From Chloroflexia bacterium SDU3-3 (GTDB taxonomy: Bacteria > Chloroflexota > Chloroflexia > Chloroflexales > Roseiflexaceae), in NCBI GenBank assembly GCA_009268125.1, contig WBOU01000002.1:1-64000 (forward strand): DNA of 64,000 nucleotides, written 5' to 3'. Shown piece by piece: positions 1 through 64,000 of the stretch; position 1 is the first letter of the stretch, and the number at the start of each line of letters is the position of its first letter. The position numbers were made by a program, and so were the translations under genes. The notes under the pieces are model-generated. The model made no database searches. It was given only the letters and a program-made list of their open reading frames with translations, and was not told the origin of the DNA.

Positions 1-210
1 CAGGGCCACCCGGGAGCGCCTTTCGGCTTTCCTCCTCAGAGCGTATGCGGGATTAGCACCGCTTTCGCGGTGTTGTCCCCCACTCCCGGACAGGTCCCCA
101 CGTGTTCCTCAGCCGTTCGCCACTCAGCACCCGAAGGTGCCGCGTGCGACTTGCATGCATTAGGCACGCCGCCAGCGTTCGTCCTGAGCCAGGATCAAAC
201 TCTTCATCGC
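1..210 (-). rRNA. rrs: 16S ribosomal RNA, 5' portion (runs off the left edge)
   Basis: The reverse complement contains the universal bacterial 27F-type segment AGAGTTTGATCCTGGCTCAG followed by GACGAACGCTGGCGGCGTGC, ending near coordinate 203. By analogy with E. coli numbering the mature 5' end lies at about 210. Only about 210 nt of the gene are present; the rest, with any 23S/5S genes, lies left of the window. The variable V1/V2 part (roughly 1-150) is available for taxonomic placement. Confidence 0.97.
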
Positions 211-477
211 TGGTGTAGCACTGCCGTGCCACCCAGGACGGGCGATAGTTTTGGCTCACCTCATCATCACGATTCAGTTGTACAGGTGCAATTCTTGGCA
301 ACAAAAAACCAGGAGGTAGTAGGTGGGCACGGTGTGTGCGGCTACGACAACCTGGCGACGTCTCCGAGGTATCATACCTCAGCGCGTTTCGCGGTATTTT
401 GTTGGCGAGGCCGCCGTGTCTGCGTTTCTGCGAGACCCATCGGCGACGTGGAGTACTATACCATAGGGGTGCGAATA
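211..477 (-). other. rRNA operon leader (non-coding)
   Basis: About 240 nt of transcribed leader lie between the rRNA promoter and the 16S 5' end. Within it is a perfect 15-bp palindrome, GAGGTAT-N-ATACCTC, at 366-380, and a T-rich stretch (minus strand) near 303-309. No clear boxA antitermination motif was recognised. Open frames here are short and without family resemblance, so the region is treated as non-coding. Confidence 0.7.
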
Positions 478-483
478 TTGCAA
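455..483 (-). promoter_or_regulatory. rRNA operon promoter
   Basis: On the minus strand there is a -35 TTGCAA (478-483), a 17-nt spacer and a -10 TATAGT (455-460). Spacing is ideal for a housekeeping sigma factor and the site points into the 16S gene, giving a leader of about 240 nt. It lies between the terminator of the upstream gene and the rRNA, as expected for an insulated rRNA promoter. Confidence 0.75.
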
Positions 484-587
484 ATCGGTCACATTGCGCC
501 CGTTTAGCGCGCTGCGATGCGCAATAGTGAGGTTTGGCCACTCGCCGCGCCGAGGCGGATTTTTAAGCAATTGTAAAGCGACGGGAC

Positions 588-621
588 AAAAAACCGGCGG
601 GGCAGCACGCCGCCCCGCCGG
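588..621 (-). terminator. Intrinsic terminator of the GlsB-like gene
   Basis: Perfect 10-bp stem CCGGCGGGGC / GCCCCGCCGG (594-603 and 612-621) followed on the minus strand by six T residues (588-593). It lies just beyond the stop codon at 644 and insulates this gene from the rRNA operon downstream. Confidence 0.85.
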
Positions 622-643
622 TGCGTCTCGTTTGGCCATATGG

Positions 644-919
644 CTAGCGGACGCGGCCACGGTTGAAGAGGTTAACAATGCCGAGCAGGACGACCGCGCC
701 GATGAACGAGACAAACAGCGACCACAGGCTGAAGTTGCCATCGTTCAGGTTGACGTTCGAGCCGGGCAGGAAGCTGAACAGGAGGCCGCCCAGGAACGCG
801 CCGACGATGCCGACCACGATGTTGAGGGTCGCGCCCTGCTGGGCGTCCGTGCGCATCACCAGGCTCGCCAGCCAGCCGACCAGCGCGCCAAACAGCAGCC
901 ACAGGATGAAGTTAATCAT
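644..919 (-). CDS. GlsB/YeaQ/YmgE family small membrane protein
   Basis: A 91-aa, almost entirely hydrophobic protein of the transglycosylase-associated protein family (GlsB/YeaQ/YmgE). What is seen: three membrane spans (about residues 2-20, 30-52 and 66-86), the Gly-rich first span with GALVGWLAS typical of the family, and a second span with VVGIVGAFLGGLLFS. A polar loop (about 53-64) separates spans two and three. Members are stress-induced inner-membrane proteins of unknown biochemistry; despite the old name no transglycosylase activity is established. The gene stands alone, ends in its own terminator and precedes the rRNA operon on the same strand. The start codon at 919 has an AAGGAGAA-type ribosome binding site just upstream. 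Confidence 0.88.
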   Translation of the reverse strand: MINFILWLLFGALVGWLASLVMRTDAQQGATLNIVVGIVGAFLGGLLFSFLPGSNVNLNDGNFSLWSLFVSFIGAVVLLGIVNLFNRGRVR

Positions 920-1011
920 GCTCGTTTCTCCTTAACGAGTTCTGCGCCTCTGCGCATTGCATCTCTGCTGCTCGTTAAAGCAACTGGCGTGCCACGGGTT
1001 GGCCGGATGAT

Positions 1012-1041
1012 AAAAAAGCTCCCCACGCTCGCGTGGGGAGC
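1012..1041 (-). terminator. Intrinsic terminator of a lost minus-strand gene
   Basis: Ten-bp perfect stem GCTCCCCACG / CGTGGGGAGC with a CTCG loop, followed on the minus strand by TTTTTT. It sits shortly after the stop at 1078 of a truncated minus-strand frame, so it is probably the surviving terminator of a gene destroyed by insertion. Confidence 0.75.
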
Positions 1042-1077
1042 CGTCTCTCGCGAAGGCCCTATGGCGCACCCGCCGCC

Positions 1078-1185
1078 TCACTCCTCCAGCGGGACAATCG
1101 CGATGACCTGCTGCACCACCGCAGGCAGCTCGGCGGGTGTGAAGTAATACATAGGGCTGTTGAGGCTGAGGGAGTTGCACTGAAA
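1078..1185 (-). pseudogene. Truncated 3' end of an unidentified gene
   Basis: A minus-strand frame ends ...MYYFTPAELPAVVQQVIAIV... with a TGA stop at 1078-1080, followed by an intrinsic terminator. The stretch reads like the C-terminus of a real protein, but upstream of about 1185 the frame changes character and no start or domain is recognisable. I infer that only the tail of a gene remains, cut by the mobile-element debris to its right. The product cannot be identified from this fragment. Confidence 0.35.
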
Positions 1186-1396
1186 AAGTACCGAGATCTT
1201 TGCCGGATCGGGGGTGCGCATGCTTAGCAACACGCTCTGGTGTGCCGACGAGCACCACAGTCGGCGGAAGCCGACCACCACCCGCAGCCACCATCAGCGG
1301 CAATGCATCATCAAAGCGCGGCTGGGACATCTTCCAGACCGCCCGCAAGCAACACCGCATGCCCGTGATTGGCCCGCCCATGGAACTGCGAGTGCT

Positions 1397-1639
1397 TTGC
1401 TGGAGGTGAGGATCACCATGCCGCACAAAAGGCGCAAAAAACAGCCGCTCACTGATGCACAAAAGGCGGACATTCAAACCCTTGCGCGGCGGCGCGTGCG
1501 GATTGAGCATATCATCAACGCGATCAATCGTTGTGCTATCGTGAACAATGATCTTCGCCTTCGTGCCGGCCATATCCGTGACACTATGATGGAAATCTGC
1601 TGTGAACTCCATAATATTCAGATTTCTTTTGTTCTCTAA
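1397..1639 (+). pseudogene. Transposase fragment (DDE_Tnp_4 / IS5-like C-terminus)
   Basis: The last ~75 residues, from MPHKRRKKQPLTDAQKAD through RRRVRIEHIINAINR to the end near CCELHNIQ, match the C-terminal pattern of DDE_Tnp_4 (IS5-type) transposases: PHKKP..LT..QK, then RRVRVEH carrying the last catalytic Glu, then a hydrophobic ALHN end. The N-terminal two thirds with the first two catalytic Asp residues are missing: the upstream 200 bp does not read as transposase in any frame. The element is therefore dead. It abuts the AT-rich orphan region to its right. Confidence 0.75.
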
Positions 1640-1931
1640 AAAATAGCCACACAAGCTTCTATAAAGCCTAATTTAATCAATTAGAAATTAAATTACCTGA
1701 ATATAATCCATAAATTGATTTCTTAAGCATTTACAGTTATCACAATATCATAACCAACAAAATAATTTTTTAATAATTATCCGTTGTGATCTTTAAAATT
1801 GAGCAAACTACTTATATCTTAATCCAATCAAAATACCCTTAAATATATCCGCCCAAAAACTCAACCCAATTACAATATAAGTAAATTCACTCTATCCTTC
1901 AAATAATAAATATCTTATAATAAACAGTTAT
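1640..1931. other. AT-rich intergenic region, nothing recognised
   Basis: About 290 nt of markedly AT-rich sequence between the transposase fragment and the 3' end of the orphan immunity-like gene. No coding frame, repeat or RNA gene was recognised. Its composition matches the orphan gene, not the GC-rich backbone, so it probably arrived with that gene. Confidence 0.5.
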
Positions 1932-2405
1932 TCAAAGCCCATAATGAAGTATATACCCATCTCTCTCACCAGCCAACCGCGAAAGATTGATAATATTTTG
2001 AATATACTGAATTAAATGAGAACGATTAATAAAAATATCCTCATAGTAACCTTCTCCTTCATTTCCCATATCGTCAATATCGCTTACCCAGTCACCAGTT
2101 AGATGAACATCTTCAGGAGCAAATTCAAATAAATTCACCCAAACCTCACAAATTGACACAAATTTACTAATTTCAGAAGGTTCAATAATTGTAGGCCCAA
2201 AAAGATTTAAACCCAAAAAAGATTTACTACTACTTACGGGATTAATTGTATTTAACCACTTTAAAGTATCATTTATATAGCTTATGATTTCATTGGGTAC
2301 AAAAATAACATTATTAGATTTTTTCGACAAAATATCATTAAAATCAAAAAAGGAAGAAAACTCATCAAAATCTATAATTGTGAATAAATGGTCATTTCCA
2401 TTCAT
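1932..2405 (-). CDS. Orphan acidic protein, candidate immunity protein for the RHS toxin
   Basis: A 157-aa acidic, soluble protein with no signal peptide or membrane span. It is strongly AT-rich, unlike the backbone. The start is placed at ATG 2405 because AGGGG lies 7 nt upstream and the likely transcription start is near 2424, which rules out the in-frame GTG at 2426. Visible features: acidic Asp/Glu clusters, a segment WVSDIDDMGNEGEGYYED, a hydrophobic helix near the end (LIQYIQNIINLSRLA), and a tail GYILHYGL similar to the final strand of many bacterial polymorphic-toxin immunity proteins. No specific family is recognised. The gene lies on the same strand downstream of the RHS toxin gene, with only an IS1 remnant between, which is the usual position for an immunity gene. 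That function is inference from position, size, charge and composition. A SMI1/KNR4-like or unrelated island protein is the alternative. Confidence 0.55.
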   Translation of the reverse strand: MNGNDHLFTIIDFDEFSSFFDFNDILSKKSNNVIFVPNEIISYINDTLKWLNTINPVSSSKSFLGLNLFGPTIIEPSEISKFVSICEVWVNLFEFAPEDVHLTGDWVSDIDDMGNEGEGYYEDIFINRSHLIQYIQNIINLSRLAGERDGYILHYGL

Positions 2406-2430
2406 ATTAATACCCCTACTATGCACTAAA

Positions 2431-2459
2431 ACTATATCTTACAGAAATGTGATTATAAA
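2431..2459 (-). promoter_or_regulatory. Promoter of the orphan immunity-like gene
   Basis: Minus-strand -35 TTTATA (2454-2459), 17-nt spacer, -10 TATAGT (2431-2436). Transcription would begin near 2424 and leave a ~19-nt leader before ATG 2405. An own promoter would allow expression independent of the RHS gene despite the IS remnant between them. Confidence 0.5.
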
Positions 2460-2609
2460 CTATTCCGAAATAGATTCACCCCTATCATATTTTCGGCGAC
2501 CCACAGATCACAGTCTTAATTCGACTGATGATAGTTAACATACTAAAAAAGCCATACACCCATAGATAACCTCCTGCTGAACAAATCCCTCATTTTCGAG
2601 AGGGATAAG

Positions 2610-3072
2610 ATGTTATTTATCGGCTCCAAAGCCAATGAGGTACGGATATGGCTTGCGTTGGAACGACAAACGCACTACACGGCGATCATTCGGCAGAAGC
2701 AGGGCGATATTTGTGGGCATCCCTACCTGCTTATTATGGCAAATGGGGTGTTTGCTTCTTCAATTTCTGGTCGGCCTACCCAGCATTTCTTCCGTCCAAA
2801 CACAACCATGCAGTGGGCAGGGGAAATGGGAGAAACCGCCTATATCGAACACTTGAACCACATGCCCCGACAGCATTGTGCCAATCTCGTGCACAAAACC
2901 CTGCCTTCAGCAAAGCCCGCAAATTCCAAAAACGCCGCATCCGCTTGTTTTTCGACCATTATAACAAGCAGATTGAACAACATGCTTACAGTTTAGTTTG
3001 GACCACTACCGTGTTTGGTCGACCCAGTGTTCGTTCCGCAGGAATGATGGCGGTCAAAGTTCTTGCTTGCTA
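2610..3072 (+). pseudogene. IS1-family transposase (InsB-like), truncated and frameshifted
   Basis: Two overlapping frames together reconstruct an InsB-type IS1 transposase. The first (from 2610) reads FIGSKANEVRIWLALERQT, equivalent to the W-x-FVGSK...WLALDRQT segment of IS1 InsB. After a shift, the second (through about 2700-3000) reads LPAYYGKWGVCFFNFWSAY, FLPSKHNHAVGRGNG, then SFSK-like and FFDHYNKQIEQ, matching the LPGVYRQC..YTDFWEAY..LPSKRHRAVGK...HHYN order of IS1. The N-terminal HTH half (InsA and early InsB) is absent and at least one frameshift lies near 2690. No terminal inverted repeats were found. The remnant sits exactly between the RHS gene and its putative immunity gene. Confidence 0.8.
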
Positions 3073-3162
3073 GTTGCAATCCAACCATTCTGCTAAAACT
3101 GTGTCGATCCATAGCTGTAGATATTTAGACAATCATAAGTTTCTTTACCAACGTTGCATATG

Positions 3163-6100
3163 CTATCGTAACTCGTTTATACCATATGTAACTATTTTTC
3201 CATCTCTGATAATCAAAAATTCCCCATTCCCCTTATTATAACGTATAGTTTGCCAGTCAAGTGGAGTACGTCGTGCCCCTCTAGTATTAAATCTATCAGC
3301 ACGCCTTAAATACTCTAGAAAATTATCACCAAATCCATGCCGCCCAGCATGATCCACAATACTATGAGCAACACTATCATATGAACTACGATCCCAATGT
3401 TGCATTCTCTCCTGTATTTCTCTAATCTGTTGTTCATTGTAATCTGGCTTGAACAGCCTCTGCTCCCAAGGGTCTATGCTTGGCTCCGGCGTTGGCGCTG
3501 GCGTTGGTGCTGGCGCTGGATCATCCCCTCCACCACTTCCGCCGCCGCCACTGTCCATCATGGCACAACTAATTGTAGAAACCAGCCGCCACGTTCCTTG
3601 AGTGGCCATAACACCGCCATGGGCAGCAATCCCGGCACCAACTACGGCCATAGGACCACCGACAAAGCATGTTACACCACCAGCACAAACAACAACACCC
3701 CCAGCAGCAGCCGTACCACCACCAAACCATTCAGCACTACCCCATATCATGGAGCCAACATCGCCAACCGCACGACACACCGTCATCGCTACAGATTCAC
3801 CATCCGCAACTTGTGCTGCTGGATTAAGTCCCCATGTAGCATTAAGCGATAGCTGTTTGAAGAAACCTGCCAGACACTGGTTACCATCCCCAAGATCTGA
3901 ACCGCCTGGATTATTTGGCACAGGGCGTGGTGTTGGCGTCGGTGCTGGTGTGGGCGGTACAGGTGTATCTGCAGGCGATGGGCATGGCGTCCCATCAGGA
4001 AGAACACACGTACCTGCAGGATCTGTGTATAATAATGGGTTGCCTAAAGCATAGGCATAGACATTATGACTATATGGCTGCTCATCAAAAGATTCACGAG
4101 GACTCCATCGAGCAACATCAAACCCACCGCGTGCGGCATTGTACCAACGTGCGCGCAGGTAGACCTGGTCGCCCTGCTGGAGCTCGCCGGTGAAGCCGAA
4201 GGTCGGCGCGGTGCCGCTTTCCACCTGGCCCCACGGGTCGTAGCTCACCAGCGAGTGGAGATCGCCCGCCGCGTCCAGGGTGCCGCGCACGCTGCCCAGC
4301 GCGTCGGCGGCGTACCATGTGTAGCTGGTGCCGCCCAGCGCCGCGATGCGACCCGCCCCATAGACGTAGTCGGTCGCGCCCACCTGGAGCACCTGGCTGA
4401 GCGGCGCGGCCAGATCCTGGGCGTAGCGCGTGGTCGCGCCGCCGCTGGCCTGCGCCACCAGCACGCCGTCGGCATTGTAGTCGAAGGTGGTCGTGCCCTG
4501 CGCGGACAGGCGGCTTAGCGCGTCGTAGGTGTAACTGGTGGTGCCGTCGCTTGTCAGGTTGCCCGCCGCATCGTAGGTGGCACCGACCAACTGGTTGGCG
4601 GCGTTGTAGGTCTTGCCGCCGTCGGTGCGGTTGCCCGCCAGATCGTAGCTGTAGGTGTAGTCGGCACCCGTGCTGGCGTCCGCGCCGGTCAGGCGGCCCA
4701 GGCCATCGTAGGCGTAGGCGATGGTGCGGGCGGCGGAGGGCTGCTGGCGTAGCACCTTCAGCTGGTAGGTCAGATAGTTGATATAGACGAAATCTTTCAA
4801 TCCGTCGGCGTTCATGTCCGCCAGCTGCAGGTCGAAGATGTTGGGCACATCGGAGACCTTCACGTCGGCGCTGAACGTGCCATCGCCCTTACCACGATAG
4901 ACCTGCAGCCAGCTCGTGGTATTATTCGCGATCACTGTCGAGATGTCGGGCACCTGGTCGTTTGTCACATCAGCAATCACCACACGGCGGTTGTTGATCG
5001 CCGTGGGGATATGGGCCGCCTCGGTAAAGGTGCCATTGCCAGCGCCGAGAAAGACCTGGGTGTAGGTATCGCCAAAGAGCGCCACGGCGATATCGGGGTG
5101 GGTATCATTATTCAGGTCGCCGACCGCGATGCTGATCGGGGAGATGCCGGTGGCGTAGGACTGCGCGCTGGCGAAGGTACCATTGCCCGCCCCAAGCCAC
5201 ACGTTCATCGTACGCGCCCCGTAGGCCACAAAGGCAAGGTCGAGGTGGCCATCGTGGTTGAGGTCGGCCAGCGCCACATCACGCGGTTCCGCTCCCGTGG
5301 TATAGGAGGTCACGGTGAATGCGCCGGTCCCTGCGCCCAACAGCACGCTCACCGTATTCGCACCCTTATTTGCCGCCACCAAATCGAGGTGGCCATCCCC
5401 ATTCAGATCGCCCGCCGCAATGCTGTAGGTGTCGCTGCCCGTGGCGATCAGCTGCTTGGCCTGAAGCGTCCCATTGCCATTGCCCAGCAAAATACTCACG
5501 CCGTTGCTGCCCGCCGATGCGGTCGCAACATCAACCTTACCATCCTCGTTGAAATCACCCACGACCAGCGCGCGCGGGTTGTAGTTTGTCGCCTGTGAGC
5601 TGGGTGCTCCCAGCGTGCCCTCGCCCTGGTTGAGGAAGATCTGCACGGTGTTATTGCCCGCATTGGCCACCACTACATCGCGTGCGCCATCACCATTCAT
5701 ATCCTGCGTCACCAGCGACTGCGGGTTCAGGTTCGTGGTGTAGGTCAGCACATTGCTGGTTGTGATCGGCAGCGTGCTGCCAAGCTGCTCGCTGGCGGCG
5801 GTGCGATTGCCGGTGCGGTCGAGGGTGTAGCCAAACTGCGCGAGCGTGCCCTTCGCTGTGGATGCGGTGGTGCTCTGCTTCAGGCGACCGACGCTGTCGT
5901 AGTCGTAGCTGGTGGTCACGCCGTTGGCGCGGCTGAAGGTTTTCGCCCGCCCGGTGGCGTCGTAGCCGTAGGTGGCCAGCGTGGCGGTGCCGTTCAGCAC
6001 CTGGTAGAGCTGCCCGCTGCTGGTGTAAGTGTAGGTCACCTTGGTGCCATCGGGATAGGTCAGCTCGCGGCGCTGGCCTAGCGCGGTGTAGCCGTAGCCA

Positions 6101-9100
6101 ACCTTGCCCGTGCTGGGCGCGGTGATCTCGGTGATGCGGCCCAGCGCGTCGGGCACAAAGGAGGTGGTGCCGGTACCATCGGTCATGCTGGTGCGGGTGC
6201 CGCGCGCGTCATAGGCCATGCTGATCGGGCTGAGCTTGGCACTGCTGCCTGCGGCGATGCCCGTCTGGCGGTCGCGCTCGTCGTAGGCGTAGGTCAGGCT
6301 GTAGTCGCCGCCGCGCGGGTCAACCTTGCCCACCAGACGCCCGCCACGGTCGTAGGTGTAGCGGGTCTCGTAGCCCAGGCCATCGCGCTGGCTTACCAGC
6401 TCGCTCGCGGCGTTGTAGGCCATGGTGCGCGTCACGATGCCGCGCGCATCGGTCACTTTGGTGTGGTTGCCCGCGCGGTCGTAGGCGTAGCGCGTCACCA
6501 CATTGCAGGGCGCGTGCGCGCAGGTGCTGCTCGCCACGTTCTCGGTCACAGCCACTAGGCGATCGTTGAGATCGTAGGTGTAGGCCTTCACCACGCCTGC
6601 GGCGTCGATCTCCTGGAGAGCGCGGCCAGCGCGGTCATAGACGGTGCGGGAAATCAGGTCGGTATCGGCTGGCTCATTCGCGGCGACCGCGCCATCCTGG
6701 TAGTTGGCGATGGTCGCGACCACGCGACCCAGCCCATCCACCTGAGTGATCGAGATCACGCCGTCGGCAGCCTTGCTCCAGCGCTGCGCGCCAGTGCCAT
6801 CGGCACCCTGGCGCGTCACATGCCCCAGGCTGTCGGTGATCACGCTGGTCTGGCCCAGGCCATCGTAGGCCATGCGCGTGACCGCGCCGAGCGCATCCGT
6901 AACCACGGTGGTCTGGCCCAGGGCGTTGTAGCCCGTGCGCGAGGTGATGTTGGTGGTGCTATCCACTGCGCCGCCTGGGACATAGTTCTGAGTGCTGGCC
7001 ACCACGCGGCCAAGGATGTCGTAGTCGCTGTGGGAAGCCACACCCAGCGGGTCGGCGGTGGCGTCCACACGGCCAAACGCATCGTAGCTGGTGGTCGTCT
7101 TCACATTGCGGTCGGGCCTGCTGGCGCTGAAGGGCGCGCAGCTGGTGGCCGAGGGGTTGCCCGCCGCGTCGCGGCAGTTCTGGATGGTGGCCACCACACG
7201 GCCCAGATCATCGTACTCCTGCCGCGTCCAGCGTCCGAGCGCGTCGCGCTGGGCGACCATGCGGCCCGTCACCGCGTCGTAGGCGGTGGCCGAGGTGCGG
7301 TTGGTGTCGGTCGCGGTGCTCTGGGTCGGGTCGTAGTTCTGGGTGGTGCCCGCCGAGCGGCCCAGCGTATCGTACTGGTAGAGCGTCACGCGGTCGGTGA
7401 TCGGCTCGGTGGTGGTGAACACGCCATCCACATAGTTCTCGATGGTGCGGTCCACCTGGCCATCGGCGGTGTAGCGCGTCACCTGCACCATGTCGGTGTC
7501 GGTGCCATTGGTCCAGGTGCGGTTGGCGGCATCCACCGTCAGCGGGTTGCCGTTCTCATAGTTCAGCGTGGTGGTGATCGGGCGGTTCAGCGCATCGTAC
7601 TCGGTGTGCGTCCAGCGGCCCAGCGCATCGCGCGACCAAGTCGTATTGCCCACATTGTCGTAGACGCTCAGCATCTGCACGTTGGTATCGGCGCTGGCGG
7701 GCAGGCCAGGGCGGTAGTTCAGCGTGGTGGTTACGGGGCGCGAGAGGCTGTCGTACTCGGTCTTCGTCACGCGGGTGGTTGCGGCGCTGAAGGTGAGGGT
7801 CTGCGGGTTGAACGTGCCGGTGAGGATGCCCGTCTGGGTCACCAAGCTGGTGCGGCCAAAGCCGTCGTAGCCCATCAGTGTGGCCACGTTCTGATCGGGG
7901 TGGGCAGGCGCGAAGGGCTGGAACACCGGCTGGCCCTGGCTGTCGAGCGTCAGCGGCACCAAGTTCTGCACCGACCAGTCGACCTTGCCCTGCGCATTGT
8001 AGTGCGAGGCGCTCACATGCCCCAGCACGTCGCGAGTCCACACCTGCCGCCCCAGCAGATCGTAGCCGTAGGTGGTAACCAAATCCTCGCTGGGCTTGGC
8101 GGAGTCGAACACGCCATCGACATAGTTCTGAATGGACTGCGCGACCGTGTTGTCGGCGTTGTAGACCGTCTTATCTTTGCGCTGCCAGACTGTGCCTTTG
8201 TAGCTGATCAGCATGGTGCGGCGGCCCAGCGCGTCGTACTCGTAGGCGGTGGTCTGGCTGCCCGGCTGGCCGTATCCCACCGTCGCCTCGGTGATCTGGC
8301 CGAGGTCGTTATAGGTGTAGCGAGTCGTCACCTTGGTCGACGAGGTCTGCTCCTCCAGCCAGTTCTTGCCGGGGTAGCGCACGTTGTAGGTGTAGACCGT
8401 GGTGAAGCCCAGCGGGTTGGCCGTGGTGATATTCGTGGTCTGGCGGATGAGGTTATGGGCAGTATCGTAGGCGAAGGACGAGACCCGATTCAGCGTATCG
8501 GTCATCGTGATCGGCTGATTCTGCGCATTGTAGATCGTGCGCGCCGTCTGGCCCAGCGCATTGGTGCTGGCCTCGGGCAGACCCATGGCGTTGTAGGTGG
8601 TCTGGCTCGTGTTGCCGTTGGCGTCGGTGGTCGCACCCGGCGCGAAGTGCGCGTCGAAGTCGGAGCCTTTCACCAGCACGCCATTCAAGTACTGGGCCGT
8701 CACCACATTATCTTCGCCATAGACATACCGCTCCACCTGCTGCTCGCCGGTAGCTGCGGTGGTCGTGATCGTCGTGGCATCATCCGCATAGGCGGCGGTG
8801 ATGTCTTGGCCATCCTGTAGTACCTGGTGGATGACACGACCGCTAGGATCGTAGCTATCATACTCCGCCGACATCTCCACCTGACCAAGCGCATTCGTCA
8901 CCGTGGTGAGCATGTGGTTTTGATAGGAGTAGGACGTCGCACGCCCCATCACATTGGTGAACGTGGCGAGATCGCCGTTGAGATAGGAATAGCTAATGGT
9001 CCGTACGCCATCCGACACCGTGCGGATACGGCCCACAGGTGATGGCTCCACGATCGTATTCCCCGGCACTTTGCCAAAATACGTGATGGTGATCGCACGG

Positions 9101-10392
9101 GTCGGATGTATTGCATCGCGGATGGCTGTCAGGGCCCCATCCCCCGAGGTGCCATACTCCAGATTCAGCCGCTGACCCTGGGCGTCAATATAGACCTGCA
9201 ATCGGCCATCCGCGCCAAACACATACCGCTCTTGGGTGCGATCAGTCTGGGTGTAGACCCCGGTGACGCTATCGTGGGCAAGCGTGCTATAGATACCCGC
9301 CAGACCTTGATAGGTGCCATCGCCGTTGGGTTGATAGCGATAGGTATTGCCCTTGGGCGAGATGATTTTGACAACGTTCTCGGTATTATTGGGGTCATCT
9401 TCCGGGATGAGTTTGATATTGTAGTCGTGCTGCCAGCCATTCCCCAGCAGCTCAGCTAACGTGCCGCTATTGCTGGTGTTGTAGCTGCGCGACCAGCTCA
9501 GCTTCGGGCCGGGCGACGAGACGGTGAGGTCGGTCGCGCCATACCAGAGGAAGCCGGTGCGGGTGTTGAACGGATCGCCTATGTTTGGCTGGGTTGCCTG
9601 GCAGGGGCATACTTCTTTGGTCTTATTCTGATCCTCAGGCATGTCGAGGATGCCGTATATTTGAGCCTCCACAATCATGGGGCCCCAATCATGGTCATCA
9701 TTGGGTGAAATATTGATCCGAATATATCGTGCTGTACGGTTATCAACCGTATCAACGGTATGTGTGCCGCTCGGTAATTTCTCAGCAACAATCACAACCG
9801 GATTCGCAGCATCTGATACCTCTTGGACCTCATACGGCAAAGGGTTTATATCGTAATTTGCCCAGAGAATATCAATCTTTGTAATTTTATACTCTCGACC
9901 CAGATCGACCTGCCAATAAACCGAGCCAGACTCATCATCGGCAGTTTTTGTTTTCGCAAATGATTGAGGAGGGAGCAGGCTAAAGGGAGCTTGCCAGTAG
10001 CTCTTAAAATCACCATCATTTGCCTGGCTACTAGGGAAACAAAATTGCTGTGAGCCATCAGGACTCCATTCCGAACAATCAGTGGCACGATTAGACGAGG
10101 TTGGTTTCCCACGCGCCAGCTCCTCCTCAGGGTTTTGCGCATCATTAGGCGTTTGAGAAAGAGCTATTGGCTGTGCTGCTTTCTGCAGCGCGGCGGGCCG
10201 GAACTGAGCAGGGGGTGCTGCGGATGCGGGGGCGGCATTCGCCATGGGCGACGCCTGGGGTGCAGAAGAGGCCGCCTGCGCGACCGCTGGGGCGTGCTGG
10301 GGCACACCAAACGAGAACACCATCGCCAGCAGCACAACACGGTGGACAAGCGCACGCAGGTGGCGCGCAGCCGCAGCAAAACGCAAAGACAT
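3163..10392 (-). CDS. Giant secreted RHS/YD-repeat protein with discoidin, FG-GAP block and C-terminal toxin-like tip
   Basis: 2409 aa. Order of parts: Sec signal peptide (1-40, hydrophobic core LLAMVFSFGV); F5/8-type discoidin domain (about 88-250, ARGKPTSSN...VYWQVDLGREYKITKIDI); DUF6531-type RHS entry domain (about 268-345, GDPFNTRTG, WSRSYNTS); many YD repeats (YDxxGR) to about 1545; an FG-GAP/VCBS block of repeated DxNxDGxxD motifs (about 1550-1882); more YD repeats; RHS core (DALGSVRGTLD near 2039, RARWYNAARGGF near 2075, NPLLYTDPAG near 2115). Beyond the core lie two Pro/Thr linkers, a Gly/Ala-rich hydrophobic segment (about 2200-2260) like a pre-toxin membrane module, and a ~100-aa tip with HSIVDHAGRHGF, a Tyr/Arg-rich centre and EFLIIRDGKIVTYGI. 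That pattern recalls BECR/colicin D-like RNase toxins (inference). From about 4125 to the gene end the DNA is AT-richer, as for an exchanged tip. GGGGAA lies upstream of ATG 10392. Likely a surface or secreted polymorphic toxin. Confidence 0.9.
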   Translation of the reverse strand: MSLRFAAAARHLRALVHRVVLLAMVFSFGVPQHAPAVAQAASSAPQASPMANAAPASAAPPAQFRPAALQKAAQPIALSQTPNDAQNPEEELARGKPTSSNRATDCSEWSPDGSQQFCFPSSQANDGDFKSYWQAPFSLLPPQSFAKTKTADDESGSVYWQVDLGREYKITKIDILWANYDINPLPYEVQEVSDAANPVVIVAEKLPSGTHTVDTVDNRTARYIRINISPNDDHDWGPMIVEAQIYGILDMPEDQNKTKEVCPCQATQPNIGDPFNTRTGFLWYGATDLTVSSPGPKLSWSRSYNTSNSGTLAELLGNGWQHDYNIKLIPEDDPNNTENVVKIISPKGNTYRYQPNGDGTYQGLAGIYSTLAHDSVTGVYTQTDRTQERYVFGADGRLQVYIDAQGQRLNLEYGTSGDGALTAIRDAIHPTRAITITYFGKVPGNTIVEPSPVGRIRTVSDGVRTISYSYLNGDLATFTNVMGRATSYSYQNHMLTTVTNALGQVEMSAEYDSYDPSGRVIHQVLQDGQDITAAYADDATTITTTAATGEQQVERYVYGEDNVVTAQYLNGVLVKGSDFDAHFAPGATTDANGNTSQTTYNAMGLPEASTNALGQTARTIYNAQNQPITMTDTLNRVSSFAYDTAHNLIRQTTNITTANPLGFTTVYTYNVRYPGKNWLEEQTSSTKVTTRYTYNDLGQITEATVGYGQPGSQTTAYEYDALGRRTMLISYKGTVWQRKDKTVYNADNTVAQSIQNYVDGVFDSAKPSEDLVTTYGYDLLGRQVWTRDVLGHVSASHYNAQGKVDWSVQNLVPLTLDSQGQPVFQPFAPAHPDQNVATLMGYDGFGRTSLVTQTGILTGTFNPQTLTFSAATTRVTKTEYDSLSRPVTTTLNYRPGLPASADTNVQMLSVYDNVGNTTWSRDALGRWTHTEYDALNRPITTTLNYENGNPLTVDAANRTWTNGTDTDMVQVTRYTADGQVDRTIENYVDGVFTTTEPITDRVTLYQYDTLGRSAGTTQNYDPTQSTATDTNRTSATAYDAVTGRMVAQRDALGRWTRQEYDDLGRVVATIQNCRDAAGNPSATSCAPFSASRPDRNVKTTTSYDAFGRVDATADPLGVASHSDYDILGRVVASTQNYVPGGAVDSTTNITSRTGYNALGQTTVVTDALGAVTRMAYDGLGQTSVITDSLGHVTRQGADGTGAQRWSKAADGVISITQVDGLGRVVATIANYQDGAVAANEPADTDLISRTVYDRAGRALQEIDAAGVVKAYTYDLNDRLVAVTENVASSTCAHAPCNVVTRYAYDRAGNHTKVTDARGIVTRTMAYNAASELVSQRDGLGYETRYTYDRGGRLVGKVDPRGGDYSLTYAYDERDRQTGIAAGSSAKLSPISMAYDARGTRTSMTDGTGTTSFVPDALGRITEITAPSTGKVGYGYTALGQRRELTYPDGTKVTYTYTSSGQLYQVLNGTATLATYGYDATGRAKTFSRANGVTTSYDYDSVGRLKQSTTASTAKGTLAQFGYTLDRTGNRTAASEQLGSTLPITTSNVLTYTTNLNPQSLVTQDMNGDGARDVVVANAGNNTVQIFLNQGEGTLGAPSSQATNYNPRALVVGDFNEDGKVDVATASAGSNGVSILLGNGNGTLQAKQLIATGSDTYSIAAGDLNGDGHLDLVAANKGANTVSVLLGAGTGAFTVTSYTTGAEPRDVALADLNHDGHLDLAFVAYGARTMNVWLGAGNGTFASAQSYATGISPISIAVGDLNNDTHPDIAVALFGDTYTQVFLGAGNGTFTEAAHIPTAINNRRVVIADVTNDQVPDISTVIANNTTSWLQVYRGKGDGTFSADVKVSDVPNIFDLQLADMNADGLKDFVYINYLTYQLKVLRQQPSAARTIAYAYDGLGRLTGADASTGADYTYSYDLAGNRTDGGKTYNAANQLVGATYDAAGNLTSDGTTSYTYDALSRLSAQGTTTFDYNADGVLVAQASGGATTRYAQDLAAPLSQVLQVGATDYVYGAGRIAALGGTSYTWYAADALGSVRGTLDAAGDLHSLVSYDPWGQVESGTAPTFGFTGELQQGDQVYLRARWYNAARGGFDVARWSPRESFDEQPYSHNVYAYALGNPLLYTDPAGTCVLPDGTPCPSPADTPVPPTPAPTPTPRPVPNNPGGSDLGDGNQCLAGFFKQLSLNATWGLNPAAQVADGESVAMTVCRAVGDVGSMIWGSAEWFGGGTAAAGGVVVCAGGVTCFVGGPMAVVGAGIAAHGGVMATQGTWRLVSTISCAMMDSGGGGSGGGDDPAPAPTPAPTPEPSIDPWEQRLFKPDYNEQQIREIQERMQHWDRSSYDSVAHSIVDHAGRHGFGDNFLEYLRRADRFNTRGARRTPLDWQTIRYNKGNGEFLIIRDGKIVTYGINELR

Positions 10393-10453
10393 AGAGTTCC
10401 CCGCTCAGAAAAAACGCACAGCAACGCTTGGCGTGCGCCTTAGCATTATGTAG

Positions 10454-10482
10454 ATATAATCAGTGTTTATGGTGTGAAACAA
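10454..10482 (-). promoter_or_regulatory. Candidate promoter of the RHS gene
   Basis: Minus strand: -35 TTGTTT (10477-10482), 17-nt spacer, -10 TTATAT (10454-10459), giving a leader of about 55 nt to ATG 10392. The surrounding 10393-10640 is AT-rich and non-coding, and otherwise shows nothing recognisable. Confidence 0.45.
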
Positions 10483-10639
10483 TTGCTATCATAAAATACC
10501 ATGTGAACATTGTCAATGGTATGATCTATTAAAAGAAGACAACAATAGAAATACATCAGCGCTTATTAACCTAAAATACATATAATATACTCTATTATCT
10601 TGAAATTACTGCTATTGGTTAAAATGTTTAAACCAATAC

Positions 10640-10674
10640 AAAACAAAAGAATCCCCCTGGCATACACCAGGGGG
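10640..10674 (-). terminator. Terminator of the efflux operon
   Basis: Stem CCCCCTGG / CCAGGGGG (10653-10660 and 10667-10674) with a 6-nt loop, followed on the minus strand by ATTCTTTTGTTTT. It is 33 nt beyond the stop of the MFS gene. Confidence 0.8.
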
Positions 10675-10706
10675 ACATTTGCCCAACGAGCCTATAGCGA
10701 GCAGCG

Positions 10707-12287
10707 CTACTCCATCACCATCTCGGCTGAGCCACTGTGGCCGCGCGGGTTGCCGACGAACAGCGAGAGCACCACCGCCACCGCCGCAAACACCGTGATC
10801 AGCAGCAGCGCGTCGCGGTAGGCCATGATCGAGGCCTGGAGCTGCATCTGGCCCACCAGCTGCTTCACCACCAGCGCCTGGGTCTTCAGGGTATTCTCGC
10901 CGCGCAGCGCCGCCGCCGAGACCGCGTTGCGCACGTAGAAGTACATCGGCGAGGATGGGTTGGTGGTCTCGGCCAGGTGCGCGAAGTGCGGCTTGGCCTG
11001 ATCCTGCACATAGGTGGCCAGGAACGAGGTGCTGAACGCCGAGGCCACCTGCCGCATCAGGTTGAAGAACGACGAGGCGCGCGCCAGCTTCTGCGGCGGG
11101 ATATCGCTCAGCGCGATCACGTTGGCGGGCTGGTTGCTGAAGCCCATGCCGATGCTGCGCGCCACCAGCCAGAGCTGGAGCGTGAGCGTGGGCGTGGTGA
11201 GCGTGAGGTGGGTGAGCAGCCAGCCAGCCAGTGTCAGCGTGGCCAAACCGATCACAATCGCCACCTTCGGCCCGAAGCGGTCCACCACCTGCCCCGAGAG
11301 CGGCAGCGCGATCACGGTGATCAGCGAGGATGGCAGCAGCACCAGGCCCGACTGGATGGGCGTAAGGCCGCGCAGGCTCTGAAGATAGATCGGCACCAGA
11401 AAGAGCGCGCCGAAGAGAGCAAAGGTAATGATCCAGGTGATCAGGTTGGCGCTGGTCCAGTTCCAGCTTTTGAACAGCGAGAAATCGAGCAGCGGGTCTG
11501 CCGAGCGCAGCTCGAAGAAGATCAGCAGCACTAGGCAGATCGTGCCAAACACGCTGAACCCAACGACCTTGGTCGACCCCCAGCCGTCGCTGGCCGCCTC
11601 GCCTATACCGTAGACCAGCGATGCGAAGGCTAGGGTCGAGAGCAGCACGCCGGGAAGGTCGATCTTGGCGTTCGCGTTGACGTTATCGTTGCGCAGGATG
11701 GTAGCGCACATGAACACGCCAAGGATGCCGACCGGCACATTGATATAGAAGATCAGCCGCCAGTCGGTGTACTCCACGATGTAGCCGCCAAGCGTGGGGC
11801 CGAAGGCCGGGGCCAGCAGCACCGGGATGCCGATGGTGGCTGCCGCCAGGCCACGCTGCGAGGGCGGGAACACCGCGTAGACCTGGGCGAGGCCCAGCGG
11901 CATCAGCGCGCCGCCGCCCAGGCCCTGGAGCACGCGGAAGAAGATCATGCTGCCCAGGCTCCACGAGAGGCCGCACAGCATAGATGCGATGGTAAACAGG
12001 CCCAGCGATATGATATAGATCCACTTGGTGCCGTAGCGATCAGCCAGGTAGCCGAAGATCGGGATGCTGACGGTCTGCGCCAGGGTGTAGGCCGTGATGA
12101 TCCACTGTGCATCGGCCAGGGTTGCGCCGAACACAGCCTGGAACTTGGCCATAGCGATATTGACGATCGTGGCGTCAAGCACGGCCATAAACAGGCCGAA
12201 GATCACCGAGATCGAGACCAGCCACTTATAGTCAAGGCTCTGGAAGCGCTCGACGAACGAGCGCCTCGGAGTTGTCGCGCTACTCAT
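10707..12287 (-). CDS. DHA2-family MFS drug efflux transporter (EmrB/QacA type)
   Basis: A 526-aa integral membrane protein, the length usual for 14-span DHA2 pumps that export drugs by proton antiport. Family motifs are clear: D1 LDATIVNIAM in span 1, motif A GYLADRYGTKW between spans 2 and 3, the R-x-x-Q-G-x-G-G of span 4 (FRVLQGLGGGALMP), and antiporter motif C in span 5 (LLAPAFGPTLGGYIVE) followed by WRLIFYINVPVG. A repeat of motif A (GQVVDRFGPKVAI) occurs after span 8. The gene follows two HlyD-type adaptor genes on the same strand with an 11-nt gap, so the three probably form one pump. AGGA lies before ATG 12287. Substrate cannot be predicted. The terminator follows directly. Confidence 0.93.
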   Translation of the reverse strand: MSSATTPRRSFVERFQSLDYKWLVSISVIFGLFMAVLDATIVNIAMAKFQAVFGATLADAQWIITAYTLAQTVSIPIFGYLADRYGTKWIYIISLGLFTIASMLCGLSWSLGSMIFFRVLQGLGGGALMPLGLAQVYAVFPPSQRGLAAATIGIPVLLAPAFGPTLGGYIVEYTDWRLIFYINVPVGILGVFMCATILRNDNVNANAKIDLPGVLLSTLAFASLVYGIGEAASDGWGSTKVVGFSVFGTICLVLLIFFELRSADPLLDFSLFKSWNWTSANLITWIITFALFGALFLVPIYLQSLRGLTPIQSGLVLLPSSLITVIALPLSGQVVDRFGPKVAIVIGLATLTLAGWLLTHLTLTTPTLTLQLWLVARSIGMGFSNQPANVIALSDIPPQKLARASSFFNLMRQVASAFSTSFLATYVQDQAKPHFAHLAETTNPSSPMYFYVRNAVSAAALRGENTLKTQALVVKQLVGQMQLQASIMAYRDALLLITVFAAVAVVLSLFVGNPRGHSGSAEMVME

Positions 12288-12297
12288 CGCGTCCTGC

Positions 12298-13803
12298 CTA
12301 TTCGGTCGGAAGATCGACCACTACCTGCATGCCGGGGTGCAGCTTGCTCTGGGGGTCAAGCTCGATCCGCGTGAGGAACGAGCGCCCGCCGCCCTGCACC
12401 GTCGCCTCGGGCGCGATGGAGACCACCTTGCCGGTGTAGGTGATGTCGGGGGTCGAGTCGACGTGGACGGTGGCCTGCTGGCCCACCGAGACGCGCTGGA
12501 TGTCCACATCGCTCACCTGCACCTCCACCTTCAGGGTGCTCTGGTCGAGCATGCGGATGGCTGCGCTGCCGCCTGCGGTGCTGGCGTCGGATGGGTCCAC
12601 GTTCACCTGGGCGATGGTGCCATCGTAGGGGGCGCGGATCTCGGCGTAGGAGCGGCTGAGCTGGGCCTGCTTGAGCGCCGACTCGGCCTGGCGCACATTG
12701 GCCTCGGCCACCGCCACGGCGGCGTCGGCGGCGGCCACACCAGCCTCGGTCTTGGCCTTGTCGGATGGGCGCGGGTCGGGCTGCAGGTTGGCCAGGTTGG
12801 CCTGGGCCAGCGCCAGGTTGGCCCGCGCGCTGGCGGCGCTGTCCTGGTCGGCGGGCATATCGACCTTGGCCAGGGCGGCCTGGGCCTGCGTCACCTGCTG
12901 CTCGGCGGTCTGCACGCCCACGACCTCGGCCTGGCGGGCCTGCTCGGCATCGATCCTGGCCTGCTCCAGCTTCTGCTCGGCCTGGTGCATGGCGGCCTCG
13001 GCCTGCACGTAGGCGGCGTAGTACTGCTGGCGCTGCGACTCGGAGACTTTGTTCGGCGACTTCTTGCCGGTGGTGGGGCTGACAGTGTCGGGCGTCACCG
13101 GGTTCTTGCCGGTATCTTGGATGAAATCCCAGTTGCTCTTGGCGCTGGCGTAGGCGGCCTGGGCCTGCTGCAGGGCCAGAGCGTACTGGTCGACAGCGGC
13201 CTCGGCAGAGGTCTTGGCGCGCGAGAGCTTGTCCTTGGTGGACTGCAGCGTGTCCTGCGAGGCGGTGAGCCCGGCCTGGGCGCTGACCACGTTCTGGCTC
13301 TGGCCGGTCTGGGCCTGCTTGAGCGCGATCTGCGCGGCCTGCACCTGGGCCTTGGCGGCCTGCACTTGGGCGGGCTTGGGCGGATCGTTCAGGGCCGACT
13401 GCTGGGCCTTGGCCACCTGCTGCTGAGCCTGGGCGGCCTGCACCTGGGCCTGGGCCACCTCCAGCGCGGCCTGGGCCTGGGCCACCTTCTCATCGAAGCT
13501 GCGGGTGTCCAGCACGGCCAGCAGCTGATCTTTTTTCACCTGGTCGCCCTCCTTCACCAGCACTTGGGCGACGGTGCCCGCCACCTGGAAGTTCAGGTTG
13601 GCATCCTGGGCGGCCTTCACCTCGCCGATCAGGCTGATGCCCGAGCTGAGGCCAAGGCTGGGGGCAGGCGCTGCGATGGCGGTGGCGCTGGGCTGGCGCG
13701 CCGGTGCCGATGTGGCGACATTTGCGCCGCATGCGGCCAGCTGGGTGGAAAGAGCGCCAGCCAGCACCGCCACGGCTATCTGCTTCTTGGGTGCGCGATT
13801 CAT
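12298..13803 (-). CDS. HlyD-family adaptor lipoprotein with long coiled-coil hairpin
   Basis: 501 aa. An N-terminal lipoprotein signal ends in the lipobox LAAC (Cys25), so the protein is probably lipid-anchored outside the membrane. Residues about 55-95 form the first half of a lipoyl/barrel-sandwich domain (VAQVLVKEGDQVKKDQLLA, LDTRSFDEKVAQAQAALEVA). Residues about 100-370 are Ala/Gln/Lys-rich heptad sequence, an unusually long coiled-coil hairpin. The second half-lipoyl (RAPYDGTIAQVNVDPSDAST) and a beta-barrel (LKVEVQVSDVDIQRVSVGQ) follow. It is the periplasmic/exofacial adaptor for the adjacent MFS pump. It lies 15 nt downstream of a second HlyD gene and 10 nt before the MFS gene. Two adaptors of different architecture in one operon are less common than one. 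Confidence 0.9.
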   Translation of the reverse strand: MNRAPKKQIAVAVLAGALSTQLAACGANVATSAPARQPSATAIAAPAPSLGLSSGISLIGEVKAAQDANLNFQVAGTVAQVLVKEGDQVKKDQLLAVLDTRSFDEKVAQAQAALEVAQAQVQAAQAQQQVAKAQQSALNDPPKPAQVQAAKAQVQAAQIALKQAQTGQSQNVVSAQAGLTASQDTLQSTKDKLSRAKTSAEAAVDQYALALQQAQAAYASAKSNWDFIQDTGKNPVTPDTVSPTTGKKSPNKVSESQRQQYYAAYVQAEAAMHQAEQKLEQARIDAEQARQAEVVGVQTAEQQVTQAQAALAKVDMPADQDSAASARANLALAQANLANLQPDPRPSDKAKTEAGVAAADAAVAVAEANVRQAESALKQAQLSRSYAEIRAPYDGTIAQVNVDPSDASTAGGSAAIRMLDQSTLKVEVQVSDVDIQRVSVGQQATVHVDSTPDITYTGKVVSIAPEATVQGGGRSFLTRIELDPQSKLHPGMQVVVDLPTE

Positions 13804-13818
13804 CTTCTTCTATGCTCC

Positions 13819-14514
13819 TTACGCGGTGCGGATGCGCACGAACGCGTTCTCGCCAGGGTACAGCAGGGTGTTCTCGGTCGAGCCGATGTCGATGTGCACC
13901 TCCACGCGCTGGGTCACCTTGGTGAAGTTGCCGTTGGCGCGGTCGCTGGATGGGATGAGCGCGAAGGTGCTGGCGGCGGCGGGCAACACCTCGCTGACGG
14001 TGCCGACATAGACCTGGCCGCCGGTCGCATCCACCGTCACCTCGACCTGCTGGCCGGTGTGGACCTTGTGGATGGATGTCTCATCGATATAAGCGGTAAT
14101 GTGCATAGCGCTGAGGTTGGCCACGTAGGCCAGGCTCTGGCCCTGGCTCACCACTTGGCCCTCTTTGCCATCGACGCGCAGGATGGTGCCGTCGATCGGC
14201 GCGGTGACATTGATGTAGGCCGAGCCGCTGGCGGGCTTGACGGTGCCGAGCACCTGCCCGGCGCGCACCGCGTCGCCCGGCCTGATGCGCCAGATCGTGA
14301 GCGTGCCCGAGCCAAGCGGGGCGACCGAGACCATGTTCGAGTCGACCATGGCGTCCTCGGTGGTGACATAGAGCGTCGAATCTTGCCAGTAGCGGAAGCC
14401 GAAGAACGCGGCGGCGATGACCACGGCTCCAAGCACAATGCCGATCACCAGCCGCCGCCCCGAGGCAGCTGGCCGCGCACTGGCTGCAGTGGGCGCAGAA
14501 GTTTCTGCCGACAT
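13819..14514 (-). CDS. HlyD-family secretion adaptor, membrane-anchored, short form
   Basis: 231 aa starting MSAETSAP; ATG 14514 has GGAGAA 9 nt upstream, and a longer frame upstream lacks a site and overlaps the previous terminator. A single membrane span (about 22-41, LVIGIVLGAVVIAAAFFGF) is followed by an EmrA-like opening (TLYVTTEDAMVDSNMVSVAPLGSGTL), a barrel-sandwich/lipoyl module (VTAPIDGTILRVDGKEGQVVSQGQ) and a C-terminal beta-barrel (ITAYIDETSIHKVHTGQQVEVTVDATGG). It lacks the coiled-coil hairpin of normal EmrA/HlyD proteins, which the next gene has in excess. First gene of the three-gene efflux operon. Function as an efflux adaptor is by family; division of labour with the second adaptor is inference. 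Confidence 0.88.
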   Translation of the reverse strand: MSAETSAPTAASARPAASGRRLVIGIVLGAVVIAAAFFGFRYWQDSTLYVTTEDAMVDSNMVSVAPLGSGTLTIWRIRPGDAVRAGQVLGTVKPASGSAYINVTAPIDGTILRVDGKEGQVVSQGQSLAYVANLSAMHITAYIDETSIHKVHTGQQVEVTVDATGGQVYVGTVSEVLPAAASTFALIPSSDRANGNFTKVTQRVEVHIDIGSTENTLLYPGENAFVRIRTA

Positions 14515-14550
14515 GAATGGGGTTCTCCTTTTCGTATCTCTGCATTGCAA

Positions 14551-14607
14551 AGGGACAAACAAAAGCCCAAGACACAGGCTCGCAGCGCACTTCCTTGTGT
14601 CTCGGGC
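14551..14607 (-). terminator. Terminator between the ABC ATPase and the efflux operon
   Basis: Near-perfect stem GCCCAAGACACAGG (14565-14578) with CCTTGTGTCTCGGGC (14593-14607), one mismatch and one bulge, followed on the minus strand by TTTTGTTTGTCC. It begins 16 nt after the ATPase stop and suggests that the ATPase and the efflux genes are separate units. Confidence 0.7.
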
Positions 14608-14622
14608 GTGAAGGGTTTTCTG

Positions 14623-15588
14623 TTAGGCGATATAGTCCATGGGCAGGCAGCGTTCTGCATACGCAGCCGACGTGCGGCGGGCCAGGTACTCCCCGAGGCG
14701 CGCGGCATCCATGGGGGTGGACCGCACCGACACCAGGGTGAGGCCCAGGCTATAGATCTTGTTCAGAATGCCGTTGAGCGACACCTGATCGACCAGTATG
14801 CCCGAGAGCGTGGTCATGCCGGACTCGTGGTGGATGGCTAGGCCGCTCAGGCGCTCGGACCAGCGCGGCTCGACGTAGCCGCGCACCACGATGGTGTACC
14901 AGCCAAGCTCTGCCGCCTCGGCAAGCTCGGCGCTCGACAGCTGGGCCACCAGACGCCCCGCGTCAAGCAGCGCGTAGCGGTCGCAGAGCCGCCGCGCCAG
15001 ATCGAGCCGGGCGGTGGCCAGCACCACCGTGCTGGCGGCGCTGCGGGCGTGCTCGGCGATCTGACCCTGCAGGGTCTGCGCCGCCGCCGGGGCCAGACCG
15101 GCCCCCGGCTCATCCAGCAGCAGGATGGGCGGGCTGGCCGCCAGCGCGCGCACCACGCCCACGGCGTGCCGCAGCGCCGCCGAGAGCCTGCCCATGCGCT
15201 CGCGCCGCCGCCGCCACAGCCCCAGCGAGCGCAGCATGCGCTCGGCCTGCGCGCCGGAGACCTGGGCGTCGGCGGATACATAGTCGAGCAGCTTGGGGTC
15301 GCCCTCGGGGCGGGCGGCGGGCAGCAGGGCCGCCCGAACACCCGCCAGCGCTTGGTCGCGCCGCGCGGCCAGATCCACGCCGCCCAGCACCACGCTGCCC
15401 GACTCGACCGGCAGGCTGCCCGCCAGCACCTGCAGCAGGGCGCTCTTGCCCACATGCGCCCCGCCCAGGATACCGAACACCTGGCCCACCGGGATGGCCA
15501 GCGAGACATGGTGCAGCGCCGCCGTTGGGGTGGCAGCCAGCGACGTGGAGAGCCTGCATATTTCTACAGCCAAAGAGACAGGGTCCAT
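14623..15588 (-). CDS. Degenerate ABC-transporter ATP-binding protein
   Basis: 321 aa, starting at MDPVSLAVEI (ATG 15588). The Walker A loop GGAHVGKS (about 42-49) and Walker B ILLLDEPGAGLAP are intact. The ABC signature, normally LSGGQ, reads LSAAL, and the H-loop (normally ATHxxxE) reads ATARLDLA without the catalytic His. The C-terminal ~110 residues resemble the DrrA/NatA-type extension. No membrane subunit is adjacent. By family knowledge, loss of signature and switch His usually abolishes normal hydrolysis, so this may be a regulatory or decaying ABC protein. It faces a MalT-like regulator across a ~285-bp intergenic region. A terminator separates it from the efflux operon downstream. 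Confidence 0.8.
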   Translation of the reverse strand: MDPVSLAVEICRLSTSLAATPTAALHHVSLAIPVGQVFGILGGAHVGKSALLQVLAGSLPVESGSVVLGGVDLAARRDQALAGVRAALLPAARPEGDPKLLDYVSADAQVSGAQAERMLRSLGLWRRRRERMGRLSAALRHAVGVVRALAASPPILLLDEPGAGLAPAAAQTLQGQIAEHARSAASTVVLATARLDLARRLCDRYALLDAGRLVAQLSSAELAEAAELGWYTIVVRGYVEPRWSERLSGLAIHHESGMTTLSGILVDQVSLNGILNKIYSLGLTLVSVRSTPMDAARLGEYLARRTSAAYAERCLPMDYIA

Positions 15589-15872
15589 AAAGAGCGCCCG
15601 TAGTGTTATAATTCGCCCGTGTATGCTGCGGCCTGCCGACAGGGCGGGGCCTGACAGCATACTGTGTTTTCGGGCGCACATTCCGAGCGCGGCCCGGCGC
15701 AGATCGCCCGCGCACAGGAACTATACCCAGGTTCCAGCGCGCCGACATGGCCCAAACGATACATGTTGTGGTTGATCTTGGCCAGGGCGGGCGCGGCGAA
15801 AAGATGTACACCTTTTTTGCCAGAGCGGCGCGAGGTACATCGCGCTGCGCGGCCCAGGATGAGAACGGCACT

Positions 15873-18665
15873 ATGCTTGCGGATCTGCACACGCTCGACG
15901 CGCATCTCTCCCAGCACCCGCTGCTGGCATCGCTGCTGCGCACCAAGCTCATCCCACCCGAGCCACGGCCCGATCTGGTGGCGCGCTCGCGGGTGAGCCA
16001 GCTGCTCAACGTGAGCGCGGCGCGGCGCTACACCCTGGTGGCCGCACCAGCTGGCTTTGGCAAGACCACCGCGCTCAGCACGTGGGCGCGCGAGGCGCGG
16101 CAGCGCGTGGCCTGGGTGGGGCTGGATGCCAGCGACAGCGACCCCATGCGCTTCTGGGCCTACGTGATCGCGGCGATGAGCGTGTTTGTACCTGCGCTCA
16201 CCGGGCAGGCGCTCGACCTGCTGCAGTCGGCGTCGCAGATCACGCTGCTGGAAAGCCTGACGTCGGCGATCATCGCCGCGCTGGGCGCGCAGGCCGATCC
16301 GCTGGTGCTGGTGCTAGATGACTACCACCTGATCGAGGCCGCCGCCACCCACAGCTCGCTGGCCTTCCTGCTCGCCCACGCCCCGCCCCAGCTGCACCTG
16401 ATGGTGGCCAGCCGCCGCGACCCGCCGCTCAACCTGGCCCGCGAGCGGGCGCGCGGCAGCCTAGCCGAGCTGCGCGCCGCCGACCTGCGCTTCACCGTGG
16501 ATGAGGCCGGCGACCTGCTGAACACCGTCGGCGTGCGCCTGAGCCAGGCCGAGATCACCACGCTGGCCGCACGCACCGAGGGCTGGATCGCCGGGCTGCA
16601 GCTGGTGGCCCTGGCCCTGCCCGAGCAGGCCAGCATCCCGCAGTTCATCGGCTCGCTGCGCGGCAGCGACCGCTACATCCTGGACTATCTGGTGGATGAG
16701 GTGCTGGCCCACCAGCCGCCCGAGGTGCAATCCTTCCTGCTCAAAACATCCATCCTGCAGCGCCTGAGCGCATCGCTCTGCGAGGCCGTGACGGCGGAGC
16801 CAAACGCCCAGCAGATGCTGGAGCAGCTGGAGCAGAGCAACCTGTTCATCGACCCGCTCGACCGCGACCGTGGCTGGTACCGCTACCACCAGCTGTTCGC
16901 CGAGTTCCTGCAGGCCCGGCTGGGCCAGCTCTACCGCAGCGAGCTGCCCGGCCTGCACCTGCGCGCGGCCCAGTGGTACCTGGCGCACCAGATGCGCACC
17001 GAGGCGCTAGAGCACGCCCTGCAGAGCAGCGACCAGCGCCTGGCCGCCCAGCTGATCGCCGACAACGCCACCACCATGCTGCCCGACGGCGAGATGCACC
17101 AGCTGCTGCGCTGGATCGACGCACTGGACGACGAGGCCATGCGCGCGGTGCCTCGGCTCTACATCATCCAGTTCTGGGCGCTGGCCACCACCTCGCAGTT
17201 CGACGCCGCCGAGAAGCAGCTGCTGCACACCGAGCCGCTGCTGATGCAGATTATCGAGAGCGGCGAGATGGATGACGCCAAGCGCGAGCTGCGGGGCGAG
17301 CTGCACCTGCTGCGGGCCGCATTCGCCCTGATGCACGGCAATATCGAGCAGGCCAACGCCTACGGCAAACAGGCCCAGGGCATGCTCTCGCCCAGCAACC
17401 GCTTCATGCAGATCTTGATCACCTGGCTGAAGGGGTTTCAGGCCATCCTCAACCGCGACATCGAGCTGGCCACCGCCACCTTCACCAAGGCGCTTGAGAC
17501 CGGCTACGGCAGCGGCAACGCCGCGATCGCCCTGGCCGCCGTCTACGGCCTGAGCTACCTGCAGATCATCAACGGCAACCTGCAGAGCGCCAGCTCGCTG
17601 CTGCAGATGGCCGTGCGCCGCTTCGAGACCACCAACCGCACGCCCTCGCCGGTGGCCAGCCTGATCTACCTGGTGCTGAGCAAGGTGCTGCGCGAGCACA
17701 ACGCGCTGGATGAGGCCCAGCGCACCGCCGAGACCAGCATCCAGCTGGCGCAGCGCTGGGGCAACATCCACATCCTGGTGGAGACGCACATCAACCTGGC
17801 GCGCGTCCAGCGCGCCCAGGGCCAACTCGACGTGGCGCTGGAGACGACATGGGAGGCCTACAGCTTCCTCGACCAGCTGACCAACACCGCGTGGCTGCGC
17901 ATGAACATCACATCCGAGCGCATCCGCATCCTGCTGGCCAAGGGCGAGCTTGATGAGATCAGCACGCGCGTGGAGTTCTACCGCATGCACATCGGCACGC
18001 TGCGCCGCAAGGACACGCTGACCATGCCGCTGCGCCGCGAGCTAGAGGTGCTGATCTACACCCGCATGCTGCTGGCCCAGGCGGCAGGCGGTGCCGCGCC
18101 CGCCGCGCTGGCCGAGGCCAACGAGCTGCTGGCCGAGGTGCAGCAGCGCGTGGTGGAGTCGGGGCCGAAGGAGCGGCTGATCGAGGTGATGGCGCTGCAG
18201 GCGATCGCGGCGAGGATCGGCGGCGACCAGCCGCAGGCGATGGCGCTGATCGGGGAGGCGCTGCGCCAGGCCGCGCCGGGGGGGTTCATCCGAGTCTTCG
18301 CCGACGAGGGCGCGCAGGCCCACCTGCTGATCAAAGGCTACCACGAGCTGCTGGCCCAGGGGCGCGCGCCGGTGGCGGTCGACCCCGGCTACGTGCGCGC
18401 GCTGCTGGGCGCGTTCCCCCAGGCGCTGCCCGCACCGCAGGAGCCGCCTGCCCCGCCGCGCGCCTCGGGCGGCATCCTCAGCGAGCGCGAGCTGGATGTG
18501 CTGCGGCTGGTGGCCACTGGCGCAGCCACCAGCCAGATCGCCGAGGCGCTGGTGATCGCCCCCGGCACCGTGAAGCGCCACCTGCACAGCATCTACGGCA
18601 AGCTGGATGCGCGCAACCGCACCCAGGTGCTTGAGCGCGCCCGCGCCCTGCGGCTGATCGACTAG
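15873..18665 (+). CDS. MalT-like LuxR-family ATP-dependent transcriptional regulator
   Basis: About 930 aa if started at ATG 15873 (MLADLHTLDA), just ahead of the family opening LLRTKLIPPEPRPDLV; an in-frame upstream start at 15747 is possible but has no supporting site. Layout: STAND/AAA-type NTPase with P-loop APAGFGKTT (about 58-66) and Walker B LVLVLDDYHLIE; a winged-helix/arm segment with YRYHQLFAEFLQARL; a long array of TPR-like helical repeats (about 400-800); and a C-terminal LuxR HTH (about 868-930, LSERELDVLRLVATGAATSQIAEAL...TVKRHLHSIYGKL). MalT-type proteins are signal-responsive activators; the inducer here is unknown. It diverges from the ABC ATPase, a plausible target. Its stop shares the palindrome CTAG (18662-18665) with the stop of the convergent gene. 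Confidence 0.93.
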   Translation: MLADLHTLDAHLSQHPLLASLLRTKLIPPEPRPDLVARSRVSQLLNVSAARRYTLVAAPAGFGKTTALSTWAREARQRVAWVGLDASDSDPMRFWAYVIAAMSVFVPALTGQALDLLQSASQITLLESLTSAIIAALGAQADPLVLVLDDYHLIEAAATHSSLAFLLAHAPPQLHLMVASRRDPPLNLARERARGSLAELRAADLRFTVDEAGDLLNTVGVRLSQAEITTLAARTEGWIAGLQLVALALPEQASIPQFIGSLRGSDRYILDYLVDEVLAHQPPEVQSFLLKTSILQRLSASLCEAVTAEPNAQQMLEQLEQSNLFIDPLDRDRGWYRYHQLFAEFLQARLGQLYRSELPGLHLRAAQWYLAHQMRTEALEHALQSSDQRLAAQLIADNATTMLPDGEMHQLLRWIDALDDEAMRAVPRLYIIQFWALATTSQFDAAEKQLLHTEPLLMQIIESGEMDDAKRELRGELHLLRAAFALMHGNIEQANAYGKQAQGMLSPSNRFMQILITWLKGFQAILNRDIELATATFTKALETGYGSGNAAIALAAVYGLSYLQIINGNLQSASSLLQMAVRRFETTNRTPSPVASLIYLVLSKVLREHNALDEAQRTAETSIQLAQRWGNIHILVETHINLARVQRAQGQLDVALETTWEAYSFLDQLTNTAWLRMNITSERIRILLAKGELDEISTRVEFYRMHIGTLRRKDTLTMPLRRELEVLIYTRMLLAQAAGGAAPAALAEANELLAEVQQRVVESGPKERLIEVMALQAIAARIGGDQPQAMALIGEALRQAAPGGFIRVFADEGAQAHLLIKGYHELLAQGRAPVAVDPGYVRALLGAFPQALPAPQEPPAPPRASGGILSERELDVLRLVATGAATSQIAEALVIAPGTVKRHLHSIYGKLDARNRTQVLERARALRLID

Positions 18666-19381
18666 CGCGGGGAGAGATAGGGGTCGCCCGGCAGCGCGAT
18701 CGGCCTGATCGCGCGGGCCGCGATCGCGGGCCGCACCTCGCCATCCACGAGCGTGCTGGAGAGCACGCCATCCACCGCCACCCACTGGTCATCGGCCAGC
18801 GCATCCACGCCCGCGCCCACCAGGGGCATGCCCACCGCGCTAGCATCGGCGGCGCAGCACGCCACCACGTAGCGCGCCACGTACACCACCTGCGAGCCGC
18901 GCGGGCGAAACACAAACCCCTCCACATATGCGGGTGCGCCAGCCTCGGGCAGCTGCTGCGTGCTGGCCGCAATGCCCCAGTCGAGCAGATCCCACATGCG
19001 CGTGTCGCCCTGGGCCAGCCGTCCCTGCTGGAAGCCGCCCAGCGCATCGGCGCGGCCCGCCAGGCTGGCCGCCCCCAGCGGCTGCGCGGGCGTGAATGTG
19101 CCCAACAGCAGCGGGATGGCCAGCAGCATGTAGGCGGGAGCGCGGCCCGCCAGCAGCTCGGGCGACTCGCTAAAAATGCCACGCACGCGCCCCAGGCCCA
19201 TGGCGATCAGCAGCAGCGCCGCGCCCTGCACCAGCAGCGTGTAGCGCGGGTTGATGTAGTAGGCTAGCCCGCCGTGGGATGCCTTGGCCAGCAGCATCAC
19301 GCCAGTGAGGCCCAGCAGCGCGGTCTCGATCAGGGCAGGCCAGCAGATCGGCAGCTGCTCGCGTCGCTGGTAGGTGGTCAT
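18662..19381 (-). CDS. TIGR03943-family membrane protein (YcgQ-like)
   Basis: 239 aa from ATG 19379-19381. The N-terminal half has four hydrophobic segments (ALLGLTGVMLLAKA, LLVQGAALLLIAMGLG, YMLLAIPLLLGTFTPA). The C-terminal half is soluble, with VEGFVFRP..., an ACCAADASAVG Cys-pair segment and a D-QWVAVDGVL strand, the pattern of TIGR03943 proteins. Members are nearly always paired with a CECG permease, as here: the start overlaps the permease stop by 4 nt (ATGA), indicating translational coupling. The pair is often linked with zinc or metal homeostasis, and a Zn/Mn uptake system lies beside it, but a transport substrate is not established. The last codon overlaps the stop of the convergent regulator. 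Confidence 0.82.
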   Translation of the reverse strand: MTTYQRREQLPICWPALIETALLGLTGVMLLAKASHGGLAYYINPRYTLLVQGAALLLIAMGLGRVRGIFSESPELLAGRAPAYMLLAIPLLLGTFTPAQPLGAASLAGRADALGGFQQGRLAQGDTRMWDLLDWGIAASTQQLPEAGAPAYVEGFVFRPRGSQVVYVARYVVACCAADASAVGMPLVGAGVDALADDQWVAVDGVLSSTLVDGEVRPAIAARAIRPIALPGDPYLSPR

Positions 19382-20433
19382 AGCGCCCCCAGCAGGTTCA
19401 GCGCCACGCAGGCCGCCGCCACCAGCGCCGCGCTCAGCAGCACCAGCCCGGCCACTGCGCGGGGCGGAAACGTGCTGGTGAACATCAGCACGCTCTTGAT
19501 ATCGACCATCGGGCCAAAGACGAGGAAGGCCAGCAGCGCGCTGGGGGCGAAGCTGCCCACGAACGAGAGCGCCACAAAAGCATCCACCGTCGAGCAGATC
19601 GAGAGCGCCGCTGCCAGCAGCATCATGGCTAGCACCGAGAGCACTGGCCCCTGGCCAAGCGCCGTGAGCGCCGCCGGGGAGATGAAGGTCTGGAGCGCCG
19701 CCGCCAGCAGCCCGCCGATCACCAGAAAGCGACTCATCTCGAAAAACTCCTCGCGGGCATGGCCTAACAGGTGCGCCAGCCAGCCCGCGCCATGCTCGTG
19801 GTGGTGGTGGCCCGCGTGGGCATCCAGCGCACCCAGGTGCGCCCACAGCGCATCACGCGCCGTGGCGCTGCCGCCCAGGGCCATCGCCACCGCCATCGCC
19901 ACCACCAGCGTCAGCCCCACGCGCCATGCCACAAAGCCCCAGCCCAGCGTGCCGACAAACGCCACCGCCGTGCTGATGATCACCACCGGGTTCACCACCG
20001 GCGCGGCCAGCACGAAGGCGATGCCCAGCGCGGGGTGGGCGCCCTTCTGCATCAGGCGGCGGGCGGCGGGCACCGCGCCGCACTCGCACACCGGGAAGGC
20101 CAGCCCCAGCAGCGCGCCCAGCAGCGCCGCCCCCAGCGCGCCGCGCGGCGCCGCCCGCTGGATGCGCTCGGGCGTAAGATACAGCTCGATCGCCGCCGAG
20201 ACCACCACGCCCGCCAGCAGAAAGGGCAGCGCCTCGAAGAAGATGCCCAGGAACACCGTCACAAAGCCGCGCAGCCGCCCGGCCAGCCCCGCCAGCGCGG
20301 CGGGCACCAGCAGCCCGCTGCCCAGCCACAGCGCCGCCGCCAGCAGCGCCGCCGCGCCCCACAGGCCCGCGCGGCGCATGCGCGCGCTCGGCGCCAGCCG
20401 CCGCGCGCCAGCGGCCCAAAATACATCTGCCAT
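19378..20433 (-). CDS. CECG-type permease (ArsP_1/UPF0718, YraQ/YcgR family)
   Basis: 351 aa, about eight to ten membrane spans. Diagnostic motifs: FFEALPFLLAGVVVS, FPVCECGAVPAARRL (the conserved Cys-Glu-Cys-Gly), APVVNPVVIISTAVAF, and in the second half CSTVDAFVALSFVGSF and FGPMVDIKSVLMF. A central cytoplasmic loop is His-rich (HLGALDAHAGHHHHEHG), suggesting metal contact. Family members have been proposed as permeases for organoarsenicals or metal-related solutes; the actual cargo here is unknown. It is the first gene of a two-gene operon with the TIGR03943 protein and is divergent from the Zn/Mn ABC operon, from which it is separated by ~450 bp of regulatory DNA. Confidence 0.88.
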   Translation of the reverse strand: MADVFWAAGARRLAPSARMRRAGLWGAAALLAAALWLGSGLLVPAALAGLAGRLRGFVTVFLGIFFEALPFLLAGVVVSAAIELYLTPERIQRAAPRGALGAALLGALLGLAFPVCECGAVPAARRLMQKGAHPALGIAFVLAAPVVNPVVIISTAVAFVGTLGWGFVAWRVGLTLVVAMAVAMALGGSATARDALWAHLGALDAHAGHHHHEHGAGWLAHLLGHAREEFFEMSRFLVIGGLLAAALQTFISPAALTALGQGPVLSVLAMMLLAAALSICSTVDAFVALSFVGSFAPSALLAFLVFGPMVDIKSVLMFTSTFPPRAVAGLVLLSAALVAAACVALNLLGAL

Positions 20434-20780
20434 ATCGCCCCCTATGCCTCGGCCAGAACCGCCCCGGCTTGCAGCCGATCCATCCGCAGCGCGGGGCGAG
20501 CGGTTAGTTATGCCGCGATGCGCTTTTATTCAATACGCATAAAAAACTCATCGAGCTGCACAATCCTATTGAGACAAGATACAGAAATATACCAGATCTG
20601 GTGTGGAAAACAAGACGCTTGGCCAAGTGTTTTCCCCAAGCGATCTAGCCCAATGACTGCTGGCCTTGGAGGAATATAGGCAGATATGGCATGGATCAGG
20701 CCGACATCGTACCATATCTTATCCCCAATTTGTGTGTATAGCCTGTGGATAATGTGCAGAAAAACCGTGGAAGGGGCGGC
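20434..20780. other. Divergent intergenic region between two metal operons
   Basis: About 350 nt without a gene. It includes an 8-bp inverted repeat AGATATGG (20682-20689) and CCATATCT (20712-20719) spaced 22 nt apart, and a short palindrome CCAGATCTGG near 20596. These may bind a regulator of either flanking operon. No promoter for the leftward permease operon was clear. Confidence 0.45.
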
Positions 20781-20809
20781 TTGACAAAATCCCCTTATTG
20801 ATACATTAT
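20781..20809 (+). promoter_or_regulatory. Promoter of the Zn/Mn ABC operon
   Basis: Perfect -35 TTGACA (20781-20786), 17-nt spacer and -10 CATTAT (20804-20809). The leader to ATG 20886 is about 70 nt. Confidence 0.7.
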
Positions 20810-20813
20810 ATCT
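20799..20813 (+). promoter_or_regulatory. Candidate Fur/Zur-type operator overlapping the -10
   Basis: A 7-1-7 dyad TGATACA-T-TATATCT, five of seven pairs symmetrical, which is the size and layout of Fur-family (Zur/Fur/PerR) boxes. It covers the -10 element, so binding would repress the operon. Regulation of zinc uptake by Zur is well known; assignment here is inference from one site. Confidence 0.35.
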
Positions 20814-20885
20814 TTAGCAGCGACGCTTGCCTTTTCTCAGCCATCTCGCCTGCCATGAAGCAGGCTCGCACCAGAAAGTGAACCC

Positions 20886-21884
20886 ATGAAGCTCGTCTCA
20901 CCTGCCCTGGCCCGCTGGGCCGCCCTACTGGCCGTGGCCAGCCTGAGCCTGGCCGCCTGCGCCAGCACGCCCGCAGCCAGCACACCTGCAGCATCCCAAG
21001 CTACTGCGCCCGCAGCCGAGGCCACCGCAGCCACCCCAGCCGCAGCCGAGGCCACCGCAGCGCCCGCAGCCAAGCTGCATGCCGTCACCACCATGAGCAT
21101 TCTGGCCGACATGGTGCGCAACGTGGGCGGCGACCGCGTGGAGGCCGAGAACATCATCCCGATCGGGGCCGGGCCAGAGGACTACCAGGCCACCCCGCAG
21201 GACGCCCAGAAGATCGCCGAGGCCGACATCCTGTTCTACAACGGCTTTGGCCTGGAGGACTGGCTCACCCCACTGTTCGAGAGCGCAGGCAAGCCCGACA
21301 TGCCCAGGGTGGCCGTGGCCGAGGGCCTGACCGGCATCGACGCCGACGAGGAGTTCGCGCAGGGCAACCCGCACTTCTGGATGAGCGCGGCCAACGGCAT
21401 GGCCTATGTCGAGAACATCCGCAAGGCCCTGGTGCAGGCCGACCCGGCGGGCGAGGCCAGCTACAACGCCAACGCCGCCGCCTATGCCGCCAAGCTCCAG
21501 GCCCTGAACGACGAGCTAAAGCAGCAGGCCGCCGCCCTTCCCGAATCCCAGCGCAAGCTGGTGACCAACCACGACGCCTTCCCCTACTTCGCGCAGGAGT
21601 ACGGCTTCACCGTGGTGGGCAACATCCTCACCAACCCCGAGGCCCAGCCCTCCGCAGGCGAGCTAGCCAAGCTGATCGAGGAGATCAAGGCCCAGGGCGT
21701 CAAGGCGGTGTTCTCCGAGTCGCAGTTCAGCACCGCCCTGAGCGAGACTCTAGCCAAGGAGGCGGGCGCGCAGGTGGTGGCCAACCTCTACACCGACACG
21801 CTGGGCGAGCCGGGCACCGAGGGCGGCAGCTACATCGACATGCTACGCTACGACATGAAGACCGTGGTCGACGCGCTCAAGTAG
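20886..21884 (+). CDS. znuA: Zn/Mn ABC transporter substrate-binding lipoprotein
   Basis: 332 aa. Lipoprotein signal with lipobox LAAC (Cys25), an Ala/Thr/Pro-rich tether (about 26-60), then the cluster A-I metal-binding fold. Ligand positions visible: NPHFWM (His163), TNHDAF (His229) and YTDTLGEP (Asp304). The first ligand, His in the family motif GxxPHxYxPxPxD, reads GPEDYQATPQD, so Glu98 stands where His is expected. No His-rich loop typical of zinc-specific ZnuA is present. Metal choice (Zn, Mn or other) therefore cannot be called safely and the symbol is provisional. First gene of the operon with ATPase and permease downstream, under a strong promoter with a Zur-like dyad. Confidence 0.88.
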   Translation: MKLVSPALARWAALLAVASLSLAACASTPAASTPAASQATAPAAEATAATPAAAEATAAPAAKLHAVTTMSILADMVRNVGGDRVEAENIIPIGAGPEDYQATPQDAQKIAEADILFYNGFGLEDWLTPLFESAGKPDMPRVAVAEGLTGIDADEEFAQGNPHFWMSAANGMAYVENIRKALVQADPAGEASYNANAAAYAAKLQALNDELKQQAAALPESQRKLVTNHDAFPYFAQEYGFTVVGNILTNPEAQPSAGELAKLIEEIKAQGVKAVFSESQFSTALSETLAKEAGAQVVANLYTDTLGEPGTEGGSYIDMLRYDMKTVVDALK

Positions 21885-21911
21885 CCGCCAGCTCACATCC
21901 AGGCCAGAGCA

Positions 21912-21945
21912 CGGCGGGCCGACCCTGCGCAGGGTCGGCCCGCCG
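21912..21945 (+). repeat. Perfect 17-bp intergenic hairpin between binding protein and ATPase genes
   Basis: Left arm CGGCGGGCCGACCCTGC (21912-21928) is immediately followed by its exact reverse complement (21929-21945). No T-run follows, so it is not a standard terminator. It may stabilise the upstream mRNA or attenuate transcription, giving more binding protein than ATPase and permease, which is common in ABC uptake operons. Confidence 0.6.
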
Positions 21946-21997
21946 CCGCGCATCACCGCGCCGCCTATTCTCTGGTACTATAGCAGCCAGGAATCAT

Positions 21998-22804
21998 ATG
22001 ACTATTGCCACTTATCCTATGGAAACTCCCACCACAGCAGCCGCCAGCACCAGCGCTCCTGCTATCGCTATAGAAAACCTGACGGTGCAGTATGACGGCA
22101 CCCGCGTGCTTGAGGGCGTCAGCTTCGAGCTGCCCCAGGGCCAGCTGGTGGGCATCATCGGGCCAAACGGCGCTGGCAAGACCACCATGCTCAAGGCCAT
22201 CCTCGGCCTCATCCCCACCGAGGGCGGCAGCATCCACATCTGCGGCGTGCCCGCCGCCAAGCACGGCGGGCGGGTGGCCTATGTGCCCCAGCGCGACGTG
22301 ATCAACTGGCGCTTCCCGGCCAGCGTGGCCGACGTGGTGCTGATGGGGCGCTACGGCAGGCTGGGCTGGCTGCGCCGCCCCGGCCCCGCCGACCGCGCCC
22401 TGGCCGCCGCCTGCCTGGAGCAGGTGGGCATGCAGGCCTTCGCATCCCGCCCGATCACCGATCTCTCCGGCGGGCAGCAGCAGCGCGTGTTCCTGGCCCG
22501 CGCCCTAGCGCAGGAGCCGGATGTGCTGCTGCTGGATGAGCCGATCAGCGGCGTGGACGCGCCCACCCAGGAGATCATCCTCGACATCCTGGCCGGGCTG
22601 GCCGCGCAGGGCAAGACCCTGCTGCTCACCACGCACGACCTGCACTGCAACATGGATCGCTTCAGCGCGCTGCTGGCGCTCAACCACCGGCTGGTGGCGC
22701 TGGGGCCGGTGGAGCAGGTGCTCACCCCCCACAACTTGGCAGCAACCTATGGCACGCAGGTGGTGCTGTCCGACGGCACCGGCGTGACCCTTATCAATCA
22801 GTAG
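21998..22804 (+). CDS. znuC: Zn/Mn ABC transporter ATP-binding protein
   Basis: 268 aa. All ATPase motifs are intact: Walker A GIIGPNGAGKTTML, Q-loop VPQRDVINWRFP, signature LSGGQQQRVFLARAL, Walker B VLLLDEPISGVD, and switch His in LLTTHDL. The Q-loop followed by a W-FP segment is typical of the Zn/Mn/Fe (MntB/ZnuC/TroB) subfamily. ATG 21998 has AGGA six nt upstream; a second in-frame Met (22019) is possible. A Thr/Ala-rich stretch of about 20 residues precedes the ATPase fold. It would power the permease encoded 8 nt downstream. Confidence 0.93.
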   Translation: MTIATYPMETPTTAAASTSAPAIAIENLTVQYDGTRVLEGVSFELPQGQLVGIIGPNGAGKTTMLKAILGLIPTEGGSIHICGVPAAKHGGRVAYVPQRDVINWRFPASVADVVLMGRYGRLGWLRRPGPADRALAAACLEQVGMQAFASRPITDLSGGQQQRVFLARALAQEPDVLLLDEPISGVDAPTQEIILDILAGLAAQGKTLLLTTHDLHCNMDRFSALLALNHRLVALGPVEQVLTPHNLAATYGTQVVLSDGTGVTLINQ

Positions 22805-22812
22805 AATCAGCT

Positions 22813-23670
22813 ATGACCTGCAGCAATCTTTGGGAGTGCGTGGCCGCGCCGCTCCAGTACGAGTTCATCCGCAACAGCCTGATCGCGGCGATCATCATCG
22901 GCGTGGTCTGCGCCTTCGTGGGCGCGTTTGTGGTGCTTCAAGATCTGGCCTTCATCGGCGATGCCCTGGCCCACGCATCCTTCCCCGGCGCGGTGATCGC
23001 CTTCATGTTTAACCTGAATCTGGCCATCGGCGGGGCGGTGGCCGGGCTGCTCACCGCGCTGGGCATCGGCGTGATCGTGCGCCGCAGCAAGGTGAGCCAG
23101 GATACCGCCATCGGCGTGCTGTTCGCGGGCACCTTCGCGCTGGGCGTGCTGCTGTTCTCGCGGATCAAGAACAACACCAAGGATCTGTTTGGCCTGCTGC
23201 TGGGCGACGTGCTGGCCATCCGCAGCAGCGACCTGATCGTGATCGGCATCATGGGCCTGATCGTGATCGGCACCATCCTGGCGCTCTACAAAGAGCTGAC
23301 GCTCATGACCTTCGACCGGCTCCAGGCCGAGGTGATCGGCCTGCCCGTGGCCTGGCTGCACGAGCTGCTGCTGGCGCTCATGGCCATCACCATCGTGATC
23401 GCGGTGCAGACGGTAGGGATCGTGCTGGTGGTGGCCATGCTAGTCACCCCGGCGGCCACGGCCACCCTGCTGGTGCGGCGCTTCCCCATGGTCATCCTCG
23501 TGGGCGCGGTGCAGGGCGTGATCGGCACAGTGGCGGGGCTGTACATCTCGTACTACATGAATGTGGCCTCGGGCGCATCGATGGTGCTGGTGATGACGCT
23601 TATGTTCGCCATGGCGCTGGTGTTCTCCCGGCTGCGCGGGCGCTTCCGCCAGCGGCGCGCGGCGGCATAG
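22813..23670 (+). CDS. znuB: Zn/Mn ABC transporter permease
   Basis: 285 aa, about eight membrane spans, ABC-3 family. Conserved family segments: YEFIRNSLIAAIIIGVVCA near the N-terminus, GDALAHASFPGAVIAF (the ALAHAsLPG signature), a cytoplasmic loop KNNTKDLFGLLLGDVLAI, and near the C-terminus VGIVLVVAMLVTPAATATLL. It forms the membrane channel for the metal delivered by the lipoprotein upstream. It starts 8 nt after the ATPase stop and is the last gene of the operon, followed by a clear terminator. Confidence 0.93.
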   Translation: MTCSNLWECVAAPLQYEFIRNSLIAAIIIGVVCAFVGAFVVLQDLAFIGDALAHASFPGAVIAFMFNLNLAIGGAVAGLLTALGIGVIVRRSKVSQDTAIGVLFAGTFALGVLLFSRIKNNTKDLFGLLLGDVLAIRSSDLIVIGIMGLIVIGTILALYKELTLMTFDRLQAEVIGLPVAWLHELLLALMAITIVIAVQTVGIVLVVAMLVTPAATATLLVRRFPMVILVGAVQGVIGTVAGLYISYYMNVASGASMVLVMTLMFAMALVFSRLRGRFRQRRAAA

Positions 23671-23691
23671 GGCGCAGCTCAGCGCATTGGG

Positions 23692-23724
23692 AAGGCCTGC
23701 CAACACATGTCGGCAGGCCTTTTG
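23692..23724 (+). terminator. Terminator of the Zn/Mn ABC operon
   Basis: Perfect 10-bp stem AAGGCCTGCC (23692-23701) and GGCAGGCCTT (23712-23721), a 10-nt loop, and a short T run (TTTTG). Confidence 0.85.
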
Positions 23725-23773
23725 TGTACGCTATGATCTTCGGCAACCAATATAAACACCGCATCTAGGGAAT

Positions 23774-24193
23774 ATGAAACTTCTTTTCACCCGCCACCGC
23801 ATCGCCGTGGCCCTGGCCGCACTGAGCGTAGGAGCGCTGGGCTTGCTGACGCGCTCGGCGCTGGTGCCGCGCGGCAGCCTAGCCGGGCAGTATGGCGGCG
23901 ACGCGCTGTGGGCCACACTGGTGTACCTGCTGGCGCGCTGGCTATGGCCGCATGCGCCCGTGGCCCGCGCCGCGGCGGGGGCGGCTGCCCTCGCCGCGGC
24001 GGTGGAGCTGAGCCAGCTCTACCACGCGCCGTGGCTCGACGCGGTGCGGCAGACGACGCTAGGGCACCTCGTGCTGGGCCAGGGCTTCTTGTGGAGCGAC
24101 ATGGCCTGCTATGCGGCGGGCGTGGCGCTGGGCGCGTGCGCCGAGCTGGGCCTGCGGCGGGCGTATCAGCGCTTTTTCCTGTCACTGCGATAA
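23774..24193 (+). CDS. DUF2809 family membrane protein
   Basis: 139 aa with four membrane spans. DUF2809 features are clear: an opening with GALGLLTRS, then GDALWATLVYLL, VELSQLYHAPWLDAVRQTTLG and LVLGQGFLWSDMACYAAGV. The family is widespread, small and of unknown function. The last 12 nt overlap the 3' end of the convergent acyltransferase gene (24182-24193), with no room for a conventional terminator between them. Confidence 0.85.
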   Translation: MKLLFTRHRIAVALAALSVGALGLLTRSALVPRGSLAGQYGGDALWATLVYLLARWLWPHAPVARAAAGAAALAAAVELSQLYHAPWLDAVRQTTLGHLVLGQGFLWSDMACYAAGVALGACAELGLRRAYQRFFLSLR

Positions 24194-25285
24194 GGTGCCC
24201 GCGAGCCGTTTTTTTGAAGCAAACCAGAGAGATGCAACTCTCTCTGACAATCGCGTGAGGGAATGTTTCATCCAGCGCGAGCTTGGCTTCTCAATAAACT
24301 GGTGTATTACAAACGACACCAGCAGCATAAAGAAAACCATCCCCCAGAACACGACATGCATATTCAGCATGGGATAGAGCCGATTAATGATGATATACCC
24401 CACATGCTGATGGAGGAGATAGGCTGGGTACGTCAGCCCGCCTAAGAAAACCCAGCGCAGCTGCCCAAACGAACCAGTTTTGCGCAAAACGATAAACATC
24501 ATAGCGACAAAGTACGATGTCACCAACGCCTTGGTAACCCAGATATTCGTGTCGGTATGATAGTGAATATTAAAAAAGGCCACCTCTGGCTCAAGCAGCA
24601 TCAGCGCGTACGCCCAGCAGAGCACAATCATGATACAGCGCTCAAGCGATATGCCGTGTTTCCATATCAGGAAATACGATGCTCCTGCGATGAAGTAGAC
24701 TGAATACTGTGTTACTAGGTTTTCTCTCAGGATATCCCATTTAAAATAGTTTACTATTGGCGTCAGGAAGAGCCAAAACCAAAGGATCCTATTAATTCTA
24801 TGTATCTTACCTGCCAGCAATATAAGCGATATGATGATATAGAAGTTTATCTCGTAGTATAAAGACCAGTATACGCCATCTACGCTTGACGAGTTTAGCC
24901 TATTGCCGAACATCGTCATATTCTTCAAATATTGTATAATACTAGTTGGGAACCTATCTCCACCAAAAAACAACTTCACCAAGAACGTTATCGTACAACA
25001 AACCCAAAAAGCCGGATAAAGCCTTGATGCGCGCGATACAACAAAGGTTCCAAAACCGCCCCGGTCTGCTGTCATTAATATAACAAACCCACTGATAATA
25101 AAAAAAAGCTCTACACCGAATCTGCCATACCTAGCAATAGGAGCGATGAGGGTGTAATCCATCTTTATATAATCATCAGCGGCATAGGCCCGGAATCCAT
25201 AATGAAACAGAATAACCATAATAACAGCAATAAATCTCAGAAGATCTATCTCATTAACTCTCATTCGATCATGATTTTCGCTCAA
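24182..25285 (-). CDS. Acyltransferase 3 family membrane protein (OafA/YrhL-like)
   Basis: 367 aa with about ten membrane spans. The family opening is present: IDLLRFIAVIMVILFHYGF with the catalytic His, then ARYGRFGVELFFIISGFVI and a Y-P-A-FW segment (SRLYPAFWVCC). Members O-acylate surface polysaccharide, peptidoglycan or lipid; the substrate is unknown. Translation probably starts at TTG 25285, which has AAGGAG 8 nt upstream; the in-frame ATG seven codons later has no such site. The gene is clearly AT-richer than both neighbours and has no glycan genes around it, which suggests recent acquisition. Its 3' end overlaps the DUF2809 gene by 12 nt. Confidence 0.9.
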   Translation of the reverse strand: MSENHDRMRVNEIDLLRFIAVIMVILFHYGFRAYAADDYIKMDYTLIAPIARYGRFGVELFFIISGFVILMTADRGGFGTFVVSRASRLYPAFWVCCTITFLVKLFFGGDRFPTSIIQYLKNMTMFGNRLNSSSVDGVYWSLYYEINFYIIISLILLAGKIHRINRILWFWLFLTPIVNYFKWDILRENLVTQYSVYFIAGASYFLIWKHGISLERCIMIVLCWAYALMLLEPEVAFFNIHYHTDTNIWVTKALVTSYFVAMMFIVLRKTGSFGQLRWVFLGGLTYPAYLLHQHVGYIIINRLYPMLNMHVVFWGMVFFMLLVSFVIHQFIEKPSSRWMKHSLTRLSERVASLWFASKKRLAGTLSQ

Positions 25286-25484
25286 TGGTTTTTCTCCTTA
25301 TGCACAGCTAAAATATCGGGAGAATATATGTGCAGGTGTCGAATTTGCAGCTACGATTGTAAGGTACATCCTGCTGAGAGGTCAACTGCGAGGAGCAGGG
25401 CCATACCCCGTCCTAGCGGGTAAAGCTCCGCAGGCAGCTAAATAGCTTATGCGTTGCGATGGGGGCCGTGCACACCGCAGCAAA

Positions 25485-25523
25485 CAGGGTGGCGCGTTGA
25501 TTGTATATCAATGCGCCACCCTG
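25485..25523 (-). terminator. Long hairpin terminator after the MerR gene
   Basis: A 17-bp stem (25485-25501 with 25507-25523, one G-T mismatch) around a 5-nt loop, with T-runs on both sides: TTTG following on the minus strand and TTTTG on the plus strand. It ends the minus-strand MerR gene (stop at 25542). The 25286-25484 stretch left of it holds no recognisable gene. Confidence 0.75.
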
Positions 25524-25541
25524 TTTTGCCGCAGTATATCG

Positions 25542-26363
25542 CTACGCTAGCTCGACAGGGAACTGGATCTCGCACACGGTGTCGGGGTCGTGCTGATCGC
25601 CTGGAATGGTCGGGATGCGCAGGTTGACCTCGCGGCACGGCCCGATGATGCGGTAGCCGTGCTGGTCGATCCAGCGAGCTATGGCATCGTAGGCCTGCCC
25701 GATGGTGGCGAACGGGCCATTGTGGATGACCGAGGCCATGGACTCAACGCCAGGCAGGATGCCAACCGCCATAGGCCCCTGCGCAACCAGGCCGGGCGCA
25801 ACTGGCGCGCACACCTCGATATCCCAGTCGCGCTCCTTGCCATCGGGGTCGTGGTAGAGCGAGATGCAGGGGGCGATGATCCGCGACTCCCAGGGTTCGA
25901 GGTGGGCCAGAAGCTCGGCCCACAGGCTGTGCTGCTCGGGCGGGGTGGGCACCACCCCGCGCACCGAGGCCACTAGCATCGGCTCAACCCGTTTGATGAT
26001 CACATCGTAGCTGGACATAGCAGGTTCCTCCTCAAGCTGTCGTAGCAAGCCCTCAACCCGTTGCAGACGTTCCTCTTCCTCGCGCATCCGCTGGCCGATC
26101 TCGGCGCGGCGCAGCATGAGCATGCCGCGCATGTGATCAGCTGTCACCTCGCCATCCAATAGATGCCGAATCGACTCAAGCGAGAAGCCCAGGTCTTTCA
26201 GCGCCAAAATGCGGTAGAGCCGTGGTAGCTGGTGGAACTCGTAGTAGCGGTACGAGGTAAATGGGTCCACCTGCACCGGCTTCAGCAGGCCAAGCTCGTC
26301 GTAGAGCCGCAGCGCCTTGATCGACACCCGGCTGAATTTCGAGAAATCCCCGATCCGTAACAT
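25542..26363 (-). CDS. MerR-family regulator with GyrI-like effector domain
   Basis: 273 aa from ATG 26363, chosen because GGAGGAGG lies upstream and the protein begins MLRIGDFSKFSRVS as in MerR proteins. Domains: winged HTH (about 1-70, VSIKALRLYDELGLLKP, SYRYYEFHQLPRLYRI), a linker coiled coil rich in Glu/Arg (about 75-120), and a C-terminal GyrI/SOUL-like effector domain (about 125-273, VIIKRVEPMLVASVRG ... EVNLRIP). This is the BltR/TipAL-like architecture, which senses hydrophobic compounds and activates efflux genes. The promoter just upstream has a 19-bp spacer with a dyad, so the gene is probably autoregulated. No efflux gene is directly adjacent. Confidence 0.92.
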   Translation of the reverse strand: MLRIGDFSKFSRVSIKALRLYDELGLLKPVQVDPFTSYRYYEFHQLPRLYRILALKDLGFSLESIRHLLDGEVTADHMRGMLMLRRAEIGQRMREEEERLQRVEGLLRQLEEEPAMSSYDVIIKRVEPMLVASVRGVVPTPPEQHSLWAELLAHLEPWESRIIAPCISLYHDPDGKERDWDIEVCAPVAPGLVAQGPMAVGILPGVESMASVIHNGPFATIGQAYDAIARWIDQHGYRIIGPCREVNLRIPTIPGDQHDPDTVCEIQFPVELA

Positions 26364-26383
26364 CACCGCACCTCCTCCAATAG

Positions 26384-26414
26384 GTTGTACACCCTCTTCT
26401 AAGAGGAGAGTCAA
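26384..26414 (-). promoter_or_regulatory. MerR-type promoter/operator
   Basis: Minus strand: -35 TTGACT (26409-26414), a 19-nt spacer and -10 TACAAC (26384-26389). The spacer holds a perfect dyad CCTCTT-AG-AAGAGG. A 19-bp spacer with central dyad is the hallmark of MerR-activated promoters, where the regulator untwists DNA to align the elements. The start site would be about 14 nt before ATG 26363. Confidence 0.75.
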
Positions 26415-26590
26415 GCAGCTCTTGAGGGTGGGGCAGCCGACACCCGATTTATTGCAATTCTGCTCACAAGCAGCTCACATTCCCACGTATCAGAATCCGA
26501 TATGAATCAGTAATACTGGTCTAGTAATATTTCCTCTACCATTTTGCACCTATTTTGACCACGTTTTATGTCAAAGATTGCCGAGGTTGT

Positions 26591-29500
26591 ATGCGCGCCC
26601 TTCGCACGTGCCTGAGTCTGCTCTTTGCGTTCACGTTGCTGTGCTGGGTTGGTCTGAGCGGCACGCTCGCCACCCCCGCCGCATCCGCTCAAACGTCCAG
26701 CCCGCTGATCGTACTGAGCCAGCAGCTGATGGGGGCCACATCGCCCATCCCCAGCGGCAAGCCTTTTAAGATCCGCCTCACCTACGAGTGTAGCGGCTCG
26801 ACTGGCACGGGCTGCAGCGATGTGGCGCTGACCACCACGCTACCCAGCTCGATCACGCAGGTGGCGCACACCGAAGACTCGAATGTGCAGAGCTTTAGCT
26901 ACAACCCGGCCACCGGGCAGGCCACCTGGCTGATGAAGCCGCTGGCGCTGGGCACCACCGGCCAGTTTGAGCTGACGGTGCAGTTCAACACCGGCACCAC
27001 CAGTAATGGCACCTCGGCGACGATCACCGCCGGGGCGACATCCAGCAACGCCACGCCCCAGAACCCCGGCGATATCGTGGCGACGGCCAGCGCGAGCGAT
27101 CAGACCACCGTCAACAAGATCGTCATCGCCCCTGGCACCGCCGACTCCGACACGGTCTACCGCATCGCCGTCTGCACCGCCAGCGGCAGCGGCGAGGGCG
27201 CGCTGAACGCCACCGGCGTGAACGTGGTGGATCTGCTGCCTGCGGGGGCCAGCTTCATCTCGGCCATCCCTAGCCCAGCCTCGGTGGCGACCGTGGGCGG
27301 GCGCACCCAGCTGACATGGGCACCGCAGGATGTGCAGGTGCCCTCGTGCGCCTACTACCTGGTGCGCGTGGTGTTCCCAACTGGCGCAAATGCCGTGGGC
27401 GACAGCCGCACCAACGACGCCACGGTGTCGTACACGCCCTACGGCGGCTCGCTGGTGACAACGGCGGTAGCGACCACCCACACCATCCCAGTGGGCAACC
27501 CCGGCTTTACGGGCAGCAAGTCGGCCAATCTGGATTATGCTATTGTCGGCTCGGGTATCGAGTATGCGCTTGGGGCGCAGAATACTGGCAACGCCAACCT
27601 GACCAATGTCCAGATCGTGGACAACATCCCCGACAACCTGGATGTGACCAAGATCGACACGAATGGTGCCGAGATCACGGCGGTAGAGTATCAGAAGAAC
27701 GGCAGCAGCACCTGGGTCGGCGGTGTGCCGACTGGTGCGGGTGTGGCGGTGGCCAGCTTCCCCGGCTTTGTGGCGGGCGACTATGTCTCGGCGCTGCGCT
27801 TCACCATCGGCAGCCTGCCCGTGTACACCGCTGTCGGCGGCATCACGATCTACAGCACGGTGATCAACCCGCCAAACGGCGGCGGGCCTGCCGCACCCAT
27901 GCCGCTGCTGATCACCAACACCCTGCAGGGCTCGACCACCTACGGCGGCTCGACGGTGACCATGGCCAACACGCCGTCGGCCACAATCGACACCGACCAG
28001 CCGGAGCCGCGCCCAACCCTGAGCAAGACCGCAAACACCAACTCGGTCAACCCCAACGACAAGGTGACGTACACGGTCAGCCTAGAGAATCGCGGCTACC
28101 CGACCAACTCGCTAGACGCGCCGCAGCTCTCCGACCTGCTGCCAGCAGAGGTGACGTATCTGGCGGGCAGCTGGGCAGCGGTGGGCACCCTGCCGCCTGG
28201 CTGCGAGACCCCGGCCTTCAGCGCCACGCCCAACTACGGTGGCACAGGCCGCACCCTACTGCGCTGGGACTGGGCATCTACCGCATGTAAACTCTACGCT
28301 GGCGACCCCGAGGCCAAGCCGCGCGTGCCTGGCGACACCATCCGGCTCTCGTATCAGGTGCAGGTGAACCCCGGCATCGCCACGGGCACCGTTCTGCCTA
28401 ACCACGTTGCGCTCACCAACTACACCAACATCCCCAGCGATGTGAAGCCGATCGACTGCACCGACACCACCGACCGGGCCATCTACACCAGCAACGGATC
28501 GGACCCGGCGAAGTTTTGCTCAATCGCTTCCACCGATGTGACCATCCTCTCATCGGCCCAGATCGAGTCGGCCAAATGGGTGAAGGGCCAGCTCGACAGC
28601 GACTTCAGCCGCGACCCAGTGGTAGGCCGCACCGTGCGCGGCGGCAACCTCACATTTGCGATGGTGCTCAACAACACCGGCAACATCGACTTCAACAACC
28701 TGCAGGTGATCGACCTGCTGCCCTACAAGGATGCCGACGCCACACCAACATCGAACGTGGGCACCCGCGATCAGGCCTCGCTTGGAACCGCCTGGACGCC
28801 CTACCTCGCAGAGCCGATCGATGTGATGCCTGCGGTGCCCGGCCTCGTCATCTACTATAGCTCCGAGGAAAACCCCTGCCGACCACTGGTGGTCGATAGC
28901 CACCCCGACGCCACCTGCACGCCCATGACCGTGGGCACCACCGCCGGGCCTGGCATGTGGAGCACGAACCTGCCCGCCGACCCGACCGCCATCCGCTCGG
29001 TCTGGTTCAAGTTCCCGGCTGGCTACACGCTGCAGCGCGGCCAGCAGGTGCGCTTCGAGTACACCATGTATGCCCCCAGCGACGCCCCGCTGGCCACCGC
29101 AGGCGGCGACGGCAACTTCGGCAACAACGACGACACCAATGTGGCCTGGAACACCTTCGCCTACCGCGTAAACCGCGCCGACGACAGCAGCACGCTGGTG
29201 GCACAGCCGCCCCGCGTGGGTATCGAGGTGGCGACCGACAGCACGACGGCCAGCTATGGCAACTATGTCTGGCACGACACCGATGCGGATGGCACCCAAG
29301 ACGAAGGGCCGGAAAGCGGCATCAACGGCGTGACCGTGAACCTGTACACCTCGGCAGGGGTGCTGGTGGGCACGCGCGTCACCAACTACGATAGCACGGG
29401 CAACCCCGGCTACTACCTGTTCGGTGGCCTCACCCCAGGCGACTACTACGCCGAATTTGTGCTGCCCGATGGCTATAGCTTCACCAACCCCAACCTGGGC

Positions 29501-32500
29501 GGCGACGCCACCAAAGACAGCGACGGATCGATCGTGGTAAGCCCGACGGTGCGCCGCACCGCGACCGAGACGCTGACAGCTGGCGAGGAGAATCTCACCT
29601 ACGACCAGGGCCTGACCACGCCGCCGGTGAGCATCGGCAACCGCGTGTGGTTCGACACCAACAACAACAGCCTGCTCGACGCGGGCGAGCTGGGCATCAG
29701 CGGCGTGGCGGTGGACCTGTTCCGCGACGCCAACGACGATGGCGTGCTGACGGGATTCGAGCACTACCCCGTGGCCACCGCCACCACCAACGGCACCGGC
29801 TACTACCTGTTCACCCAACAGGATCTGCTCAACGGCGCAGCGATCACGCCCGTGTCGCTCCAGCCCGGCTCCTACATTGTCGGCATGAACAAGTCGAACT
29901 TCAGCACGGGCGGCGCGCTGGTGGGCTACTATAGCAGCGGCACCCACATGCTCGGCACCGGCGAAACCGCCGAGGTGGCACCAGCCGACACCAACACCGA
30001 CACCGACAGCGACGACAACGGCGCGCTGGTGCGCACCACTCCTGCGAATACTACGCCATTCTACCTGGGCGGCGTGCTCAGCTCGGCCACGCTGCTGAGC
30101 GCCAGCGAACCGACAGGCGAGACCAGCGCCGTGGGCATCGCCAACCAGGCCCCCGGCGGCGTGGCCATCGCCGATGACCACAGCAACGAGACCGTAGACT
30201 TCGGCTTCTACACGCTGAAGATGGGCAACCTTGTGTGGAAGGACGACGGCAGCGGCGCGAACTACAACAACGGCGTGAAGGACGCCGACGAAAATGGCCT
30301 CAGCGGGGTGACGGTGAAGCTCTACACCGCCGACGGCGTAACCGAGATTCCGGTGGGGCCTGACGGTATCCTGGGCACCGCCGACGACACAACCGGCGGC
30401 GTGACCACCGACGCAAGCGGCCACTATAGCTTCGGCGGCCTGGCCGACTCGACCTACACCGGCCAGCCCAGCGCGGGCTACGTGGTGAAGATCACCGCGC
30501 CCACCGGGCTGGTGAGCAGCGCCGACAAGGCTAGCACCGCCTCGCCTAGCAACGACCTAGATGAGGGCACCGACGAGAACGGCATCGGCACCGGCGGCGG
30601 CGTGATCGCCAGCGCCAGTAACGCCAGCGCCTTCCTGCTGGAAGCGGGCGAGGTCGCGGCGACGGTTACGGTAGACAACCCCACCGGCACCACCACCAAC
30701 CCCACTGTGGACTTCGGCCTTGTGCCGATCTACTCGCTGGGCAACCGCGTGTGGTACGACACCAACAACAGCGGTACGGTCGACGGCGCGGAGGTGGGCA
30801 TCAACGGCGTCCAGGTAGATCTCTACTACGCCGATGCCAGCGGGAACCCGACCGGCGCACGCCTGGCGACCCAGAACACCTCAAATGGCGGCTACTACCT
30901 GTTCACCGGGCGCTACCAGGGCGACTATGTGGTGGTGCTGCCTGCCGGGAACTTCGCCAGCGGCCAGCCGCTGCGTGGCTACGCCAGCAGCACCGGCAGC
31001 ACCGATGACACCGACGTGGATTCGGACGACAGCGGGCGGGCGGGGACTGGCAGCTACGCCACATCCATCGTGAGCAGCAAGATCACGCTCGGCGCGGGCG
31101 ACAGCGAGCCGACGGGCGAGCCTGCCACACCCGGCCACACCGACACCACCGTGGATGCCCGCTCGAACACGACGGTCGACTTCGGCTTCTACCGCCTAAC
31201 CATGGGCAACCTGCTCTGGCACGATGTCAACAACGACGGCCTGTATCAGGCCAGCGGCATCGATGGCATTGCCGGAAATACCGATGATGAGAAGGGCATC
31301 AGCGGCGTGTTGGTCCAGCTCTACGACTCGACCAACGCCCTGGTGGCCACCACTACCACCAACACCAGCGGCCTGTATACCTTCGACCGCATCACCCAGG
31401 GCGCGCTTGCGGGCCATGGCCTGCTGGCTGGAAGCTACACCGTCACCATCCCCGCCAGCGAGTTCGCCTCGGGCAAGCCGCTCTTCGGCTTCTACAGCAG
31501 CCTGCAGAGCACCGCTGCGCCCGACCCCGACACCAACGTCGATAGCGACGACAACGGCGCGCCGAGCGCTGGCACACTTGTGACTTTGCCCTTCTCCCTC
31601 ACGCCCGGCAGCGAGGCAGGCAAGCCCAGCAAGGTCATCACCAACAGCAACGGCACCACCAACGACCCGACCATCGACGTTGGCGTGCACACCATGAGCA
31701 TCGGTAACCTGGTGTGGCACGACCTGAACAACGATGGCCTGAAGGACGCCACGGAGCCAGGGGTGGATGGTGTGACCGTGCGCCTGTACGCCGATAGCAA
31801 CAAGGATGGCGTGGCCGATGGGGCTGCGCTGGCCACCGACACCACGTCGAACGGCGGGCACTACCTGTTCAACGGCCTGACCGATGGCAGCTCCTATCTT
31901 GTCGAGATCGATCTGCCCGCTGGCTACACATCCAGCAACGGCCAGATCGACGACCTAACCGCATCTACGCCCTACGAGCCGGGCATCGCCGAGAGCGGCA
32001 GCGCCGCCGATGATGGCAAGGACCACGGCACACGCTCAGGCAGCGTGGTGCGCAGCGGAACCATCACCCTTGGCGCAAACACCGAGCCGACGGGCGAGGC
32101 CGACACCGCAGTCTCATCGGGCAAGGCCAACAGCGCCACCGACAGCAACAGCCAGTTCACCATCGACTTCGGCATCTACGCGCCGCTGAGCCTGGGCAAC
32201 ATGGTCTGGATCGATGCCAATAACGACGGCATCTACCAGATCACCGAGACCATGGCCCCGGATGGCGTGAAGGTCAGCCTCTACTGGGACCAGAACGGCG
32301 ACAGCAGCATCAGCGGCGGCGAGACCACCGCCGTGCGCACCACCACCACATCGGGCGGGCTATACCTGTTCGACACGCTGGTGCCTGGGAACTACCGCGT
32401 AGCGCTCGACGCCAGCAACTTCACCGCCGGAGGTCTGCTGGCGGGCTATGTGAGCAGCACCGGCGCTCTGGGCAACGCCACCGGCCCGAACGAGGGCGCT

Positions 32501-35500
32501 GCCACCCCCGCGCCGGATACCAACATCGACGGCGACGACAACGGCACCACCGTCTCTGGCGAGGTGCGCACCGCAGCCCTGGTGACGCTGTCCGCAGGCA
32601 GCGAGCCAACCGGCGAGACCCCGGACAACGACCCGATAACGCCCGACGCCAACGAAAACCTGACGGTGGACTTCGGCGTGTTTCTGCCCGCATCGCTTGG
32701 CGACTATGTGTGGGTGGATGCGAACCGCGACGGCGACCAGGGCATAGCCGAGGGCGGCGTGGACGGCATCACCGTGCGCCTGTATGATGGCGCAACCCTG
32801 CTGGCCACGGCGCTCACCGGGGATGACCCCAACACAGCGGGGGCGCAGCACGGCTACTACCACTTCCCCAACCTGGAGGCCAACAAGACCTACACGGTGA
32901 AGCTGGACAATCCCGCCAACTTCAGCAGCGGCGGGCCGCTCTTCGGCTATGTCCTCACCACCGCCGATGCCGCCTCGGCCAGCGACGCGACCGATAGCGA
33001 CGCGGCGATAGTGGGCGGCTTCGCAAGCATCACCGCAGCCACCGGCGCGGCTGGCACCGACACGCCCACCTACGACGTTGGCTTCTACCCGGTGGCCTCG
33101 CTGGGCGACTATGTGTGGATCGACACCAACGCCAACGGCGTGCAGGACGCGGGCGAAAACGGGGTGGACGGTGTGACCGTCAGCCTGTACAACGGCGCGA
33201 CCTTGGTCGGCACTGCCACCACCGGCGACAACCCGGCCACGCCCGCCACCGAAACCGGCTACTACCACTTCGCCAACCTCTACCCCAGCACCACCTATAC
33301 GGTGAAGCTGGATAACGCCGCCGACTTTACCACCGGCGGCCCGCTCGCGGGCTACGCGCTCAGCGTGCGCGACCAAGGCGGCAACGACGCGACCGACTCC
33401 GACGCCGACACCATCGGCGGCGTGCCCACCATCGGCGCGGCTCCCACCGGCGCGGCAGGATCCGACACGCCCACCTACGACTTTGGCTTCTTCCAGGCCG
33501 CCGCCCTCGGCGATTATGTCTGGCTCGATGCCAACGCCGACGGCGTCCAGGACGCAGGCGAGACCGGCATCGACGGCGTCACCGTCTCGCTCTTCACCAC
33601 GAACGGGGCCGACGGCATCGCCGGGAATGCCGACGACACCCTGCCCGTGGCCACCACCGTGACCGGCGACAACCCCGCCACGCCTGCCACCGAGCAGGGC
33701 TTCTACCTGTTCACCGGCCTGCGCCCCAGCACCACCTACACCGTGAAGCTGGACCGCGCCGCCGACTACACCTCCGGCCCGCTCGCTGGCCTTGTGCTCA
33801 CCACCCAGGACCAGCCCGCCACCACCGACCAGCTCGACAGCGACGCCGCGCTCGTCTCCGGCCTGGCCCAGATCACCACAGCCCCTACCGGCGCGGTCGG
33901 CTCCTCCACCCTGACCTACGACTTCGGCTTCTTTCTGCCCGCCGCGCTGGGCGACTTCGTCTGGCACGACACCAACGGCAACGGCACCCAGGATGCGGGC
34001 GAAACCGGCATCGACGGCGTCACCGTCTCGCTCTTCACCGCGAGCGGGGCCGACGGCATCGCCGGGAATGCCGACGACGCGCTGCCCGTGGCCTCCGCCC
34101 TCACCGGCGACAACCCGGCCACCCCAGCCACCGAGCAGGGCTTCTACACCTTCCTCGGCCTGCGGCCCAACACCACCTACACCCTGAGGCTCGACAACGC
34201 CGCCGACTACACCTCCGGCCCGCTCGCGCCCTACCGCCTCACGGCCCAGGACAGCGGCGCGGACAACGCCAAGGATAGCGACGCCGCCATCGTCTCGGGT
34301 GTCGCCCAGATCACCGCCGCCCCAACCGGCGCGGCTGGCTCCAACACCCCCACCTACGACGTCGGCTTCGTGGCCCCCGCCGCGCTGGGCGATTTCGTCT
34401 GGGATGATGCCAACCGCAACGGCACCCAGGACGCGACCGAGACGGGTATCGACGGCGTGACGGTCAACCTGTACGCCGCCGACGGCACCACGCTGATCGC
34501 CACCACCGTGACCGGCGACAACCCGGCCACGCCCGCCACCGAGCAGGGCTTCTACTCCTTCACCGGCCTGCTGCCCAACACCAGCTACGTCGTGAAGTTC
34601 AACAACCCCGCCGACTACGCCAGCGGCGGCCCGCTCTTCGGCTATGTCCTCACCACCGCCGATGCCGCCGCAGCCAGCGATGCGACCGATAGCGACGCCT
34701 CGGTAGTGGCTGGAACCAACCAGATCAGCGCGACCACGGGCGTGGAGAACACCGACACGCCCACCTTCGACGCTGGCTTCTACGGTATCACTGGCCTAGG
34801 CGACTACGTCTGGCTGGATACCAACAGCGATGGGGTGCAGGATGCGACCGAGACCGGCATCGATGGCGTGACAGTGAACCTGTACGCCGCCGATGGCACC
34901 ACGCTGATCGCCACCACCGTGACCGGCGACAACCCGGCCACGCCCGCTACCGAAACCGGCTACTACCACTTTGCCAGCCTGGAGGCCAACACCACCTACA
35001 TCATCAAGCTGGACAACCCCAGCGACACGGCGGCTGGCGGCCCGCTGGCGGGCACGCTGCTCACCACGGCCAACGCGGCAAGCGCCACCGACCTGACCGA
35101 CTCTGACGCGACGCTGGTGGGCGCTATCCCCAGCATCACCGCCACGACCGGGGCGATCGGCAGCGATGACCCGACCAACGACTTTGGCTTTGTGAAGAGC
35201 TACGCGCTGGGCAACCGCGTGTGGTTCGACACCAATAACGACGGCATACACGACTCGGATGAGCGCGGCGTGGCGGGCGTGATGGTGCAGCTGTACAGCG
35301 ACACCAATACCAACGGCTACGATGCCACCGACACGCTGCTGGGGCAGACCACTACCAACGCCGACGGCTACTATCTGTTCAGCAGCCTGCCCGCCGGAAG
35401 CTACTCGCTGGTCATCCCCGAGAGCAGCTTCACCACTGGCGGCGCGCTGGTGGGCTACTGGAGCAGCCTGACCGGCTACAGCACCGCCGGAGCGCTGGCC

Positions 35501-37426
35501 GAGACCGCCGCGCCCAGCCCCGACGGCGACATCGACAGCGATGACAACGGCACCATGGTCGGTACGCTGGGCCAGCCCGGCGGCTACGTGGCCAGCCTCA
35601 CCGTCACCCTGGGCAGCGGCACAACCGACGACGAGCCGACCGGCGAGGATGACCCGACCGACGGCATCGCCGATGCCACCCCCGACGCCCGCTCGAACAT
35701 CACGGTGGACTTCGGCTTCTACACGGCCTCGCTGGGCAACCTGGTGTGGCACGACACCAACAACAGCGGCACGTTCCAGCCAAACGGCGCGGACGGCATT
35801 GCCGGAAACGCCGACGACGAGACCGGCATCGCCGCGGTGGTGGTAGAGCTGTGGCCCGCCGACAGCGCAGGCGCGACGGCGGGGGCGAGCCCCATCCAGA
35901 CCGCCACAACCCTGGCCGGCGGCAGCTTCAGCTTCGTGGGGCTGCCGCAGGGCAGCTACATCGTGCGGCTGGCCCAGAGCAACTTCGCCACCGGCGGCGC
36001 GCTGGAGGCCTTCCGCAGCAGCACGGGCGGCGTCTCGCTCACCTCGGGCGCGTTCGAGCCTGCGCCCAGCCCGAACGACGGCACCGACAGCGACGACAAC
36101 GGCACCATGGTGATCAAGGCGGGCCTGATCGAGACCATCGACAGCCAGCCGATCACGCTGCAGCCGGGCACATCGGCCACGGGCAGTGGCATCACGGTGG
36201 ACAACCCCAGCGGCTCGACCAGCAACACCACCGTTGACTTCGGGGTGTACAAGCCGCTGAGCCTGGGCAACACCGTCTGGCTCGACCTGAACAACTCAGG
36301 CACGCAGGAGGTGCGTGAGGATGGTGTGCCGGGCGTGCAGGTGCAGCTCTTCCGCGGCGGCGTCGAGGTGCCGGTCGGCCCCGATGGCGTGCTGGGCACC
36401 GCCGATGACGCCCTGGGCGGGGTGCTGACCGATGCCAGCGGCCACTACCTGTTCCAGATGCTCACGCCTGGCCAGTATGTGGTGGTGGTTACGCCGCCCG
36501 CCGGGTACAGCTCCAGCACCGGCAAGATCAGCACCAACCAGGATCAGAGCGGCCCCTATGAGCCAGCGCCCAGCCCGAATGACGATATCGATGGGAATGA
36601 TGATGGCACGCTCAGCAGCGGCGTTATCAGCAGCCTGCCGATCACGCTGATCTCGGGCGGCGAGCCGGTGAACGATGGCGATACCGACGCGCAGACCAAC
36701 CTGACGGTCGACTTCGGTATCTTCCAGCCCGCCAGCATCGGCAGCCTAGTGTGGGTCGACACCGATGGCGATGGCGTGCACGACCCCGGTGAGAACGGTG
36801 CGCCCGGCATCACCGTGACGCTCTACGACCAGAGCGGCACGCCGATCGCCACCACCACCACAAACACCGATGGCTCCTGGTTCTTCGGCAGCCTGCCCGG
36901 CGGCACCTACACGGTCGGCTTCAGCAACCTGCCGCCGGACTTCACCTTCAGCCCTGCGCACCAGGGCGACCCAAGCAGCGACAGCGATGTCGACCCGAAC
37001 ACCGGCATGACCGACACGATCACGATCACGCCTGGCACGCACGACACCACCATCTTCGCTGGTATCCTGCCCATCCCGCCCACGGCGATCACGCTGCTGA
37101 GCTTCACCGCCAGCTACGAGCAGGGTGCGGCGGTGCTGCGCTGGGCCACCGGCGCGGAGGTGGACAGCCTCGGCTTCCACATCTACCGCAGCGCCACGCC
37201 CGACCGCGCGGCGGCAGAGCGGGTGAGCGCCGCGCTCATCCCGGCCCAGCACCCGAACGGCGGCAGCTACGCCTGGGCCGATGCCAGCGCCACCGGGGGC
37301 CAGCGGTTCTACTACTGGCTTGAGGAGATCGGCACCGATGGCATGGCGCACACCTACGGCCCGGCCACGCTCGCCGCGCCCTCGGCCACCACGACCACCA
37401 TCTACCTGCCGATCGTGACACGGTAG
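26591..37426 (+). CDS. Giant secreted adhesin-like protein with 17 SdrD B-like modules
   Basis: 3611 aa. ATG 26591 is preferred because GAGG lies 5 nt upstream and the protein then opens with a clean signal peptide (MRALRTCLSLLFAFTLL, cleavage near ASAQT); an upstream in-frame TTG would add 12 residues. Residues about 40-885 hold DUF11/isopeptide-type beta domains (e.g. SKTANTNSVNPNDKVTYTV, NTGNANLTNVQIVDNIPDN). From about 888 to 3480 there are 17 SdrD B-like/Cna-B modules, each with a G-N/D-x-V-W-x-D-x-N-x-x-G-x-x-D opening, a V-x-L-Y strand and a G-x-Y-x-F strand. The DxNxDG loops suggest calcium binding. The last ~115 residues form an FnIII-like domain ending YLPIVTR, a tail I associate with secreted Chloroflexota proteins. 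There is no LPXTG anchor. Probably a cell-surface stalk or adhesin. It stands alone between a MerR gene and larB. Confidence 0.9.
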   Translation: MRALRTCLSLLFAFTLLCWVGLSGTLATPAASAQTSSPLIVLSQQLMGATSPIPSGKPFKIRLTYECSGSTGTGCSDVALTTTLPSSITQVAHTEDSNVQSFSYNPATGQATWLMKPLALGTTGQFELTVQFNTGTTSNGTSATITAGATSSNATPQNPGDIVATASASDQTTVNKIVIAPGTADSDTVYRIAVCTASGSGEGALNATGVNVVDLLPAGASFISAIPSPASVATVGGRTQLTWAPQDVQVPSCAYYLVRVVFPTGANAVGDSRTNDATVSYTPYGGSLVTTAVATTHTIPVGNPGFTGSKSANLDYAIVGSGIEYALGAQNTGNANLTNVQIVDNIPDNLDVTKIDTNGAEITAVEYQKNGSSTWVGGVPTGAGVAVASFPGFVAGDYVSALRFTIGSLPVYTAVGGITIYSTVINPPNGGGPAAPMPLLITNTLQGSTTYGGSTVTMANTPSATIDTDQPEPRPTLSKTANTNSVNPNDKVTYTVSLENRGYPTNSLDAPQLSDLLPAEVTYLAGSWAAVGTLPPGCETPAFSATPNYGGTGRTLLRWDWASTACKLYAGDPEAKPRVPGDTIRLSYQVQVNPGIATGTVLPNHVALTNYTNIPSDVKPIDCTDTTDRAIYTSNGSDPAKFCSIASTDVTILSSAQIESAKWVKGQLDSDFSRDPVVGRTVRGGNLTFAMVLNNTGNIDFNNLQVIDLLPYKDADATPTSNVGTRDQASLGTAWTPYLAEPIDVMPAVPGLVIYYSSEENPCRPLVVDSHPDATCTPMTVGTTAGPGMWSTNLPADPTAIRSVWFKFPAGYTLQRGQQVRFEYTMYAPSDAPLATAGGDGNFGNNDDTNVAWNTFAYRVNRADDSSTLVAQPPRVGIEVATDSTTASYGNYVWHDTDADGTQDEGPESGINGVTVNLYTSAGVLVGTRVTNYDSTGNPGYYLFGGLTPGDYYAEFVLPDGYSFTNPNLGGDATKDSDGSIVVSPTVRRTATETLTAGEENLTYDQGLTTPPVSIGNRVWFDTNNNSLLDAGELGISGVAVDLFRDANDDGVLTGFEHYPVATATTNGTGYYLFTQQDLLNGAAITPVSLQPGSYIVGMNKSNFSTGGALVGYYSSGTHMLGTGETAEVAPADTNTDTDSDDNGALVRTTPANTTPFYLGGVLSSATLLSASEPTGETSAVGIANQAPGGVAIADDHSNETVDFGFYTLKMGNLVWKDDGSGANYNNGVKDADENGLSGVTVKLYTADGVTEIPVGPDGILGTADDTTGGVTTDASGHYSFGGLADSTYTGQPSAGYVVKITAPTGLVSSADKASTASPSNDLDEGTDENGIGTGGGVIASASNASAFLLEAGEVAATVTVDNPTGTTTNPTVDFGLVPIYSLGNRVWYDTNNSGTVDGAEVGINGVQVDLYYADASGNPTGARLATQNTSNGGYYLFTGRYQGDYVVVLPAGNFASGQPLRGYASSTGSTDDTDVDSDDSGRAGTGSYATSIVSSKITLGAGDSEPTGEPATPGHTDTTVDARSNTTVDFGFYRLTMGNLLWHDVNNDGLYQASGIDGIAGNTDDEKGISGVLVQLYDSTNALVATTTTNTSGLYTFDRITQGALAGHGLLAGSYTVTIPASEFASGKPLFGFYSSLQSTAAPDPDTNVDSDDNGAPSAGTLVTLPFSLTPGSEAGKPSKVITNSNGTTNDPTIDVGVHTMSIGNLVWHDLNNDGLKDATEPGVDGVTVRLYADSNKDGVADGAALATDTTSNGGHYLFNGLTDGSSYLVEIDLPAGYTSSNGQIDDLTASTPYEPGIAESGSAADDGKDHGTRSGSVVRSGTITLGANTEPTGEADTAVSSGKANSATDSNSQFTIDFGIYAPLSLGNMVWIDANNDGIYQITETMAPDGVKVSLYWDQNGDSSISGGETTAVRTTTTSGGLYLFDTLVPGNYRVALDASNFTAGGLLAGYVSSTGALGNATGPNEGAATPAPDTNIDGDDNGTTVSGEVRTAALVTLSAGSEPTGETPDNDPITPDANENLTVDFGVFLPASLGDYVWVDANRDGDQGIAEGGVDGITVRLYDGATLLATALTGDDPNTAGAQHGYYHFPNLEANKTYTVKLDNPANFSSGGPLFGYVLTTADAASASDATDSDAAIVGGFASITAATGAAGTDTPTYDVGFYPVASLGDYVWIDTNANGVQDAGENGVDGVTVSLYNGATLVGTATTGDNPATPATETGYYHFANLYPSTTYTVKLDNAADFTTGGPLAGYALSVRDQGGNDATDSDADTIGGVPTIGAAPTGAAGSDTPTYDFGFFQAAALGDYVWLDANADGVQDAGETGIDGVTVSLFTTNGADGIAGNADDTLPVATTVTGDNPATPATEQGFYLFTGLRPSTTYTVKLDRAADYTSGPLAGLVLTTQDQPATTDQLDSDAALVSGLAQITTAPTGAVGSSTLTYDFGFFLPAALGDFVWHDTNGNGTQDAGETGIDGVTVSLFTASGADGIAGNADDALPVASALTGDNPATPATEQGFYTFLGLRPNTTYTLRLDNAADYTSGPLAPYRLTAQDSGADNAKDSDAAIVSGVAQITAAPTGAAGSNTPTYDVGFVAPAALGDFVWDDANRNGTQDATETGIDGVTVNLYAADGTTLIATTVTGDNPATPATEQGFYSFTGLLPNTSYVVKFNNPADYASGGPLFGYVLTTADAAAASDATDSDASVVAGTNQISATTGVENTDTPTFDAGFYGITGLGDYVWLDTNSDGVQDATETGIDGVTVNLYAADGTTLIATTVTGDNPATPATETGYYHFASLEANTTYIIKLDNPSDTAAGGPLAGTLLTTANAASATDLTDSDATLVGAIPSITATTGAIGSDDPTNDFGFVKSYALGNRVWFDTNNDGIHDSDERGVAGVMVQLYSDTNTNGYDATDTLLGQTTTNADGYYLFSSLPAGSYSLVIPESSFTTGGALVGYWSSLTGYSTAGALAETAAPSPDGDIDSDDNGTMVGTLGQPGGYVASLTVTLGSGTTDDEPTGEDDPTDGIADATPDARSNITVDFGFYTASLGNLVWHDTNNSGTFQPNGADGIAGNADDETGIAAVVVELWPADSAGATAGASPIQTATTLAGGSFSFVGLPQGSYIVRLAQSNFATGGALEAFRSSTGGVSLTSGAFEPAPSPNDGTDSDDNGTMVIKAGLIETIDSQPITLQPGTSATGSGITVDNPSGSTSNTTVDFGVYKPLSLGNTVWLDLNNSGTQEVREDGVPGVQVQLFRGGVEVPVGPDGVLGTADDALGGVLTDASGHYLFQMLTPGQYVVVVTPPAGYSSSTGKISTNQDQSGPYEPAPSPNDDIDGNDDGTLSSGVISSLPITLISGGEPVNDGDTDAQTNLTVDFGIFQPASIGSLVWVDTDGDGVHDPGENGAPGITVTLYDQSGTPIATTTTNTDGSWFFGSLPGGTYTVGFSNLPPDFTFSPAHQGDPSSDSDVDPNTGMTDTITITPGTHDTTIFAGILPIPPTAITLLSFTASYEQGAAVLRWATGAEVDSLGFHIYRSATPDRAAAERVSAALIPAQHPNGGSYAWADASATGGQRFYYWLEEIGTDGMAHTYGPATLAAPSATTTTIYLPIVTR
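32690..35200 (+). repeat. Near-identical tandem modules 8-13 inside the giant adhesin gene
   Basis: Six modules (starting near 32692, 33097, 33505, 33943, 34381 and 34792) of about 405-440 nt share long nearly identical DNA. Examples: coding for TVTGDNPATPATE recurs in five of them, and coding for DGIAGNADD occurs in modules 10 and 11. Flanking modules are much more diverged, so this block has probably expanded by recent tandem duplication or gene conversion. Confidence 0.8.
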
Positions 37427-37437
37427 GCTCGGCACGG

Positions 37438-37479
37438 AAAGGCGGGCGCGGGAAGCGACCTTCCCGCGCCCGCCTTTTT
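37438..37479 (+). terminator. Terminator of the giant adhesin gene
   Basis: A perfect 17-bp stem (37438-37454 with 37461-37477), core GGCGGGCGCGGGAA, a 6-nt loop and a TTTTT run. It lies 12 nt after the stop codon. Confidence 0.9.
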
Positions 37480-37603
37480 GCGCTATTTCTGGTACACTAC
37501 CCTGCGCAGCGCCCTTGCTGCACCATACAAACGTCCCCCGCCGCAGCCGCGCGCCACTGGCCGCAGCTGCGGCGGTATCTGCGAAAGGGGCAGGGAGCGC
37601 ACC

Positions 37604-38332
37604 ATGGATCACGCGCACCTTGATACATTTGCCAGCCTCGATCTGCTGCGCGCCGCCCGCACCGGCGTGCCCGAGGTGGTGTATGCCGAGAACAAAACAC
37701 CCGAGCAGACCGTGGCCATCGCCCAGCGCATGCTGGACGCCAACGGTCGCGCCCTGATCAGCCGCGTGGCCCCGCCCACCCTGGCCGCGCTTGAGGCAGC
37801 CCTGGGCGACGCCGTGGTGTGGGAGCGCTTCACCACCGCGCGCACGGTGGCCATCCATCGCCCCGGCCACGAGGTGACGCCAAACGGCGGCGCGGTGGGC
37901 GTGCTGACCGCAGGCACCAGCGACATCCCCACCGCCGAGGAGGCAGCGGCGCTCTGCCGCGAGATGGGCTGCGCCGTGCACACCGCCTACGACGTGGGCG
38001 TGGCCGGGCTGCACCGCCTGTTCGAGCCGCTGCGCCGCATGCTGGATGCCCCGGTCGATGCGATCATCGTGGCGGCGGGGATGGATGGCGCGCTGCCCTC
38101 GGTGGTGGCCGGGCTGGTGGATGTGCCGGTGGTCGGGCTGCCCACCGCCGTGGGCTACGGCTTCGGCGGCGGCGGCATGGGCGCGCTCACCAGCATGCTG
38201 CAGACATGCGCGCCCGGCCTGGCGGTGGTGAATATCGACAATGGCATCGGCGCGGGCGCGATGGCCGGGCGCATCGCGGCGCGGGCGGGCGCGGCCCGCC
38301 GCAGAGCGGAGGAGACCAATGGCAACGCTTGA
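37604..38332 (+). CDS. larB: LarB, pyridinium-3,5-biscarboxylic acid mononucleotide synthase
   Basis: 242 aa from ATG 37604, preceded by GGGAG; an upstream in-frame start would lack a site. LarB carboxylates and hydrolyses nicotinic acid adenine dinucleotide in the first step of nickel-pincer cofactor synthesis for lactate racemase and related enzymes. Family features are visible: an N-terminal segment DLLRAARTGVPEVVYAENKT, then an AIR-carboxylase (PurE)-like domain with GVLTAGTSDIPTAEEAA, VHTAYDVGVAGLHRL, IIVAAGMDGALPSVVAGL and the closing GYGFGGGGMGALTSML. It overlaps larE by 14 nt. Confidence 0.93.
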   Translation: MDHAHLDTFASLDLLRAARTGVPEVVYAENKTPEQTVAIAQRMLDANGRALISRVAPPTLAALEAALGDAVVWERFTTARTVAIHRPGHEVTPNGGAVGVLTAGTSDIPTAEEAAALCREMGCAVHTAYDVGVAGLHRLFEPLRRMLDAPVDAIIVAAGMDGALPSVVAGLVDVPVVGLPTAVGYGFGGGGMGALTSMLQTCAPGLAVVNIDNGIGAGAMAGRIAARAGAARRRAEETNGNA

Positions 38333-39152
38333 TGAAAAATACGCCCTGCTGCTCGACCAGCTGCGCGGGCTTGGGTCGGCGCTGGTGGCGTTCTCGGGCG
38401 GGGTGGATAGCACCGTGCTGCTGCAGGCCGCCCACGAGGCCCTGGGCGACCGCGCCATCGCGGTGACGGCGGACTCGGAGACCTACCCGCGCGAGGAGCT
38501 GGCCGAGGCCCGCGAGCTGGCCGCCCTGATCGGCTGCGAGCACCTGGTGGTGCACACCAACGAGCTGGAGAACCCCGGCTACGCGGCCAACGCGCCCGAC
38601 CGCTGCTACTACTGCAAAAAGACGCTGTTCAGCGAGCTTGAGCCGATCGCCGCCGAGCGCGGCGTCGCCGCCATCCTCTACGGCGCGATGGCCGACGACG
38701 TGGGCGACCACCGCCCCGGCCACCGCGCCGCCCACGAGTTCCGCGTGCTCAGCCCGCTGCTGGATGCGGGCATCGGTAAATCCGAGATCCGCGCCCTGGC
38801 CCAGCGCATGCGCCTGCCGAACTGGAACAAGCCATCCTACGCCTGCCTCTCCTCGCGCATCGCCTACGGCGAGCAGGTGACCGCCGAAAAGCTGCGCGTG
38901 CTGGATGAGGCCGAGCGCTTCGTGCGTGGCCTGGGGCTGAGCCAGTTCCGCGTGCGCCACCACGACACCCTGGCGCGGCTGGAGCTGCTGCCCGACGAGA
39001 TGCCCCTGGCCATGGAGCACCGCGACGCGATCGTGGCGCGGCTGAAGGAGCTGGGCTACATCTACGTCACGCTCGATCTCCAGGGCTTCCGCAGCGGCAG
39101 CATGAACGAGCCGCGCAAGGCCAAGGGCCAGACCATCGAGCTGATCATCTAG
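38319..39152 (+). CDS. larE: LarE, ATP-dependent sacrificial sulfur transferase
   Basis: 277 aa from ATG 38319 with GGAGGAG directly upstream. LarE adenylates the LarB product and donates sulfur. The PP-loop is intact (FSGGVDSTVLL, about 25-35). The sacrificial cysteine is present: Cys176 in SYACLSSR, the same position as in the characterised Lactobacillus enzyme, so the single-Cys mechanism is likely rather than the Fe-S type. Also seen: RCYYCKKTLF. Translationally coupled to larB. larC, the nickel-inserting subunit, and larA are not in the window, so the cofactor's final maturation and user must lie elsewhere. Confidence 0.93.
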   Translation: MATLDEKYALLLDQLRGLGSALVAFSGGVDSTVLLQAAHEALGDRAIAVTADSETYPREELAEARELAALIGCEHLVVHTNELENPGYAANAPDRCYYCKKTLFSELEPIAAERGVAAILYGAMADDVGDHRPGHRAAHEFRVLSPLLDAGIGKSEIRALAQRMRLPNWNKPSYACLSSRIAYGEQVTAEKLRVLDEAERFVRGLGLSQFRVRHHDTLARLELLPDEMPLAMEHRDAIVARLKELGYIYVTLDLQGFRSGSMNEPRKAKGQTIELII

Positions 39153-39236
39153 CAGCACAAGACCGCGCGCTCTGCCTGGTACATGAGGCAGAGCGCGCGG
39201 CACCCACAGCGACCGCACAATTTCACCCCACGCCGA

Positions 39237-39938
39237 TCAGCCCTGCGAGCGCATGCAGAACACAAACAGGCGCACCGAGTGAAAGCGCTCGATGTCGGGC
39301 CAGGGCAGCCCCAGCAGCGCCAGCTCGGCTGGCTCCGACTTCTCGCCGTTGATGTAGCAGTCCACAAACACATTATTGCCGTTCTGCCCACGGTAGAGCA
39401 TCACCGTGTTGAACATGCGCTCGGGCGGCAGCTCGGCCAGCAGTGCATGGCCGAGCGACACGACGAGCGGCTGCTGCTCAAGAAATGGCCCAAGATCGGC
39501 CTGCACATCCTGACCGCGCATCACATAGGGGCTGACAAACAGATCCCAGCCCGGCAGCCCATCGGGCAGCCAGAGCGTGCCGTACATGGCCTGCTGATGC
39601 AGCAGCGAGAAGATCGGCGGAATGACGCAGGCGCACCACTGGTCGGCGGCGTTGGCAACCGCATCGCCCAGGCCCGCTCCGATCCCCGTGGCGCAGCTGA
39701 CGATCAGGCTGTCCTCGCGCTCGACATTCAGCGCCACTGCCAGATCGAGATGCACCAGCGAGATCTGCTCGCCGGAGGGATAGCTGTTTTCCTCATGCTC
39801 GGCGTGGGTGACAAACACGCCCACCGTCGGCCAGCGCGCGAAGCGCACGCCGCCGCCCTGGAGCGAGCAGGCGATGTCCGAGGCCGCAAGAAACGACTGG
39901 ATCACCTGCAGCGCGGCCTGGCGTAGTTCCTCAGGCAT
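39237..39938 (-). CDS. Hypothetical protein, possibly DUF6348-like
   Basis: 233 aa, soluble, no signal peptide. Features seen: a segment with VHLDLAVAL and SLIVSCATGIGAGLGDAVANAADQW, resembling families that score a group value of a hypothetical surface domain, then HTV-like FNTVMLYRGQNGNNVFVDCYINGEK and a LPWPD...FHSVRLFVFC end. The C-terminal NGE...W/F pattern recalls DUF6348, but I cannot confirm it. Function unknown. Convergent with larE (85-nt gap) and upstream of nothing obvious in its own direction. Confidence 0.6.
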   Translation of the reverse strand: MPEELRQAALQVIQSFLAASDIACSLQGGGVRFARWPTVGVFVTHAEHEENSYPSGEQISLVHLDLAVALNVEREDSLIVSCATGIGAGLGDAVANAADQWCACVIPPIFSLLHQQAMYGTLWLPDGLPGWDLFVSPYVMRGQDVQADLGPFLEQQPLVVSLGHALLAELPPERMFNTVMLYRGQNGNNVFVDCYINGEKSEPAELALLGLPWPDIERFHSVRLFVFCMRSQG

Positions 39939-39974
39939 AGCATCCTCGTGTAGAAAAGCGCGCCGGGGCCGACC

Positions 39975-40727
39975 CTAGACGCACCACAGCTCGTACGCGC
40001 CGCCCACAAAGTCTTTACAGATCTGGCCGAGCTCCACTGCCTCCTCGGCGCTCAGGTCGCGCTCGCCCCATGCCTGCCACAGCGCATAGGCCCGCCCCAG
40101 CGCCGCATTCATGCGCGGCAGGTTGGGGTAGGCCGCAGCGAAGGCTTCCACCGTCTCGCGCTTGCCGCCCACATACACGCCCTGCGTGGCCAGGCCGATA
40201 GCCGCCGAGCGAAAGATCGGCGAGAACAGGAAGGCCGACAGCTCGGGCACCACCTGGGCCTGATCCTGGGCCTGGGCGAGGGCGTGCAGCATGTTCAGGC
40301 CAAACTGCGCGATGTCTTGGGCGCGGCTCTCATCCGGCTCGGGCAGGCGCGGCAGCAGATCCTCGCCGTAGATACGGCGGGCGGTGGCCACAAAGTTATG
40401 GTACTCGAAGCCCGCGCCAAGGAACGAGGCCTCCTCGTCGATCTCGCCCAGGCTGGTGAAGGTGGCGCTCACCGGCTCGGGGTTGAAGCGCAGCAGCGCG
40501 GGCAGGTGGCGCTGGCCCAGCAGCTCGGCCTGACGGGCGATGTCGTGCTCCACCTGGGCATCACGCTCGTTCAGCACCACAAACAGGTCGATGTCGCTGC
40601 GGCCCGGGGTGTGGTCGCCACGGGCGACGCTGCCGCCCAGGTAGATGGCGGCGATGGCGGCGGCGTGGCGGTCGGCGCAGTAGGCGGCAAAGGCCTCAAG
40701 CGCCGCGTCGTAGTTGTTGGTTGTCAA
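39975..40727 (-). CDS. Nucleotidyltransferase-domain protein
   Basis: 250 aa if translation begins at TTG 40727 (MTTNNYDAALEAF), which has GAGGAG 7 nt upstream; the longer in-frame extension runs into an intergenic repeat and is not credible. The Pol-beta-type nucleotidyltransferase motif is present: YLGGSVARGDHTPGRSDIDLFVVL, i.e. GS-x3-G then D-x-D. The rest is alpha-helical with no recognised partner domain. Such enzymes adenylylate small molecules or proteins; the substrate is unknown. There is no adjacent HEPN gene, which argues against a MNT/HEPN toxin-antitoxin pair. It lies 36 nt from the next minus-strand gene, so the two are probably cotranscribed. Confidence 0.82.
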   Translation of the reverse strand: MTTNNYDAALEAFAAYCADRHAAAIAAIYLGGSVARGDHTPGRSDIDLFVVLNERDAQVEHDIARQAELLGQRHLPALLRFNPEPVSATFTSLGEIDEEASFLGAGFEYHNFVATARRIYGEDLLPRLPEPDESRAQDIAQFGLNMLHALAQAQDQAQVVPELSAFLFSPIFRSAAIGLATQGVYVGGKRETVEAFAAAYPNLPRMNAALGRAYALWQAWGERDLSAEEAVELGQICKDFVGGAYELWCV

Positions 40728-40842
40728 GCGGCATCTCCTCTCGGCAGTCGGTCCGCCGCGCCACGGGTCGGGCGCTGCTTCAGGCCGGCGCACCGCGAAT
40801 GGTATAGCAAAAGCCGCGTCGGCACAAGCGCGCCGGGGCGGA
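40728..40842. other. Upstream region of the nucleotidyltransferase gene
   Basis: About 115 nt of non-coding DNA between the TTG start and the tandem repeat at 40843. GC-rich with no clear promoter. Nothing else recognised. Confidence 0.4.
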
Positions 40843-40964
40843 GAACCTTTACCACCAAGACGCCAAGACACCAAGGGAACAAATACCGCGAAGGCACGAA
40901 GGGGAACCTTTACCACCAAGACGCCAAGACACCAAGGGAACAAATACCGCGAAGGCACGAAGGG
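40843..40964 (+). repeat. Two tandem copies of a 61-bp intergenic repeat
   Basis: The unit begins GAACCTTTACCACCAAGACG and ends CACGAAGGGG; the second copy starts at 40904, a period of 61 nt, and is essentially identical. A diverged copy of the same element lies in inverted orientation at 46830-46893. This is a dispersed intergenic element rather than a gene. Confidence 0.85.
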
Positions 40965-40986
40965 GAAGATCGGAGCAGGTTTTCAG

Positions 40987-41007
40987 CTCGCCCATCCGGC
41001 GAAGGTG
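40987..41007 (-). repeat. 21-nt element identical to the arms flanking the 62.7-kb minisatellite
   Basis: This stretch, reading CTTCGCCGGATGGG on the minus strand, is identical over 21 nt to 62738-62758 on the plus strand. It lies just right of the 61-bp repeats in non-coding DNA. The remainder of 41008-41112 holds no recognised feature. Confidence 0.7.
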
Positions 41008-41112
41008 TGCCATGATGCCTGCTGGCCATAATCAGCATTGATGATAAAGACCGCAATCGTGCGTATCGCTCATTTTCATCAAAAAATAGCTATACATTGC
41101 GCCAGCTCTGGC

Positions 41113-42852
41113 TCAGCCCACGATCTGCACCTGCTGCATGCCGCGCACCGAGTTCAGCAGGTAGACGCGCGGGCTGCACAGCACATCCTGAACGCTCAGC
41201 ACGCGCTCGCGCAGGCGGCCCTGCTGCAGCAGCCAGGCCCGCTGGGTGCCCGCCAGCAGCCCGCAGCTCACCGGCGGGGTGTAAAGGGTTCCATCCACCT
41301 CCACTGCGATATTCGCCACGGTGGTCTCGGTCGCGTGGCCATCCTCGTTGAACAGCAGCACGTCGCGCTGCCCAGGCCGCAGCCGCAGCGCTTCCTCGTA
41401 CACAATGCGGCGGGTGGTCTTGTGGTAGAGAAACACGTCGCGGCGGTCAATCGGCTGCGCGGCCAGGGCCAGATCACCAAAGCGCAGGGCCTCCGGCCCT
41501 AGCGCCACGGCCTGGCAGGCCACCGCGCCCGCGCGCGCGAGCAGCAGGCGCACGCGGTGGGGCGCGGCGGGCAGGCCCGCCGCCAGCGCGGCCAGCTCGC
41601 TGCGGATCTGCGGCAGCTCGATGCGGAACCCAAAGTAGTCGGCGGAGCGGGCCAGCCGGGCCAGGTGGTGCTCTAGCAGCGCGTAGCCGCCCTCGGGCGA
41701 CCAGCGCATGGTCTCCAGCAGGTCGAAGTCGCGCGGGCGCGGGGTGAGCACGCGGGCCTTGGTCAGGCTCTCCTCGTACTCGCCCGCCGCCGTGGAGTCC
41801 CACACCACCCCGCCGCCCACGCCGTACTCGGCCTGGCGGGTGGGGCGGTGCAGCAGCACGGTGCGGATGGCCACATTCAGCTGGGCCTGCCGCCCCGGCG
41901 CAAAAAAGCCGATCGCGCCAGTGTAGATGCGCCTGGGCGTGGTCTCCAGCTCCGCGATGATCTCCATGGTGCGGCGCTTGGGCGCGCCCGTGATCGATGC
42001 GGGCGGGAAGGTGGCCTGGAGCACGCGCTCCAGCGGCGCGTGCGAGCGCGCCGCCACGGTGGAGGTGAGCTGCCAGACCGTGGGGTAGCGCTCGGCGCTG
42101 AACAGGGCGGGCACATGCACGCTGCCAAGCTCGGCCACGCGCCCCAGGTCGTTGCGCACCATGTCGACGATCATCACGTTCTCGGCCCGATCCTTCTCGG
42201 ATGCGAGCAGCGCATCGCGCGTCGCGTGGTCTTCCTCGGGCCACAGCCCGCGCGCGGCGGTGCCCTTCATGGGCCGCGACTCGATCTGCTCGCCGTCGAT
42301 CCGCAGGAACAGCTCGGGCGAGGCGCTGCAGATCGCCCACTCGCCCGTGTCCACAAACGCGGCGTACGGTGCCGCGCCATCCCCGGCGATCTGGGCGAAC
42401 AGCTGCCACGGGTCTACATCGGCCTCCGCCTGCAGCCGGTAGGTGAAGTTAACCTGGTAGGTGTCGCCCGCCACGATGTACTCGCGGATGGCGCGCAGGC
42501 GGCGCTCGTACTCCTCGCGCGTGACCGAGGGCCGCCAGGCCAGCGCCTGCGGCTGCTCAATCGCAGCGATGTCTAGCTCACCCACGTGCTGAAACAGGCC
42601 GAACCAGATCAGCGGGAACGCGCCATCGGGCCGCACGGGCAGCCTCGGGTCGAAGGCCGGGGCCGCCTCGTACGCAATAAACCCGGCGGCGTGCAGGCCC
42701 GTCTCCTCCACCAGCGCCTCGATCTGGCGCACCAGCGGCAGCACCTCGTCGATCCGGTCGGTCGTGAGGATCTGGCGCGGCGCGGAGAACTCCAGCCAGC
42801 GCCCGCCAGCGCCATCGCGCAAAACCACTCGCCCCACGGCCTGCTGTTCCAT
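41113..42852 (-). CDS. pabBC: Aminodeoxychorismate synthase component I fused to aminodeoxychorismate lyase (PabB-PabC)
   Basis: 579 aa from ATG 42852 (AAGGGGG upstream). Residues about 1-365 are the PabB/chorismate-binding domain: RPMKGTAARG with Lys196 (the PIKGT Lys of PabB), then FPPASITGAPKRRTMEII and EYGVGGGVVWDSTA. Residues about 370-579 are the PabC class IV aminotransferase-fold lyase: LLETMRWSPEGG, Lys478 as likely PLP lysine in YHKTTRR, and TETTVANIAVEVDG and PPVSCGLLAGTQR. Together these convert chorismate, with PabA-supplied ammonia, to 4-aminobenzoate for folate. PabA is not in the window. Head-on distance to nifJ upstream is small and the nifJ terminator abuts its promoter. Confidence 0.93.
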   Translation of the reverse strand: MEQQAVGRVVLRDGAGGRWLEFSAPRQILTTDRIDEVLPLVRQIEALVEETGLHAAGFIAYEAAPAFDPRLPVRPDGAFPLIWFGLFQHVGELDIAAIEQPQALAWRPSVTREEYERRLRAIREYIVAGDTYQVNFTYRLQAEADVDPWQLFAQIAGDGAAPYAAFVDTGEWAICSASPELFLRIDGEQIESRPMKGTAARGLWPEEDHATRDALLASEKDRAENVMIVDMVRNDLGRVAELGSVHVPALFSAERYPTVWQLTSTVAARSHAPLERVLQATFPPASITGAPKRRTMEIIAELETTPRRIYTGAIGFFAPGRQAQLNVAIRTVLLHRPTRQAEYGVGGGVVWDSTAAGEYEESLTKARVLTPRPRDFDLLETMRWSPEGGYALLEHHLARLARSADYFGFRIELPQIRSELAALAAGLPAAPHRVRLLLARAGAVACQAVALGPEALRFGDLALAAQPIDRRDVFLYHKTTRRIVYEEALRLRPGQRDVLLFNEDGHATETTVANIAVEVDGTLYTPPVSCGLLAGTQRAWLLQQGRLRERVLSVQDVLCSPRVYLLNSVRGMQQVQIVG

Positions 42853-42900
42853 CTTTACGCCCCCTTGATTGATGCCCATATACCGCCTCTGGAAGCTGGC

Positions 42901-42906
42901 ATTATA
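42901..42906 (-). promoter_or_regulatory. -10 element of the pabBC promoter
   Basis: TATAAT on the minus strand, about 50 nt before ATG 42852, with the T-tract of the nifJ terminator at -35 distance (GCTTTT). Terminator and next promoter are thus packed into about 50 nt. Confidence 0.5.
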
Positions 42907-42920
42907 GCCGACGGCGGGCG

Positions 42921-42954
42921 CAAAAAAGCAGGCGAGGTGCGAGACCTCGCCTGC
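42921..42954 (-). terminator. Terminator of nifJ
   Basis: Perfect 11-bp stem GCAGGCGAGGT (42928-42938) with ACCTCGCCTGC (42944-42954), a 5-nt loop and TTTTTTG on the minus strand. It is 24 nt after the nifJ stop. Confidence 0.9.
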
Positions 42955-42978
42955 CGGGTGAGCTAGGGCGCTGGGGCG

Positions 42979-45900
42979 CTAGGCATCCTGGGCGATGCGC
43001 TCCAGGCGGCGGCGGCGGGCCACGCCTGCGGCCTTGGCGTACTCCAGCAGCATGGCGGCGCGCTCGGGGTCGCTATCGCGCAGCTGGCGGTAGCGGGTCT
43101 CGTTGTAGAGGTAGTCCTCAAGCGGCACGCTCGCGGCCTTGGAGTCCAGGCTCATGCTCTTGGCCTCCAGGTCCGGGTTGAAGCGGAACAGCGGCCAGTG
43201 GCCAGACTGCACCGCCAGCTTCTGCTGGCTGAGGCCCATGCGCATGTCGATGCCGTGGGCGATGCAGTGCGCGTAGGCGATGATCAGCGCGGGGCCGTCA
43301 TAGGCCTCGGCCTCCTGGAAGGCCTTCAGCGTCTGCTGGTCGTCTGCGCCCATGGCGATCTGGGCCACGTACACGTTGCCATACTCCATGGCCAGCAGGC
43401 CCAGGTCTTTCTTCGCCGTGGCCTTGCCCTTGGCGGCGAACTTGGCGACCGCGCCGCTGGGCGTGGACTTCGAGGCCTGGCCGCCGGTGTTGGAGTACAC
43501 CTCGGTGTCCATCACCAGCACCTTGACGTTGCGCCCGCTGGCCAGCACGTGGTCGAGGCCACCGTAGCCGATGTCGTAGGCCCAGCCGTCGCCGCCGATG
43601 ATCCACACGCTCTTGCGCAGCAGGTAGTCGCCGAGCGACGCCAGATCTTCCGCGCCGGGGATGCTGGGCGCGGCCTGCTTCAGCGCGTCGATGCGGGCGC
43701 GCTGGGCCGAGATCTCGGCCTCGGTGCCCTGCGGGGCGTTCAGCAGGCCATCGGCCAGCTCGTCGCCGATCTGGGCGCGGAACTGGTCCACCATCGTGCG
43801 GGCGCGCAGGTTCTGGGCGTCGATGGTCATGCGCATGCCCAGGCCGAACTCGGCGTTATCCTCGAACAGCGAGTTCGACCAGGCCGGGCCGCGCCCCTTG
43901 GAGTTGGTGGCCCACGGCGTGGTCGGCAGGTTGCCGCCGTAGATCGAGGAGCAGCCGGTGGCGTTGGCCACGTACAGCCGGTCGCCGTAGAGCTGGGTCA
44001 GCAGGCGCAGGTAGGGCGTCTCGCCGCAGCCCGAGCACGCGCCGGAGAACTCGAACAGCGGGATGAGCAGCTGGGTGTTCTTCAGCACGTTGGTGTTCAG
44101 CTTGGTGCGGTCGGTCTCGGGCAGGTTCGAGAAGAAGGTCCAGTTGGCCACCTCCTGCTCGCGCAGCGGGGCCTGCGGCTCCATGTTCAGCGCCTTGCGG
44201 CCAGGCTGCTGCTTGTCCTTCGCCGGGCAGATCTCCACGCACAGGCTGCAGCCGGTGCAGTCCTCGGGCGCGACCTGCAGGGTGTAGAGGTCGCCGGGCA
44301 GCTCCTTGAAGCGGGCCGGCATCGACTTGAAGGTCTCGGGGGCGCCGACCAGCTGGTCGGGCGCGTAGGCCGTGGCGCGGATGGCCGCGTGGGGGCACAC
44401 GAACACGCACTTGCCGCACTGGATGCAGGCGTCGGCGTTCCACACCGGGATCTCGCTGGCCAGGTTGCGCTTCTCCCACTTGGTGGTGGCGGTCGGGTAG
44501 GTGCCATCGGCGGGCAGCATGCTCACCGGCAGCTTCTCGCCCTCGAAGGCGATCATCGGGCCAAGCACGTCGCGCACGAACGCGGGGGCCTCGGCGGGCA
44601 CCGGCGCGCGGCGGTACAGCTCGGTCTGGGTGCGGGCCACCATGTCCTCGACATCAACCTCGGCCAGGTGGGCGATGGCGGTGTCGACGGCGGCGAAGTT
44701 CTTCTGCACCACCTCCTCGCCGCGCTTGCCGTAGCTCTTGCGGATGCTCTGCTTGAAGCTGGCGATCGCCTGCTCGCGCGGCATCACGCCCGAGAGCGCG
44801 AAGAAGGCAGTCTGCATCACGGTGTTCACGCGACCGCCCAGGCCTGCCTTCTTGGCCACCGCCGCCGCGTCGATCACGAACAGGCGCAGGTGCTTGGCCA
44901 CGATCTGGCGGCGCATGTCGGTCGGCAGGTTGTTCCAGACCTCGGCGGCGTCGAAGGGGCTGTTCAGCAGCAGCGTCGCGCCATCGGCCACGCCGCTCAG
45001 GATGTCCAGCCGCTCAAGGATGGTGAACTGCGAGCAGGCCACAAAGTTGGCCTGATCGACGATGTAGGGCGCGCGGATGGGCTGCGGGCCAAAGCGTAGG
45101 TGCGACGTGGTGACCGAGCCGGACTTCTTCGAGTCGTACACAAAGTAGGCCTGGGCGTAGTAGCCGGTGTCGCGCCCGATGATGCTGATCGCGCTCTTGT
45201 TCGCGCCCACGGTGCCGTCGGAGCCGATGCCCCAGAACACGCAGCTGGTCGCGCCCGGGGCCTCGATCGTGAAGCTCGGGTCGTAGTCCAGGCTCAGCTT
45301 GGTCACGTCATCCTGGATGCCCACGGTGAAGTGGCGACGCGGGGTCTCGCTCTTCAACTCGTCGAAGGCGGCCTTGGCCATGGCCGGGGTGAACTCCTTC
45401 GATCCCAGGCCGTAGCGCCCGCCGATCACGCGGATGCCTTCTTTGCCGCGCTCGATCAGGGCCGTCAGCACATCCTGGTACAGCGGCTCGCCGATCGCGC
45501 CCGGCTCCTTGGTGCGGTCCAGCACCGCGATCGAGCGCACCGTGGCGGGCAGCGCATCCACAAACGCGCTGATGTCGAAGGGCCGGAACAGGTGCACCTT
45601 CAGCACGCCCACGCGCTCGCCCTTGGCGCGCAGCGCCTCCACCGTCACCTCCACCGTCTCCGCGCCGGAGCCCATCACCACGATCACGCGCTCGGCCTCG
45701 GGGTCGCCCGCGTAGTCGAACAGGTGGTACTGGCGGCCCGTCAGCTGGGCAAACTTGTCCATGGTGCGCTGCACAATGCCCGCGCAGGCCAGATAGTAGG
45801 TGTTGGCCGCCTCGCGCGACTGGAAGAACACATCGGGGTTCTGGGCCGTGCCATGGATGACCGGGCTCTCGGGGGTCAGACCGCGCGCGCGGTGGGCCAG

Positions 45901-46500
45901 CACCAGCTTGTCGTCGATCATGGCCCGCAGGTCGTCGTCGGTCAGCCGCTCGATGGTGTTCAGCTCGTGCGAGGTGCGGAATCCATCGAAGAAGTGCATG
46001 AAGGGCACGCGGGCCTCAAGCGTGGCCGCGTGCGAGATCAGCGCCAGATCCTGCGACTCCTGCACGTTGTGCGAGCAGAGCATGGCCCAGCCAGCCTGGC
46101 GGGTCGCCATCACATCCGAGTGGTCGCCGAAGATCGAGAGGGCGTGGGTGGCCAGCGCGCGGGCCGCAACATGAAAAACAGCCGGCGTTAGCTCGCCGGC
46201 GATCTTGTACATATTGGGAATCATCAGCAGGAGGCCCTGCGAGGCGGTGAATGTGGTGGCGAGTGCGCCCGATAGGAGCGCGCCGTGGATGGCGCCTGCC
46301 GCGCCGCCCTCGGACTGCATCTCCACCACCTGCGGCACGCCGCCCCAGATATTCTTCTTGCCCACCGCCGTCCAAGCGTCGGCGTGCTCACCCATCGGTG
46401 TTGAAGGAGTGATCGGGTAGATCGCGATCACTTCGCTCAGCTTGTGAGCTACACCGGCCGCCGCTTCATTACCATCGATTGTCTCTCGTGGTCGCTGCAT
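42979..46500 (-). CDS. nifJ: Pyruvate:ferredoxin (flavodoxin) oxidoreductase
   Basis: 1173 aa from ATG 46500 (AGGGAG upstream), the full single-chain homodimeric form. It oxidises pyruvate and CoA to acetyl-CoA and CO2 with reduced ferredoxin, or the reverse. Domains in order: domain I (YPITPSTPMGEHADAW), domain II with FTASQGLLLMIPNMYKIAGE, the CoA-binding region, a two-cluster ferredoxin domain with CIQCGKCVFVCP (about 692-703) and CTGCSLCVEICP (about 750), and the TPP domain with GDGWAYDIGYGGLDHVLASG and DTEVYSNTGGQ. The proximal-cluster Cys CSGCGETP is present. All cofactor motifs are intact. It indicates an anaerobic or microaerobic route to acetyl-CoA, or reductive carboxylation in a phototroph. 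Confidence 0.97.
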   Translation of the reverse strand: MQRPRETIDGNEAAAGVAHKLSEVIAIYPITPSTPMGEHADAWTAVGKKNIWGGVPQVVEMQSEGGAAGAIHGALLSGALATTFTASQGLLLMIPNMYKIAGELTPAVFHVAARALATHALSIFGDHSDVMATRQAGWAMLCSHNVQESQDLALISHAATLEARVPFMHFFDGFRTSHELNTIERLTDDDLRAMIDDKLVLAHRARGLTPESPVIHGTAQNPDVFFQSREAANTYYLACAGIVQRTMDKFAQLTGRQYHLFDYAGDPEAERVIVVMGSGAETVEVTVEALRAKGERVGVLKVHLFRPFDISAFVDALPATVRSIAVLDRTKEPGAIGEPLYQDVLTALIERGKEGIRVIGGRYGLGSKEFTPAMAKAAFDELKSETPRRHFTVGIQDDVTKLSLDYDPSFTIEAPGATSCVFWGIGSDGTVGANKSAISIIGRDTGYYAQAYFVYDSKKSGSVTTSHLRFGPQPIRAPYIVDQANFVACSQFTILERLDILSGVADGATLLLNSPFDAAEVWNNLPTDMRRQIVAKHLRLFVIDAAAVAKKAGLGGRVNTVMQTAFFALSGVMPREQAIASFKQSIRKSYGKRGEEVVQKNFAAVDTAIAHLAEVDVEDMVARTQTELYRRAPVPAEAPAFVRDVLGPMIAFEGEKLPVSMLPADGTYPTATTKWEKRNLASEIPVWNADACIQCGKCVFVCPHAAIRATAYAPDQLVGAPETFKSMPARFKELPGDLYTLQVAPEDCTGCSLCVEICPAKDKQQPGRKALNMEPQAPLREQEVANWTFFSNLPETDRTKLNTNVLKNTQLLIPLFEFSGACSGCGETPYLRLLTQLYGDRLYVANATGCSSIYGGNLPTTPWATNSKGRGPAWSNSLFEDNAEFGLGMRMTIDAQNLRARTMVDQFRAQIGDELADGLLNAPQGTEAEISAQRARIDALKQAAPSIPGAEDLASLGDYLLRKSVWIIGGDGWAYDIGYGGLDHVLASGRNVKVLVMDTEVYSNTGGQASKSTPSGAVAKFAAKGKATAKKDLGLLAMEYGNVYVAQIAMGADDQQTLKAFQEAEAYDGPALIIAYAHCIAHGIDMRMGLSQQKLAVQSGHWPLFRFNPDLEAKSMSLDSKAASVPLEDYLYNETRYRQLRDSDPERAAMLLEYAKAAGVARRRRLERIAQDA

Positions 46501-46829
46501 TGCCGTGCTCCCTAAATGGTTTTCTCGCACCCTGCGAGAACGAGTAACAGTTCACAGAAAACAGCACGCACGCACGCTTGCTTCTTTATCCCAAGGTGCG
46601 TACGAAAGTGACTGCTTTGTTTACCGTGAAACACTAGCACAGCGCTTTCAGCCATCGGGGAAATGTCACGCAACATACAGAAGAGAATCGTTCACAATTT
46701 ATGTTATGTTAAATAAATCACAATCTGACTCATCGGGCCAGATCTGCTTTGGGAAGCCCTATACGCGTACCAGCCTCTTCGCTCTGCGCCCACAGGTCGT
46801 CGCAACAAAGATGATGCGTTCGTTTTTTT
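46501..46829. other. Intergenic region upstream of nifJ
   Basis: About 330 nt without a gene. It has a partial Rex-like half site TTGTGAA on the minus strand near 46688 and a 5-bp inverted repeat TGTTT-N6-AAACA near 46617-46632, either of which could be a redox-regulator site for nifJ, but both are weak. No sure promoter was identified. Confidence 0.35.
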
Positions 46830-46893
46830 CCTTCGCGCCTTCGCGCCTTCGTGGTATTCATTCCTGTGGCCCCTTGGAGTCTTGGTGGTAAAA
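46830..46893 (-). repeat. Inverted, diverged copy of the 61-bp intergenic repeat
   Basis: Read on the minus strand it runs TTTTACCACCAAGAC-T-CCAAG ... AATACCACGAAGGCGCGAAGG, clearly homologous to the tandem copies at 40843-40964. It lies in non-coding DNA upstream of the exonuclease gene. Confidence 0.75.
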
Positions 46894-46948
46894 CCATAGC
46901 CCCTAGCAGATCCGCCCCTGGGCTATTCTCAGAACAGCGCCCACAACG

Positions 46949-46954
46949 TATAAT
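46949..46954 (+). promoter_or_regulatory. -10 element placing transcription start at the exonuclease ATG
   Basis: TATAAT at 46949-46954 with a weak -35 TTCTCA 17 nt upstream (46926-46931). The expected start, 7 nt downstream, is at about 46961, one base before ATG 46962, suggesting a leaderless or nearly leaderless mRNA. Confidence 0.5.
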
Positions 46955-46961
46955 CAAGGCT

Positions 46962-47738
46962 ATGCAAACACTTAAAATCATCTCGTGGAATGTCAACGGC
47001 ATCCGCGCCGCCGAGAAGAAGGGCCTGCTCGACTGGCTGGCCGCATCGGGCGGCGACATCGTCGCCTTTCAAGAAACCAAGGCCAGCCCCGAGCAGCTCG
47101 GCCCCGCGCTGCTGCAGCCACAGGGCTACACCACCCACTGGGCCGCCGCCGAGACCAAGGGCTACAGCGGGGTGGCCACCTTCTCGCGCACGCCGCCGCT
47201 GGATGTGCGGCTGGGCCTGGGCGACCCGCGCTTCGACGGCGAGGGCCGCGTGCTGATCACCAAGTACCCCTGGTTCACCTTCTTCAACATCTACTTCCCC
47301 AACGGCGGGCGCGGGCCGCAGTGGGTCGCCCACAAGCTGGCCTTCTACGACCGCTTCCTGGCACTGGCGGGCGAGCTGATGGCGGCGGGCGAGAGCGTGG
47401 TGGTGGTGGGCGATGTGAACACGGCCTACGCCGAGATCGACATCGCGCGGCCCAAGGAGAATATCGCCGTCTCCGGCTTCATGCCCGAGGAGCGCGAGGC
47501 CCTGGGCAAGTTCTTCAGCGCAGGCCTGATCGACAGCTTCCGCCACCGCTACCCGCAAGAGGTGAAGTACAGCTGGTGGGCCATGCGGGCGGGCGCGCGC
47601 CAGCGCAACATCGGCTGGCGACTCGACTACATCTTTATCTCGCCCGACCTGCGCGAGCGGATCGTGGAGGCCGAGGTGCACTGCGAGGTGATGGGGTCGG
47701 ACCACTGCCCGGTGAGCCTGACGCTAGCTGTGGACTAG
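46962..47738 (+). CDS. xth: Exodeoxyribonuclease III / AP endonuclease
   Basis: 258 aa from ATG 46962 (MQTLKIISWNVNGIRA). It cleaves DNA at abasic sites and removes 3' blocks in base-excision repair. Family motifs in order: SWNVNGIRAA, FQETKA (catalytic Glu), GYSGVATFSR, FNIYFPNGGRG, VVGDVNTAYAEIDIA (Asp/Asn), SWWAMRAGAR..NIGWRLDYIF, and MGSDHCPVSL (catalytic Asp-His). All are intact and length is normal. An in-frame upstream extension crosses the 46.8-kb repeat and is not used. A strong bidirectional terminator follows and is shared with the convergent ATPase gene. Confidence 0.96.
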   Translation: MQTLKIISWNVNGIRAAEKKGLLDWLAASGGDIVAFQETKASPEQLGPALLQPQGYTTHWAAAETKGYSGVATFSRTPPLDVRLGLGDPRFDGEGRVLITKYPWFTFFNIYFPNGGRGPQWVAHKLAFYDRFLALAGELMAAGESVVVVGDVNTAYAEIDIARPKENIAVSGFMPEEREALGKFFSAGLIDSFRHRYPQEVKYSWWAMRAGARQRNIGWRLDYIFISPDLRERIVEAEVHCEVMGSDHCPVSLTLAVD

Positions 47739-47754
47739 GCAGAACGCCACGCAC

Positions 47755-47799
47755 AAAAAAGCGCCGTCTGGGCTTTGGCAAAGCCCAGACGGCGCTTTT
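47755..47799 (+). terminator. Bidirectional terminator between xth and the ChlI-like ATPase gene
   Basis: A perfect 16-bp stem (47761-47776 with 47780-47795), core GCGCCGTCTGGGCTTT, a 3-nt loop, TTTTG on the plus side and AAAAAA before it, giving a T-run on the minus strand. It serves both convergent genes. Confidence 0.92.
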
Positions 47800-47809
47800 G
47801 CGCCAGCAG

Positions 47810-48799
47810 CTACGGCTGGCCCGCGCGCTCAAGCGAATCGGCGATCTGCGCATCCTCGGCGGCGATGCTAGAGGCGTACTGGTCGAGCGCGGCGCTGCGG
47901 CGCTGGCGCAGCGCCAGGGTCGCCACGGCGCGCACATCTTCCTCGGTGGCCTCCAGGCGGCTGTCGGCGGCGGCGCGGGCGCGGGCGGCCTCCAACAGGG
48001 CGATCTCGGCGCGGTGCGAGGGGATGCCCAGCGCCTGGATGCAGCGCAGGGCAAACTGCTCGGCGTGGGGGTGCAGCGCCACCATGGGCAAGATCTCGCG
48101 CGCCACGATGATCTCGGCCCGCAGCTGGGCGGTCTGGTCGGCGTAGCGCGCCCGGAAGGCCTGCGCATCGGCGCGGAAGTCGCGGGCGCGGCGGTAGACC
48201 TCCAGCCGCTCGGCTGGCTCGGCCAGCGGCGGCAGCCACACCCGCAGCCCGAAGCGGTCCATGATCTGCGGGCGCAGCGTGCCCTCCTCGGGGTTCATCG
48301 ACCCCACCAGCACAAACTGCGTGGGGAACAGCCGCGTCATCGGCCCGCGCCGCACGAAGGTGCGCCCCTGGGCCGCCGCATCCAGGATGGCGTCGAGCAC
48401 GTGTGGCTCCAGCAGGTTGATCTCGTCGATATAGAGCAGGTTGCGGTGCGCCCGCGCCAGCGCGCCCTCCTCCAACACGATCCGCTGCTGCTCCAGCGCC
48501 ACCCGCTCGTTGATCCCGCCCACCACGTCCTCGATCCGCGCGTTCAGCGGCAGCTCAATGATCCGCATCGGGCCGGTGCGCACCAGCGTGGCCCCAGCCT
48601 CGTCGCGCTCCTCGCGCTCGATCGGCGGCATCACATCCACCAGCGCGCGCACCGCCGTGGTCTTGCCCACGCCATAGGGGCCCACCAGCAGCACGCCGCC
48701 CAGGCCGGGGTTCACCAGCGCCAGCACCAGCGCGGTCTTCAGCTCGGTCTGGCCGACCATGGCCAGAAAGGGGTAGGGAAGCAGTTCGTCGGTTGTCAT
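47810..48799 (-). CDS. AAA+ ATPase of the magnesium-chelatase ChlI / MoxR group
   Basis: 329 aa. Walker A VLLVGPYGVGKTTAVRAL near residue 40, ELPLNARIEDVVGGIN insertion, Walker B NLLYIDEINLLEPHVLDAIL, sensor 1 VLVGSMNPEEGTLRPQIMDRFGL, and a helical lid. These are the features of ChlI-type ATPases, which power insertion of Mg or other metals or remodel partner complexes. No ChlD/ChlH or von Willebrand domain partner is adjacent, so it is probably not the bacteriochlorophyll BchI itself; it may act alone or with a remote partner. The start overlaps the stop of the DUF503 gene by one nt (TGATG), so the two are translationally coupled. Confidence 0.88.
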   Translation of the reverse strand: MTTDELLPYPFLAMVGQTELKTALVLALVNPGLGGVLLVGPYGVGKTTAVRALVDVMPPIEREERDEAGATLVRTGPMRIIELPLNARIEDVVGGINERVALEQQRIVLEEGALARAHRNLLYIDEINLLEPHVLDAILDAAAQGRTFVRRGPMTRLFPTQFVLVGSMNPEEGTLRPQIMDRFGLRVWLPPLAEPAERLEVYRRARDFRADAQAFRARYADQTAQLRAEIIVAREILPMVALHPHAEQFALRCIQALGIPSHRAEIALLEAARARAAADSRLEATEEDVRAVATLALRQRRSAALDQYASSIAAEDAQIADSLERAGQP

Positions 48800-49083
48800 C
48801 AGAGGATCTCGATGTCGCTGTCGAGAATCACCACATCTGGGCGATTCTCCTCAACCCAACGGACAACCGCATCCAGCTGGCCCTCGATGTAGGATGCCGA
48901 GCCAGAGACGCAGGCCACGCCGATCACGCCGCGCTGGTGCAGATCTTGGGCGTCGACCTCAGCGGTGGAGACGTTGAACTCGTTGCGCAGGCGCTGCAGC
49001 ACCGATTTCATCACGCTGCGCTTTTCCTTGAGCGAGTGGACAGCCGGAAGGTAGAGGGTCAGTCGGCACGATCCGAGTATCAT
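48799..49083 (-). CDS. DUF503 family protein
   Basis: 94 aa. The DUF503 pattern is clear: LTLYLPAVHSLKEKRSVMKSVLQRLRNEFNVSTAEVD, then RGVIGVACVSGSASYIEGQLDAVVRWVEENRPDVVILD. The family is small, soluble, ferredoxin-like and is often near translation genes; no biochemical function is established. The ATPase gene is coupled immediately downstream. Gap of 63 nt to the LON-domain gene. Confidence 0.92.
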   Translation of the reverse strand: MILGSCRLTLYLPAVHSLKEKRSVMKSVLQRLRNEFNVSTAEVDAQDLHQRGVIGVACVSGSASYIEGQLDAVVRWVEENRPDVVILDSDIEIL

Positions 49084-49146
49084 GTGGGTGTGTGCGCAAT
49101 GCGCGCAGGGGGCCGCGTGCGGGCCTGCCCTGCATAAAGAGGCCAG

Positions 49147-49797
49147 CTAGTTCCACGACCCTGGGCCGCGCCAGCCGCCCTCGAAGGGGCTGCCTGGGTG
49201 GGCCGGCAGCAGCGAAAGCTCTGCCCGCAGGGAGGTCTCCATCTCGCGCAGCCGCGTGGCCACGTCGCACTCCAGCCAGTGCTGCTTCTGCGCGTTCTCC
49301 ACCTGCAGCCGGTGGGCCATCCAGTAGGTCAGGTCGACCACGTCCTCGGGCAGGCTCGCGGCTTCGGCGCGCACCCCTGTGGCGGCGGCGATCGCATCCC
49401 AGTAGCGATCATACAGCCTGCGCAGCGTGCGGTCGGCGCCCTCGGCCAGGCTCTCGCGCCCCTCCTCCAAGTAGCTAACCATAGCCACATCGTAGGGCTG
49501 GCTACGCTGGATGCTGTCGATGCGGAAGCGCTGCTGGCCGAGCGTGTTGATCAGGTAGCGCCCATCGTCGAGCTTCACGCCATCGGAGATCTGGGCGGTG
49601 GTGCCCACCATGTGAAAGGTCGCATTGGGCTGCTCGGCCACGCCCGATGTGATCAGCACCACGCCAAACGGCTGGTTCTGATCGAGGCAGCTGGCGATCA
49701 TCTCGCGGTAGCGCGGCTCGAAGATATGCAGCGCCAGCGGCGCGCTGGGGAACAGCACCAGCCCCAGCGGAAAAAGCGGGAGCGCGTGGGTCGCCAT
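49147..49797 (-). CDS. LON peptidase substrate-binding domain protein
   Basis: 216 aa from ATG 49797 (GGGGGTG 8 nt upstream; a GTG three codons earlier is less favoured). It is a stand-alone LON N-terminal (LAN/PUA-like) domain: LPLFPLGLVLFPSAPLALHIFEPRYREMI, then GVVLITSG, VGTTAQISD, LINTLGQQRFRI and a helical second half. Such proteins lack the AAA and protease domains of Lon and are thought to bind protein substrates. Function otherwise unknown. It lies 41 nt downstream of argJ, on the same strand. Confidence 0.9.
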   Translation of the reverse strand: MATHALPLFPLGLVLFPSAPLALHIFEPRYREMIASCLDQNQPFGVVLITSGVAEQPNATFHMVGTTAQISDGVKLDDGRYLINTLGQQRFRIDSIQRSQPYDVAMVSYLEEGRESLAEGADRTLRRLYDRYWDAIAAATGVRAEAASLPEDVVDLTYWMAHRLQVENAQKQHWLECDVATRLREMETSLRAELSLLPAHPGSPFEGGWRGPGSWN

Positions 49798-49837
49798 AGG
49801 AGACACCCCCTGCAGACGCGCGAACCATTCGGAAGGC

Positions 49838-51025
49838 CTACTCGGCGGTCCCTGTCCAGACCGAGGCGGCGTGGGTGCCCAGGTGCAGCTCGACCGTCAG
49901 CTCGATCTCGGCCCCCGAGAGGGCCTGCACTGCGGCGGCGGTATCGAACGGCTCGGCCACGCCCTCGCGCAGCACCAGCACATTGCCCAGGCGGATCTCC
50001 AGCAGGTCGGGCCGCAGATCTGCGCCCGACGCGCCCACCGCCACCAGGATGCTGCCCCAGTCGGCGATGTTCTGGGCGCAGGCCCAGCGCACGGCGGCGC
50101 TGCGCGAGATAGCGTGGGCGATCTTCTGGGCCTGCTGCTCGTCGGCGGCGCTGCGCACGTGGATCTGGATGAGCTTGCCGCCCGCCAGCGAGTCGCGGGC
50201 CACCTGCACCGCCAGGTCGGCGCAGATCGCATCCAGACCCTCCTGCCAGGCCCCATACTCCCACGACGAGGCGTCGGTGATCATGGGCACATCCGACGCG
50301 CCATTGGCGAACAGCAGGATGCCATCGTTGGGGCTGATGTCGCTATCTAGCGCCAGCCTGCCAAACGACCCCGCCACCGCCTGCTCTAGCGAGCGCGAGA
50401 GCAGCCGCCCATCGATCGCCACATCGCTGGTGAGCACGCAGAGCAGGGTGCCCTGGCGCGGGTAGACCATACGGCTACCCTTGGCCATGCCACCGATCAC
50501 GATGCTGCGGCCCTCGCGCAGCGAGACCGAGATGGCGCTATCTTTCGGCCTGGTGTCGGTGGTGAGGATGGCCGTGGCCGCCCGCCGCCCGCCGCCGCTG
50601 TCTAGCTCGGATGCGGCGCGGCGGATGCCCTCGCGCATCTTCTCCATAGGCAGCGAGAGGCCGATCCTGCCGGTGGAAAGCAGCAGCACGCTGTCGCGCG
50701 GCACCTCCAGCTCGTCGGCGGACATCTTGGCGCACTCGACAGCGTTGGCAAGCCCCTGCGAGCCGGTGGCTACATTGGCGTGTCCGGCGTTGATCACCAC
50801 CGCCCGCAGGCTCTCGCGGTTGCGGGCCAGCACCGCCTGGTTGAAGAAGATCGGCGCGGCTGATATGGTGTTGGTGGTGAATATGGCCGCCACGCGCGCA
50901 GGCTTGGCCGAGTAGACCATAGCCAGATCGCGCGCCTTGACCTCTTTTAACCCACATGAGACACCCGTTGCCCGATAGCCCTGTGGGGTGGAGACATGGC
51001 CTTCGTCGATGATTCGGTAGCTCAT
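49838..51025 (-). CDS. argJ: ArgJ-like ornithine/glutamate acetyltransferase, divergent active site
   Basis: 395 aa from ATG 51025. ArgJ transfers acetyl from N-acetylornithine to glutamate and self-cleaves before a Thr nucleophile. The family opening is present (YRATGVSCGLKEVKARDLAMV, FTTNTISAAPI, NAGHANVATGSQGL). The cleavage motif, usually P-N-M-A-T-M-L, reads YPRQGTLLCVL, so the Thr is kept but the preceding Ala is Gly and the Asn-Met is replaced. The oxyanion-type T-G (ATGSQG) remains. It may be a paralog with altered specificity. No other arginine gene is nearby. Downstream is the LON-domain gene, upstream the RlmI-like gene. Confidence 0.82.
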   Translation of the reverse strand: MSYRIIDEGHVSTPQGYRATGVSCGLKEVKARDLAMVYSAKPARVAAIFTTNTISAAPIFFNQAVLARNRESLRAVVINAGHANVATGSQGLANAVECAKMSADELEVPRDSVLLLSTGRIGLSLPMEKMREGIRRAASELDSGGGRRAATAILTTDTRPKDSAISVSLREGRSIVIGGMAKGSRMVYPRQGTLLCVLTSDVAIDGRLLSRSLEQAVAGSFGRLALDSDISPNDGILLFANGASDVPMITDASSWEYGAWQEGLDAICADLAVQVARDSLAGGKLIQIHVRSAADEQQAQKIAHAISRSAAVRWACAQNIADWGSILVAVGASGADLRPDLLEIRLGNVLVLREGVAEPFDTAAAVQALSGAEIELTVELHLGTHAASVWTGTAE

Positions 51026-51115
51026 AGCGTGATGTTCAGCATGTCGTTCAGAATCCAGCTTCAACCATGGCGAGCATCCTACTCAGCTAGTGCCGTCCCC
51101 CGCCTGCGGTCGCGG

Positions 51116-52303
51116 CTACCACACCCGGCAGACCAGGCCCTTGAGGTACTCGCCCTCGGGGAAGGTCAGCGTCACCGGGTGGTCGGGCGACTGGGTCAGC
51201 CGCTCGATGATCTGCACATCGCGGCGCGCATCCACCGCCGCGCCAAAGATAACCTTCTGGAACAGATCGGCTGAGATCAGGCCCGAGCACGAGAAGGTGG
51301 CCAGGATGCCGCCCGGGCGCAAGATCTGCATCGCGATCAGGTTGATGTCTTTATAGCCACGGGTCGCGCGCTCGATATGGCCTGCGGCGTGGGCAAACTT
51401 GGGCGGGTCGAGGATGACCACGTCGAACTGGCGCTTCTCGAAGCGGTACTGCCGCAGCTTCTGGAACACATCGGCCACCTCGGACTCCACCGGCACCTGC
51501 ACCCGGTTCAGCGTCAGGTTGGCCTGCAGGGCCTCGATGGCGGCGGCGCTGCTGTCGATCGCGGTGATCTGGCCCGCCCCGGCCTGGGCGGCGTAGAGCG
51601 TAAAGCCGCCGCTGTAGCTGAAGCAGTCGAGCACATCGCGGCCAGCGCAGTAGCTTGCCACCACGCGGCGGTTGCGCGACTGGTCGAGGAAGAAGCCAGT
51701 CTTCTGGCCGCCCTGGATCGAGGTATGGAACTTCATGGTGTGCTGGCGGATGACCAGCTGCTCGGGCGGCTCCTCGCCCCACAGCACGCCCTCGCTAGGC
51801 GGCAGGCTCTCTTTTTCGCGCATGTCGGGGTCGCTGCGCTCGTAGATGCCGCGCGGCTGCAGCATATCGGCCAGGATGGCGGTGATCAGCTCGGAGCGCG
51901 CCGCCATGCCCTGGGTCAGCAGCTGGATGCTAAGAAAGTCGCCGTACTTGTCGACGATCAGGCCGGGCAGGCCATCGGACTCGGCGAAGATCAGGCGGGC
52001 CGAGTCGCCCGAGCGGTCGGGGTCGAGCAGCATCTTGCGGCCAGCCACCGCGCGCTCGATCCGCCTGCGCAGCAGCTGCTCGTCGATCGGCTCGTCGCGG
52101 TCCCAGGTGAACAGGCGCACACGGATCTGCGACCCGCTGCTCCATGTGCCGCGCGCGAGCCACTCGCCGTCGGCATTGGCCACATCCACCGCGTCGCCGC
52201 GGCCCACATAGCCCTGCACGGTGCTGATCGCCCCCGAGAACACCCACGGGTGGCGCTGAATCACCGGCTTTTCTTTTCCAGGATTGAGAATAACCGTCGC
52301 CAT
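51116..52303 (-). CDS. RlmI/RlmK-like 23S rRNA methyltransferase
   Basis: 395 aa from ATG 52303 (MATVILNPGKEKPVIQRHPWVF); an upstream extension is not supported. N-terminal PUA domain (about 1-75), a central EEHEE domain (about 80-190), then a class I SAM fold with DCFSYSGGFTLYAAQAG (motif I), QITAIDSSAAAIEAL, DVVILDPPKFAH (motif IV) and a SCSG motif. This is COG1092 / RlmI, which methylates C1962 of 23S rRNA in E. coli. All family motifs are intact. Convergence or coupling with argJ is loose (90-nt gap). Confidence 0.9.
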   Translation of the reverse strand: MATVILNPGKEKPVIQRHPWVFSGAISTVQGYVGRGDAVDVANADGEWLARGTWSSGSQIRVRLFTWDRDEPIDEQLLRRRIERAVAGRKMLLDPDRSGDSARLIFAESDGLPGLIVDKYGDFLSIQLLTQGMAARSELITAILADMLQPRGIYERSDPDMREKESLPPSEGVLWGEEPPEQLVIRQHTMKFHTSIQGGQKTGFFLDQSRNRRVVASYCAGRDVLDCFSYSGGFTLYAAQAGAGQITAIDSSAAAIEALQANLTLNRVQVPVESEVADVFQKLRQYRFEKRQFDVVILDPPKFAHAAGHIERATRGYKDINLIAMQILRPGGILATFSCSGLISADLFQKVIFGAAVDARRDVQIIERLTQSPDHPVTLTFPEGEYLKGLVCRVW

Positions 52304-52591
52304 ATTGATCCCAACTCCACAAAGGTCAGCCACTGACGTTCGTGGTTGTATGGCCCGATACTGTAACACAGCTTGCAGCGCTCGGCAATAGCCACAGGCG
52401 CGGCCATACGACACCAACGATACTTCACAGGCTGAAGTAGTTTTTATCCATATCAAGACCGATCAGGGGCGCGATTGAGTACGCCCGGTGGCAACATTGT
52501 CATCTTCTCCATGGTGGAGAGCGGGGTGGAGGGCTGGAAGAATCTGATCGGTGCCGCATGTACGCCCCGCTGCCCTGGCCGGATGCATGGG
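52304..52591. other. Intergenic region, no gene recognised
   Basis: About 290 nt between the VanW-like gene (3' end at 52592) and the methyltransferase start. It has a minus-strand extended -10-like TGTTACAGT near 52370 that may serve the methyltransferase. No ORF, terminator or repeat of note. Confidence 0.4.
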
Positions 52592-54478
52592 CTACTGGCC
52601 AGTGCCGCGCACAAACACATTTGGCCAGGCCTTGAAGCGCGTGTAGAACGGCTCCGGCTCGCGCTGCTCGCCGCGCTCGGTGATCACGCGGTAGACGGCG
52701 ATGTCCATCCCGCGCCGCGCGGTGTCGGTCTGCTTGTAGGTGCCGGAAGGCAGGCTGGCATCATTAATGACGCGAGGCTCGCTGGGCGGCTCCATCACGT
52801 TGCTGATCTCGGGGCCGATCGCGGCCACGGTGCGGTCGGGCTTGGTGCCATAGAGCCGCATGGCCAGCACGGCGTTCTTCTCATCCACCTGGGCGTCCAG
52901 CAGTAGCCAGTGGCCAGTGTCGTTCACAAACTTCATGTCGGAGACGCCGGTGTAGATGGCGGCATCCATGCCGGGGCCAGCCGCATCGGGGAAGGCGTAG
53001 TCGTCGTACCAGCTGATGTAGAAGGGGTGGGCGTGGCGCTCGGTGATCGGCAGGCCCGCCCAGAAGGCGGCGCGGAACAGGGTGGTCGAGTCCTGGCAGA
53101 CGCCGCCGCCCCACTCCAGCTGGGTGCGGTTGCCGATCACGGCGTAGCCCTCCACAAAGCCGTGGGCCTCATCCACCTCGCCCAGCTGGGTGTTGAACGA
53201 GAACTCGGCGTCGGGCGGGATGAGCACGCCATCCATGCGGGCGGCCCCGGCCTTGATGTTCTGGATGCGGTAGGCCGCCGAGCCAGCGAAGCTCGACCGG
53301 CCCTCGCCCACCAGCTCGACGATGCCGAGCGAGGGCAGCGTGGCCGCCGTCACCTGGGGGCGCAGCTCCTCCACCGGCAGGTCCACCGTGCGCTGGGCCA
53401 GCCACAGCGTCTGGCTGATCGCCTGCACGGCCTCGGGCTGGCGCAGCCGCCAGCCGGTGGTGCCCTCCTCGGCGATCCGCAGCTTGCCGCCGCTGAAGGC
53501 CACGCGCGGCTCGGCGCTGCCCGAGTCGAGCACCTGGGCCAGGTCGTCCACGGCGCGGCTGAGCTTCTGCGGGTCGGGGCCGACCTGCATGGTGCCGCTC
53601 ACGGTGCGCGTGCTGAGCACCTGGGCGATCTTCTCGGCGTCCCAGGTCCAGCTGCGCTCGCCCTGGCGCAGGGTCAGCGGCTGGCGCAGCAGGGCCTGGG
53701 CATCGGCCACGGCCTGGGTGATGGTATCGTTGCCCATGCGCGGGGCCAGCATGCGGGTGCGGATGGCCACCGTGCCCGGCTGCAGCTGCTGCAGCGCGGC
53801 GATGATGTCGAGCGCGGTGGCGTCGGCCAAGATCTGGCGGCCATCGGCGCTGGCGGTGGGCAGCACCTTGCCCGCCTGCAGGCTGAGCGCGGCATCCTGC
53901 GGCGGGCGCTCGATCTCGCCCGCCAGCGAGCCGAGGTAGCGCTGCAGCTGGGCCGTATCCACCTGCAGGCGCGGCGCAAGATCAATGCCGCGCCCCGACC
54001 ACAGGCCCCACAGCTCCTGGGCCTGCTGCACCGGCCCGCCGCGTCGGCCCACATCCACCGCGTCGCGCGCGGTCGCCTCCAGGTCTAGCTTCGCGCCCAG
54101 CTGAGCCAGGGTCGGGTGCCACTGCTGGCCCTCGAACTCCAGCGTCAGCGGGGCCGCCAGGAAGGCGGCGTAGCGCTCGGCCAGCGCATCCTGCAGCGCC
54201 GCGCGGCTCATGCCGCCCGCCGCCAGGCCCTGCACCGTCACGCCCTCGGCGGGGCGATCCACCGCGAAGGTGTGCTGGGCCAGCGGGAAGGCCACCACCA
54301 CCGCAGCCACCAGCAGCACCAGCGCGGCGGGCCCCAGCAGCGAGCGGCGGCGGCGGCGCGGGCGCTCGGGCCGCTCGGGGCGGCGCGGGCGCTCGGGCCG
54401 CTCCGGCGGCTCCTCGGGGCCGCCATCGGCGCGGCGGCGGCGGATGGGGCCATATTCCTGGTAGTATCGCTGTGGCAT
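52592..54478 (-). CDS. VanW-family membrane protein with PG-binding domain
   Basis: 628 aa. A Pro/Arg/Glu-rich cytoplasmic tail (about 1-45, PERPERPRRPERPERP) and one membrane span (about 47-69, LLGPAALVLLVAAVVV) are followed by an extracytoplasmic YoaR-like peptidoglycan-binding domain (repeats of GxxWxxDAEKIAQVL, about 80-340). The VanW domain (about 395-540) has AYRIQNIKAGAARMDG, FSFNTQLGEVDEAHGF, QLEWGGGVCQDSTTLFRAAFWAG and ERHAHPFYI. VanW proteins are cell-envelope proteins of unknown enzymology. Divergent from the peptidase lipoprotein gene at 54727 across about 250 bp. Confidence 0.9.
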   Translation of the reverse strand: MPQRYYQEYGPIRRRRADGGPEEPPERPERPRRPERPERPRRRRRSLLGPAALVLLVAAVVVAFPLAQHTFAVDRPAEGVTVQGLAAGGMSRAALQDALAERYAAFLAAPLTLEFEGQQWHPTLAQLGAKLDLEATARDAVDVGRRGGPVQQAQELWGLWSGRGIDLAPRLQVDTAQLQRYLGSLAGEIERPPQDAALSLQAGKVLPTASADGRQILADATALDIIAALQQLQPGTVAIRTRMLAPRMGNDTITQAVADAQALLRQPLTLRQGERSWTWDAEKIAQVLSTRTVSGTMQVGPDPQKLSRAVDDLAQVLDSGSAEPRVAFSGGKLRIAEEGTTGWRLRQPEAVQAISQTLWLAQRTVDLPVEELRPQVTAATLPSLGIVELVGEGRSSFAGSAAYRIQNIKAGAARMDGVLIPPDAEFSFNTQLGEVDEAHGFVEGYAVIGNRTQLEWGGGVCQDSTTLFRAAFWAGLPITERHAHPFYISWYDDYAFPDAAGPGMDAAIYTGVSDMKFVNDTGHWLLLDAQVDEKNAVLAMRLYGTKPDRTVAAIGPEISNVMEPPSEPRVINDASLPSGTYKQTDTARRGMDIAVYRVITERGEQREPEPFYTRFKAWPNVFVRGTGQ

Positions 54479-54726
54479 GCGCTGTGACCTGGTATCGCTT
54501 ATGTTTTGCTGGACACGGATGGCTACAGGCTAACACGTTTACATGGGCGTGTCAATGCATCTGCACGCCACAAAAGGCCCGCGCGCCACGTTTAGAAAGG
54601 AGGGGAGCGGCTGCATTTTGCTACACAACCTGCGCAAAAGCGAACCGCTCGCCACCGCAGAATCCCGGTATCCTTTAGCACCATGCTCCTCGCAACCATG
54701 CCCGCATGTGAAAGAAGAACGCGCCC

Positions 54727-56991
54727 ATGAATCACACCCTGCCCCAGCTCGGCGCACGCCTGCTGAGCGCCCTCTGCCTCGCCGCGCTGCTGGCAAGCTG
54801 CGCCGACGAGCCAGCCGCCGAGACCCGGCCCACCAGAACCCCAAAGCCCGCGGCGTCCGGCGGCGCAGCGCCCACCACCAAGCCCAAAACAGGCGAGAGC
54901 GCACCCGGCGGCACATGGCTGGTGATGCTCTACGAGGACGCCGACGACGAGATTCTCGAAGAGGACATGCTCAACGATCTGAACGAGGCCGAGCTGGTCG
55001 GCTCTGGCGACCGCGTGACGATCGTGGCCCAGATGGACCGCTACGACGGCGGCTACGATGGCGACGGCGACTGGACCACCGCCAAACGCTTCCTGGTGCA
55101 GCAGGATGATGATCTGACCACGCTCAACTCCGAGGAGCTGGATGACCTGGGCGAGGTGAATATGGCCGATGGGAAGACGCTGGTCGACTTCGTGACCTGG
55201 GCGGCCAGCAGCTACCCCGCCGACCACTACGCGCTCATCCTCTCGGATCACGGCGCGGGCTGGCCGGGCGGCTGGAACGACCCCGACCCCGAGGTGAGCA
55301 GCGGCGTGAAGGTGCCGCTCGGCGAAAGCATGGGCAACATGCTGTTCCTCAACGAGATCGCGCAGTCGCTGGACAAGATTACCAAGAGCACCAGCATCGG
55401 CACCTTCGACCTAGTGGGCTTCGATGCCTGCCTGATGAGCCAGCTTGAGGTCTACACCGCCATCGCGCCCTACGCCCGCTATGCCGTGGCATCCGAGGAG
55501 GTCGAGCCGTCGCTGGGCTGGGCCTACGCCTCCTTCCTCGGCCACCTGGCCGACACGCCCGACGCCGACGGGGCCAGCCTGGCCAAGGCCATCGTGCAGA
55601 GCTACATCACCAAGGATGAGCAGGTGGTGGATGCCGAGGCGCGGGCGCGCTACGTCAAGCGCATGTACGACGAAGACAGCAGCATGACGGCCAAGGATGT
55701 CATCCAGGCCGAGACCGAGCGCACCACGCTCAGCGCGGTGGATCTGGCCGCCATCCCCGGCGTGGTGGTGGCGCTGGATGACCTGGTGGAGGCCATGGCC
55801 GCCAGCGAGCAGAAGTCGGTGGCCGCATCGCGCCGCTACGCGCTGGCCTTCGAGACCGTATTCGACTCCGACCAGCCCAAGCCCGCCATCGACCTGGGCA
55901 GCTTTGCCAACCTACTGACCGAGAAGAGCGAGGACAAGACGGTGGCCAAGGCCGCCGAGCAGCTGGTGGCCACCATCGGCACCGCCGTGATCGACACCTC
56001 GTTCGGCTACCGGATCAAGGGCGCCACCGGCATCGCCATCCACTTCCCCAACTCCAAGCTCTACCAGACCGGCGACGCCGGGCCGGAGTCCTACAACACC
56101 ATCGCCAAGGCCTTCGCCGGGCAGTCGCTGTGGGATGACTTCCTGGCCTTCCACTACGACAAGACCCCGCTGCCCGCGCGGCAGGCCCCCACGCCCACCG
56201 CAGCCCCCAACAAGCCCACCGCCACACCCAAGCCAGCCGCCACCGCCGAGCCAGCGCCACTGAGCGACGAGCAGGCCTCGATCGGCAACGACCCGATCAC
56301 CGTGGGCGATGTCAGCGCATCGGCGGAGACCGCCAGCGCCAAGAAGCCCGTCACAATCGACACGCATATCGAGGGGCCAAATATCGCCTTTGTCTATGTG
56401 TTCGTGGGCCGGATCGATGCCGAGAGCAACGCCTTCCAGATGCTGGATATGGACTACCTGGAGGCCGATAACACCAAGGAGGTCGACGGCGTGTCGTACC
56501 CCGACTGGGGCGAGAGCGTGGATGTCTCGTACGACTGGGATGGCACGCTGATGGTGCTGGATGATGGCAAGAACACGCCCATCGCCCTGCTTCAGCCCGA
56601 GAGCTACGGGTCGGAGACCGAGGACGCCACTTACACGCTGGAGGGCATCTACACCACCGCCAAGAGCAATAAGGAGCGCCGCGCGCTGCTGCGCTTCAGC
56701 AACGGCGAGCTGGTAGAGGCGCTGGGCTACACCAGCACCGACCAGAGCGGGGCCATGCGCGAGATCACGCCCAAGAAGGGCGACACCTTCCAGATCCAGG
56801 AGGACCTGATCCCGCTGACCGAGGGCGAGACCGAGCCAATCCGCAAGCAGGGCGAGACACTCACCTTCGGCAAGCAGAAGCTGGGCTGGGACTGGGTGGA
56901 TGCGCCAGCGGGCGACTACCAGGTCGGCTTCATCGCCGAGGACTTCGACGGCAACTGGTACACGTCCTTCACCAGCGTGGCAGTGAAGTAG
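54727..56991 (+). CDS. Clostripain-family (C11) cysteine peptidase lipoprotein
   Basis: 754 aa. Lipoprotein signal with lipobox LASC (Cys25), a Thr/Pro/Lys tether, then a C11 peptidase domain (about 60-480) with WLVMLYEDADDEI, DHYALILSDHGAGWPG (catalytic His175) and DLVGFDACLMSQLEVY (catalytic Cys235). A Pro/Thr linker (TPTAAPNKPTATPKPA) leads to a ~220-aa C-terminal beta domain. Clostripain-like enzymes cleave after Arg/Lys and often mature by autoproteolysis. Surface anchoring suggests nutrient proteolysis or processing of surface proteins. The upstream 54479-54726 is a divergent promoter region with the VanW gene. A strong bidirectional terminator is shared with glnA. Confidence 0.93.
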   Translation: MNHTLPQLGARLLSALCLAALLASCADEPAAETRPTRTPKPAASGGAAPTTKPKTGESAPGGTWLVMLYEDADDEILEEDMLNDLNEAELVGSGDRVTIVAQMDRYDGGYDGDGDWTTAKRFLVQQDDDLTTLNSEELDDLGEVNMADGKTLVDFVTWAASSYPADHYALILSDHGAGWPGGWNDPDPEVSSGVKVPLGESMGNMLFLNEIAQSLDKITKSTSIGTFDLVGFDACLMSQLEVYTAIAPYARYAVASEEVEPSLGWAYASFLGHLADTPDADGASLAKAIVQSYITKDEQVVDAEARARYVKRMYDEDSSMTAKDVIQAETERTTLSAVDLAAIPGVVVALDDLVEAMAASEQKSVAASRRYALAFETVFDSDQPKPAIDLGSFANLLTEKSEDKTVAKAAEQLVATIGTAVIDTSFGYRIKGATGIAIHFPNSKLYQTGDAGPESYNTIAKAFAGQSLWDDFLAFHYDKTPLPARQAPTPTAAPNKPTATPKPAATAEPAPLSDEQASIGNDPITVGDVSASAETASAKKPVTIDTHIEGPNIAFVYVFVGRIDAESNAFQMLDMDYLEADNTKEVDGVSYPDWGESVDVSYDWDGTLMVLDDGKNTPIALLQPESYGSETEDATYTLEGIYTTAKSNKERRALLRFSNGELVEALGYTSTDQSGAMREITPKKGDTFQIQEDLIPLTEGETEPIRKQGETLTFGKQKLGWDWVDAPAGDYQVGFIAEDFDGNWYTSFTSVAVK

Positions 56992-57005
56992 CCCGCCCGC
57001 AGGCC

Positions 57006-57044
57006 AAAAAGAGGGCGGCGAGCTGATGCTCGCCGCCCTCTTTT
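57006..57044 (+). terminator. Bidirectional terminator between the C11 peptidase gene and glnA
   Basis: Perfect 13-bp stem GAGGGCGGCGAGC (57011-57023) with its complement (57028-57040), a 4-nt loop, TTTT on the right and AAAAA on the left. It serves both convergent genes. Confidence 0.92.
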
Positions 57045-57063
57045 CGTTCCAGCAGGCCGGGAA

Positions 57064-58485
57064 CTAGAACTTGTTCCACAGCTCCTGGTTGTAGACCTCG
57101 TGGTGGAACTGGACCTCGGCGGGCTTGATCACCGAGCCGAGCAGGCGCGGGCAGCGATCTGCCGAGGCCTGCTTGAGGTCGGCAAAGCGGGCCTGCACTT
57201 CCTCGCCCAGCACCGAAGCGACCACGCTGCTGGACTTGAAGGCCTCGATGGCCGAGTAGATGTTGTCGAACAGCTTCTCCTCGCCGGCGCGCACGCTCGA
57301 ACCCTTGTTGGGGCCTTCGAGGCCGACGCGCAGCAGAGTGTAGATGTGCATGTAGGGGTTGGCATCCGGCGCGACCGAGCGGACCTCGACGCGGGCCGAG
57401 CGCTTGTTGCCCAGCGGGATGCGGATCATCGAGCCGCGGTCAATGGCCGAGGCCTTGATCTCGTTCGGGGCCTCGAAGTGCGGGTCGAGGCGGCGGTACG
57501 AGTTGACCGAGGGGTTCAGCACCAGGCAGATGTCCTGGCCGCTGGACAGGATGCGGTCGATGAACTCCCAGCCGAAGGACGAGATGTTCTCAGCGCCCTG
57601 CGGATCCCAGAACAGGTTGTCATCGCCGCGCGACAGCGAGATGTTGGTGTGCATGCCGCTGCCGTTCACGCCCGTCACCGGCTTGGGCAGGAAGCTCGCC
57701 GTCATGTCGAGCTTGTTGGCCAGCTGGCGGCAGATCAGCTTGTACAGCATGATCTGGTCGGCGGCGGCGGTCGCCTCGGTGTACGAGTAGTTGATCTCGA
57801 ACTGCGAGGGCGCAACCTCGGGGTGATCCTTCTCGTTCTCGAAGCCCATCGCGCGCTGCGCCTCGGCGGCGGCGTCGATGAACAGGCGCATCGGGTCGCC
57901 CGGCAGCGAGTGGTAGTAGCCACCCTCGCTCAGCAGCTCGAAGATGCCGGTGGCGGCGGCGCGCTGCTCGGCGTTGCGGCCCTTGAACAGGAAGCCCTCG
58001 GTCTCGGTGGCGACATTGCAGACCGTGCCGTCCTTCTCAAACAGCTGCTGCGTGAACTGCTTCAGGCGCGAGCGCATGTCGGCGGTGTAGGGCGAGCCAT
58101 CGCGCTCAAGCACGTCGCCGAACACGAACACCTTGCCGGGGCCGAACACGTCGGAGGGCAGCCAGTAGAAGGCGCTCCAGTCGATGCCCAGGCGGAGATC
58201 CGACTCGGACTGCTGCGAGAAGCCACGGATCGACGAGCCGTCGAAGGTGAGGTTGTCCGCCGACTTCAGAAGAAACTTCTTGTCGTAGTCGAGCGTGTGA
58301 AGACGACCCTCAAGGTCGGTGAAGCACACGGTGACCGCCTTGATCCGCTTTTCGTCGCTGAGGTATTTCATGCGCTCTTCGCGGATCTGATCGGCGGGCA
58401 CGCGCTTCAGGCGCTGCTCCTTCGCGGCAAGATTCAGCTCTTCAAGCTGCTCGTAGGGAATCTCGAGGAATTCACGGAGTGTCAT
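57064..58485 (-). CDS. glnA: Glutamine synthetase, type I
   Basis: 473 aa from ATG 58485 (TGGAGGCGACAGGACATG: GGAGG upstream). It makes glutamine from glutamate and ammonia. GS motifs are seen: DNLTFDGSSIRGF, ATETEGFLF, QFEINYSY, VNGSGMHTNIS, NPSVNSYRRLDPHFEAPNEI, and R-V-E-V-R near the end. The Tyr adenylylation loop of GlnA-beta enzymes (NLYDLPPEE) is not visible, so regulation by GlnE is unlikely. The segment R-R-L-D-P-H-F-E-A-P differs from the usual RLVPGYEAP, and the N-terminal extension (about 45 residues before the beta-grasp domain) is longer than usual. No ammonium or PII gene is adjacent. Confidence 0.95.
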   Translation of the reverse strand: MTLREFLEIPYEQLEELNLAAKEQRLKRVPADQIREERMKYLSDEKRIKAVTVCFTDLEGRLHTLDYDKKFLLKSADNLTFDGSSIRGFSQQSESDLRLGIDWSAFYWLPSDVFGPGKVFVFGDVLERDGSPYTADMRSRLKQFTQQLFEKDGTVCNVATETEGFLFKGRNAEQRAAATGIFELLSEGGYYHSLPGDPMRLFIDAAAEAQRAMGFENEKDHPEVAPSQFEINYSYTEATAAADQIMLYKLICRQLANKLDMTASFLPKPVTGVNGSGMHTNISLSRGDDNLFWDPQGAENISSFGWEFIDRILSSGQDICLVLNPSVNSYRRLDPHFEAPNEIKASAIDRGSMIRIPLGNKRSARVEVRSVAPDANPYMHIYTLLRVGLEGPNKGSSVRAGEEKLFDNIYSAIEAFKSSSVVASVLGEEVQARFADLKQASADRCPRLLGSVIKPAEVQFHHEVYNQELWNKF

Positions 58486-58526
58486 GTCCTGTCGCCTCCA
58501 TATGTCTGGGTTTCCTGCGCTGCCCA

Positions 58527-58535
58527 ATTATAGCA
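58527..58535 (-). promoter_or_regulatory. Extended -10 promoter element of glnA
   Basis: TGCTATAAT on the minus strand, about 40 nt before ATG 58485, without a good -35. The same extended -10 precedes the ROK gene. Confidence 0.55.
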
Positions 58536-58766
58536 GCGCGATCTGGCGCGGCTTGCAGAAATGCGGTATACAGAATGCACAGTCTTTTGCGCCGTGATTC
58601 AGCAGTAGCGTACAAATATAGCCGGGCTGTTTCGATTTTCGGACAGCTTTTCTCATCGTTTCTTTAGCTCGCCCTAGCCCGCTTTTGCGCGCTGGCTAGC
58701 CCTAGAGCGCCAGAGGATGGCCCCGCCGAAGGCTCGCACCGCGTAGCATTCCGCCAAAGGCGCAGG
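58536..58766. other. Intergenic region left of the ROK gene terminator
   Basis: About 230 nt (340 nt between the flanking genes) with no recognisable gene, RNA or repeat apart from the elements listed separately. Confidence 0.4.
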
Positions 58767-58767
58767 C

Positions 58768-58802
58768 AAAAAAGCCCGCCGCCCCTACGCGGGGCGGCGG
58801 GC
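58768..58802 (-). terminator. Terminator of the ROK kinase gene
   Basis: Perfect 12-bp stem GCCCGCCGCCCC (58774-58785) with GGGGCGGCGGGC (58791-58802), 5-nt loop, followed on the minus strand by TTTTTTG. It is 25 nt past the stop codon. Confidence 0.9.
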
Positions 58803-58827
58803 CTTGTGGTATGCGGCGGCCAGCGGG

Positions 58828-59760
58828 CTAGGCACTCACCTTGGTGGCATAGAGCGCCACCGCGCCCAGCAGGCCCGCGCGCCCGCCCAGCTCGGCCAGG
58901 CGCACCGGCACATCCTGGTAGGCCGCGAACACGTTCTCGCGGATAACCTTGGTGGCGTGCTCGATCAGGTAGGGGTTGTGTGTCACGATGCCGCCGCCCA
59001 GCAGGATCAGCTCGGGGCTGTACATATAGAGGATGTTGACCAGGCCCACGCCGATCAGGTCGCCCTCGCGCTCCATCAGCTTCACGGCCAGCGGGTCGTT
59101 CTGGCGTCGCGCCGCCGTCACGTGGTCGGCCCGCAGCGTCTCGCTCTCGGTCAGCTTGTGCAGCAGGCTGTCGGGGTAGCTGGGCATCAGGGCGGCGGCG
59201 GCGCGCGCCACGCCAGCGCCTGCGGCCAGGTTCTCCCAGGTCTCGCGAGTCTGCCAGTCGATGATGTGGTGGCCGCCCTCCGCCGCCGAGCCCTTGTGGC
59301 CCAGCAGCAGCCTGCCGTCGGCGATCACGCCCACACCGATGCCGGTGCTGATCGTGACATACACCATGTTGCGGGTGCCCTTGCCGCCGCCGTACAGCCA
59401 CTCGCCCAGGCCCGCCGCGTTGGCGTCGTTGCCCAGCTCCACCGGCAGCCCGGTGCGCGCGGCCAGCTCGTCGCGCAGCGGCACATCCACCCAGCCCGTC
59501 ATGTTCGGCTGGTTGAACACCACGCCCGTGAAGGGGTCGAGCGGGCCTGGCGAGCCGATGCCGATGCCCAGCACCTCGCCGCCCTCGGGCACATCCTTGC
59601 GCACCAGGGCCACCAAATCGACAATCTGCCCGATGACGGCCTCAGGGCCTTCAGCGGCAAGCGTCAGCGTGCGTTCTTCCTTCAGGATCTCGCCCTCAAG
59701 CGTCGAGAGCCCCACGCGGATCTGGGTTCCGCCAAGATCAACACCGATTATGTAGCGCAT
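58828..59760 (-). CDS. ROK-family kinase (glucokinase-like), lacking the zinc motif
   Basis: 310 aa. ATP-binding phosphate-1 motif IIGVDLGGTQIRVGL at the start, then GIGSPGPLDPFTG, the catalytic Asp in LGNDANAAGLGEW, the ISTGIGVGVIADGRL phosphate-2 motif and GGGIVTHNPYL adenosine motif. Most ROK kinases have CxCGxxGCxE after GHxxV; here the equivalent stretch (GGHHIIDWQTRETWENLAAG) has no cysteine, so no zinc site. Such zinc-less forms occur in ROK branches; sugar specificity (glucose, fructose or N-acetylmannosamine) is not predictable. The gene stands alone with an extended -10 promoter. Confidence 0.9.
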   Translation of the reverse strand: MRYIIGVDLGGTQIRVGLSTLEGEILKEERTLTLAAEGPEAVIGQIVDLVALVRKDVPEGGEVLGIGIGSPGPLDPFTGVVFNQPNMTGWVDVPLRDELAARTGLPVELGNDANAAGLGEWLYGGGKGTRNMVYVTISTGIGVGVIADGRLLLGHKGSAAEGGHHIIDWQTRETWENLAAGAGVARAAAALMPSYPDSLLHKLTESETLRADHVTAARRQNDPLAVKLMEREGDLIGVGLVNILYMYSPELILLGGGIVTHNPYLIEHATKVIRENVFAAYQDVPVRLAELGGRAGLLGAVALYATKVSA

Positions 59761-59802
59761 CAGCTATAGCCTTTAGAAAGTGTGAAAGAGACCTGTCTGG
59801 CC

Positions 59803-59811
59803 ATTATAGCA
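59803..59811 (-). promoter_or_regulatory. Extended -10 promoter element of the ROK gene
   Basis: TGCTATAAT on the minus strand, about 45 nt before the ATG at 59760, again without a good -35. The intergenic stretch to the M1 peptidase gene (to 60005) has no other recognised feature. Confidence 0.55.
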
Positions 59812-60005
59812 TGGGGTCTCCCAACGCCGGGTAATTGTGTCATAACATTTGGGCGCATTTCGACGATGCTGATGCCCTAGCGCCTGCCTAGGCAATCCGC
59901 AGGCCCGCGCAAAATACGGAGAATTCGGTATTTCTTTCTGGCCGCATATCGGCGATCATGGGGGAAGTATCGATAGACAATCGATAGACAGTGGAGAGAC
60001 ACCCT

Positions 60006-61817
60006 ATGACATGGCACCCAAGCGCTGTGGCGCGCTGGGCCGCGCTGGCCCTGGCCGCGCTGGCCCTGGCTGCTTCCGGCGGCCTGCCCGCCGCGCGTGC
60101 CCAGGGCGGCGCTGCCCCGCAGACGGCGTCGTACCAGATCGAGGCCGCGCTCGACCCGGCGGCCAAGCTGGTGCGCGGCAGCGGCCAGATCACCTACCGC
60201 AACCCCTCGCAGGATACCCTGCACGAGCTGTACATCCGGCTCTACCTCAAGGCCTTCCGCGACACCAAGACGCTGTGGATGCGCGAGTCCGGCGGGCAGC
60301 TGCGCGGCGACCAGATGGACCCCACCAAGCTGGGGGATATCACCGTGGAGAAGCTGGCGATCGCGGGCGGCGGCGACCTGCTGGCCACATCCACGCTCAG
60401 CGACACGCTGCTGCGCGTGCCCCTGCCCCAGCCGCTCGGCCCCGGCCAGGAGCTGAAGATCGACGCCGAGTGGACGAGCAGGCTACCGCGCGTGTTCGCC
60501 CGCACCGGCTACGGCGGGCGCGACGACACCTTCTTCATGGTGGGCCAGTGGTACCCCAAGCTGGCGGTCTACGACCGGGGCCGCTGGGACACCGAGCCGT
60601 GGCACGGCAACGCCGAGTTCTTCAACGAGTTCGGCAGCTACGATGTGCGCGTGACCGTGCCCCAGCAGTATGTGGTGGCGGGCGCGGGCGTGCCCGCAGG
60701 CGAGCAGGCTAACGCCGACGGCACCAAGACCCTGCGCTTCACATCCGCCGATGTGACCGACTGGGCTTTCGCGGCCTCGCCCGACTTCCTGACCGCCAGC
60801 ACCAGATCAGGCGATGTGGACATCGCGCTCTACTACATGCCCGAGCACAAGTCGGCGGTGGATGAGCACCTGCGCGCCGCCGCAGGCTCGATCGCCGCCT
60901 TCAGCGAGTGGTACGGCCCCTACCCCCACCCGCGCCTGACGGTGGTGGACGTGCCCAGCGACGCCACCGGAGCGGGCGGCATGGAGTACCCCACCTTTGT
61001 CACCACCGAGCACGGCGGCGGCATGAGCGGGTTCCCCACCTACGTGACCGCACACGAGATCGGCCACCAGTGGTGGCCCATGCAGACCGCCACCAACGAG
61101 GGGGCCGAGCCGTGGCTCGACGAGGGCCTGACCGAGTACAGCGGCATGCGCTACATGGAGGAGACCGGCACGCGCATCGGCGGGGCCTTGGGCGCCAGCG
61201 CGCTCACCTACACCCGCATTGGCGGCGTTGCCATACGTGCGCCCGCCACCCTGCCAGCGTGGGAGTATGGCAGCGGCGACTACAGCGTGGTCTACTTCAA
61301 GACCGCGCTGGGCCTGCGCACCATGGAGAACTTGGTGGGCACCGAGCGCTTCCGCGCGGCCATGCGCGCCTACCTCACCGCCTACCGCTTCAAGCACCCC
61401 GACGCCCAGGATTTCCGCCGCACGATCGAGGCCGAGCTGGGGCCGCAGCCGTGGTTTTTCGACAGCTATATGCCCACCGACGCCGTGATCGACTACACCG
61501 TAAAGGACATCAGCGGCAGCTCGGCCACCATCCAGCGCGTGGGCGAGGTGCCCGTGCCGGTGGAGATCGAGCTAACCACCGAGGGCGGCGCGCGCGAGCT
61601 GCGCACCTGGGATGGCCAGGGCGGCACCGCCACACTCACGGCGGCTGGCCCCATCGCCCAGGTCGATATCGACCCCGCCCAGAAGCTGGCCGCCGAGGCC
61701 AACCGCAGCGACAACTTCCGCACCGTCGGGCGGCAGGTGCTGCCGATCATCTCGTTTGGCGAGCGCCTGAGCTTCTGGGTCCAGATCTTCCTTCAGTCCT
61801 TCGGCCTCTTCGGCTAG
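60006..61817 (+). CDS. M1-family metallopeptidase, secreted
   Basis: 603 aa from ATG 60006 (GGAGAG upstream). Signal peptide about 1-33 (ALALAALALAASG...ARAQG). The M1 fold follows: an N-terminal beta domain, a GGMEYP motif where canonical M1 enzymes have GAMEN, and the zinc site HEIGHQ (His350, Glu351, His354) with the third ligand Glu in NEGAEPWLDEGLTEY. A downstream beta domain extends to the end; no clear membrane anchor. M1 enzymes are zinc aminopeptidases; variant GxMEY forms occur in secreted bacterial members. It is followed 13 nt later by a membrane-protein gene, possibly in one operon. Confidence 0.92.
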   Translation: MTWHPSAVARWAALALAALALAASGGLPAARAQGGAAPQTASYQIEAALDPAAKLVRGSGQITYRNPSQDTLHELYIRLYLKAFRDTKTLWMRESGGQLRGDQMDPTKLGDITVEKLAIAGGGDLLATSTLSDTLLRVPLPQPLGPGQELKIDAEWTSRLPRVFARTGYGGRDDTFFMVGQWYPKLAVYDRGRWDTEPWHGNAEFFNEFGSYDVRVTVPQQYVVAGAGVPAGEQANADGTKTLRFTSADVTDWAFAASPDFLTASTRSGDVDIALYYMPEHKSAVDEHLRAAAGSIAAFSEWYGPYPHPRLTVVDVPSDATGAGGMEYPTFVTTEHGGGMSGFPTYVTAHEIGHQWWPMQTATNEGAEPWLDEGLTEYSGMRYMEETGTRIGGALGASALTYTRIGGVAIRAPATLPAWEYGSGDYSVVYFKTALGLRTMENLVGTERFRAAMRAYLTAYRFKHPDAQDFRRTIEAELGPQPWFFDSYMPTDAVIDYTVKDISGSSATIQRVGEVPVPVEIELTTEGGARELRTWDGQGGTATLTAAGPIAQVDIDPAQKLAAEANRSDNFRTVGRQVLPIISFGERLSFWVQIFLQSFGLFG

Positions 61818-61830
61818 TATGGGGATACCT

Positions 61831-62664
61831 ATGCAGAACTTTCGCGCCGCCCTGGAGGGCGGCCTGCGCGACGCGCTGCGGCTGCGGCTGGCCCTGCCGC
61901 TCTACCTTGTGGGCCTCGTGCTCGGCGTGCTCAACGCCTGGCCCGCGCTGATCGGCGCATCCAGCGGCACCTTCGAGCACATCAACGTGCAGCGCCTACT
62001 GGCCAGCAGCGACATGCTGACCGACCTGATCACCAAAGACGAGAGCACGGGTGCGGCCACAGGGATGTGGGTCGTCATCGCCCTGCTGCTGGTGCCGCTC
62101 TACGCCGTGGCCTACAACCTGTTCTCTGGCGGCGTGCTGAGCGTGTGGGCAGGCCAGCGCCGCTTCTGGGCGGGCTGCGGGCACTTCTTCCTCAGCTTCA
62201 CCGCGCTGGGCATCATGCTGGTGGTGCTGGGGCTGCTGGTGATCGTGCTAGCGTCGGTAGTAGCGACGCTCGCGCCAAACGCTGCCATCCCCACCATGGT
62301 CGCGGCGGGCATCCTGCTGCAGCTGCTGAACCTGGCGGGCGAGTACGCTCGCGCCCTCGCCGTGACCCTGGAGCGCCAAAACCCCTTCGTGCTGCTGGGA
62401 AAGGGCGTCGCGTTCTGCGCCACCCACCCCGGCGCGCTGCTGCTGGGGCTGGCGGGCCTGGCCATCCAGCTGGGGCTGGTCGCCGCCCACCGCGCGCTTG
62501 ATTCTGCGGCGAGCGGGGCGGCCTGGCTCATGCTGCTCGACCAGGCCGTGGTGCTGGTGTGGCTGTGGGCCAAGCTGCTGCGGCTGGCATGGGCCAGGGC
62601 CTACGTCGCCAGCGCCCATCCGCCCGCCGAAGCCGCGCCGCTGCTCGCGGCCACCATTATCTAA
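61831..62664 (+). CDS. Hypothetical polytopic membrane protein
   Basis: 277 aa from ATG 61831 (GGGGA upstream; an ATG at 61819 is possible). Five to six membrane spans, Leu/Ala/Val-rich (e.g. LPLYLVGLVLGVLNAW, GMWVVIALLLVPLYAV, GIMLVVLGLLVIVLASVVA). No family was recognised. It follows the M1 peptidase gene by 13 nt and may be cotranscribed, suggesting a membrane partner or simple readthrough. A 12-bp hairpin without T-run follows (62701-62735). Confidence 0.7.
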   Translation: MQNFRAALEGGLRDALRLRLALPLYLVGLVLGVLNAWPALIGASSGTFEHINVQRLLASSDMLTDLITKDESTGAATGMWVVIALLLVPLYAVAYNLFSGGVLSVWAGQRRFWAGCGHFFLSFTALGIMLVVLGLLVIVLASVVATLAPNAAIPTMVAAGILLQLLNLAGEYARALAVTLERQNPFVLLGKGVAFCATHPGALLLGLAGLAIQLGLVAAHRALDSAASGAAWLMLLDQAVVLVWLWAKLLRLAWARAYVASAHPPAEAAPLLAATII

Positions 62665-62700
62665 GAAAAACAGGCCTCCATGTGGGGCGCGGGCGTTCCC

Positions 62701-62735
62701 GCTACGGTGCGGATCATGGCCAGCCGCACCGTAGC
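62701..62735 (+). repeat. 12-bp perfect inverted repeat after the membrane-protein gene
   Basis: GCTACGGTGCGG (62701-62712) and CCGCACCGTAGC (62724-62735) around an 11-nt loop, no T-run. It may act as a Rho-type stop or protect the mRNA end, and it directly abuts the minisatellite flanking element. Confidence 0.65.
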
Positions 62736-62758
62736 AGCACCTTCGCCGGATGGGCGAG
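62733..62758 (+). repeat. Left flanking element of the 21-bp minisatellite
   Basis: Contains CACCTTCGCCGGATGGGC; it is inverted relative to the right flank at 63186-63207 (21 of 22 positions, one mismatch) and identical over 21 nt to 40987-41007. Confidence 0.75.
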
Positions 62759-62778
62759 GCCGCATGCATCTCGCCCCC

Positions 62779-63156
62779 GACGCGACACAATCCCCTCCCG
62801 ACATGTTACATCTCGCCCCCGACGTGACGCAATCCCCTCCCGACGTGACGCAATCCCCTCCCGACGTGTTACATTTCGCTTCCGACCTGCCGCAATCCTC
62901 TTCCGGCGCGATGCAATCGCCTTCCGACGTGACGCAATCCCCTCCCGACGTGTTACATTTCGCTTCCGACGTGACGCAATCACCTTCCGACGTGTTACAT
63001 TTCGCTTCCGACGTGACGCAATCACCTTCCGACGTGTTACATTTCGCTTCCGACGTGACGCAATCACCTTCCGACGTGTTACATTTCGCTTCCGACGTGA
63101 TGCAATCCTCTTCCGACCTGCCGCAATCGCCTTCCAACGCGACACAATCCCCTTCC
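62779..63156 (+). repeat. 21-bp minisatellite, 18 complete units
   Basis: Units of 21 nt of two main types alternate: A, GACGTGACGCAATC then CCTTCC-like, and B, GACGTGTTACATTTCGCTTCC-type. In the core (62926-63093) they run A-B-A-B, a 42-nt higher-order repeat. Periods of 21 keep several frames open on both strands, encoding repeating heptapeptides (e.g. SDVLHFA, EGDCVTS, EAKCNTS), but no start site, ribosome binding site or domain supports translation. I treat it as non-coding. Confidence 0.9.
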
Positions 63157-63185
63157 AACGCGACAACAAAACCCCACCCACCCGG

Positions 63186-63207
63186 CCCATGCGGCGAAGG
63201 TGCTGCT
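63186..63207 (-). repeat. Right flanking element of the 21-bp minisatellite
   Basis: Inverted copy of the left flank with one mismatch (CATG in place of CCGGATG context). Together the two flanks bracket the minisatellite like an inverted-repeat-bounded cassette. Confidence 0.7.
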
Positions 63208-63308
63208 CAAGTCTTAATGGCCATATGCACCAACACCAGCCGCCGGGAGACAGCACGGGAACGCTCAAAATTGGGGGTTCCAAGGGGGCATCGCCCCATG
63301 GCGGGGTT

Positions 63309-63328
63309 GCTAGGGGCTGGCCCCTAGC
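63309..63328 (+). repeat. Intergenic hairpin GCTAGGGGC / GCCCCTAGC
   Basis: Perfect 9-bp arms with a 2-nt loop, in a segment GGGGGCATCGCCCC...that reads like a dispersed GC hairpin of the backbone. No T-run. Placed between the two minisatellites. Confidence 0.55.
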
Positions 63329-63379
63329 CGCCGCCCGCGCAGGGCACACACCCACCAAACGCGATGAACCACCATCGTG

Positions 63380-63547
63380 AATGAGCCACAGCAACGCCCG
63401 AATGAGCCACAGCAACGCCCGAATGAGCCACAGCAACGCCCGAATGAGCCACAGCAACGCCCGAATGAGCCACGGCAACGCCCGAATGAGCCACGGCAAC
63501 GCCCGAATGAGCCACAGCAACGCCCGAATGAGCCACAGCAACGCCCG
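63380..63547 (+). repeat. Second 21-bp minisatellite, 8 units
   Basis: Eight units of 21 nt beginning AATGAGCCACAGCAACGC; units 5 and 6 have CGG for CAG. The period equals that of the first array but the sequence is unrelated. Again heptapeptides appear in all frames (NEPQQRP, MSHSNAR), without evidence for translation. It ends about 260 bp before hisS. Confidence 0.9.
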
Positions 63548-63807
63548 ACGAACCAACATCACCAATATAATCACAGGGCATCCACCTGACCGGGCAACGC
63601 TACAAGCATTGCCTACACTCGACCGGACGCGGCCCCCCAACGTGACATCGCGTGAGGCGCGCAGCCCCGCAGCCAGCCCGCCATAATCCGCCCAAAGCAG
63701 CACGCACCGCAGAGCGGCTATGGTATCATGAGGCCCTGAAGCAGCCGACGAAAGCGGCACTGGCCAGCGCCAGCGCACAGCCGTATCGACAAAGGTCACA
63801 GATCCCT
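63548..63807. other. Upstream region of hisS
   Basis: About 260 nt with no gene. TATCAT at 63724 could be a weak -10, but no -35 fits. No T-box element was recognised. Confidence 0.4.
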
Positions 63808-64000
63808 ATGAGCAGCAAGCCACAGAACATCAAAGGCATGCGCGATCACCTGCCCAAGGCCATGATCCTGCGCCAACATATTGTCAACACCCTCGTCGAC
63901 GTGCTGGAGCGCCACGGCTTTGAGCCGATGCAGACCCCCATCCTTGAGTACGCCGAGACCCTGGAGGGCAAGATCGGCGACGAGGAGAAGCTGATCTACC
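63808..64000 (+). CDS. hisS: Histidyl-tRNA synthetase, 5' part (runs off the right edge)
   Basis: The first 64 codons are present. The N-terminus MSSKPQNIKGMRDHLPKAM carries the family opening IKGMRDHLP, followed by helix HIVNTLVDVLERHGFEPMQTPILEYAETL, equivalent to motif 1 with the conserved Pro of class II synthetases, and ends at IGDEEKLIY. The enzyme charges tRNA-His. The ATP- and tRNA-binding portions lie outside the window. The start at 63808 is fixed by the conserved N-terminus. Confidence 0.95.
   Translation, partial: MSSKPQNIKGMRDHLPKAMILRQHIVNTLVDVLERHGFEPMQTPILEYAETLEGKIGDEEKLIY

Follow-up and report, generated by a model that had tools for sequence, protein, structure and literature searches.

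A candidate immunity-type protein family with a predicted YfbM-like fold beside the variable end of an RHS toxin locus in a Chloroflexia bacterium

A large RHS gene near the start of the window (the whole stretch of DNA analysed, 64,000 nucleotides of contig WBOU01000002.1 from Chloroflexia bacterium SDU3-3) is followed on the same strand by a small gene for an acidic protein, here termed the orphan, and the remains of an insertion sequence lie between the two. The arrangement raises the question whether the C-terminal tip of the RHS protein and the orphan are a toxin and its dedicated immunity protein. The original prediction held that they are, and presented the pair as new in a phylum where such systems are scarcely described. 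The latter point fails, since the 2012 survey of polymorphic toxins (PMC3482391) lists Chloroflexi 40 times and such toxins are already well documented there. Whether the two genes belong together depends on the following features, listed in the direction in which the RHS gene is read.

3163-10392, minus strand: RHS protein, an intact and uninterrupted ORF of 2409 aa
3163-3501, minus strand: C-terminal tip of the RHS protein, 112 aa, following a proline-rich linker; candidate toxin domain
2576-3010 (left border approximate), plus strand: decayed IS1-family remnant, matched by NF033558 in two frames
1932-2405, minus strand: the orphan, an intact ORF for an acidic 157-aa protein; candidate immunity protein
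1214-1639, plus strand: IS5-family transposase remnant, situated beyond the orphan (PF13359, E 5.8e-6; NF033581)

Results

The RHS protein comprises, in order, a signal-like N terminus, an F5/8-type C domain (PF00754), RHS repeats interrupted by FG-GAP repeats (PF13517), the Rhs-associated core, a hydrophobic, proline-rich linker and the C-terminal tip. Pfam recognises 18 stretches of RHS repeats (PF05593) as well as DUF6531, and NCBIfam identifies YD repeats (TIGR01643) and the Rhs-associated core (TIGR03696) at residues 2051-2127. RHS polymorphic toxins are recognised by RHS/YD repeats and an Rhs-associated core followed by a variable tip, and all of these are found in 3163-10392 (-); the large RHS protein with a tip of about 100 residues that had been predicted is therefore confirmed. 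The integrin-like FG-GAP repeats interrupt the RHS repeats in the stretch that separates the YD repeats from the core (window ~4750-5810, residues ~1528-1880). The window opens inside a 16S rRNA gene, whose 5' part occupies positions 1-210 (-), and the RHS locus thus adjoins a ribosomal RNA gene. Taken alone, the RHS locus is unremarkable; RHS toxins that combine a tip with an immunity gene are already an established type.

The RHS protein, and with it the tip, ends in EFLIIRDGKIVTYGINELR. The last ~90 codons of the tip have a GC content of 37.8%, against 62.6% for the RHS core, which is the usual sign of a swapped-in tip. Profile searches with the tip gave no match in Pfam (E up to 10), NCBIfam or PADLOC and chance-level matches only in PHROG, and tblastn gave none in 72,556 plasmids or 50,697 phages. 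In 400 Chloroflexota genomes and 82 genomes of the source's order there were chance matches only; the weak candidates from Chloroflexota (L009-L015, L094-L101), once translated in all frames, were rejected as chance, some falling in ABC transporter frames. Viral contigs, searched by pattern scan, carry relatives of neither the tip nor the orphan, and the same holds for phages.

A single-sequence structure model of the tip is poor (pLDDT 51.6), and the fold search made with it, in which the best match was no better than E 2, is meaningless at a model pLDDT of 52. In the prediction helices precede strands, which is no argument against the BECR nuclease that had been proposed. A colicin D-type residue pattern had been read into the tip. 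The published Tox-Colicin D pattern consists of [KH]K, Hxx[ED], [ST] and [TS]xxK (PMC3482391); the 112 residues of the tip contain no KK or HK, no Hxx[ED] and no [TS]xxK, and this part of the original prediction is not confirmed. A small nuclease-type toxin is the most likely candidate for what the tip encodes.

The source genome holds seven other RHS tips, and all seven are followed by a small same-strand ORF at a distance of 12-80 bp (tip GC 0.36-0.43, partner GC 0.28-0.45). In one of these pairs the tip is an AHH nuclease and its partner is weakly Imm11-like; the pair belongs to an array of displaced RHS tips (L062:4439-11201), in which a small immunity-like gene comes 12-30 bp after each tip. 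The RHS tip L060:3-4457 is followed by an Arf-like small GTPase that has a P-loop (L060:4483-5040 (+); PF00025, E 2.3e-8), and the protein after the RHS tip L065:9698-10675, encoded at L065:9091-9669 (-), has no profile match and looks like a GTPase without its P-loop. Both small proteins are encoded 25-28 bp downstream of their tips; a GTPase is an unusual partner for an RHS tip. The tip and orphan studied here, with GC contents of 0.378 and 0.297, fall inside the range of the seven pairs, whereas their spacing of 757 bp is far outside it.

Part of that spacing is the IS1-family remnant. It retains the C-terminal half of the transposase over two frames, with weak matches to NF033558 positions 106-125 (E 0.1) and 132-176 (E 0.006). 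A single GGTAGTGGTCCAAAC at 2994-3010, read on the minus strand, closes the remnant and, on our own reading, fits an IS1 terminal repeat; the element lacks its opposite end. Short repeats on either side of the remnant, considered as a candidate target duplication, look like chance, and no IS1 transposase was found elsewhere in the source genome. The IS1 remnant expected between the RHS gene and the orphan is thus present, as a frameshifted 3' part of the transposase plus one terminal-repeat-like end. That it split the two genes is accurate only in part, for they would still stand ~322 bp apart without it. On the other side of the orphan, the IS5-family remnant has 82% identical DNA elsewhere in the source genome; the 291 bp between it and the orphan (window 1641-1931) have a GC content of 24% and no ORFs.

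The orphan matches its original description as an acidic, AT-rich product of the RHS strand, with a pI of 4.2, 24 D/E against 8 K/R and 29.7% GC, the last in line with other immunity-like genes of the source genome. No ORF of 157 aa arose in 1000 dinucleotide shuffles of this AT-rich stretch (longest 126), so the orphan ORF is not due to chance. From the RHS stop to the IS5 remnant (1641-3162) it is the sole minus-strand ORF of at least 40 aa; as the only intact one before the next IS remnant, it is the best candidate for a partner. A promoter of its own could not be upheld: there is one 9/12 site as a candidate, and the region contains 10 such sites against 7.9 +/- 3.0 in shuffles, which is not above chance.

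Relatives of the orphan were found in Ktedonobacteria (6/400 Chloroflexota genomes), Planctomycetota (Phycisphaerae), Armatimonadota, Acidobacteriota and Brevibacillus, on a Niallia megaplasmid and on a Treponema plasmid. They occur in 9 of the 39 genomes of the Brevibacillus order and in 29 of the 399 Bacilli genomes. When 13 members are aligned, invariant or near-invariant positions span the whole length, with motifs HxF near the start, D..L.W..T, G-L-N..G.T.I, W..L, P, L and a terminal H.G. These 13 gave no match in Pfam, its immunity models included; the orphan gave a chance match only in NCBIfam and none in BFVD at E <= 0.001. A family profile run against PDB sequences with HMMER returned short chance matches, which were discarded. 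Judged by its alignment, the family is genuine, conserved and intact, and it lies outside Pfam.

A model of the orphan built on 11 sequences reaches a mean pLDDT of 86 and predicts an acidic alpha+beta protein with the YfbM fold. Its best matches among solved structures are E. coli YfbM (1ryl), with Z 9.9 over 122 residues at 3.7 Å, and Neisseria DMP12 (3w1o), with Z 9.6 over 105 residues at 3.4 Å; the next match has only Z 4.5, and VIA-align structure matches below Z 5 were disregarded. Comparison of the family with the YfbM sequence gave no link (hhalign probability 0.3), the DUF1877 profile matched neither the orphan nor the family members, and DUF1877 was absent from the 101 Chloroflexota genomes searched. 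No paper naming a link of such a family to YfbM or DMP12 was found in the open-access literature. The family and its fold link to YfbM and DMP12 seem to be new.

The neighbours of ~45 relatives were read by eye and ~35 neighbour proteins were tested against profiles. The majority of relatives are solitary or sit among unrelated genes, and toxin/immunity-type settings are a minority. Among the latter, a slightly degraded family member in Bacilli (L131; hhalign probability 98.7) lies in an RHS-type cassette array, on a contig of displaced toxin tips and immunity genes that includes Imm42, a weaker Imm42-like gene, Ntox35, Tox-REase-9, DUF4304 and CdiI_ImmP. Other relatives have the immunity-type neighbours WapI (L083), DUF7674 (L084) and SUKH with DUF4279 (L024). 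Toxin/immunity cassettes and polyimmunity loci were described by Zhang et al. 2012 (PMC3482391), and occurrence in them, by which immunity proteins are recognised, is found for this minority of the ~45 loci; the match of the array and of these neighbours to the published settings makes immunity the likeliest role for the family. The claim that the orphan is immunity-like thus probably holds, given its acidic alpha+beta fold, the cassette array, the WapI, SUKH and DUF7674 neighbours and its GC, and the family is probably immunity-type, a candidate role drawn from gene context.

Two further settings were observed. In Dictyobacter arantiisoli, a PT-HINT polymorphic-toxin-like gene (L019:4911-5825 (-)) is divergent from an orphan relative ~166 bp away. 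In one Bacilli branch (L117, L118, L119, L122, L128), relatives recur in a chromosomal setting with a NUDIX hydrolase, a GNAT acetyltransferase and a phospholipase-like gene, which suggests either a non-cassette role or a fixed immunity gene.

Adjacency to the tip was checked in other genomes. Among 12 genomes or records with orphan relatives, none has a tip relative, and the tip has no known relatives whose downstream genes could show the same order. Nearly all orphan relatives are without RHS neighbours, the L131 member excepted, a finding that the original prediction had itself named as speaking against the pair.

Discussion

The proposed toxin/immunity pair emerges weakened. The shared strand and the fitting GC contents support it; the 757-bp gap, the solitary relatives and the lack of tip relatives oppose it. 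A specific pairing of tip and orphan is possible but unproven.

We tentatively favour a reading in which all parts belong together, which as a whole we place a little short of an even chance. The window would then contain the variable end of an RHS polymorphic-toxin locus, where an AT-rich tip was swapped into the RHS protein. The tip would be a small nuclease-type toxin delivered to neighbouring cells, and the orphan, as a member of a widespread acidic alpha+beta family whose gene contexts support action as immunity proteins, would be its partner. It would protect the cell by binding the active face of the toxin. DMP12 is described as a DNA mimic that binds the histone-like protein HU (PMC5722371) and as having a DNA-like negative surface; the acidic surface of the orphan, which shares the predicted fold, may mimic nucleic acid in the same manner. 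Insertion of IS1 and local decay would have enlarged the spacing between the two genes.

It is also quite possible, if not our preferred view, that the orphan is immunity-type and is not the partner of this tip. It would be a stand-alone or polyimmunity-type gene acquired separately between the IS remnants, the true immunity gene having been lost by an IS1-linked deletion or lying elsewhere, and the RHS toxin would be silent or already neutralised. Several observations suit this account: (i) most orphan relatives are solitary or in immunity arrays without a toxin of their own, and polyimmunity loci are an established concept (PMC3482391); (ii) the orphan lies between the IS5 and IS1 remnants, which makes a separate arrival possible; (iii) the IS1 remnant is truncated where it faces the orphan, which is what a neighbouring deletion would produce; (iv) the spacing is unlike that of the seven other RHS pairs. 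However, the RHS frame and its tip are intact, from which we argue that protection exists, and neither 3011-3162 nor 2406-2575 contains readable remains of a second immunity gene.

That the family has nothing to do with immunity, being YfbM-like and housekeeping or regulatory (such as a DNA mimic that targets nucleoid proteins) and near toxins by chance or hitch-hiking, is distinctly unlikely: the YfbM/DMP12 fold with the reported HU binding of DMP12 (PMC5722371), the conserved non-toxin synteny of one Bacilli branch and the small number of toxin/immunity-related neighbourhoods among the ~45 would suit it, but it does not sit well with the family member inside the L131 cassette array, the repeated immunity-type neighbours, the patchy spread across Chloroflexota and Bacilli genomes or the place of the orphan in an AT-rich island beside an RHS tip.

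If the favoured reading of an immunity-family orphan paired with a nuclease-type tip is right, the polymorphic-toxin repertoire would gain an undescribed immunity family present in several phyla, and the fold link to YfbM and DMP12, both poorly understood, would suggest a testable mechanism, acidic mimicry. A bolder version, in which the orphan is the cognate partner of a new RHS tip and also founds a new YfbM/DMP12-fold immunity superfamily using acidic mimicry of nucleic acid to neutralise nuclease tips, we consider unlikely; were it true, the unassigned YfbM/DUF1877 and DMP12 proteins might themselves derive from toxin immunity.

Comparison with known systems places each component differently. 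The tip recalls the BECR-fold RNases (barnase, EndoU, colicin E5/D, RelE; Ntox35) as a general impression only, through the histidines of its N-terminal helices and a C-terminal strand pair with DGKI; it differs from them in having no profile match, a model pLDDT of only 52 and none of the colicin D residue pattern. The orphan shares its predicted fold with E. coli YfbM (DUF1877) and with Neisseria DMP12, and its acidity parallels the negative surface of the latter, whereas sequence identity is 10% to either protein, and for YfbM the sequence and profile comparisons likewise part the two. The locus as a whole departs from RHS polymorphic toxin systems in that the candidate partner sits beyond a decayed IS1 at a distance of 757 bp, not 12-80 bp, and in that both tip and orphan stand outside the described toxin and immunity families. 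It resembles the RHS/WapA/YD polymorphic toxins (Zhang et al. 2012, PMC3482391) in its RHS core and variable low-GC tip, in the small same-strand gene downstream and in the further toxin/immunity pairs carried by the same genome.
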